Below, in pieces: positions 1 to 27,859 of a stretch of DNA of 27,859 nucleotides (within the stretch, counting starts at the first letter, position 1; every line of letters begins with the position of its first letter). A model generated the notes under the pieces. The model saw only the letters and a list, made by a program, of their open reading frames with translations, did not search any database and was not told the origin of the DNA. The DNA is from a bacterium. Its GTDB lineage: Bacteria; UBP4; UBA4092; JAOAEQ01. Position numbers and translations under genes: made by a program. The DNA is taken from assembly GCA_026416715.1 (NCBI GenBank), contig JAOAEQ010000007.1:105659-133517 (forward strand), read 5' to 3'.

Positions 1-70
1 GGGTGAGCGTATTATACGCTAAATAACCGTCTTCAACAGGAACGAAAACTATATATCGGGACGGTTTCAT
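1..70 (-). CDS. N-terminal fragment of a probable radical SAM/SPASM-like protein (cut by window edge)
   Basis: A minus-strand frame opens with ATG at 70 and runs off the left edge after 23 codons. A Shine-Dalgarno-like AAGGA lies about 7 nt upstream of the ATG, and a good minus-strand promoter lies further upstream at 153-182, so it looks like a real gene start. The visible residues include SRYIVFVPVEDGYLAYNTL. From memory this resembles the N-termini of radical SAM/SPASM peptide-modifying enzymes, which often begin with a short strand followed by a 'YNTLSG'-type phrase. The cysteine motif that would prove a radical SAM enzyme lies outside the window, so the family is a guess from 23 residues. 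The gene is divergent from the GntR/ABC operon. Confidence 0.4.
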   Translation of the reverse strand, partial: MKPSRYIVFVPVEDGYLAYNTLT

Positions 71-152
71 AGTTTAGTCCTTAGCCGGTTATCACTTGTT
101 GTTATCTGCAATTAAAGGGCAAAATATGTCACTTCAGGTTACTTCGTGAAAT

Positions 153-182
153 AACATAGCATATCAAGTCATTTAATGTCAA
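153..182 (-). promoter_or_regulatory. Sigma70-type promoter for the left-edge minus-strand gene
   Basis: On the minus strand TTGACA (182-177) is followed after 18 nt by TATGTT (158-153). It points towards the ATG at 70, leaving a leader of about 75 nt. Confidence 0.45.
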
Positions 183-279
183 CTACATTTTTGCTGATTA
201 CAGTTTTGAACTTGATTCGGTTAATCTAATACTTTTTATCCTACATTTAATTCAACCTATTTGTATCCGGATGATATAC

Positions 280-322
280 GGAGTTACTACGAACGAGATA
301 ATATCTCGTTCGTAGTAACTCC
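280..322. repeat. Perfect 21-bp inverted repeat with a single-base centre
   Basis: The 21-nt arm 280-300 (GGAGTTACTACGAACGAGAT plus A) is exactly complementary to 302-322, with only A301 between them. No T-tract follows on either strand, so it does not look like an intrinsic terminator. It sits between the two divergent promoters (153-182 and 379-411). It could be a cruciform, a regulator site or a small mobile palindrome; its role is unknown. Confidence 0.9.
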
Positions 323-378
323 AGTGTGAATCTCTGAAAAATAGCGAGCGATAAAAGATGAAATTATCAATTTTCCGC

Positions 379-411
379 TTGACATCCAACTGTATTAGTG
401 ATATAATACAG
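379..411 (+). promoter_or_regulatory. Consensus promoter with overlapping dyad operator for the GntR/ABC operon
   Basis: TTGACA (379-384), a 17-nt spacer and TATAAT (402-407) form a full-consensus sigma70-type promoter. A perfect dyad, CTGTATTA (390-397) and TAATACAG (404-411) separated by GTGATA, covers the -10 and the spacer. YtrA-type GntR repressors are known to bind dyads at their own promoter, so this is the likely autoregulatory operator of the regulator starting at 465. Confidence 0.75.
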
Positions 412-464
412 TAGTAAAGTGAACTATTGCTATGTTTTGTTCGTCTTTAGGTTAGGTGAAATTT

Positions 465-845
465 ATGTATATTAATATCGATCCATCGAGTGGATTGCCC
501 ATCTATTTGCAAATTATCAATCAGATAAAATACTCGATTGCGATGGAAGCTGTTAGACCTGGTGACCAATTACCATCAGTTCGCGAACTCGCTAGCCAAC
601 TTCGCGTTAACCCGAATACCGTTGCAAAAGCTTATACCGAACTCGAACGGGAAAGAATCGTCTTCACGAAACGTGGGGAAGGAACGTTCGTTTCCGATAT
701 TAACGTTTCGATAAGCGAAGAGGAAAAAGAGAAAATTATCGCTGATATGCTGAACCGTGCTCTGGTTCAAGCGTATCATTTTAAGTTATCAGGAGATGAA
801 ATTCAAAAAATATTTGATAAAGAAAAAGAAAAAATTAATTTATGA
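465..845 (+). CDS. GntR family transcriptional regulator, YtrA subfamily
   Basis: The 126-aa protein has an N-terminal winged helix-turn-helix of the GntR type, with PIYLQIINQI, PGDQLPSVRELA, VNPNTVAKAYTELE and RGEGTFV in the usual order. A short helical C-terminus of about 50 residues takes the place of a large ligand-binding domain. This architecture and length define the YtrA subfamily, whose members usually repress a co-transcribed ABC exporter and respond to cell-envelope stress or antibiotics. ATG 465 is preferred because AGGTGA lies 5 nt upstream; an in-frame GTG at 456 is possible. It is the first gene of an operon with the ABC genes downstream, and its promoter carries a dyad over the -10. 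Confidence 0.93.
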   Translation: MYINIDPSSGLPIYLQIINQIKYSIAMEAVRPGDQLPSVRELASQLRVNPNTVAKAYTELERERIVFTKRGEGTFVSDINVSISEEEKEKIIADMLNRALVQAYHFKLSGDEIQKIFDKEKEKINL

Positions 846-846
846 T

Positions 847-916
847 AACCACCAAGTCATCAAAACACCAAGGTAACATAAAATAATTCTTTTAGTATCT
901 CGGTGTCTTAGTGGTT
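847..916. repeat. Intergenic imperfect inverted repeat of CACCAAG-type words
   Basis: AACCACCAAG (847-856) and CACCAAG (866-872) pair imperfectly with CTCGGTG (899-905) and CTTAGTGGTT (907-916). It fills the gap between the regulator and the ATPase gene and could form a long hairpin in the operon mRNA. No T-tract follows. Confidence 0.65.
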
Positions 917-957
917 GAAGATTTTATTATACCATTAATTTTATTTAAGGAGTTTTT

Positions 958-1845
958 ATGGATAATATAATTCAGACACAGAATTTAGTTCGCAAGTTCG
1001 GGAAAACGGTTGCGGTTGACCATATCAGTTTACAGGTTAAAAAAGGGAGTATCTATGGTTTTCTCGGCGAAAATGGCGCTGGGAAAACCACGACGATTAA
1101 AATGATGCTTGGTCTGCTGAAACCGACTGATGGAACGGTCGAAGTGTTGGGATATAATCCGCTCAAAGATAGTGTTGCGATTAAGAAGCGGGTAGGGTAT
1201 GTTCCGGAAGACCAGACGATGTATAGTTGGATGACGGTTACTGAAATCTGCAAGTTCACCGGTAGTTTCTATCCGACGTGGAATAACAAACTCGCTGAAG
1301 ATTTACTAACTCGGTTCGACCTGCCGAAATCGAAAAAGATAAAAACGTTATCTCGCGGGATGCAAGCGAAAGTGATGTTAACCCTCGCATTAGCGCATGA
1401 ACCGGAACTCTTGATACTGGATGACCCGACCTCAGGGCTTGACGCTATCGTTCGCCGGGAATTCTTAGAAAGTATCGTTGATTTGATTGAACAGGAAGGG
1501 AGAACGGTTTTCTTCTCATCGCATATCATCAACGAAGTTGAACGCGTTGCAGATTATATCGGTATCATCCATAACGGGAAATTGGTTATCGAAACCGAAC
1601 TGGAACAGCTGAAACAACAGACGAAAAAACTGCGATTGATTTTTGAATCGAATCCGCCGGAACTCGGTTCAGTTCCTAATCTATTGCGAGTTGAAAAAAG
1701 CGCACATGAATTGATTTTAACCATTGCCGATTTTAATGACCGGAAACTTGCGGAGTTACAGAACCGGTTCCGAGCGAAATCCGCTGAAGTCATTGATATG
1801 AATTTAGAAGATATCTTTGTTGAATATTGCCGAAAGAGAAACTAA
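958..1845 (+). CDS. ABC transporter ATP-binding protein
   Basis: The 295-aa cytoplasmic ATPase would power export by the ABC-2 permeases encoded next. It has Walker A GENGAGKT (37-44), a Q-loop at PEDQ (83-86), the signature LSRGMQ (131-136), Walker B LLILDD (151-156), the D-loop SGLD and an H-loop in SSHIINE. The usual catalytic Glu after Walker B is Asp156, a conservative change. A C-terminal extension of about 80 residues is typical of BcrA/YtrB-like export ATPases. AAGGAG lies 5 nt before ATG 958, one of the better ribosome sites in the window. The substrate is unknown; a YtrA-type regulator suggests an antimicrobial peptide or envelope-active compound, which is inference. Confidence 0.95.
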   Translation: MDNIIQTQNLVRKFGKTVAVDHISLQVKKGSIYGFLGENGAGKTTTIKMMLGLLKPTDGTVEVLGYNPLKDSVAIKKRVGYVPEDQTMYSWMTVTEICKFTGSFYPTWNNKLAEDLLTRFDLPKSKKIKTLSRGMQAKVMLTLALAHEPELLILDDPTSGLDAIVRREFLESIVDLIEQEGRTVFFSSHIINEVERVADYIGIIHNGKLVIETELEQLKQQTKKLRLIFESNPPELGSVPNLLRVEKSAHELILTIADFNDRKLAELQNRFRAKSAEVIDMNLEDIFVEYCRKRN

Positions 1846-1847
1846 TC

Positions 1848-1926
1848 AGCCACGAATCTACCCGAATGATAGCGAATATTCCGAATGACATATTCGATGC
1901 ATTCGCTGACATTCGATTTATTCGAT
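1848..1926. repeat. Intergenic CGAAT-word repeat
   Basis: The gap between the ATPase and the permease is made of repeated CGAAT/ATTCG words (CACGAAT, CCGAAT, GCGAAT, ATTCGATG, ATTCGCTG, ATTCGATTT). The same vocabulary recurs at 2700-2772, about 4740-4780 and 25933-25970. An open frame crosses it, but the composition looks non-coding, which is why the permease start is placed at 1927. Confidence 0.6.
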
Positions 1927-2682
1927 ATGCTTACAGCACTTCTTTGGAAAGAATGGCGGCAAAGTCGATTATCTATCTTAGGTATAGCTTTGTTTTGTGC
2001 TGGATATTTTGCATTAATCTGGTTATTTCGGATTTTTCTTTATACGAGAATTATGAGCAATTTACCAAATAAATCAGATTGGGTTGTATATGATAATGCC
2101 ATCCGGATATTATGGTATTATTGGTTTTGTGGAATAGTATCTGCCACCATGGGTTCTTTATTTTCTGAAGAACGAGCGAAAAAAACGTTACAGTTTCTTT
2201 TTATTCATCCCACAACTCGAACACGAATCTGGTTTGCTAAAGTATGGTATAGTTTCCTAGTAATAGCAGGAGCGTTCTGTATCGTAGCCGTATTCCATCG
2301 GCTAGTAGGAGCATATTGGGTCTGGAACGAAGCGGATATAGTTAGGGTAGTTCCCTATGCGTTCTATATATCGCTAGCTGGTTTTGCAATCAGTATATTT
2401 ATGGGAACCGCAATCGAAAACAGTGTTACTTCCCAAATTGCGACGGTTCTGGTTCTGGTAATATTATATTTCGGATTTCAATATTACGGTAAACTTGATT
2501 GGCGATATATCCTTCCCCTGTTGATGCCAATATCGGTCGTTTTCATCATTATATCGCATGTAGTGTTCTGTTTTCCGGATTATTGGTATCAACCGTTTCG
2601 AAAAGAATGGTATAAGAAAATCGCTTGGATTGCACTCCCGACATTCTTAATAAGCTGGATACCTTTTTTATTAGAGAAATAA
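1927..2682 (+). CDS. ABC-2 type transporter permease
   Basis: The 251-aa integral membrane protein opens with MLTALLWKEWRQSR, the amphipathic 'LWKEWR' start common in ABC-2 permeases, followed by about six hydrophobic segments. The fragment SEERAKKTLQFLFIHPTTR is the typical cytoplasmic loop of this family, between the second and third membrane segments. It should pair with the preceding ATPase, alone or as a heterodimer with the next permease, to make an exporter. An in-frame ATG at 1885 would add 14 residues, but these come from the CGAAT-word repeat, so ATG 1927 is preferred. There is no clear Shine-Dalgarno sequence. Confidence 0.85.
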   Translation: MLTALLWKEWRQSRLSILGIALFCAGYFALIWLFRIFLYTRIMSNLPNKSDWVVYDNAIRILWYYWFCGIVSATMGSLFSEERAKKTLQFLFIHPTTRTRIWFAKVWYSFLVIAGAFCIVAVFHRLVGAYWVWNEADIVRVVPYAFYISLAGFAISIFMGTAIENSVTSQIATVLVLVILYFGFQYYGKLDWRYILPLLMPISVVFIIISHVVFCFPDYWYQPFRKEWYKKIAWIALPTFLISWIPFLLEK

Positions 2683-2699
2683 TTTCAGAGATTAAATTA

Positions 2700-2772
2700 A
2701 CCACGAGTAATGCTAATGATAGCGAATAATGCGAATAAACAAATTTAACTGAATCGTTGTCATTCGCACCAT
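2700..2772. repeat. Intergenic CGAAT-word repeat (second copy)
   Basis: CCACGAGTAAT, GATAGCGAAT, AATGCGAAT and TCATTCGC words fill the spacer between the two permease genes. The left part (CCACGA...AATGATAGCGAATA) is closely related to the repeat at 1848-1926. Confidence 0.55.
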
Positions 2773-2778
2773 TGGATT

Positions 2779-4722
2779 ATGAGATTATTCTTTTGGAAGG
2801 AATTTAGAGAAAATTGGCCGATTGTTCTCGTCGGAATCATATTCGCCGGATTTGTTAATTTTATTACATTCACCAACCGCGAATTAGTGGGTATGGCAAG
2901 TGACCCGAAATATTTGTTGGTCATCGTTCCGTTATTTATTTCAATGCTGATTGCGAATATCTTTGCTACAGAATTTGCGCATAAAACGTTACCGTTCTTG
3001 CTGATATTGCCTATCTCACGCAATAGGCTATGGATATATAAGGCGGTTATCGGATTATTATTGAGTATTATTTTAGTTTGTGGAACAATCGGTAGTATTG
3101 TATTGACATCTCATTTAACACCTAAACCGGTTTCCTTAGATACTTTTTTCAATTTCACGGGAACGGAATTGAACGATTTTATTAGTGTCGGTTTCCTATT
3201 TTACGCTGTAGCGTTATTCTGTTCCGTACTCGTTACCAGTAATACCATAGCCGCTGGCGGTAGCGCGTTGGTATTTACGATGTTTTTCTTGTTGATTTGG
3301 TTCATAACCACGGAAGTATTTTATCTTTCCGATAAATGGTATGGCGGATTATTTATTCCAATAATCATACTTATTTGCAGCAGTTGGTATATCTTTCAAT
3401 CGTTAGATTTAGTATTAGTAAAAAACCGGGTTACCCGCGGGTTGTCCTTCTTGTCGATAACGTTGATAATTGTATCTTGCATTCTCATTTTGATTCAATC
3501 GAACTGGGATTCCGTTACATTAGAGCAGGTTGCAGAAATATCTAATGTTCAACTCTTACCTGATAATAATACCGTTATTTGCAGAATCATCAAAAAGAAT
3601 GAATATAGATATGCTACTAATGGACGGTATTGGTTAATTTCATTAAAGGACGGTTCATATAAGAAATATCCAGGCAAAGGATATGAATTATTCTACGTCA
3701 AAGAACCTGTCTCGCCGGATAAAAAATATCTTATTATCGGGGGTAACCGTGGGATATTTAATCTAGTTGAATCACGATTGGTTAAAACTAGACTAGGCAT
3801 TTTCGATACCAAAACATATAAAATTAAGCAATTCTATATTAAACAAAGCGGGATTTTTACCTATGTAAATTTTCATGACTGGTCACCTGATAGTAGAAAG
3901 GTTTTGTATGCAATCCGTTCACTATTCGATTCTCGAGGTAGACTATATTACCTTGATATATATACTGGAAAAACCGAAGAGATTAAATTCAAAAAACCGC
4001 TTAATTGGTGGACATATCCCCGCTGGGCACCTGATGGGAACTCCATTTATCTTCTTAGTCTAGATGAAGTAAAAGATAAAAAGTTTTGGACTCTTCATCA
4101 CATTGCCCTAAACGGAAATATATTATGGGAACACACTCAAAATGATGAATTCTGGATTCCTAACATGGCGAAAAATAGAACGTGGATTTTATTAGGACAA
4201 AATGCTACAGATACGAGCGAGACTAAAAAATTGTATCTCCTGAACTTGCATACTTTAGAAACCACACTGATTTTTGAAGGATTAATGTTCAAGTCACGGT
4301 CTCGGTCACCGGATGAAAAATGGTTAGCGATATCCGCAATAACGCAATTGCAGAAAGGACAAAAATTGGTTCAAACCGAACCAACAACCGGTAGAACTAC
4401 TACGCGCAATATTTATGAGTTATGGTTAGTGAATTTGGAAACGATGCAGAAAATAAAACTGATTCCGAAATTTGATGCGGAACTTAAAGGATGGTCTCCG
4501 GATAGTAAAAAGATTATGTTTGCTGAATATAGTGAACGCGAAAAACGCTATGGTAGCCAGTGGAAAGCAATTGATATTGAATCTAAAAAAATTGATGATA
4601 CCGTATCGTGGGAATATGGGGATATCCTTCTGCCTGATGGAAATTATCTTAGGATGAAGAACAACCGGTTACTTATTGTTACCCCAGACGGTAAAACGGT
4701 TCGGCAAGTCTTTCCATCGTAA
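2779..4722 (+). CDS. ABC-2 permease fused to an extracytoplasmic PD40/TolB-like beta-propeller
   Basis: The 647-aa protein begins with MRLFFWKEFR, the same type of start as the neighbouring permease. It has about seven hydrophobic segments in residues 13-240, including the family loop ATEFAHKTLPFLLILPISR (63-81). Residues about 255-647 are soluble and carry PD40-like blade motifs: SPDKK (312), SPDSR (369), APDGN (417), SPDEK (510), SPDSK (573) and LPDGN (619). These are characteristic of TolB/dipeptidyl-peptidase-like propellers. An odd number of membrane spans places the propeller outside the cytoplasm. It is the last gene of the GntR/ABC operon. ABC-2 permeases are normally only the membrane part, so the fusion suggests an outside domain that binds substrate or a cell-wall partner. 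No peptidase triad follows the propeller. Confidence 0.85.
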   Translation: MRLFFWKEFRENWPIVLVGIIFAGFVNFITFTNRELVGMASDPKYLLVIVPLFISMLIANIFATEFAHKTLPFLLILPISRNRLWIYKAVIGLLLSIILVCGTIGSIVLTSHLTPKPVSLDTFFNFTGTELNDFISVGFLFYAVALFCSVLVTSNTIAAGGSALVFTMFFLLIWFITTEVFYLSDKWYGGLFIPIIILICSSWYIFQSLDLVLVKNRVTRGLSFLSITLIIVSCILILIQSNWDSVTLEQVAEISNVQLLPDNNTVICRIIKKNEYRYATNGRYWLISLKDGSYKKYPGKGYELFYVKEPVSPDKKYLIIGGNRGIFNLVESRLVKTRLGIFDTKTYKIKQFYIKQSGIFTYVNFHDWSPDSRKVLYAIRSLFDSRGRLYYLDIYTGKTEEIKFKKPLNWWTYPRWAPDGNSIYLLSLDEVKDKKFWTLHHIALNGNILWEHTQNDEFWIPNMAKNRTWILLGQNATDTSETKKLYLLNLHTLETTLIFEGLMFKSRSRSPDEKWLAISAITQLQKGQKLVQTEPTTGRTTTRNIYELWLVNLETMQKIKLIPKFDAELKGWSPDSKKIMFAEYSEREKRYGSQWKAIDIESKKIDDTVSWEYGDILLPDGNYLRMKNNRLLIVTPDGKTVRQVFPS

Positions 4723-4783
4723 TCGGATACGGTGAATAAACCTATTCGATTCATTTTCGACCATTCGGGAAATTCGCTTATCA

Positions 4784-5740
4784 TTATTCTGCTACTACTG
4801 GATTGCGTAACGTTCCGAGTTGATCGATGGTTACTTCCATAACATCCCCAGGTTTGACTGGTTTCATTCCTTCCGGAGTTCCAGTAGCAATAATATCGCC
4901 AGGTTCAAGCGTCATATACTGCGAGATAAACGAAATCAATTTCGGGATTTTGAATAGCATACTACGGGTATTATCTTTCTGCCGCGTCTCCCCATTAACT
5001 TTCAGTTCGATATCGAGTTCCGGCTGACCGTTGATTTCATCTGCAGTAACTAAATAGGGGCCAACTGGGCAAAAGGTATCAATACTTTTCGACCTGAACC
5101 ACGGATGTTTCTTTTCAATATCCTGATACTGAATATCCCGTGCCGTAACATCATTCAAGCAGGTATATCCGGCAACATACTCCATCGCATTTTCTTCCGA
5201 AACATCTTTCGCTTGTTTGCTAATGATAACCGCTAATTCTGCTTCTGGGTCAACTCGAGTTAGATATTTCTTATAGATAACCGGTTCTTCATGAGCGATA
5301 ATTGATGAGGTTGCTTTCGCGAAAATAATCGGTTCAGTTGGGATAACTCCGGCATGTTCAATCGCATGCGCCGCATAGTTCCTGCCTAACGCAACTATTT
5401 TCCGTGGATGTAATATCGGCGGGAGATATTGATACGGTTGCGTGATGGTAAAATGGTCAACGAGCTTATGCTTTTCGAGGAATTCAAGCATCTCCTGAAA
5501 CTCAATGATAAGCTCAGAGAATGGTATTGTTCCATTAAACAGTTGGTCAGTGAAATAAAACGGATATTCTTTTTCTAAATCTTCTACCGTTGAATAAACA
5601 TCGAACGCTGCTCGTAGGTCAATGAGTTTATGGTTATATTGTACCGCAATATTCGGGAGCGGCGATGGTTCTAAAGATTTTTCTGCATTAAAATTTTCGG
5701 GTTGAATGATGATATTTAATAATTTCATAGCTAATAGCAT
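4784..5740 (-). CDS. Fumarylacetoacetate hydrolase family protein
   Basis: The 318-aa protein has an N-terminal region of about 110 residues and a C-terminal FAH fold. Family hallmarks are GRNYAAHAIE (119-128), the metal ligands Glu166 and Glu168 in DPEAELAVI with Asp197 in CLNDVTARD, the phrase RSKSIDTFCPVGP (216-228) and LEPGDIIATGTPEG (278-291). Such enzymes use Mg or Ca to hydrolyse, isomerise or decarboxylate 2-oxo or 1,3-dicarbonyl acids, for example in aromatic-acid breakdown or as oxaloacetate decarboxylases. The substrate cannot be read from the sequence, and no catabolic partner is adjacent. An internal Met5 (5728) is an alternative start. It diverges from lexA. Confidence 0.9.
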   Translation of the reverse strand: MLLAMKLLNIIIQPENFNAEKSLEPSPLPNIAVQYNHKLIDLRAAFDVYSTVEDLEKEYPFYFTDQLFNGTIPFSELIIEFQEMLEFLEKHKLVDHFTITQPYQYLPPILHPRKIVALGRNYAAHAIEHAGVIPTEPIIFAKATSSIIAHEEPVIYKKYLTRVDPEAELAVIISKQAKDVSEENAMEYVAGYTCLNDVTARDIQYQDIEKKHPWFRSKSIDTFCPVGPYLVTADEINGQPELDIELKVNGETRQKDNTRSMLFKIPKLISFISQYMTLEPGDIIATGTPEGMKPVKPGDVMEVTIDQLGTLRNPVVAE

Positions 5741-5793
5741 ACCATATTATTCCCAAAAAATAAATTATAAAGTAAGGAATTTATTAATTTTAC

Positions 5794-5852
5794 TTGACAT
5801 CAGCGCAAATATATAGTATAAATATATGTAGAACATATATATTAAGGAGGGA
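5794..5852 (+). promoter_or_regulatory. lexA promoter, operator dyad and strong ribosome-binding site
   Basis: TTGACA (5794-5799) and TATAAA (5817-5822) are spaced by 17 nt. Directly on the expected transcription start is the dyad ATATATGT (5822-5829), AGA, ACATATAT (5833-5840), a probable LexA box for autorepression. The ribosome-binding site AAGGAGGGA (5844-5852) precedes ATG 5861. The half-site ACATAT is not the Bacillus (GAAC-N4-GTTC) or E. coli (CTGT-N8-ACAG) type, as expected for a lineage-specific box. Confidence 0.7.
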
Positions 5853-5860
5853 AAGTTTTT

Positions 5861-6484
5861 ATGCGGTCTAAAAAGTTAACTGATAAACAAAAACAAATAT
5901 TAGATTTTATCACCAATTTTTTAAACCAAACAGGATATCCGCCATCAATAAGCGAAATTAGCCAGAAGTTTCATATCAAGTCGCCGAAAGGAGTTGTTGA
6001 CCATTTAACTGCTATCGAACGAAAAGGGTATATAAAACGAATACCGAATATTTCTCGCGGTATAACTATTGTCGGGAAAACTAGTTCAAGTATGCTCGAT
6101 TCTGTAAAACAAGTTGCTGTTCTTGGAACGATATCGGCTGGGAGTCCGTTACTAGCGGAACAGAATATTACCGGGTATTTACCGATACCACAGAATGTCG
6201 CTGGTGGAGCGGATTGTTTTGCGTTGCGAGTTAAAGGGGATAGTATGATTGATGCCGGGATATATGACGGTGATTATGTTATCGCTCGGGTTCAGAATAC
6301 CGCGAATAACGGAGATATTGTGGTTGCATTAATTGAAAATGAAGCAACGGTAAAATATTTCTATCACGATAATGGTCAAATACGACTTCAACCAGCGAAT
6401 GATACACTCGGTCCGTTATATGTTTCTCCTGAAGAAGTGCAAATACAAGGCAAAGTAATTGCGGTATACCGGTTCCTAAATTAA
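5861..6484 (+). CDS. lexA: LexA repressor, SOS regulator
   Basis: The 207-aa protein has the normal LexA size and layout. Residues 1-70 form the winged helix (LTDKQKQILDFI, GYPPSISEI, SPKGVVDHL). The C-terminal S24 peptidase domain has the self-cleavage Ala93-Gly94 bond in ISAGSP, nucleophile Ser128 in GDSMIDAGI and base Lys165 in EATVKYF. RecA filaments on damaged DNA trigger self-cleavage and release the SOS genes. The start is fixed by AAGGAGGGA 8 nt upstream. The dyad on its promoter implies autoregulation. The next gene, a DNA-modification/repair-type radical SAM protein 125 nt downstream, may be co-controlled. Confidence 0.97.
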   Translation: MRSKKLTDKQKQILDFITNFLNQTGYPPSISEISQKFHIKSPKGVVDHLTAIERKGYIKRIPNISRGITIVGKTSSSMLDSVKQVAVLGTISAGSPLLAEQNITGYLPIPQNVAGGADCFALRVKGDSMIDAGIYDGDYVIARVQNTANNGDIVVALIENEATVKYFYHDNGQIRLQPANDTLGPLYVSPEEVQIQGKVIAVYRFLN

Positions 6485-6609
6485 ATCCCAAATCCAAATG
6501 TCAAATTTAATCTTAATCCTAAATACTCAAAGAGAATTTATTTTAAATATCGAGTGATTAAGACGTTGATTTGACATTGGGATGTTGAACTTGAGATTTG
6601 CTTTTTAAA
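6485..6609. repeat. Intergenic AATTTGG/AAATCC-word repeat
   Basis: The gap after lexA consists of loosely repeated words (CCCAAATCCAAATGTCAAATTT, then on the right TTGACATTGGGATGTTGA and TTGAGATTTG). Left and right parts are roughly complementary. Related words recur at 8086-8124 and 20222-20256. No promoter or terminator was recognised. Confidence 0.5.
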
Positions 6610-7833
6610 ATGGATACTTTCCAAAAACTCGAACTGCTCGGTTCTTCAGCGAAATATGACATCTGTTGTTCTTCATCTAGAACATATCAAGGGAAACCAA
6701 GTTATCATCAAGCTCGTCGTCGGTCAACGGGATTACCAAATAGTATGATATATCCCGCGTTCTTGTCCGATGGCAGATGTATCCCGCTATTTAAGGTTCT
6801 ACAAACTAACTTTTGCAATAAAGATTGTTTCTATTGTGTTAACCGGAAATCGCGCGATATCCCACGGATAACGTTCCAACCAGAAGAATTAGCGGACATA
6901 TTTCTGCAATATTATCGACTTGGACTGGTTAAAGGATTATTTTTGAGTTCCGGAGTATATCCGACTGCAGATAGCGCTATGGAGCAAATGATAAAAACAG
7001 CGGATATACTGCGGAATAAAAAGCAATTTAACGGGTACATTCATTTAAAAATTCTTCCAGGGACAAGTTATGCATTAGTAGATGTTGCAACAAGATTAGC
7101 TAGTCGGTCGTCAATTAATTTAGAAGCGCCAAATTCGAATCGGTTAAACCAGATTGCTAGTAATAAAGATTTTCACCACGATTTATTAACCCGAATCAAT
7201 TGGTTGCAATCGTTTGTAGAGCAGGGCAGATTACACGCCGGAATAACCACCCAGTTTGTGGTTGGTGCAGCAAATGAAACGGATTTAGAATTATTAAAAA
7301 CAACTGACTGGTTGTATAAGACCAAAAAACTGCGGAGAACATATTTCAGCGGATTCCAACCGATTTCAGATACTCCGTTAGAAAAAGTAGCGAGTACTTC
7401 TCCGACTCGTGAACTCCGATTATATCAAGCGGATTATTTGTTGAGACAGTATAAGTTTAGATTAGAGGAATTAACTTTCGATAAATCGCAGAATCTCCCG
7501 CTTGATGCTGACCCGAAATATGTCTGGGCGATTAACCATCCAGCTTTTTTCCCAGTTGAAGTCAATCAAGCGGACTATGAAATATTATTGCGTGTTCCAG
7601 GAATTGGACCACAGTCAGCAAAACGGATCGTTAATTTACGGAAAACCGTTCGCTTTACCGACATCTCGCAGTTAAAGGAAATTGGAGTAGTCACCAAACG
7701 CGCACAAAATTTCTTGCTGGTTAACGGTAAAAAAATTAACCGACAGAGTTTTGCGGGAATTGTTGCCGCCATTGTTAAGCCAATCAAACCTACCGAACAA
7801 TCTATCCAACTTGAATTCTGGGAAGAAACTTAA
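6610..7833 (+). CDS. Radical SAM protein, putative DNA modification/repair type, with C-terminal helix-hairpin-helix
   Basis: The protein of about 407 aa begins with KLELLGSSAKYDICC and has the radical SAM [4Fe-4S] motif C-x3-C-x2-C in NFCNKDCFYCVN (residues 69-76 region). This is followed by a TIM-barrel region with FLSSGV and the GF-P phrase FSGFQPISDTPL. The C-terminus carries a helix-hairpin-helix DNA-binding motif, LLRVPGIGPQSAKRIVNLR, near residues 325-345. This matches the radical SAM family that in many genomes sits beside a uracil-DNA-glycosylase-like gene and is annotated as a putative DNA modification/repair enzyme. The partner glycosylase is not in this window. Position next to lexA fits a repair role. 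ATG 6610 is preferred over TTG 6598; neither has a good ribosome site. Confidence 0.88.
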   Translation: MDTFQKLELLGSSAKYDICCSSSRTYQGKPSYHQARRRSTGLPNSMIYPAFLSDGRCIPLFKVLQTNFCNKDCFYCVNRKSRDIPRITFQPEELADIFLQYYRLGLVKGLFLSSGVYPTADSAMEQMIKTADILRNKKQFNGYIHLKILPGTSYALVDVATRLASRSSINLEAPNSNRLNQIASNKDFHHDLLTRINWLQSFVEQGRLHAGITTQFVVGAANETDLELLKTTDWLYKTKKLRRTYFSGFQPISDTPLEKVASTSPTRELRLYQADYLLRQYKFRLEELTFDKSQNLPLDADPKYVWAINHPAFFPVEVNQADYEILLRVPGIGPQSAKRIVNLRKTVRFTDISQLKEIGVVTKRAQNFLLVNGKKINRQSFAGIVAAIVKPIKPTEQSIQLEFWEET

Positions 7834-7871
7834 CCATTACTTATTGTGATTTTTTACTGCCGAGAAAAAAT

Positions 7872-7894
7872 CAAATTCCAGACTCCGGAATTTG
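7872..7894. repeat. Hairpin downstream of the radical SAM gene
   Basis: CAAATTCC (7872-7879) pairs perfectly with GGAATTTG (7887-7894) around a 7-nt loop. No T-tract follows, so it is at best a weak or Rho-assisted end of transcription. Confidence 0.5.
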
Positions 7895-7964
7895 GTTAAC
7901 CATAATAAAATCAATGATTTAATTTATATGTGTATCCTTAATATATTTTGTCTTTTTTGCTTGT

Positions 7965-7993
7965 TTGTTATTCTTTTTATCGTATGCTATACT
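7965..7993 (+). promoter_or_regulatory. Extended -10 promoter for the phoH operon
   Basis: TTGTTA (7965-7970), 17 nt, then TATACT (7988-7993) preceded by a TG-n extension (7985-7986). It starts a leader of about 125 nt before phoH. The leader end (8086-8124) is made of AATTTGG-type words (GGAATTTGGAACC, GAGATTTGGAATTTG), and no Shine-Dalgarno sequence is seen before ATG 8126. Confidence 0.5.
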
Positions 7994-8125
7994 ATATTTA
8001 AACCAAAATCTCAAACTTTAATATCAACGAGAAGTTTTTTATAGGAATGACAATATTAGCAGTAGAGTATGTATTGTTGTGCATGGGTTAGGAATTTGGA
8101 ACCTGAGATTTGGAATTTGATTTAG

Positions 8126-9151
8126 ATGGATACTTCGAAAACCACTGAGTTTCGGATACTCACCCTTAAAGACGAAGAGATAATGCGGTTGTGCGGACCG
8201 CGGAATGAATATCTCAAACTCATCGAATCGGCATTTTCAATTCCTATTTATGTTCGTGGGAATGAAGTTCGATTTCGAGCAGATAGTCCGAATAGTTCTC
8301 TGGTTGCGGAAGTATTAGATGAGATTCTCACCTTAATTCGAGAACGCCATCCATTCAGTCTCCAGGATATAAAGTTTATTATCCGCACGACTCGACAAGA
8401 ATTAGAAGAAGAACAACGGGTAAAAAGTTCCGGTAAATCGAAAATAGAGCACGTAACTAATTCCGATGAATCTACCACTGAATATGTTGTTGTTCCATCT
8501 AAGCGCGGCCGGATTTATCCACGTACCCCCGGGCAGAAACGATATCTCCAATCGATTCGGAACCATGATATTGTTTTTGCTATTGGTCCAGCAGGAACCG
8601 GCAAAACCTATCTAGCAATGGCAATGGCAGTTGAAGCGTTAACCACCGATAAAGTCGGACGGATTATTCTCGTTCGACCTGCGGTAGAAGCGGGAGAAAA
8701 ATTAGGGTTTCTTCCTGGAGATATCCATGAGAAGGTATCACCATATCTCCGGCCATTATATGATGCGTTATACGATATGATGGACCCGCGAAAAGTTCAG
8801 GAGTTTATTGAACGAGGGATAATTGAAGTTGCACCGTTAGCGTATATGCGAGGCAGAACGTTAAACGATTCGTTTATTATCCTAGACGAAGCGCAGAATA
8901 CAACCAGTGAACAGATGAAAATGTTTTTGACTCGGTTAGGATTTGATTCGAAAACGGTTATAACGGGCGATATAACCCAAATTGATTTACCGAGTGGTAA
9001 GGGGTCGGGTTTAGTTCAAGCGGAAACGATTCTTAAACATATTTCTGGAATATCGTTTGTATATTTTAGCGGCGAAGATGTTGTTCGCCACGAATTGGTT
9101 CAAGAGATAATTAAAGCATATGCAACCCACCAGGTAAAAAATGGGGGATAA
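8126..9151 (+). CDS. phoH: PhoH family ATPase
   Basis: The 341-aa protein has the PhoH-like layout. An N-terminal KH-like region (residues 10-90) is followed by a linker and a P-loop ATPase with Walker A GPAGTGKT (154-161), the family phrase RPAVEAGEKLGFLPGD (184-199) and Walker B IILDEAQ (251-257). TGDITQIDLP (280-289) is also diagnostic. PhoH proteins are cytoplasmic ATPases linked to RNA metabolism and are commonly encoded with ybeY. Here phoH leads the cluster phoH-pgpH-ybeY-DUF502-era, with 36 nt to pgpH. The exact biochemical role of PhoH is not settled in the literature. Confidence 0.95.
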   Translation: MDTSKTTEFRILTLKDEEIMRLCGPRNEYLKLIESAFSIPIYVRGNEVRFRADSPNSSLVAEVLDEILTLIRERHPFSLQDIKFIIRTTRQELEEEQRVKSSGKSKIEHVTNSDESTTEYVVVPSKRGRIYPRTPGQKRYLQSIRNHDIVFAIGPAGTGKTYLAMAMAVEALTTDKVGRIILVRPAVEAGEKLGFLPGDIHEKVSPYLRPLYDALYDMMDPRKVQEFIERGIIEVAPLAYMRGRTLNDSFIILDEAQNTTSEQMKMFLTRLGFDSKTVITGDITQIDLPSGKGSGLVQAETILKHISGISFVYFSGEDVVRHELVQEIIKAYATHQVKNGG

Positions 9152-9187
9152 CCATTTAATCAGAAAGTTACCGTTATCGGCAATCGT

Positions 9188-11485
9188 ATGAAGAAAATTA
9201 AACTGAAACGGGAAAAACAAGTTCGACCGCGAAAACCGATATTACGCGGATTTATTAAAAAAACTAGGAGTTATTCGAGCGAAGACGATAGTAAGAATCA
9301 GCAGCAGCACTTTTCGCTCAAAGCAAAAATCGTCGCAGTTTTAGTCGGTTCTTTTTTAGCGCTCTTATTCCTTTTAATTCCGGATTTCTTATTTGTTCCG
9401 TATCCAACAGAATTAAATATGATTCCGGAAAAGGATATTCGGGCGCCATTTTCGTTATCGGTTGTCGACCAAGAAGAAACGAACCGGAAGCGAGCAGAAC
9501 TATACCCGCAGCTACCATTGATTCTGGTTGAAGATACTCAGGGTACGCAACGGATTTTAAATGAGTTATATACTATCTATTCCACTGCACAACAGATCAG
9601 TCGAATTCCTGGACTTTCAACGATAGATAAAATTGAATCTGTGAAAAAGCAAATATCGTTTCCGATATCAGATAATGCTATAGCCACGTTGCTACGTTAT
9701 GCACACTATCGGAACCTAAACGAGATAACGAAAAAGATTGTTGCAGAAGTGATGTCAACATATACGTTAAGTGCGGAAGATTTCGAATTCGCTCAACGGT
9801 CGAGAAACCTTTTGGTATATTCGGATACCACCAAACAAGAATATCCAGTTCACATTGAAAATATCGTGGAATTTTCAGAAGCGAAAAAGAAAAGTTTGCG
9901 TCGTTTGTCTACCTTACTTCCGAATGAAGAGGACCGCGGGTTACGGAAAGCGCTCAACGAGTTATTTCATCATGTTTTATATCCCTCGTTGAAAGTCGAT
10001 AAGGAAAAGACAGCAGCGTATTTAGCAAAACTGGAACCGACCTTGCCAATAGAGAAAATAGTTAAACGACGTGGAGATATCATCGTTCAAGCGAAACATC
10101 CTATCACGGCGAAAGATAAAATTATTCTCGAAGAATTAAATCGAATCAGGGTTCGCGCGGCTATCGGAATTATGCTTGGTCGAGCGATACTTCTGATTTT
10201 ATTTGCTTATTTCACCTTAGTTTATTTGCGAATTTATTATCCCAAAATCATCCAAGATTTTTATACAATAGCGCCGGCATGTTTATTGTGGGTTATTACG
10301 GTCGCAATTGCCCGGATAGTTGTTTGGTTTGGTGGCTCAGCATATTTAGTCCCGGTAGGAGCATTTGCTATGTTAGCAGGTATAATGTTTGAGATTCGAT
10401 TTGCATTGTTAATGGTAACCAGTATTGCAGTTTTATTAGGAATAATGGTCGGATTAGAAGTTAAACATGTATTAGTTTTTCTCCTTTCAGGAATGATTGC
10501 GACGTTAACCTTATCCCATCTCAAAAAACGAACGGATTTAATTCGAGCTGGGTTACGGATTAGCGCAATCAATTTTGTCGGTATCATTGTCCTATTCTTA
10601 TTCGACCAATCAATGTTTTCTCCGGCAAACTGGAATACTGCAGAACTCCTCCTAGATAGTTTCTCCGGTTTAGCTAATGGTATTCTATGCTATATCCTAA
10701 CCATAAGTTTTCTCCCCGGATTTGAACGTTTATTTAATTTAACTACTGACTGGAAATTACTTGAGTTCTCAGATACCAAATCGGAACTGTTAACTCGATT
10801 GGAAACGGAAGCGCCCGGAACGTATCAACATAGTCTTAGCGTAAGCGCATTAGCTGATTCTGCTGCATCAGCTATCGGTGCGAATGCGTTACTATGTCGT
10901 ATTGCGGCATATTATCACGATATTGGTAAGTTAATGAAACCGGAATATTTTAGTGAAAATCAGCTTACTGAAGAAGAAAAACGGAAACACGGTAAGTTAT
11001 CACCGTATATGAGTGCGTTAATCATTAAAAATCATGTTAAACACGGTGTCGAGTTGGCTAAAGAACACCGTCTTCCGCCGCCGATAATTGATATTATCGA
11101 ACAACATCATGGAACAACGTTGATAGCATATTTTTATCAAGAAGCACTCGAGATGCATGAGATGACTGAAAACGGTGAAGAATTAGATGAATCACATTTT
11201 CGATATCCGGGACCCAAACCGCAAACCATTGAATCGGCTATCATTTTATTAGCTGATGCCGTGGAAGCAGCGACTGCTTCATTAGAAAATCCAACGGAAA
11301 AAGAGATTCATCTGCTCGTTCGGAAATTGGTGAATGACCGGTTTACTGATGAGCAGTTGGAAGAATGCGAGTTAACCCTTCGTGATTTACATTTGATCAC
11401 GGAAAGTTTCGTGCGTTCGTTATTATTAAAATATCATCGCCGAATCGAATATCCGGAAACAGCGGAGTTCGTTGAATCTCCGTAA
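9188..11485 (+). CDS. pgpH: 7TM-HD cyclic-di-AMP phosphodiesterase (PgpH/YqfF family)
   Basis: The 765-aa membrane protein has a basic N-terminal tail, one membrane span near residues 45-70 and a large extracytoplasmic region (about 75-320, 7TMR-HDED type). About six to seven further spans lie in residues 325-515, followed by a cytoplasmic HD domain. The HD residues are visible as GTYQHSLSVSAL, AAYYHDIGKL and IIEQHHGTT. PgpH enzymes hydrolyse the second messenger c-di-AMP to pApA, linking potassium and cell-wall balance. The length fits the family. It lies 36 nt after phoH and 55 nt before ybeY, the usual order in Firmicutes and many other bacteria. No c-di-AMP cyclase is in the window. Confidence 0.93.
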   Translation: MKKIKLKREKQVRPRKPILRGFIKKTRSYSSEDDSKNQQQHFSLKAKIVAVLVGSFLALLFLLIPDFLFVPYPTELNMIPEKDIRAPFSLSVVDQEETNRKRAELYPQLPLILVEDTQGTQRILNELYTIYSTAQQISRIPGLSTIDKIESVKKQISFPISDNAIATLLRYAHYRNLNEITKKIVAEVMSTYTLSAEDFEFAQRSRNLLVYSDTTKQEYPVHIENIVEFSEAKKKSLRRLSTLLPNEEDRGLRKALNELFHHVLYPSLKVDKEKTAAYLAKLEPTLPIEKIVKRRGDIIVQAKHPITAKDKIILEELNRIRVRAAIGIMLGRAILLILFAYFTLVYLRIYYPKIIQDFYTIAPACLLWVITVAIARIVVWFGGSAYLVPVGAFAMLAGIMFEIRFALLMVTSIAVLLGIMVGLEVKHVLVFLLSGMIATLTLSHLKKRTDLIRAGLRISAINFVGIIVLFLFDQSMFSPANWNTAELLLDSFSGLANGILCYILTISFLPGFERLFNLTTDWKLLEFSDTKSELLTRLETEAPGTYQHSLSVSALADSAASAIGANALLCRIAAYYHDIGKLMKPEYFSENQLTEEEKRKHGKLSPYMSALIIKNHVKHGVELAKEHRLPPPIIDIIEQHHGTTLIAYFYQEALEMHEMTENGEELDESHFRYPGPKPQTIESAIILLADAVEAATASLENPTEKEIHLLVRKLVNDRFTDEQLEECELTLRDLHLITESFVRSLLLKYHRRIEYPETAEFVESP

Positions 11486-11540
11486 CTAGCATAATACCAT
11501 TATTGATCCATCGCGATAAATCGGGATAACAACCTGAGGT

Positions 11541-11972
11541 ATGGTGACAATACAAGCGAAATATCCTTTGCCGCGAAATATCATACGGAAATTGAAAAAG
11601 TTAGCGCTAGCGGTTTTGCTCCAGGAGAAACGTCCATCAGTCGAGCTGAGTATTTTATTAACTGATGAAAAGCAAATTATGGCATTAAATCGCCACTATT
11701 TTCATAAGCGCCGACCGACTGATGTTATCGCATTTCCTCAAGATGATAGTCGAATTCTGGGAGATATCGTTATTTCAGTTGAAACAGCAGAACAACAAGC
11801 AACTCGATATGGTCATTCTCTCATAGATGAACTGAGTTATCTGTTAATTCACGGGATACTTCATTTACTCAAATATGATGATATCGAACCGAGCGAACGA
11901 CGGAAAATGCGGGCTAAAGAACGAGAATATTTAACAAAATTCAAAATTGAAGCGCATCCTGAACCTGATTAA
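11541..11972 (+). CDS. ybeY: Endoribonuclease YbeY
   Basis: The 143-aa metal-dependent RNase acts in 16S rRNA 3'-end maturation and ribosome quality control. The family phrases RRPTDVIAFP (58-67), LGDIVIS (73-79) and HGILHLLKYDD (104-114) are present. The zinc site has His104 and His108, but the third ligand position is Asp114 where E. coli has His. A GAGGT lies immediately before ATG 11541, too close for an ideal ribosome site. The gene sits in its usual place after phoH and pgpH. Confidence 0.93.
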   Translation: MVTIQAKYPLPRNIIRKLKKLALAVLLQEKRPSVELSILLTDEKQIMALNRHYFHKRRPTDVIAFPQDDSRILGDIVISVETAEQQATRYGHSLIDELSYLLIHGILHLLKYDDIEPSERRKMRAKEREYLTKFKIEAHPEPD

Positions 11973-11997
11973 TTTGATTTAACTTGTTGTTTTAATG

Positions 11998-12037
11998 AGG
12001 TGTCAGTTTCCAAACTGAAAACCTAATTAATTTTTTT
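11998..12037 (+). terminator. Possible intrinsic terminator or attenuator after ybeY
   Basis: AGGT (11998-12001) plus TCAGTTT (12003-12009) pair with AAACTGA (12012-12018) plus ACCT (12021-12024). A run of seven T follows at 12031-12037 after a 6-nt gap. The gap and the closeness of the next start (12045) make it weak, but it may lower expression of the downstream genes. Confidence 0.4.
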
Positions 12038-12044
12038 ATATCCT

Positions 12045-12656
12045 ATGCCTAATGAGAAAAAAGAAAAATATATCATCCGATTACGGAATTATTTTCTAAC
12101 GGGATTACTGGTTATTATACCGCTGGTCGTAACCATTTATGTGGTCTGGAGTGCGTTTAATATTATCGATGGATGGTTACGTGATTTCGTAAAAATTAAT
12201 GATAAACCTATCCCCGGATTAGGGATAATCGTTTTAATTATCATCATTTTGTTTGTTGGATTAATTGCTCAGAACTATTTCGGCCGGCGGTTGATTAAAA
12301 TCAGCGATAGTTTAATGGCACGAATTCCGTTAATCAACAAAATATATCTCGCTACGCAACAGGTCATCACAGCAATTTTAACTCGGAAAAAGAAATTGTT
12401 TCAGCAGGTTGTTGCTATCGAATATCCGCGAAAAGGAATATATAGTATAGGATTTGTAACGAATGTGCATACGGGTGAACTCGAAGCTCATGTCGGTGAA
12501 CCGATGGTGTATGTATTTATTTGCACTGTGCCGAATCCGACTACGGGATTTGTTATTGCCGTGCCTAAAAGGGAAGTTATTCCTTTAGATATGACTGTTG
12601 AAGAAGGGTTAAAATTAGTTATTTCCGCAGGAGTGGTTATACCGCAAAAGAAATAA
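12045..12656 (+). CDS. DUF502 family membrane protein
   Basis: The 203-aa protein has two membrane segments, at about residues 14-37 (YFLTGLLVIIPLVVTIYVVW) and 58-76 (IIVLIIIILFVGLIAQNYF), and a conserved soluble C-terminal domain with the phrases IPLINKIYLATQQ and PNPTTGFVIAVP. These match DUF502. Family members are widespread in bacteria, and their molecular function is unknown to me. It lies between ybeY and era, where many genomes have dgkA and cdd, and is on the same strand. No Shine-Dalgarno sequence is obvious before ATG 12045. Confidence 0.9.
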   Translation: MPNEKKEKYIIRLRNYFLTGLLVIIPLVVTIYVVWSAFNIIDGWLRDFVKINDKPIPGLGIIVLIIIILFVGLIAQNYFGRRLIKISDSLMARIPLINKIYLATQQVITAILTRKKKLFQQVVAIEYPRKGIYSIGFVTNVHTGELEAHVGEPMVYVFICTVPNPTTGFVIAVPKREVIPLDMTVEEGLKLVISAGVVIPQKK

Positions 12657-12814
12657 TCTACCGGTTATGGATATAGTAATAGTATCGGAAGTATAGGAAT
12701 TACGGAGTATAGGCGTGCGTGAGCGAGTGAGTCTCAACAAGAGATAAAATCTTAACCGTTACTTCGAGTTGGTGATATTCTAACCGGATACACTTACGCT
12801 TCATACCAAACACT

Positions 12815-13696
12815 ATGCAAGGATATAAATCTGGTTATGTTGGAATCATCGGAAAACCAAACGTAGGTAAATCAACGCTATTGAACTATTTTTTGAACCA
12901 GAAATTAGCGATAGTTTCTGAAAAACCGCAAACTACTAGGACTCGCATCCTTGGTATTTTGACTCAAAAGGATTATCAGATTATTTTTATTGATACTCCT
13001 GGCGTCCATCAACCGCAAGACCAGTTACATGCATATATGCAGTCGCAAATCACGGAAACCGTTGCAGACGTAGATTTATTATTGTTTCTTGTTGCGGCAG
13101 ATGAATCTTTGGTTACTGAAGACCAGTTAGCCTTAAAGTTGATTGAATCAAAAAAAGTTCCTACCCTTTTAGTAATTAATAAAATAGATTTGAACCCAGT
13201 ACAAGCGGAATCATTACATCATACGCTATTCCAATCCGGGCTATTTGTTGATGCGGTATATATTTCTGCTTTACATGGCACTGGTTGTTCTGAATTATTA
13301 CAAAAAATCGTTGCCTTTCTTCCCGAAGGACCTCAGTATTATCCGGAAGATATGCTAACCGATCGGACTGAACGATTTTTCATCAGTGAATTGATTCGTG
13401 AACAAGTTTATCGATTAACTCATCAGGAAATACCGTATAGCGTTGCAGTAGTCACGGAAGAAGTGAAGGAACGGAATGATGCGCTCACCTATGTAAAAGC
13501 GGTAATTTATGTTGAACGAGATTCACAGAAAAAAATTTTAGTTGGTACAAATGGTAAAAAATTGAAAGAAATCGGGCAAGCGGCTCGTAAAGAAGTGGAA
13601 TTATTTTTACAAAAAAAAGTATATTTAGACTTATGGGTTAAGGTTAAGAAAAACTGGCGGAAAGATGCAACCGCAGTTAAACTTATGAACGGTTGA
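12815..13696 (+). CDS. era: GTPase Era
   Basis: The 293-aa protein is an essential GTPase that binds the 3' end of 16S rRNA and helps 30S subunit assembly. The G motifs are G1 GKPNVGKS (13-20), G2 around TTRTRILG (40-47), G3 DTPG (60-63), G4 NKID (122-125) and G5 SALHG. The C-terminal KH domain is marked by ILVGTNGKKLKEIGQAAR. Length is normal. A 158-nt gap with GGAGTATAGG-type words separates it from the DUF502 gene, so it may have its own promoter, though none was found. Its nearness to ybeY makes sense, since both act on 16S rRNA maturation. Confidence 0.96.
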   Translation: MQGYKSGYVGIIGKPNVGKSTLLNYFLNQKLAIVSEKPQTTRTRILGILTQKDYQIIFIDTPGVHQPQDQLHAYMQSQITETVADVDLLLFLVAADESLVTEDQLALKLIESKKVPTLLVINKIDLNPVQAESLHHTLFQSGLFVDAVYISALHGTGCSELLQKIVAFLPEGPQYYPEDMLTDRTERFFISELIREQVYRLTHQEIPYSVAVVTEEVKERNDALTYVKAVIYVERDSQKKILVGTNGKKLKEIGQAARKEVELFLQKKVYLDLWVKVKKNWRKDATAVKLMNG

Positions 13697-13783
13697 TTCC
13701 TAACAAGTATCGAGGTAGAGAAGTTTTTTATCTTTGCGCCAACTACATCAACTTGCTTACATTCCAAGACGAGGTTTTATCAT

Positions 13784-13969
13784 ATGCGCTATCTTTTTTT
13801 GATTATAGCAATCGCTGGATTCAGTTTAACCAGCTATGGTTTCTGGTTCGCCGTTGATGAAATGGCTTTCGGTAAAAAATCGAAATGGAAACCTTTGACA
13901 CTTCTCGTTGGAATAGTGTTGATGATATTTGGATTATTGTTATACGGAGTCCCGAATTTTTTCCGGTAA
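13784..13969 (+). CDS. Small two-span membrane protein, unknown
   Basis: The 61-aa open frame encodes two hydrophobic helices, YLFLIIAIAGFSLTSYGFWF and LTLLVGIVLMIFGLLLYGV, joined by a short polar loop GKKSKWKP. A GAGG lies about 10 nt upstream of ATG 13784. The hydrophobic pattern and clean hairpin topology argue that it is a real gene, probably transcribed with era. No family was recognised. It ends just before a convergent gene. Confidence 0.55.
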   Translation: MRYLFLIIAIAGFSLTSYGFWFAVDEMAFGKKSKWKPLTLLVGIVLMIFGLLLYGVPNFFR

Positions 13970-14015
13970 CATCATTTGTTCGGTATTCCGATGGTTAATG
14001 TTTAAATAGTTAACT

Positions 14016-14033
14016 GGTCATTGACTAATGACC
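14016..14033. terminator. Hairpin between convergent genes
   Basis: GGTCATT (14016-14022), GACT loop, AATGACC (14027-14033) is a perfect 7-bp stem between the ends of the small membrane protein gene and the LD-carboxypeptidase gene. There is no T-tract on either side, so it could be a weak bidirectional end or simply an AATGAC-word repeat. Confidence 0.35.
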
Positions 14034-14038
14034 GCAGG

Positions 14039-14989
14039 TTACGATACAGCACTTTCCAGATAAATGAGTTCTTTCCGTAACGTATCAAGTTTCATTTCAA
14101 TTCCAAGCGGAATCGGGAAATTTACTTTCCCATGACCAAACCCTAAATTGTATACAACCGGAACATTCAAGTCACTGAGTATATCACGCAGTATTTGCGG
14201 TAACGTTAAGGAAGGTTTATGGGGTATTTTCGGTTTGCAATTGACTAATTTTCCAGTTAAAATAGCGGTAACTTGATTCAGCTTACCAGTTAATTTAAAA
14301 TGTGCTAGCATTCGATCAATACGATACGGTTCTTCATCAACATCTTCCCAGAAAAATAGTTTATTGCGTAGGTCGAATTCGTAAGGGGTACCAAGGAGCG
14401 TTTGAATAACCGAGATACAACCAGCGATGGATTTCCCAGTTGCTATACCATGCCGCAGAACTTTCCAATGTGCCGCTGACCCTGGGTTATCAGTAGGGAA
14501 AACAATTTTCCCTAATGGTTTTGGACTGGATAATAACTGAAATAGCAGTTTTTGACTGAATGTATCCGCAGTGTGACTAAACCCTGATTCGACCATCGGG
14601 GCATGGAATGTGATTAATCCAGTTTGCTGGTGGATAGCATTGAGTAAAGCGGTGATATCACTATATCCAACAAAAATTTTCGGATGTTTTCGGATACTCT
14701 CATAGTCGAGCTTTGCAATAATTCGCGTTGAACCTACTCCACCGCGAGCACAGAATATCGCGTCAACTTCAGGGTCAGTGAACATCTCATTGATATCATC
14801 GACTCGCGCCTGGTCAATTCCCGCTAAATAACCGTATTCGTCGAATACATGTTTACCCAGTTTGATTTTATATCCAAGTTGTTTGAGCCGTTCAATACTT
14901 CGTTTCAGTTTGAGTTTCTTAACCGGACTAGATGGCGCAATGATTCCGATGGTATCGCCTTTCGTTAATCTTTTCGGTTTTATATCCAT
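14039..14989 (-). CDS. ldcA: LD-carboxypeptidase (peptidase S66 family)
   Basis: The 316-aa enzyme is of the type that removes the terminal D-Ala from murein tetrapeptides during cell-wall recycling; MccF-like members instead cleave microcin C. The S66 catalytic triad is visible: Ser110 in VGYSDIT, Glu215 in FFWEDVDEEPYR and His286 in GFGHGKVNFPIP. Other family phrases are GDTIGIIAPSSP (11-22), FCARGGVGSTR (79-89) and IQTLLGTPYEFD (195-206). There is no signal peptide, so it acts in the cytoplasm. It starts 20 nt after the stop of the TIM-barrel gene upstream and is therefore probably co-transcribed with it. Confidence 0.9.
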   Translation of the reverse strand: MDIKPKRLTKGDTIGIIAPSSPVKKLKLKRSIERLKQLGYKIKLGKHVFDEYGYLAGIDQARVDDINEMFTDPEVDAIFCARGGVGSTRIIAKLDYESIRKHPKIFVGYSDITALLNAIHQQTGLITFHAPMVESGFSHTADTFSQKLLFQLLSSPKPLGKIVFPTDNPGSAAHWKVLRHGIATGKSIAGCISVIQTLLGTPYEFDLRNKLFFWEDVDEEPYRIDRMLAHFKLTGKLNQVTAILTGKLVNCKPKIPHKPSLTLPQILRDILSDLNVPVVYNLGFGHGKVNFPIPLGIEMKLDTLRKELIYLESAVS

Positions 14990-15009
14990 GAATGAATTAG
15001 AGTATGAAT

Positions 15010-15996
15010 TTAGAGCAAATACAACCGTTTATAATGTTCGCCGATGATTTCCCAGACTAAACTTGGGTTATCACAGGCGATATGCGACATACAACCGCAT
15101 CCTTCATATCCCCAAGCAGCGATGTTCCGAATTCCATGCGCATAAGCGGTATCAATTGCTACGCCGACATTTTTTTCAGTTCCACGCGGAATACGAAACG
15201 CTTGAATCCAGATTTGCCCTTCTTTTTGATACTTTTTTGCGTAGTCGTGAATTTTCGATGCATATTCGCCGACATAAGTTTGAACATCACGGTTATGCCA
15301 AGTCCAATACGGGTCGGTACCGAAAATATCTACTGAAGCTAGTTTTGCAATTTGGTCCCAATGGTCAGTATTTTCGCTCGGTAGAACGCAGATAGCATTT
15401 TTCACTGCTGGATTATCCGCTTTAACGGTAGTACACATCTCGTTAAGAAAATCCAATAAACAAGTATGTTGAAATTGAATAACTTCATCAGTCTTTTCTT
15501 TTGGTAGAGGTCGATTGAACTGTTCTTGGAAAAGTTGCTGACACACTTTGCAGTGGCAAGTCCAGCCAGGTGTGTCACCAAACCAGCCGGGAATATAAAA
15601 ATGCGGTTCGTCCCAGAAAATCACCTGCGGGTTCATCGAAACTGCAACATGAATCCAATCTTTAAGAAACGCACGAAATTTCGGCTGGTTCGGACAAGCG
15701 ACCGGTGTAATAATGCCGTCGTGTCGAATCTGCCGAGCATCAATATTTTTTGTAGCAAACGCAGTATAGGCTTCACCACCGAAGACTCCACCTACACCCC
15801 ACGGGTCGAGATAAACTTCTAACCCCATATCGTGGCAAATCCGCACCATTTCTCGCACTGTTTCTTTATAAAATTGTAAATCATTTTCGCTAAACGTATG
15901 CACGACAAAATTACAATGATGCGCAATGATATCATGCATATCTTCTTTCACATGACGGAGAATACGATTGCCGAAATAACTTACACCTGTTTTCAT
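15010..15996 (-). CDS. Uncharacterised glycoside-hydrolase-like TIM-barrel protein
   Basis: The protein of about 328 aa has no signal peptide. Strand-helix alternation and phrases such as GLEVYLDPWGVGG, PQVIFWDEPHFY and DIFGTDPYWTWHN suggest a (beta/alpha)8 glycosidase-like fold, with Glu in WDEPHFY a possible acid. A cysteine cluster, TCHCKVCQQLFQEQF, resembles the C-x-C-x2-C insert seen in many uncharacterised GH42-like proteins and may bind zinc. I do not recognise a named family. Start Met5 (15996) is preferred because GGAGAAAGG lies directly upstream; ATG 16008 would place that site inside the gene. It shares a promoter (16118-16089) and probably a transcript with LD-carboxypeptidase. 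Confidence 0.75.
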   Translation of the reverse strand: MKTGVSYFGNRILRHVKEDMHDIIAHHCNFVVHTFSENDLQFYKETVREMVRICHDMGLEVYLDPWGVGGVFGGEAYTAFATKNIDARQIRHDGIITPVACPNQPKFRAFLKDWIHVAVSMNPQVIFWDEPHFYIPGWFGDTPGWTCHCKVCQQLFQEQFNRPLPKEKTDEVIQFQHTCLLDFLNEMCTTVKADNPAVKNAICVLPSENTDHWDQIAKLASVDIFGTDPYWTWHNRDVQTYVGEYASKIHDYAKKYQKEGQIWIQAFRIPRGTEKNVGVAIDTAYAHGIRNIAAWGYEGCGCMSHIACDNPSLVWEIIGEHYKRLYLL

Positions 15997-16088
15997 ACCT
16001 TTCTCCATGGATTACAAGAACAATAATGGTAAACATTGGCATCGTCCGCTGCTAAAGCTAGGACGACGGGAAATAGCTTTTATAGAAC

Positions 16089-16118
16089 ATATTAAACTAA
16101 GGTTATTTGTCTTGTCAA
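16089..16118 (-). promoter_or_regulatory. Promoter for the TIM-barrel/LD-carboxypeptidase pair
   Basis: On the minus strand TTGACA (16118-16113) and TAATAT (16094-16089) are 18 nt apart, giving a leader of about 85 nt before ATG 15996. Confidence 0.5.
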
Positions 16119-16164
16119 GCATAGTGCACAGTTCAACCAAGTGCGGATTGATAGATAATGTTAC

Positions 16165-16194
16165 TTGACCATATAATTATAAGTGTGTTATTTT
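16165..16194 (+). promoter_or_regulatory. Weak candidate promoter for psd
   Basis: TTGACC (16165-16170) with TATTTT (16189-16194) at 18-nt spacing. The -35 is good and the -10 is poor. It lies about 75 nt upstream of the psd start. Confidence 0.3.
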
Positions 16195-16269
16195 ATTAAG
16201 GTTAATAAATAAAAATTTAGAAATGACTCCTATTTGAAGTAAACATAAAAAAGAGGTGATGTTGTCAAA

Positions 16270-16923
16270 ATGCGGGTAGGTAAGATAAGAATATCGTCTG
16301 AAGCTCGAAATATCGTGGTTATTTTTAGTGTCATATGTATGCAATGCATCATTTTGCGATTGTGGTTACCGGGTCTGATTACGTTGGGTGCGCTCGGTTT
16401 TATCCTCTTTTTTTTCCGTGACCCAGACCGAATCGGTTCTGATGACCCTAACACAATACTCTCAGCAGCAGATGGGACGATTGTTGATATTTCCGAAGTA
16501 TTTGAAGAGAAATTTTTTCAGCAACCAGTAAGACGGGTAGGGATTTTTTTATCTATTTTTGATGTCCATGTAAATCGAGCGCCGATATCCGGTGAAATAA
16601 AATATCTTAATTATCAGCGAGGTCGGTTTAAGAACGCATTGAGCGGAAAAGCATCACAATATAACGAACATAATTTAGTCGGAATTGATAATGGAACCCA
16701 GCGAGTTTTAGTGAAACAGATTGCAGGAATGTTAGCGCGTCGGATTGTATGTTATCTAGGCATTGGCGAAACTGTTAGTTCTGGAGCGCGAATTGGTTTA
16801 ATTAAGTTCGGTTCTCGGGTTGAAATATTTATTCCTAAAGAGGCAGAACTGCGCGTTAAATTGCGAGATAAAGTTAAAGCGGGCGAAACGATTATTGCAG
16901 TGCTAACCCCTTCGAAAGAATAA
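16270..16923 (+). CDS. psd: Phosphatidylserine decarboxylase, short (archaeal-type) form
   Basis: The 217-aa proenzyme converts phosphatidylserine to phosphatidylethanolamine. One or two membrane helices at residues 14-48 anchor it. The conserved AADGTI (Asp68), FDVHVNRAP (His100) and YNEHN (His134) are present. The self-cleavage site is Gly181-Ser182 in IKFGSRVEIF, where the serine becomes the pyruvoyl cofactor; short-type enzymes have GS within FGSR rather than LGST. AGAGGTGA lies 10 nt before ATG 16270. It precedes pssA, whose product makes its substrate, with a 59-nt gap. Confidence 0.95.
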   Translation: MRVGKIRISSEARNIVVIFSVICMQCIILRLWLPGLITLGALGFILFFFRDPDRIGSDDPNTILSAADGTIVDISEVFEEKFFQQPVRRVGIFLSIFDVHVNRAPISGEIKYLNYQRGRFKNALSGKASQYNEHNLVGIDNGTQRVLVKQIAGMLARRIVCYLGIGETVSSGARIGLIKFGSRVEIFIPKEAELRVKLRDKVKAGETIIAVLTPSKE

Positions 16924-16982
16924 CTTAACTGAGGTATAATTCAACAAAATTAGAATAAATTTCAATTCAATACACCCTTTTT

Positions 16983-17813
16983 ATGAAAAAAATATATATT
17001 TTACCCAATCTTTTTACTACGGCGAGTTTATTCTGTGGATTTCTTGCCATCACCTATATTTATCATAACAAAATTGATTTTGCCCTATGGGCGATATTAG
17101 GGGCGATTTTTTTTGATGGTCTTGATGGAAAAATTGCACGATTAACCGGAACCAGCAGTAGTTTTGGGATGAATTATGATTCGTTATCCGACCTCGTTTC
17201 GTTCGGGGTTGCGCCAGGATTTTTGGTGTATCGATTAGCAAATTCGTGGCATAATAAAGCCGCGTTAGCAGCGAGTGTACTGTATGTAATTTGTGCGGCA
17301 TTACGACTCGCACGGTTTAATGTACAAGCGCGAACGGAAGAAAGTCAGGTGTTTGTCGGATTACCAAGTCCTGCAGCGGCTGGATTGCTACTTTCCGCTA
17401 TTATGGTATATCGGAGTCATGAATGGTTGGTAATTCAACGTACCCTACCGATCATTGCAGTGCTAATGGCATGTTTGATGGTGAGTAAAATTCCCTATTT
17501 CAATCTAAAACGGGCGCATTTAGAACGACGTCGTCCTTTTAATACTTTGGTTATGTTGGTTTTAATCACCGGGTTAATGATTGTTTTTTCTGATTATTAT
17601 GCTATTCTCATCTTTGCATTTTTTGCGATGTATGTTGGAATTGGAATTGCGGTATATATACGGATTCCATTATGGAAAATTCCAATGCTCCAAGCATATT
17701 TACCAGCGAAAAATCTCTTGCCTCAGCCTCATGGAGACAGACATCCGCATTTGCCGCTACATCCGGAAACTACATCTTCGCAAATAACATCTCCGGTATC
17801 GCATGGCAAGTAA
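16983..17813 (+). CDS. pssA: CDP-diacylglycerol-serine O-phosphatidyltransferase
   Basis: The 276-aa membrane enzyme joins serine to CDP-diacylglycerol, giving phosphatidylserine for Psd. The CDP-alcohol phosphotransferase signature DG-x2-AR-x8-G-x3-D-x3-D is complete, with Asp48, Gly49, Ala52, Arg53, Gly62, Asp66 and Asp70. The N-terminus KKIYILPNLFTTASLFCGF is typical of PssA, and several hydrophobic segments follow to about residue 228. The last 40 residues are hydrophilic and rich in His and Pro and have no clear counterpart. They may be lineage-specific, and their end overlaps the next gene by 11 nt. No ribosome site is seen before ATG 16983, so it may depend on translation of psd. Confidence 0.94.
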   Translation: MKKIYILPNLFTTASLFCGFLAITYIYHNKIDFALWAILGAIFFDGLDGKIARLTGTSSSFGMNYDSLSDLVSFGVAPGFLVYRLANSWHNKAALAASVLYVICAALRLARFNVQARTEESQVFVGLPSPAAAGLLLSAIMVYRSHEWLVIQRTLPIIAVLMACLMVSKIPYFNLKRAHLERRRPFNTLVMLVLITGLMIVFSDYYAILIFAFFAMYVGIGIAVYIRIPLWKIPMLQAYLPAKNLLPQPHGDRHPHLPLHPETTSSQITSPVSHGK

Positions 17814-18090
17814 ATTCCAGGAAGCAAAAGGTAAACTTAGACGACTCTATCTTGCGCATTTCCAGAAACAATACGTTTATACAATGCTTACGAAACGTCA
17901 AGGACAATGTCAACGATGTGCGCGATGTTGCCAATTATTATTTCGTTGTCCGTTTCTCAAAGATAAACAGTGTATAATTTATGATAAACGGTTCGCTCCT
18001 TGCCGTGCTTTTCCGATAGACTATCGTGACTTAGCTGATGTGGATCATTTATGCGGGTTTAAATATAATCTGGTTAGCAAAACACCATAA
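17803..18090 (+). CDS. Cysteine-rich metal-binding protein (YkgJ-like)
   Basis: The 95-aa protein has eight cysteines (36, 39, 42, 43, 49, 57, 67 and 84) in a pattern like the YkgJ family of zinc- or iron-sulfur-binding proteins: C-x2-C-x2-CC, then CPFL, C-x2-Y, APCRAFP and CGF. The first 30 residues are basic and may bind RNA or membrane. Its ATG lies inside the pssA 3' end (11-nt overlap, different frame), so translation is likely coupled to pssA. Function is unknown; YkgJ-like proteins are often called putative Fe-S oxidoreductases without proof. Confidence 0.75.
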   Translation: MASKFQEAKGKLRRLYLAHFQKQYVYTMLTKRQGQCQRCARCCQLLFRCPFLKDKQCIIYDKRFAPCRAFPIDYRDLADVDHLCGFKYNLVSKTP

Positions 18091-18173
18091 ACGGAAAAGC
18101 GATAAACTAGAAAACGGCATGTTCATATTATGCTAGTGCAACCTAACGTTAGGAGATAAGCGAGGTGAATACC

Positions 18174-18401
18174 ATGCTTCGTTTCATCAGTTCGATTCAA
18201 AACCTGATGGTTGAATGGGGTCCGGAAGCGAAAATAAACAAAATTGCGTGGGGAGCTGATGCCGCAAAAGGATTTGCAGGAATTGGATTGATAGCGTTTG
18301 GATTAGTGCTAGCCTTAGTTTTCCAAAAGAAAATCGGATGGTTAATCGCAGTTGGTGGGGGAGTGCTATTGTTAGTATTATTTAAGGTAATTTCGTTTTA
18401 G
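18174..18401 (+). CDS. Small membrane protein, unknown
   Basis: The 75-aa protein has a short amphipathic N-terminus and two hydrophobic helices, FAGIGLIAFGLVLALVF and IGWLIAVGGGVLLLVLF, joined by QKK. GAGGTGA (18162-18168) lies 5 nt before ATG 18174; an in-frame GTG at 18165 behind AGGAGA is the alternative. A 12-bp palindrome CCTAACGTTAGG (18142-18153) precedes the ribosome site. No family was recognised. It ends before a convergent TPR gene. Confidence 0.6.
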   Translation: MLRFISSIQNLMVEWGPEAKINKIAWGADAAKGFAGIGLIAFGLVLALVFQKKIGWLIAVGGGVLLLVLFKVISF

Positions 18402-18452
18402 ATAGCTCAGTTCAGTAAGAAGATGTTAAGAAGATGTTCGGACACTATTAGT

Positions 18453-20189
18453 TTATTTCGATTCTAGTTTCTTGCGGATAGATTCATTCAACGGGTCGAG
18501 TTCAAGTGCTTTTTTCCAAGCATCAAGCGCCGATTGTATCATTCCTTTTGCTTTGTAAGTATCTCCGAGATGGTCGTAGAGAACGGCGTCCGTGGTGGTA
18601 ATGGCAATCGCTTTTTGTAGTTCGATTAATGCGGCATCAAATTTCCCTTGTTTATAGTATACCCAACCGAGACTATCGAGTATATAACCAGCATTCGGTT
18701 CCAAACTTAATGCTTGTTTGATATATTGTTCTGCTTCATCTAATTTTATTCCTTTTTCTGCATACATATACCCAAGATAATTTAACGCATCTACATTTTT
18801 CGGATTTATCTCAATAGCTTTTTTGAACATCAATTCGGCATTCGTCGTATCATTGAGTCGATCATAGATAATTCCCATCTGATATATTAAATCCTCGTCA
18901 CGGGGATAGCGCGTCAATCCTTCTAATGTTATGGATTTCGCATTATCTAGCTGTTTCAAATCGGTATACGCCCAGCTTAAACATAAATAGAATACCGGCT
19001 GATTATTCCCTCGGGCTAGGAGCATTTTGAAATAGTCTATCGCTCCGGCAAGATTTGTTATCTGTTTAAATAATTGGTAGATATGGATATATGCTTCATC
19101 TTTATCCGCTGCATAGATATCGAGACTTAATGCGGTAGTGAATCTGTCTAATGCAATGAGGTAATTCTGTTGCATTTCAGCAATGAGCCCGAGATAATAT
19201 TGAGCGCGAATCCCGAGCCGACGGTGTGTAGTTAACTGTTCAAATTGCGCTTGCGCCTGCATCAGTTGATTGTTGAAGAAATAACATTCACCGAGCGCGA
19301 ATCGCGCTTGGATATTTGTCGTATCTAACTGCAGGGTCTGTTCTAGTTCTAGAATAGCATTTTCATAGAGTTTCTGCCGTTGATAGAGTATACCGAGACG
19401 GTAGTGTAATTCCGGGGATCGCGGTTCAATAATTAATGCAGATTGATAAGTCGATGCGGCATCGGTTATGTTTCCAGTGATATCGTAAATGAAACCAAGA
19501 TAAAAATATGCCGGTAGATATCGTGGTGCCAGCTGAATGGTGCGTTGATAATAGGTAATCGCATCAGTGTAGTTCTTATTTTGGGCAGAGAGGAATCCCA
19601 ACCGGAATTGGGATAAAAAATCGTCCGGTTTGATTGCTGCTGCTTGATGATATACCGTGATAGCTTCATTAATTTTATTTTCCTCTTGTAAAAGTTGGGC
19701 AAGCTGGATATAGCTTTCCCAATCAGTGGGAGCGTAAGTTGTCGCCTGTGATAATGCCGCTAATGCTTGTTCAGGTTTATTGAGATGAATGTAGATTTTC
19801 CCAGCAAGGAGGTAGGCGGAAGCGTATTTCGCATCCAATTGGTTAAGCTTACCGAGAACGGTTAACGCTTGGTCGAAGTCGTTATTGCGATAGTAAGCTT
19901 CAGCGAGTTCGTACCGTAATCTCGGGTCATCTGGCTTGAGTTCAATCGCTTGTTGCAATTCAGAAATCATACTTTCTCGATCGTCAATTTCTTGGTAGTA
20001 GGTAGCTAGAAGATAGTTGGTATAAACACTCGCATCGATGAAAGTAGCGGAATCAGCGGATAAATACCTCGTTGGATTGGGGTCGGTTTCAGAAAAATAA
20101 ATTCCATTTTCCGGATTTTGGTTGCTTGCAAACAACCAAGAATTTAACACAAAGAATAATAGGAATGAGATGAAAATATTATTGCGCAT
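18453..20189 (-). CDS. Exported tetratricopeptide-repeat protein
   Basis: The 578-aa protein has an N-terminal signal peptide (hydrophobic NIFISFLLFFVLNSWLFA, likely cleavage after Ala21) and then about 15 TPR units from residue 50 to the end. Clear examples are ELQQAIELKPDDPRLRYELA, YYQRTIQLAPRYLPAYFYLG and FKKAIEINPKNVDALNYLGY. The last units (YILDSLGWVYYKQGKFDAAL) resemble the TPR arrays of outer-membrane or secretion-associated scaffold proteins. It should act as a protein-protein interaction scaffold outside the cytoplasm; partners are unknown. It lies 48 nt after the 70-aa gene and downstream of the nucleotidase gene. Confidence 0.88.
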   Translation of the reverse strand: MRNNIFISFLLFFVLNSWLFASNQNPENGIYFSETDPNPTRYLSADSATFIDASVYTNYLLATYYQEIDDRESMISELQQAIELKPDDPRLRYELAEAYYRNNDFDQALTVLGKLNQLDAKYASAYLLAGKIYIHLNKPEQALAALSQATTYAPTDWESYIQLAQLLQEENKINEAITVYHQAAAIKPDDFLSQFRLGFLSAQNKNYTDAITYYQRTIQLAPRYLPAYFYLGFIYDITGNITDAASTYQSALIIEPRSPELHYRLGILYQRQKLYENAILELEQTLQLDTTNIQARFALGECYFFNNQLMQAQAQFEQLTTHRRLGIRAQYYLGLIAEMQQNYLIALDRFTTALSLDIYAADKDEAYIHIYQLFKQITNLAGAIDYFKMLLARGNNQPVFYLCLSWAYTDLKQLDNAKSITLEGLTRYPRDEDLIYQMGIIYDRLNDTTNAELMFKKAIEINPKNVDALNYLGYMYAEKGIKLDEAEQYIKQALSLEPNAGYILDSLGWVYYKQGKFDAALIELQKAIAITTTDAVLYDHLGDTYKAKGMIQSALDAWKKALELDPLNESIRKKLESK

Positions 20190-20237
20190 TATATGAATCT
20201 TTAGATTTTTACCTTAGTTTGATTTAGGAATTGTAAA

Positions 20238-20450
20238 CTAGGAATTTGAATTGGTAATATACTTAACTGTCAGTTTTTCACCAGAAAATAAAGCGCCCTC
20301 GAGTCCGACTTCGTTACCCCATTGGTCAACGATAATTGCAGTTCCATTTCGGCATGCTTCTAAATCGTGTGCGGATAAAATATGCTGTACTTCTTGACCG
20401 GGGTCGGCAAAAATAATTTCGTTATTTAATGTGATCAAAAGTTTCTTCAT
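20238..20450 (-). CDS. Small 70-aa protein, unknown
   Basis: The frame encodes KKLLITLNNEIIFADPGQEV, HDLEACRNGTAIIVDQWGNE and FSGEKLTVKYI, a mixed beta/alpha pattern that might be a small beta-grasp or MoaD/ThiS-like fold. It lacks the C-terminal Gly-Gly needed for a sulfur carrier, so no function is assigned. GGGAA lies just upstream of ATG 20450. It is on the same strand as, and between, the nucleotidase and TPR genes. Confidence 0.55.
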   Translation of the reverse strand: MKKLLITLNNEIIFADPGQEVQHILSAHDLEACRNGTAIIVDQWGNEVGLEGALFSGEKLTVKYITNSNS

Positions 20451-20557
20451 GTTCCCAGATGAACGTTTAACGCATGTATGATTGAGACCGTTTTCGCTTT
20501 CTTCCTTTCCTTAAAAAACCGTCGTCCCGTACTGCTTGCTATCAAACCATTATTCTA

Positions 20558-22051
20558 TTAAAATTTGATTCTCACTTCGGATACCGGGTTTATAACCGGA
20601 TGGGTTTTTAAGTAGTTAATAAGTACATCGCGTAAATTGTCGCCATAGTGAATGATTTTCCCTTGTTTTAATACCGTGAACCGACTACCACCGCTAGCGA
20701 GAAAATCGTTTGTTGCTAGTTTATAGGTTTTATCAAGGGATAACGGTTTTCCGCCGATTAAAATATTTACGGCTTTCCCGTCGCGGACGGTAAACGTTGC
20801 GCCGGAAATCTGCCCGGAATCGCGACCGGATTGCGCTGCGCTAGCGATGAAATCGAATAGCTCTTGAACCTGTGCTCCGGTTAATTCAATGGTGACCAAA
20901 ACATTTTCAAACGGCAAAACCGAGTAAATGTCGTTATACGTTATTTTCCCTTTATTAATATTTGCGCGAATACCACCTGAATTCTGAAACGCAATATCCG
21001 CTTGTGCCGTTTCACGGAAGACATCGGCAATCCACGTTGATAAGTTCGACTGCGGATTTTCGTATGTTCCGCGCACTAAATCCACTTTCGTTTCCCCTAC
21101 TACTTCAGCCATTTTCTGTTTGACTTTATCCGCATAGACTGATAGCGCTTGTGCGACTTTTGTATCTTCTGGAATGGTATTCGTTATAGGAATCAACTCT
21201 GCTTTTTTATCTATTATTTTCCCTTTCTCCACGGTTACATCTAGCCGACCGAGGTATAATCCCCATTGTAATGCCTGAACGATTATCGTTCTATTCACTT
21301 CTTGATAATTCAACAATTTTGTATGACTGTGTCCACCGACAATAATGTCAATGCCATTAACCTGTTCAGCTAATTCCCGGTCTTCTCCGTAACCAAGATG
21401 AGATAAGACAATAATCAATTTCGCTTTCTTCCGCAATTCGGGTAGATATTTTTGAACTGTTTCTTGGGGATTACCAAAACTTAATCCGACTACATTTTTC
21501 GGATGAGTTGAAGTTGGTGCTGTGGGCGTAGTCAATCCGATAATTGCAACAGTTAATCCTGAATAAGATTTGAATAGATATGGTTTCGCTAGTAAGTTAC
21601 CGGTCGATTGTTCAATGATATTTGCTGAAAGTAATGGCACCTTGCAAGTTTTTATTGCGTTCCGTAACACCTCTTGTCCGTAATCAAAATCGTGGTTTCC
21701 GATAGCCATAGCGTCGTATCCAGCTAATTCGATTGATTTCCAATCCGCTTCCCCTTTAAAGAATCCAGAGATTGGCGTGCCGGATAATAAATCGCCAGCA
21801 TCAAGCAGTAGCGTATTGGGATTCTGTTTTTTAATTTGCTTAATGACAGTTACTCGTCGAGCGATTCCACCCGCATCTTTCCCTTGGTATGCATCGTCAA
21901 ACGGCAGAATATGGCCGTGAACATCGTTCGTATATAAAATTGTCAGCTTAACCTTTTTTGCTGCGGCTGGTGCTGGTGAACAAACTAAAATTAAACATAT
22001 TAGAATTGTTATCGAATATATATAATATTTATGGTTCATTTTCATCTTCAT
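20558..22051 (-). CDS. Exported 5'-nucleotidase/UDP-sugar hydrolase family protein (UshA-like)
   Basis: The 497-aa protein has a signal peptide (hydrophobic residues 10-31, cleavage probably after PAAA). The calcineurin-like metallophosphatase domain has LYTNDVHGH (39-47), LLDAGDLLSGT (82-92), AIGNHDFDYG (116-125), LSHLGYGED and VGGHSHT. The C-terminal substrate-binding domain has FQNSGGIRANI and VLPFENVLV. Such enzymes hydrolyse extracellular nucleotides or UDP-sugars to scavenge nucleosides and phosphate. The -1 residue before Cys24 is Val, so a lipoprotein is unlikely. GAGGG lies 7 nt before ATG 22051. It lies downstream of argG but behind that gene's terminator. Confidence 0.92.
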   Translation of the reverse strand: MKMKMNHKYYIYSITILICLILVCSPAPAAAKKVKLTILYTNDVHGHILPFDDAYQGKDAGGIARRVTVIKQIKKQNPNTLLLDAGDLLSGTPISGFFKGEADWKSIELAGYDAMAIGNHDFDYGQEVLRNAIKTCKVPLLSANIIEQSTGNLLAKPYLFKSYSGLTVAIIGLTTPTAPTSTHPKNVVGLSFGNPQETVQKYLPELRKKAKLIIVLSHLGYGEDRELAEQVNGIDIIVGGHSHTKLLNYQEVNRTIIVQALQWGLYLGRLDVTVEKGKIIDKKAELIPITNTIPEDTKVAQALSVYADKVKQKMAEVVGETKVDLVRGTYENPQSNLSTWIADVFRETAQADIAFQNSGGIRANINKGKITYNDIYSVLPFENVLVTIELTGAQVQELFDFIASAAQSGRDSGQISGATFTVRDGKAVNILIGGKPLSLDKTYKLATNDFLASGGSRFTVLKQGKIIHYGDNLRDVLINYLKTHPVINPVSEVRIKF

Positions 22052-22063
22052 CGTTTATCCCTC

Positions 22064-22094
22064 AAAAAAGATGAGGCGTATACCGATACGCCTC
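22064..22094 (-). terminator. Intrinsic terminator of argG, abutting the nucleotidase ribosome site
   Basis: GAGGCGTAT (22073-22081) pairs perfectly with ATACGCCTC (22086-22094) around a 4-nt loop. On the minus strand it is followed by ATC and six T (A-run 22069-22064). The nucleotidase Shine-Dalgarno GAGGG (22063-22059) begins immediately after the T-run. Confidence 0.85.
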
Positions 22095-22118
22095 GTTAAA
22101 TTTTTATTGTTCTACCAG

Positions 22119-23324
22119 TTATTTCTTTGCACGAACCGCAGCGCCAATTTTTATCGGTAAGCCGAAGATTTCAACAAACCCTTTCGATAAACTCTGGTCG
22201 AATAAATCTCCTTTTTCATACGTTGCCAAATCAAGTTTATATAACGAATATGGCGATTTCCGACCAACTGCAACACAAGTTCCTTGAAGTAATTTCATTC
22301 GGATAGTTCCGGTTACGGTTTCTTGGGTAACATCAATAAACGCATCGAGTGCTTTTTTCAGCGGTGAAAACCAGAGTCCGTAATAAACGAGTTCAGAATA
22401 CCGCTGGGTTATCAACTCTTTATAATGCGCGGTTTCCCGATCAAGCGTCATTGCTTCTAGCTCACGATGTGCCCAATGTAATACAGTTGCTGCTGGCGCT
22501 TCATACACTTCACGTGACTTAATACCAACCAATCGGTTTTCAACTAAATCACTTCTGCCGATACCATTCGCTCCTGCAATCTTGTTTAATTCGGTAATTA
22601 AATCTACCGGATTTTTCCGTTGTCCATTTAGTCCCACAGGGATACCTTTTTCAAATTCAATTTCGACATACGTTGGCGTTTTCGGTGCAAGTTCCGGCGC
22701 AACCGTTAATTTATAGATATCTGCCGGCGGTTCTACCCAAGGATCTTCGAGAACTCCACATTCTATACTCATTCCCCATAAGTTTAAGTCGAGACTATAC
22801 GGACTCTTTTTCGTTGCCGAAACCGGAATCCCGTGTTTTTGGGCATATTCGATTTCTTCTTCTCGGGTTTTTAATTCCCATTCTCGAACCGGCGCTAATA
22901 CCTTCAATTCCGGCGCTAACGCCATTGCAGAAACTTCAAATCGGACTTGGTCATTGCCTTTTCCGGTAGAACCGTGGGCAACGGCATCCGCGTTCTCTTT
23001 TTTTGCAATTTCTACCAGATGTTTGGTAATAAGCGGTCTACCAAGTGCGGTAGCTAATAAATATTTATTTTCATAAATAGCGTTCGCTTTCAATGCGGGA
23101 AAGATAAAGTCGTTAACAAACTCTTCTCGGCAATCTTGAATATAGATTTTACTCGCACCAGTTTTAATCGCTTTTTCCCGCAACGGTTCCAATTCTTCTC
23201 CCTGACCGATATCGCAGGTGAACGCGATAACTTCACAGCCGTATTTTTCAACCAGCCATTTTATCATGACGGACGTATCTAATCCGCCAGAATACGCTAA
23301 AACTACTTTTTTCGGTTTATCCAT
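22119..23324 (-). CDS. argG: Argininosuccinate synthase
   Basis: The 401-aa cytoplasmic enzyme condenses citrulline and aspartate using ATP, the penultimate step of arginine synthesis. The N-type ATP pyrophosphatase loop AYSGGLDTS (10-18) is intact, as are [10 protein letters not shown], the citrulline-binding [14 protein letters not shown] and [11 protein letters not shown]. Length is exactly that of the usual bacterial enzyme. AAGAAAGGG lies about 7 nt before ATG 23324. No argH or other arginine gene is adjacent. It ends 25 nt before an intrinsic terminator. Confidence 0.97.
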
Positions 23325-23362
23325 ACTATTACCCTTTCTTAACTGTATTTATTGATATTACT

Positions 23363-23391
23363 ATTATAGATTAAAATCGGAATAAATGGAA
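23363..23391 (-). promoter_or_regulatory. Candidate argG promoter
   Basis: On the minus strand a consensus TATAAT (23368-23363) lies about 40 nt before argG, with a poor -35 TTCCAT (23391-23386) at 17 nt. No arginine operator was recognised. Confidence 0.35.
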
Positions 23392-23448
23392 TATAACTAT
23401 CAAGAGAAAGAATTATATCTATTGTTTTTATGTTCAATAAGAGAAAGA

Positions 23449-23495
23449 TGGCCTGCCAGACGAAGCTTTAGCGAAGTCTGGCGGAAGAGGATAGG
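23449..23495. repeat. 47-bp repeat, copy A: displaced tRNA-Sec 3' end plus REP-like palindrome
   Basis: It is identical over all 47 bases to 23801-23847 and lies in the same orientation. It contains GCCAGAC (23455-23461) and GTCTGGC (23476-23482) around the core GACGAAG-CTTTAG-CGAAGTC. It also contains the last 17 nt of tRNA-Sec (T-stem end, acceptor strand, G and CCA), although no tRNA body is attached here. It overlaps the final codons and stop of the GIY-YIG gene. Confidence 0.95.
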
Positions 23496-23755
23496 TCCGA
23501 CTTCGTTGAAACTTCGTCGGATAAAAGTCGTTTCTTTAGAAAAGCTTTTCCAGATCCTCCTTTTAAATATTTTTCCAATTTTCTTGCGGTATTTTCCTTC
23601 TTTACTGCGATATATGTTTCTAACTCTATTTCTTTCATCTGTTTAGTCGTGTAGCATTTATTGGCTTTATGTTCAGCCATTCGCCGTTTTAAGTCATTTG
23701 TTGACCCAATATAAATCGTATTTTCTTTATCTTTTAGAATATAAACATACCACAT
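23468..23755 (-). CDS. GIY-YIG domain endonuclease-like protein
   Basis: The 95-aa single-domain protein is of the UPF0213/UvrC-N-terminal type. It carries the GIY-YIG strands as YVYILKD and IYIGSTNDLKRRMAEH, and a late helix ARKLEKYLKGGSGKAFLKKRL expected to hold the catalytic Glu. AAGAAAGGAA lies just before ATG 23755. The last 17 residues (SDEVSTKSD then LSSSARLR) are not part of the fold: the first nine are encoded by the palindrome 23496-23521 and the rest plus the stop by the 47-bp repeat copy A. The gene lies between the two copies of that repeat, next to tRNA-Sec. Proteins of this type are numerous in candidate-phylum genomes, and their function is mostly unknown. Confidence 0.85.
   Translation of the reverse strand: MWYVYILKDKENTIYIGSTNDLKRRMAEHKANKCYTTKQMKEIELETYIAVKKENTARKLEKYLKGGSGKAFLKKRLLSDEVSTKSDLSSSARLR
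23496..23521. repeat. REP-like palindrome inside the GIY-YIG gene tail
   Basis: TCCGAC (23496-23501) and GTCGGA (23516-23521) form the stem. On the minus strand the core reads GACGAAG-TTTCAA-CGAAGTC. This shares the outer seven bases on each side with the core of the 47-bp repeat, so the two palindromes belong to one family with different outer stems. Confidence 0.85.
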
Positions 23756-23800
23756 ATTGATTCCTTTCTTGCTTAAATTTAGTATAAGCTATGCATAGTC

Positions 23801-23847
23801 TGGCCTGCCAGACGAAGCTTTAGCGAAGTCTGGCGGAAGAGGATAGG
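23801..23847. repeat. 47-bp repeat, copy B: at the 3' end of tRNA-Sec
   Basis: It is an exact match of 23449-23495, 352 bp away. Here positions 23831-23847 are the genuine 3' end of tRNA-Sec and 23801-23830 lie downstream of it. A further GTCTGGC (23798-23804) precedes the palindrome, so two alternative hairpins can form, one of which includes the tRNA CCA end. Confidence 0.95.
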
Positions 23848-23927
23848 AGTCGAACCTACCATCCCGATTCGTCATCGGAACACACGGATTTGAAGTCCGG
23901 CAGCGACACCGGTCGCCATCCTCTTCC
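23831..23927 (-). tRNA. selC: tRNA-Sec (anticodon TCA), CCA encoded
   Basis: The 97-nt gene has an 8-bp acceptor stem (GGAAGAGG with CCTCTTCC), a 6-bp D-stem (GGCGAC with GTCGCT), the anticodon loop CTTCAAA with TCA, a long variable arm stem (TTCCGAT with ATCGGGA) and a 5-bp T-stem with TTCGACT. The 8+5 acceptor/T arrangement, long D-stem, long variable arm, G73 and UCA anticodon define a bacterial selenocysteine tRNA. It lies directly downstream of selB on the same strand, as part of a selenocysteine decoding cassette. Confidence 0.96.
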
Positions 23928-24008
23928 GGTAGAAACAGTAAACAGTAGTCAGAAGATAGGAGTTAGTAGAGCTACCTATAATTGTGCTCTGTGCTTCTGC
24001 AGTAAGAT

Positions 24009-25916
24009 TTAATGTTTTCTTAAGATACGATAATCACCTTTTCGCAAAGTTAATCCTATTCTATCAAAATATTCAAGTAATGGGATAGCTAATTTCCGAG
24101 ATGTTCCTAACGCATCTCGGAATTCCGCAGCTTTAACCTGACCAGAAGCAGATTTAGTAAATAGCTCGATTAGTTTTGATTTCGCTTCTTCAAACTCATC
24201 TTTTCGCAGATAAATATCCGTTGATAACCTAATGAATATACCAAGCTGTTCTAATGCTTTTAAAACTTTCATTACCGATTTATCCGATAGGTGCAGTAAA
24301 GCAGAGATTTCTTCAATACGAGGCGGGTCAAATTTCCGAGTTTTATATAATGTAATAATCGAATCCCGAATTTTCTGTTCTTCTGGGGTAAATACAATTT
24401 GATGTTCAGGCAATCGGATAAATTTACCTTCAGTAATAATTTTCTGCTGCGAGACTAATTCTGCGATAATTTGTCGGTATATTTTCGGTACTACTTCTGG
24501 AGCAACCAAGCTTTTTAATGATTCGTAATCTATTCCCGGCTGTAATGGTTCTTTTTGATGGAACTCGCGAATCCGTCCAATGATATTCTCCTTCATTAGT
24601 TGGATTCGGGATTGTAATGCAGCTTCAGGAATAGTTTCCGATTCGAAGACTTTGATTTCTTCGATAGTATTGAGGAATGCAAATGTTTCTTCTATTCGCT
24701 GATTTACATATTCTGCTAAATCCGAAACTGGAATCGTTAGATGTTGCGATATAGCTAGGAACTGAACTACAATTTCTTTCAAATTATCTGAAGCTAAATG
24801 GTGCATTGCAGAAATAATTGATTCAGTTGGCAATCGATATCGTTCAGCGAATGCGTTGATAATTTTACCTCCGCCGAGTGTATGTTGTGCTTGTTCGTCG
24901 CGGAGAATAAATCGGTCATTTCGCCAAACTGCGAGCGGCGTTTGCAACTTCAATTGCGCGAACGCTGTTTCTCCCGGAAACAATTTCGCTCGGTTCCAGA
25001 AGTGGATATGACAAAGTTCTTCTGCGGTTCCGGTATGCAACCGTAATTTTATTCCGGATTTCAGGTCTAATTTCGCTGATGGAAGCAGATAGAATTGGAC
25101 ATCAATTCGGGTGGTGGTTCTTTTCAACTGTGGGGCACAGACAACATTCCCACGATGGAGTTGAATTTTCTCTATTCCTGGAAGATTGAGCGCAGTTCGT
25201 TGACCAGTTTGCGCTAGTTCTGCTGGAACATTATGCACTTCGATACTACGCACACGGGTTTCGATATTCTGTGGTAGAATGCGAACCGGGTCACCTTGTC
25301 GGATTATACCGGATGCAGGAGTTCCGGTAACAATCGTCCCGAATCCAGGTAGAACGAATACGCGATCGATTGGCATACGGAAATAGCCGGTTGTTGGTCG
25401 AACAGGAACAGTTTTCGATTCTTCAATAATCTTTTGTTTCAGTTCAGGAATTCCTTGTCCGGTTATTGCAGAGACCTGGAGAATTGGGAAGTGGGCTAAG
25501 GTAGTATTTGCGGATAACCGCTGGATTTGTTGGATGACCGTTTGGATACGTTCCGGCGTAACTAAATCAATTTTGGTGATAACGAATATTCCGTGGCTTA
25601 CCCCTAGCAAATGCAGAATTTCCAGGTGTTCTTGCGTTTGCGGCATAACCCCATCGTCGGCAGCAACAACAAATAACACTAAATCTATTCCTGTCGCTCC
25701 GGCGAGCATATTTCGGATGAAACGTTCATGACCAGGAACATCAACAATTCCAGCTCGTTCGCCCGTCGGTAAATCGAAATACGCAAATCCGATGTCAATG
25801 GTTATTCCACGTTCCCGTTCTTCTTTGAACCGATACGTTTCGATACCGGTTAACGCTTTAATTAATTCCGTTTTCCCATGGTCAATATGACCTGCTGTTC
25901 CGATAATAAATGGCAT
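24009..25916 (-). CDS. selB: Selenocysteine-specific elongation factor SelB
   Basis: The 635-aa GTPase brings Sec-tRNA to UGA codons marked by a SECIS element. The G domain shows GHIDHGKT (9-16), [12 protein letters not shown] (36-47), DVPGHE (59-64) and TKID (114-117). EF-Tu-like domains II and III follow ([14 protein letters not shown] onwards). The last 250 residues are the winged-helix repeats that bind SECIS RNA, including the final [20 protein letters not shown] and [19 protein letters not shown] phrases. Length is typical. It is followed after 81 nt by tRNA-Sec. No selA, selD or in-frame-UGA selenoprotein gene was found in the window, so these must lie elsewhere. Confidence 0.96.
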
Positions 25917-25932
25917 ATATAGAACTTAATTT

Positions 25933-25970
25933 GCTACGAATACGAATATTTGCGCATATTTATTCGTAGC
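25933..25970. repeat. Inverted repeat of CGAATA words upstream of selB
   Basis: GCTACGAATA (25933-25942) is perfectly complementary to TATTCGTAGC (25961-25970), with partly paired CGAATATT/ATATT inside. It lies 17 nt upstream of the selB start, in its mRNA leader, and belongs to the CGAAT-word family. Confidence 0.75.
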
Positions 25971-26030
25971 TGATATATAAATAACTATTTTAGCATAATC
26001 AGTTAGAATAACCTAGAAAGAGTATAAGAG

Positions 26031-26059
26031 AATTAAGGCAATAGCTTATTGCCTTAATT
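26031..26059. repeat. Perfect 13-bp hairpin, AATTAAGGCAATA type
   Basis: AATTAAGGCAATA (26031-26043), GCT loop, TATTGCCTTAATT (26047-26059). The stem extends through AGAG/CTCT with one bulge. There is no T-tract on either strand. Confidence 0.85.
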
Positions 26060-26234
26060 TCTCTCCGCTTCCGCTTCGGATTTCGAACGGATTTGGAGCT
26101 GCACCGAACTAGTTCAGAATAACCTCAAGTTTCCACTAAACACCTGTAATACCAATTTCAATGGGGTTTCACAGTGAGCCAAATCAACTATACAAATTTA
26201 TAGAATTTTAGTTTTGTTAACAACCATTTTTAAT

Positions 26235-26263
26235 TTGACTTTTCTAGGTATTTAGTATATAAT
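26235..26263 (+). promoter_or_regulatory. Near-consensus promoter for the 76-aa gene
   Basis: TTGACT (26235-26240), 17 nt, TATAAT (26258-26263). Together with AAGGAGGT (26308-26315) before ATG 26324 these are among the strongest expression signals in the window. Confidence 0.8.
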
Positions 26264-26323
26264 AACTCTCCTTTTTTTATATAGCAGGCAAAACATCGTT
26301 ATCATTGAAGGAGGTAGAATACT

Positions 26324-26554
26324 ATGGGACGTAGAAAAAAAGGAGTCTCACCGATGCAGAGTACGATATCAAATAAACCGCGACGGCGTGGTCGGCGGAG
26401 AAGAGTGATAACGAGTCCGGAAACGCTCTGGGAAGACCACGAGATGCCCAGTTTCACCTGGTATGATGAAGATGAACAACGGCGAATCGCTGAATTAGAA
26501 CAGCGATATCTAGAGCAAAATGATGATGATTATAGTTGGGCGTATCAGATATAG
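26324..26554 (+). CDS. Small charged protein, unknown
   Basis: The 76-aa protein has a very basic N-terminal half (MGRRKKG, then PRRRGRRRR near residues 19-27) and an acidic, aromatic C-terminal half (PSFTWYDEDEQRR, LEQRYLEQNDDDYSWAY). There is no membrane segment or cysteine. A consensus promoter, an AAGGAGGT ribosome site 8 nt upstream and a strong terminator downstream frame it as a single-gene transcript, so it is very likely real and well expressed. The basic tract suggests nucleic-acid or ribosome binding, which is inference. No family was recognised. Confidence 0.8.
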   Translation: MGRRKKGVSPMQSTISNKPRRRGRRRRVITSPETLWEDHEMPSFTWYDEDEQRRIAELEQRYLEQNDDDYSWAYQI

Positions 26555-26579
26555 ATAATTTGCATTCAGCAAGAGAGTG

Positions 26580-26636
26580 AAGGATTTTAGGCACTTTAAA
26601 AAATAGAGATATCCTAAAATCCTTTTTATTTTTTTT
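26580..26636 (+). terminator. Strong intrinsic terminator of the 76-aa gene
   Basis: AAGGATTTTAGG (26580-26591) pairs perfectly with CCTAAAATCCTT (26613-26624), followed by a T-rich tract to 26636 (12 bases with one A). Confidence 0.93.
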
Positions 26637-26689
26637 AGAAATAGTCGATGGATAAACATATGATTGCGTGCGAATTCGGGTAGTGTTCA

Positions 26690-26719
26690 TTGCAGAAGTT
26701 CAACCGATAATGATACAAT
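26690..26719 (+). promoter_or_regulatory. Candidate promoter for tRNA-Gln
   Basis: TTGCAG (26690-26695) and TACAAT (26714-26719) at 18-nt spacing, ending 23 nt before the mature tRNA 5' end. Confidence 0.4.
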
Positions 26720-26742
26720 GTATATATACAAATCAAATTCAC

Positions 26743-26817
26743 TGCCCCGTTGTGTAACTGGCAGCACGACAGACTCTGGATCTGTTTGTCTAGGTTCGAG
26801 TCCTAGCGGGGCAGCCA
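26743..26817 (+). tRNA. tRNA-Gln (anticodon CTG), CCA encoded
   Basis: The 75-nt gene has a 7-bp acceptor stem TGCCCCG with CGGGGCA, a D-arm GTGT/GCAC, an anticodon stem ACAGA/TCTGT with loop CTCTGGA (anticodon CTG), a T-arm CTAGG-TTCGAGT-CCTAG, discriminator G and CCA. It reads CAG codons. A second tRNA-Gln (TTG) must exist elsewhere. Confidence 0.95.
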
Positions 26818-27165
26818 TTTCCATAAAGTAACATTTCTTTTCCCGACCTACCTAGAGTGTATAATGATTCCTTAACTATTCTTGCTATAATGTTGAATAT
26901 TTGATAGTATAATCACTAGATACATTCGATGCCTATTGGTATTGTTAGATTCCGCTAGTAAAGATACTAGCTATCGCGTAAGCGTAAGAAGAATAATACC
27001 CTTGAATTCGACTTAATCTAAAATCTTACCATTAATTTTATCAAAAAATTTGCTGAGAGGTCAGTGTTAGCTCGAGAGAGAAGGAGAATGACTCCAAATT
27101 ATGATACAATTTAAGAACTTCTAAAACATGGACAGTTAAAAGTATTTTCTATTGAGGAGTAGAAC
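26818..27165. other. 348-nt intergenic region between tRNA-Gln and hsdM
   Basis: AT-rich and without an open frame or recognised RNA. Three TATAAT hexamers (26860, 26886 and 26908) occur, none with a good -35 at 16-18 nt; TACAAT at 27105 lies about 55 nt before hsdM. No duplicate of the tRNA-Gln 3' end was seen here. Confidence 0.5.
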
Positions 27166-27859
27166 ATGGTAAATAACAGTTTAGATATAAAAACACTTGA
27201 AAACTGGTTATGGGAGGCTGCTTGTAGTATAAGAGGAGAGGTTGATGCACCAAAGTATAAAGATTATATACTGCCGCTAATCTTTTTAAAAAGACTTTCA
27301 GATGTTTTTGATGATGAACTTGAAGCACTTGGAGAAAAATTTACCAGCAGAAAAACTGCTGAAGAGCTGATTGAGAAAGACCATAATCTTGTTCGGTTCT
27401 ATCTACCTGAGCAGGCAAGATGGTCTGCCATCTCAAAGCTGACTATAGGGCTAGGCGAATATCTCACCGATGTGGTAAGAGCAATTGCTAGGGAAAATCC
27501 AAAACTGCAGGGCGTAATTGACATTGTAGATTTTAACGCTACCACAGCAGGACAACGGCTCATAAGTGATGAAAGCCTGAAAAGACTTATAGAAATTCTC
27601 GGCAAACATCGTTTAGACAAAAAAGACGTAGAGCCTGACATACTGGGCAGAGCTTATGAATATCTTTTGAGGAAGTTTGCAGAGGGAAGCGGTCAATCAG
27701 CGGGAGAATTTTACACGCCGAAGGAAGTTGCCATATTGATGGGATATATTTTAAACCCAGAACCGGGGCAGGAAGTTTACGACCCATGTTGCGGTTCCGG
27801 CGGGCTATTAATAAAAACCTTTCTCCGTTTCAGGGAAAAATACGGGCAAGACCCTACCT
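27166..27859 (+). CDS. hsdM: Type I restriction-modification methyltransferase subunit HsdM (N-terminal part, cut by window edge)
   Basis: The first 231 residues of the M subunit are present. The N-terminal helical domain (LENWLWEAACSIRG, YILPLIFLKRLSDVF) is followed by ILGRAYEYLLRKFAE, GEFYTPKEVA and the S-adenosylmethionine motif YDPCCGSGGLL near residues 210-220. The catalytic NPPF/NPPY motif lies beyond the edge. HsdM pairs with HsdS to methylate adenine in a bipartite site and with HsdR for restriction; hsdS and hsdR should follow. GAGGAG lies 6 nt before ATG 27166. Arginine codons are 10 of 14 AGA/AGG, against 1 of 25 in phoH, so it was probably acquired horizontally. Confidence 0.95.
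   Translation, partial: MVNNSLDIKTLENWLWEAACSIRGEVDAPKYKDYILPLIFLKRLSDVFDDELEALGEKFTSRKTAEELIEKDHNLVRFYLPEQARWSAISKLTIGLGEYLTDVVRAIARENPKLQGVIDIVDFNATTAGQRLISDESLKRLIEILGKHRLDKKDVEPDILGRAYEYLLRKFAEGSGQSAGEFYTPKEVAILMGYILNPEPGQEVYDPCCGSGGLLIKTFLRFREKYGQDPT

Follow-up and report, generated by a model that had tools for sequence, protein, structure and literature searches.

How does a selenocysteine tRNA gene come to carry its 3' end twice, with a single small nuclease gene in between? The question is raised by a locus in the window, that is, the whole stretch of 27,859 nucleotides of DNA that was analysed. Two direct repeats of 47 bp, at 23449-23495 and 23801-23847, are identical at 47 of 47 positions, and their starts lie 352 bp apart. 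Each consists of the terminal 17 nt of tRNA-Sec (CCTATCCTCTTCCGCCA), which span the 3' strands of both T-stem and acceptor, the discriminator and CCA, followed by 30 nt of a downstream hairpin region. A tRNA body is attached to just one of the two copies; this is the intact tRNA-Sec with anticodon TCA, called by ARAGORN as tRNA-SeC at 23831-23927 on the minus strand. Neither an integrase nor any gene other than a GIY-YIG ORF was found within the 352-bp unit. The repeats with their tRNA end, the single tRNA body and the lone gene had been recognised in an earlier, sequence-only reading of the DNA, and all of this holds. Identity over 47 of 47 positions rejects a chance origin of the repeat; it also makes the donor and native tRNA ends indistinguishable in the window, while small differences between the copies are seen at loci L108, L125 and L167. 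An assembly error was judged unlikely, since matching anatomy recurs in many independent genomes. When the genome was searched for the 47-bp repeat with up to three mismatches allowed, no further copy was found, and the search that had been proposed for other GIY-YIG genes flanked by this repeat in the same genome likewise came back empty.

All features of the unit and both flanking genes lie on the minus strand, along which the order is tRNA-Sec, left (L) hairpin, ribosome-binding site, ORF, right (R) hairpin, tRNA stub and second L-hairpin. The first repeat copy (23801-23847) holds the 3' 17 nt of tRNA-Sec (23831-23847), the L-hairpin (23808-23833, CCAGAC-TTC-GC-TAAA-GC-TTC-GTCTGG), whose first bases are the tRNA's own CCA, and the motif CAGGCCA; the design of this hairpin is common to 18 tRNA/tmRNA-linked loci. 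A putative ribosome-binding site, AAGAAAGGAA, lies 5' of the ATG at 23761-23770, and the ORF runs over 23468-23755. The R-hairpin (23496-23521, TCCGAC-GAA-GTTTCAAC-GAA-GTCGGA) is contained in the read-through of the ORF and abuts the displaced tRNA-Sec stub (23479-23495), which together with the second L-hairpin (23456-23481) makes up the second repeat copy (23449-23495). The L-hairpin had been noticed from the sequence and is confirmed, but the R-hairpin beside the stub had been overlooked. The gene argG (22119-23324) forms the downstream flank of the element and selB (24009-25916) the upstream flank of tRNA-Sec. An inverted repeat, I1/I2, between argG and the 47-bp repeat was judged fortuitous, as it falls inside the argG coding sequence. 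Inspection by eye of the tRNA-Gln gene of the window (26743-26817) revealed no such element.

What does the ORF encode? It matches the Pfam family GIY-YIG (PF01541) at 5e-14, above the cut-off, and Y5, Y15, G17, R25, H29 and E61 are invariant across 26 relatives; judged by its residues, the protein has the domain and the predicted catalytic Tyr, Arg and Glu by which the GIY-YIG nuclease superfamily is defined. The sequence-only reading had counted one GIY-YIG gene of 95 aa. The gene is indeed single, but the domain covers only residues 1 to ~80: the final ~15 aa (...SDEVSTKSDLSSSARLR) arise where the frame reads on through the R-hairpin and the tRNA stub, the proteins of relatives stop at about residue 80, and the confidence of the structure model drops there. 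The predicted structure is one GIY-YIG domain (pLDDT 85) and, unlike I-TevI-type homing enzymes, has no separate DNA-binding domain. Its fold resembles UPF0213, Slx1, UvrC-N and I-TevI (Foldseek; E-values weak), with UPF0213 as the top match, and the nearest solved structure by sequence profile is 1zg2 (5e-13), also of the UPF0213 / YhbQ type. The clade with a GSG motif described below is distinct from proteins of this type (PDB 1zg2, 1ywl), for which we know of no hairpin or tRNA-bound mobile context. The only other GIY-YIG match in the window's genome sits inside a 644-aa frame. Values of dN/dS for the family protein are 0.03-0.21, and the protein is under purifying selection. Several of the UPF0213-like GIY-YIG genes that were encountered (L024-L028, L034, L063-L067, L070, L072 and L076) are preceded by REP-like palindrome read-through (FPRKRESR, VIARNEVTKQ), which suggests a wider association between GIY-YIG genes and palindromes.

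Is the site found empty in relatives? The comparison of the selB-tRNA-Sec-argG junction that had been proposed rests on one other genome of the phylum, G001: the gene order is that of the window, selB and argG are again the neighbours, and the site is empty, with a single tRNA 3' end. At this tRNA-Sec locus of G001, neither a GIY-YIG gene nor a hairpin of the L design was found. Further states are displayed by the tRNA-Ser(GCT)-miaB locus of a Dehalococcoidia family, which is empty in L226, holds a solo L-hairpin in L227, and in L098 and L099 carries the full element with tRNA end and hairpin duplicated. The duplicate copies are identical within the genome of L098 and nearly so within that of L099; between these genomes they differ. 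In 22 Mesorhizobium species, the states at tRNA-Ser(GCT) range from two divergent types of element, whose hairpins differ, through decayed copies and solo hairpin remnants to empty sites. In the first 40 bases past the tRNA-Ser of L263 lies a chimeric hairpin, its left half from one element type and its right half from another, which is consistent with recombination between successive invaders. In the Verrucomicrobia locus L102 (2240-3260), one tRNA-Ser is followed by a stack of two GIY-YIG elements; between them lies a displaced tRNA copy that is older and broken, with four tandem 24-bp units splitting it. The relatives are thus empty, solo-hairpin, occupied or decayed, and not uniformly occupied with diverged repeats, the pattern that the sequence-only reading had named as contrary to its proposal. 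An empty allele in relatives and a patchy, horizontally spread distribution, both expected of a free-standing homing endonuclease gene, are thus observed.

The element at the selenocysteine tRNA is real, but its scope had been underestimated. The closest homologues, picked by protein similarity alone, comprise 80 loci; an alignment of 13 divergent members (A1) was too variable for a scan, and a tighter one was used. Among loci encoding the GSG motif of the window protein (...YLK.GSG...), 34 of 41 lie directly downstream of a tRNA or tmRNA gene on the same strand, compared with 37 of 1018 random positions in the same loci. Of the seven left over, L142 has a tmRNA 3' end upstream and L138 a tmRNA ~0.5 kb upstream; L100 is cut off where its contig ends, and the tmRNA at L109 is convergent. 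In a set of 155 distinct ORFs, which was partly collected with tRNA-linked queries and is therefore less fair than the 80-locus set, 68 have a tRNA no more than 350 bp away, and all 68 are on the strand of that tRNA. Single genomes may hold several members at different tRNAs, as at Ser-GGA, Pro, His and Met in G113 and at Ser, Pro, Gly and Ile in G100. Loci L125 and L129 share 90% identity from the tRNA as far as the ORF stop, yet are located at different tRNA-Ser genes with different flanks. A scan of the viral collection gave four weak relatives; at a threshold of 1e-6, a search of 50,697 phage records yielded no relative of the L095 homologue, and a plasmid search gave none either, so no vector was identified. 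A candidate-phyla GIY-YIG clade (L106, L111, L116, L118, L121, L132, L136 and L155), whose proteins mostly end in ...FLSLTG, lacks a neighbouring tRNA; the ends resemble an inverted repeat of another kind, and the clade may represent a sister element directed at a different target.

The window element belongs to a widespread, multi-phylum family of minimal elements at tRNA and tmRNA genes that has apparently not been described. We found no published account of bacterial GIY-YIG genes that duplicate tRNA ends in a search that left most subscription journals and preprints outside, and a prior description is possible. In the tree, which was built on 83 columns and leaves many forks open, the window protein clusters with L095, L096, L097, L098, L099, L100, L101 and L102. 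The hosts of this clade span Caenarcanales, Ignavibacteria, Dehalococcoidia, Cyclobacteriaceae, Alphaproteobacteria and Verrucomicrobia. All members with an identified tRNA are at tRNA-Ser, and the window element itself is at tRNA-Sec. The family shows a preference for tRNA type: the tree requires 9 changes between Ser/Sec and other targets, compared with 15.6 when the targets are shuffled, and none of 300 shuffles is as low.

What kind of element would behave in this way? We consider it probable that this is a minimal homing-type, site-specific mobile element, which inserts into tRNA genes and provides a substitute for the tRNA end that it displaces. The unit would consist of replacement tRNA 3' end, L-hairpin, GIY-YIG gene and R-hairpin, ~352 bp in all, placed in the T-arm of tRNA-Sec. 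Its own 3' end would rebuild a complete tRNA-Sec upstream. The native 3' end would stay behind the gene as a stub, accompanied by an older L-hairpin. The GIY-YIG protein may cut or nick an unoccupied gene of the tRNA-Ser/Sec type near the T-arm and the 3' strand of the acceptor, after which repair would copy the element in from element-bearing DNA. Splitting and rebuilding the site would render an occupied allele immune, and recombination between the direct repeats could delete the gene to leave a tRNA with a solo hairpin. A minimal mobile or homing element at tRNA-Sec is what the sequence-only reading had suggested; the empty site and the states of the relatives support it, while its catalysis and movement are what we infer.

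The closest precedent is found in the mORFs of fungal mitochondria (Allomyces atp6; Glomus atp6, atp9, cox2 and nad3), in which gene ends are duplicated (PMC3630166). There, too, an endonuclease ORF, of the GIY-YIG type in Glomus atp9, inserts and brings a replacement 3' end, and the native end persists as a stub. The window and the family show the same hallmark, a target-gene end duplicated across the ORF and the gene rebuilt. In contrast to the tRNA elements, mORFs hit organellar protein genes and are mostly LAGLIDADG ORFs (PMC3630166); the tRNA elements hit bacterial tRNA and tmRNA genes, encode a single domain of 80 aa and have conserved hairpins at both ends. Another stand-alone GIY-YIG gene situated among tRNA genes is segB of phage T4, whose product drives the inheritance of that region (PMC2988022). 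Unlike the tRNA elements, SegB is phage-borne and intergenic, and the passages on it describe no rebuilding of tRNA ends (PMC2988022).

Copies at unrelated tRNAs of one genome exceed strict allelic homing and count against it. Since allelic homing explains neither the moves between different tRNAs nor the conserved hairpins, a GIY-YIG-driven transposon has been kept as an explanation, albeit an unlikely one. Its ends would be the inverted terminal hairpins, on which the nuclease would act as a transposase, perhaps in single-stranded form; with similarly low probability, the tRNA duplication would be a target-site duplication and movement between tRNAs true transposition. The two explanations differ in what they predict for the duplicated ends. 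Behind the ORF, the tRNA 3' end is repeated (score at least 11) in 16 of 53 loci with a tRNA upstream, compared with 24 of 2588 mismatched pairs of tRNA and locus. The hosts include Dehalococcoidia, Ignavibacteria, Caenarcanales, Kiritimatiellae, Bacteroidetes, Saccharibacteria and Phenylobacterium. The duplication comprises ~10 to ~60 nt of the tRNA, and more if the hairpin is included, so that the constant length characteristic of transposon target sites is not observed. Its inner boundary varies among T-arm, acceptor and anticodon arm, and its outer boundary in many loci is a few bases from the tRNA terminus or just beyond the L-hairpin. A boundary at the gene terminus combined with a varying inner one is predicted by a carried replacement end and not by a fixed target-site duplication. 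In some pairs, moreover, similarity stops at the ORF stop and not beyond the R-hairpin, which also speaks against a transposon. No stub is detectable in many members, notably those of Mesorhizobium and those linked to tmRNA, and the duplication is thus either not obligatory or decays fast. In a mirror-image group, where the tRNA lies downstream of the GIY-YIG gene, the 5' part of the tRNA is duplicated upstream in 11 of 15 cases; L205, L203, L062, L074, L029, L010, L013, L015 and L153 are members of this class. Next to the element at two loci, L129 and L265, the tRNA 3' end is also present in inverted orientation, which hints at fold-back synthesis.

The hairpins speak for a transposon. In the window clade the core of the R-hairpin is the inverted core of the L-hairpin, giving terminal inverted repeats such as those of insertion sequences and other transposons, and the solo hairpin state and paralogues at different tRNAs of one genome fit as well. 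Solo palindromes elsewhere in the window's genome can be added: the palindrome core, GACGAAG-N6-CGAAGTC, recurs exactly at three more places, C1:82168, C1:131563 and C9:39006 (L077, L078 and L082), none of them near a tRNA. Across tRNAs and tmRNA the L-hairpin follows the design CCA-nnC-TNC-GC-loop-GC-TNC-Gnn-TGG, its leading CCA belonging to the tRNA, and is usually followed by C(A/G)(A/G)GCCA or similar. A strict 6-bp CCA-anchored hairpin is present at 17 of 41 linked tRNAs and at 4 of 71 other tRNAs, two of the latter being the solo hairpin of L227 and a tRNA-Ser of the window's genome. This comparison is a fairer test than the covariation seen at stem positions 4 and 5 of the L-hairpin, which change on both sides in a count that used hairpins partly selected for pairing. 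Fold z-scores of the L-ends are mixed, partly because the repeated GCCA tail offers a competing alternative pairing. On contig C32 of the window's genome (L037, ~1270-1510), two tRNA-Ser genes have hairpin relics of the family type directly after CCA, with no GIY-YIG gene alongside; these are possible footprints of earlier occupation.

Could the hairpins be the targets of the nuclease and not the ends of an element? The Ssn proteins described by Chenal et al. in 2025 are said to be small, site-specific single-stranded GIY-YIG nucleases with dispersed cognate repeats, and to our knowledge no tRNA-end duplication accompanies them. A single-strand-specific nuclease of this kind, modulating DNA uptake or recombination and linked to tRNAs only as a by-product, would suit the single small domain, the conserved hairpins in cis and the palindromic repeats that adjoin related GIY-YIG clades. 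It leaves unexplained why tRNA ends are rebuilt, why orientation and site are strict, and why sites occur empty or stacked, and is less likely still than a transposon.

Tyrosine-integrase islands also duplicate a tRNA 3' end, restore the tRNA and favour tRNA and tmRNA genes. It is conceivable, therefore, that the GIY-YIG gene is cargo left between attL and attR by a larger integrative element that lost its integrase, the more so as the 3' ends of tmRNA and tRNA-Ser/Leu/Sec are classic attachment sites. Such islands are kilobases long and carry an integrase, whereas the 352-bp unit has none; the same minimal unit of gene and hairpin design recurs in many phyla without an integrase, and another clade duplicates tRNA 5' halves. 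A remnant of this kind is thus highly improbable. Least credible is a host gene for tRNA maintenance that lies beside tRNA genes by chance, as purifying selection and strict adjacency to tRNAs are outweighed by a patchy distribution, by close relatives whose alleles are empty or decayed, by the many isotypes and by the several phyla within one clade.

A homing-type element that carries its own tRNA end therefore remains the preferred explanation. More tentatively, and with somewhat less than even confidence, we propose that an autonomous element of a hitherto unrecognised class, ~300-400 bp long and made up of a single-domain GIY-YIG nuclease and CCA-anchored hairpin ends, moves among unrelated tRNA and tmRNA genes and rebuilds the interrupted half. 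The family has apparently been overlooked because its copies are ~350 bp and are annotated as a generic GIY-YIG protein. As natural families, these elements lend themselves to direct tests of cleavage specificity at tRNA-Ser/Sec ends. The element would rank among the smallest autonomous mobile elements, and would account for orphan tRNA fragments and REP-like hairpins beside tRNAs. Integrases classically dock at genes for tRNA and tmRNA; the family appears to offer a second solution, which needs no integrase and relies on one small nuclease gene.
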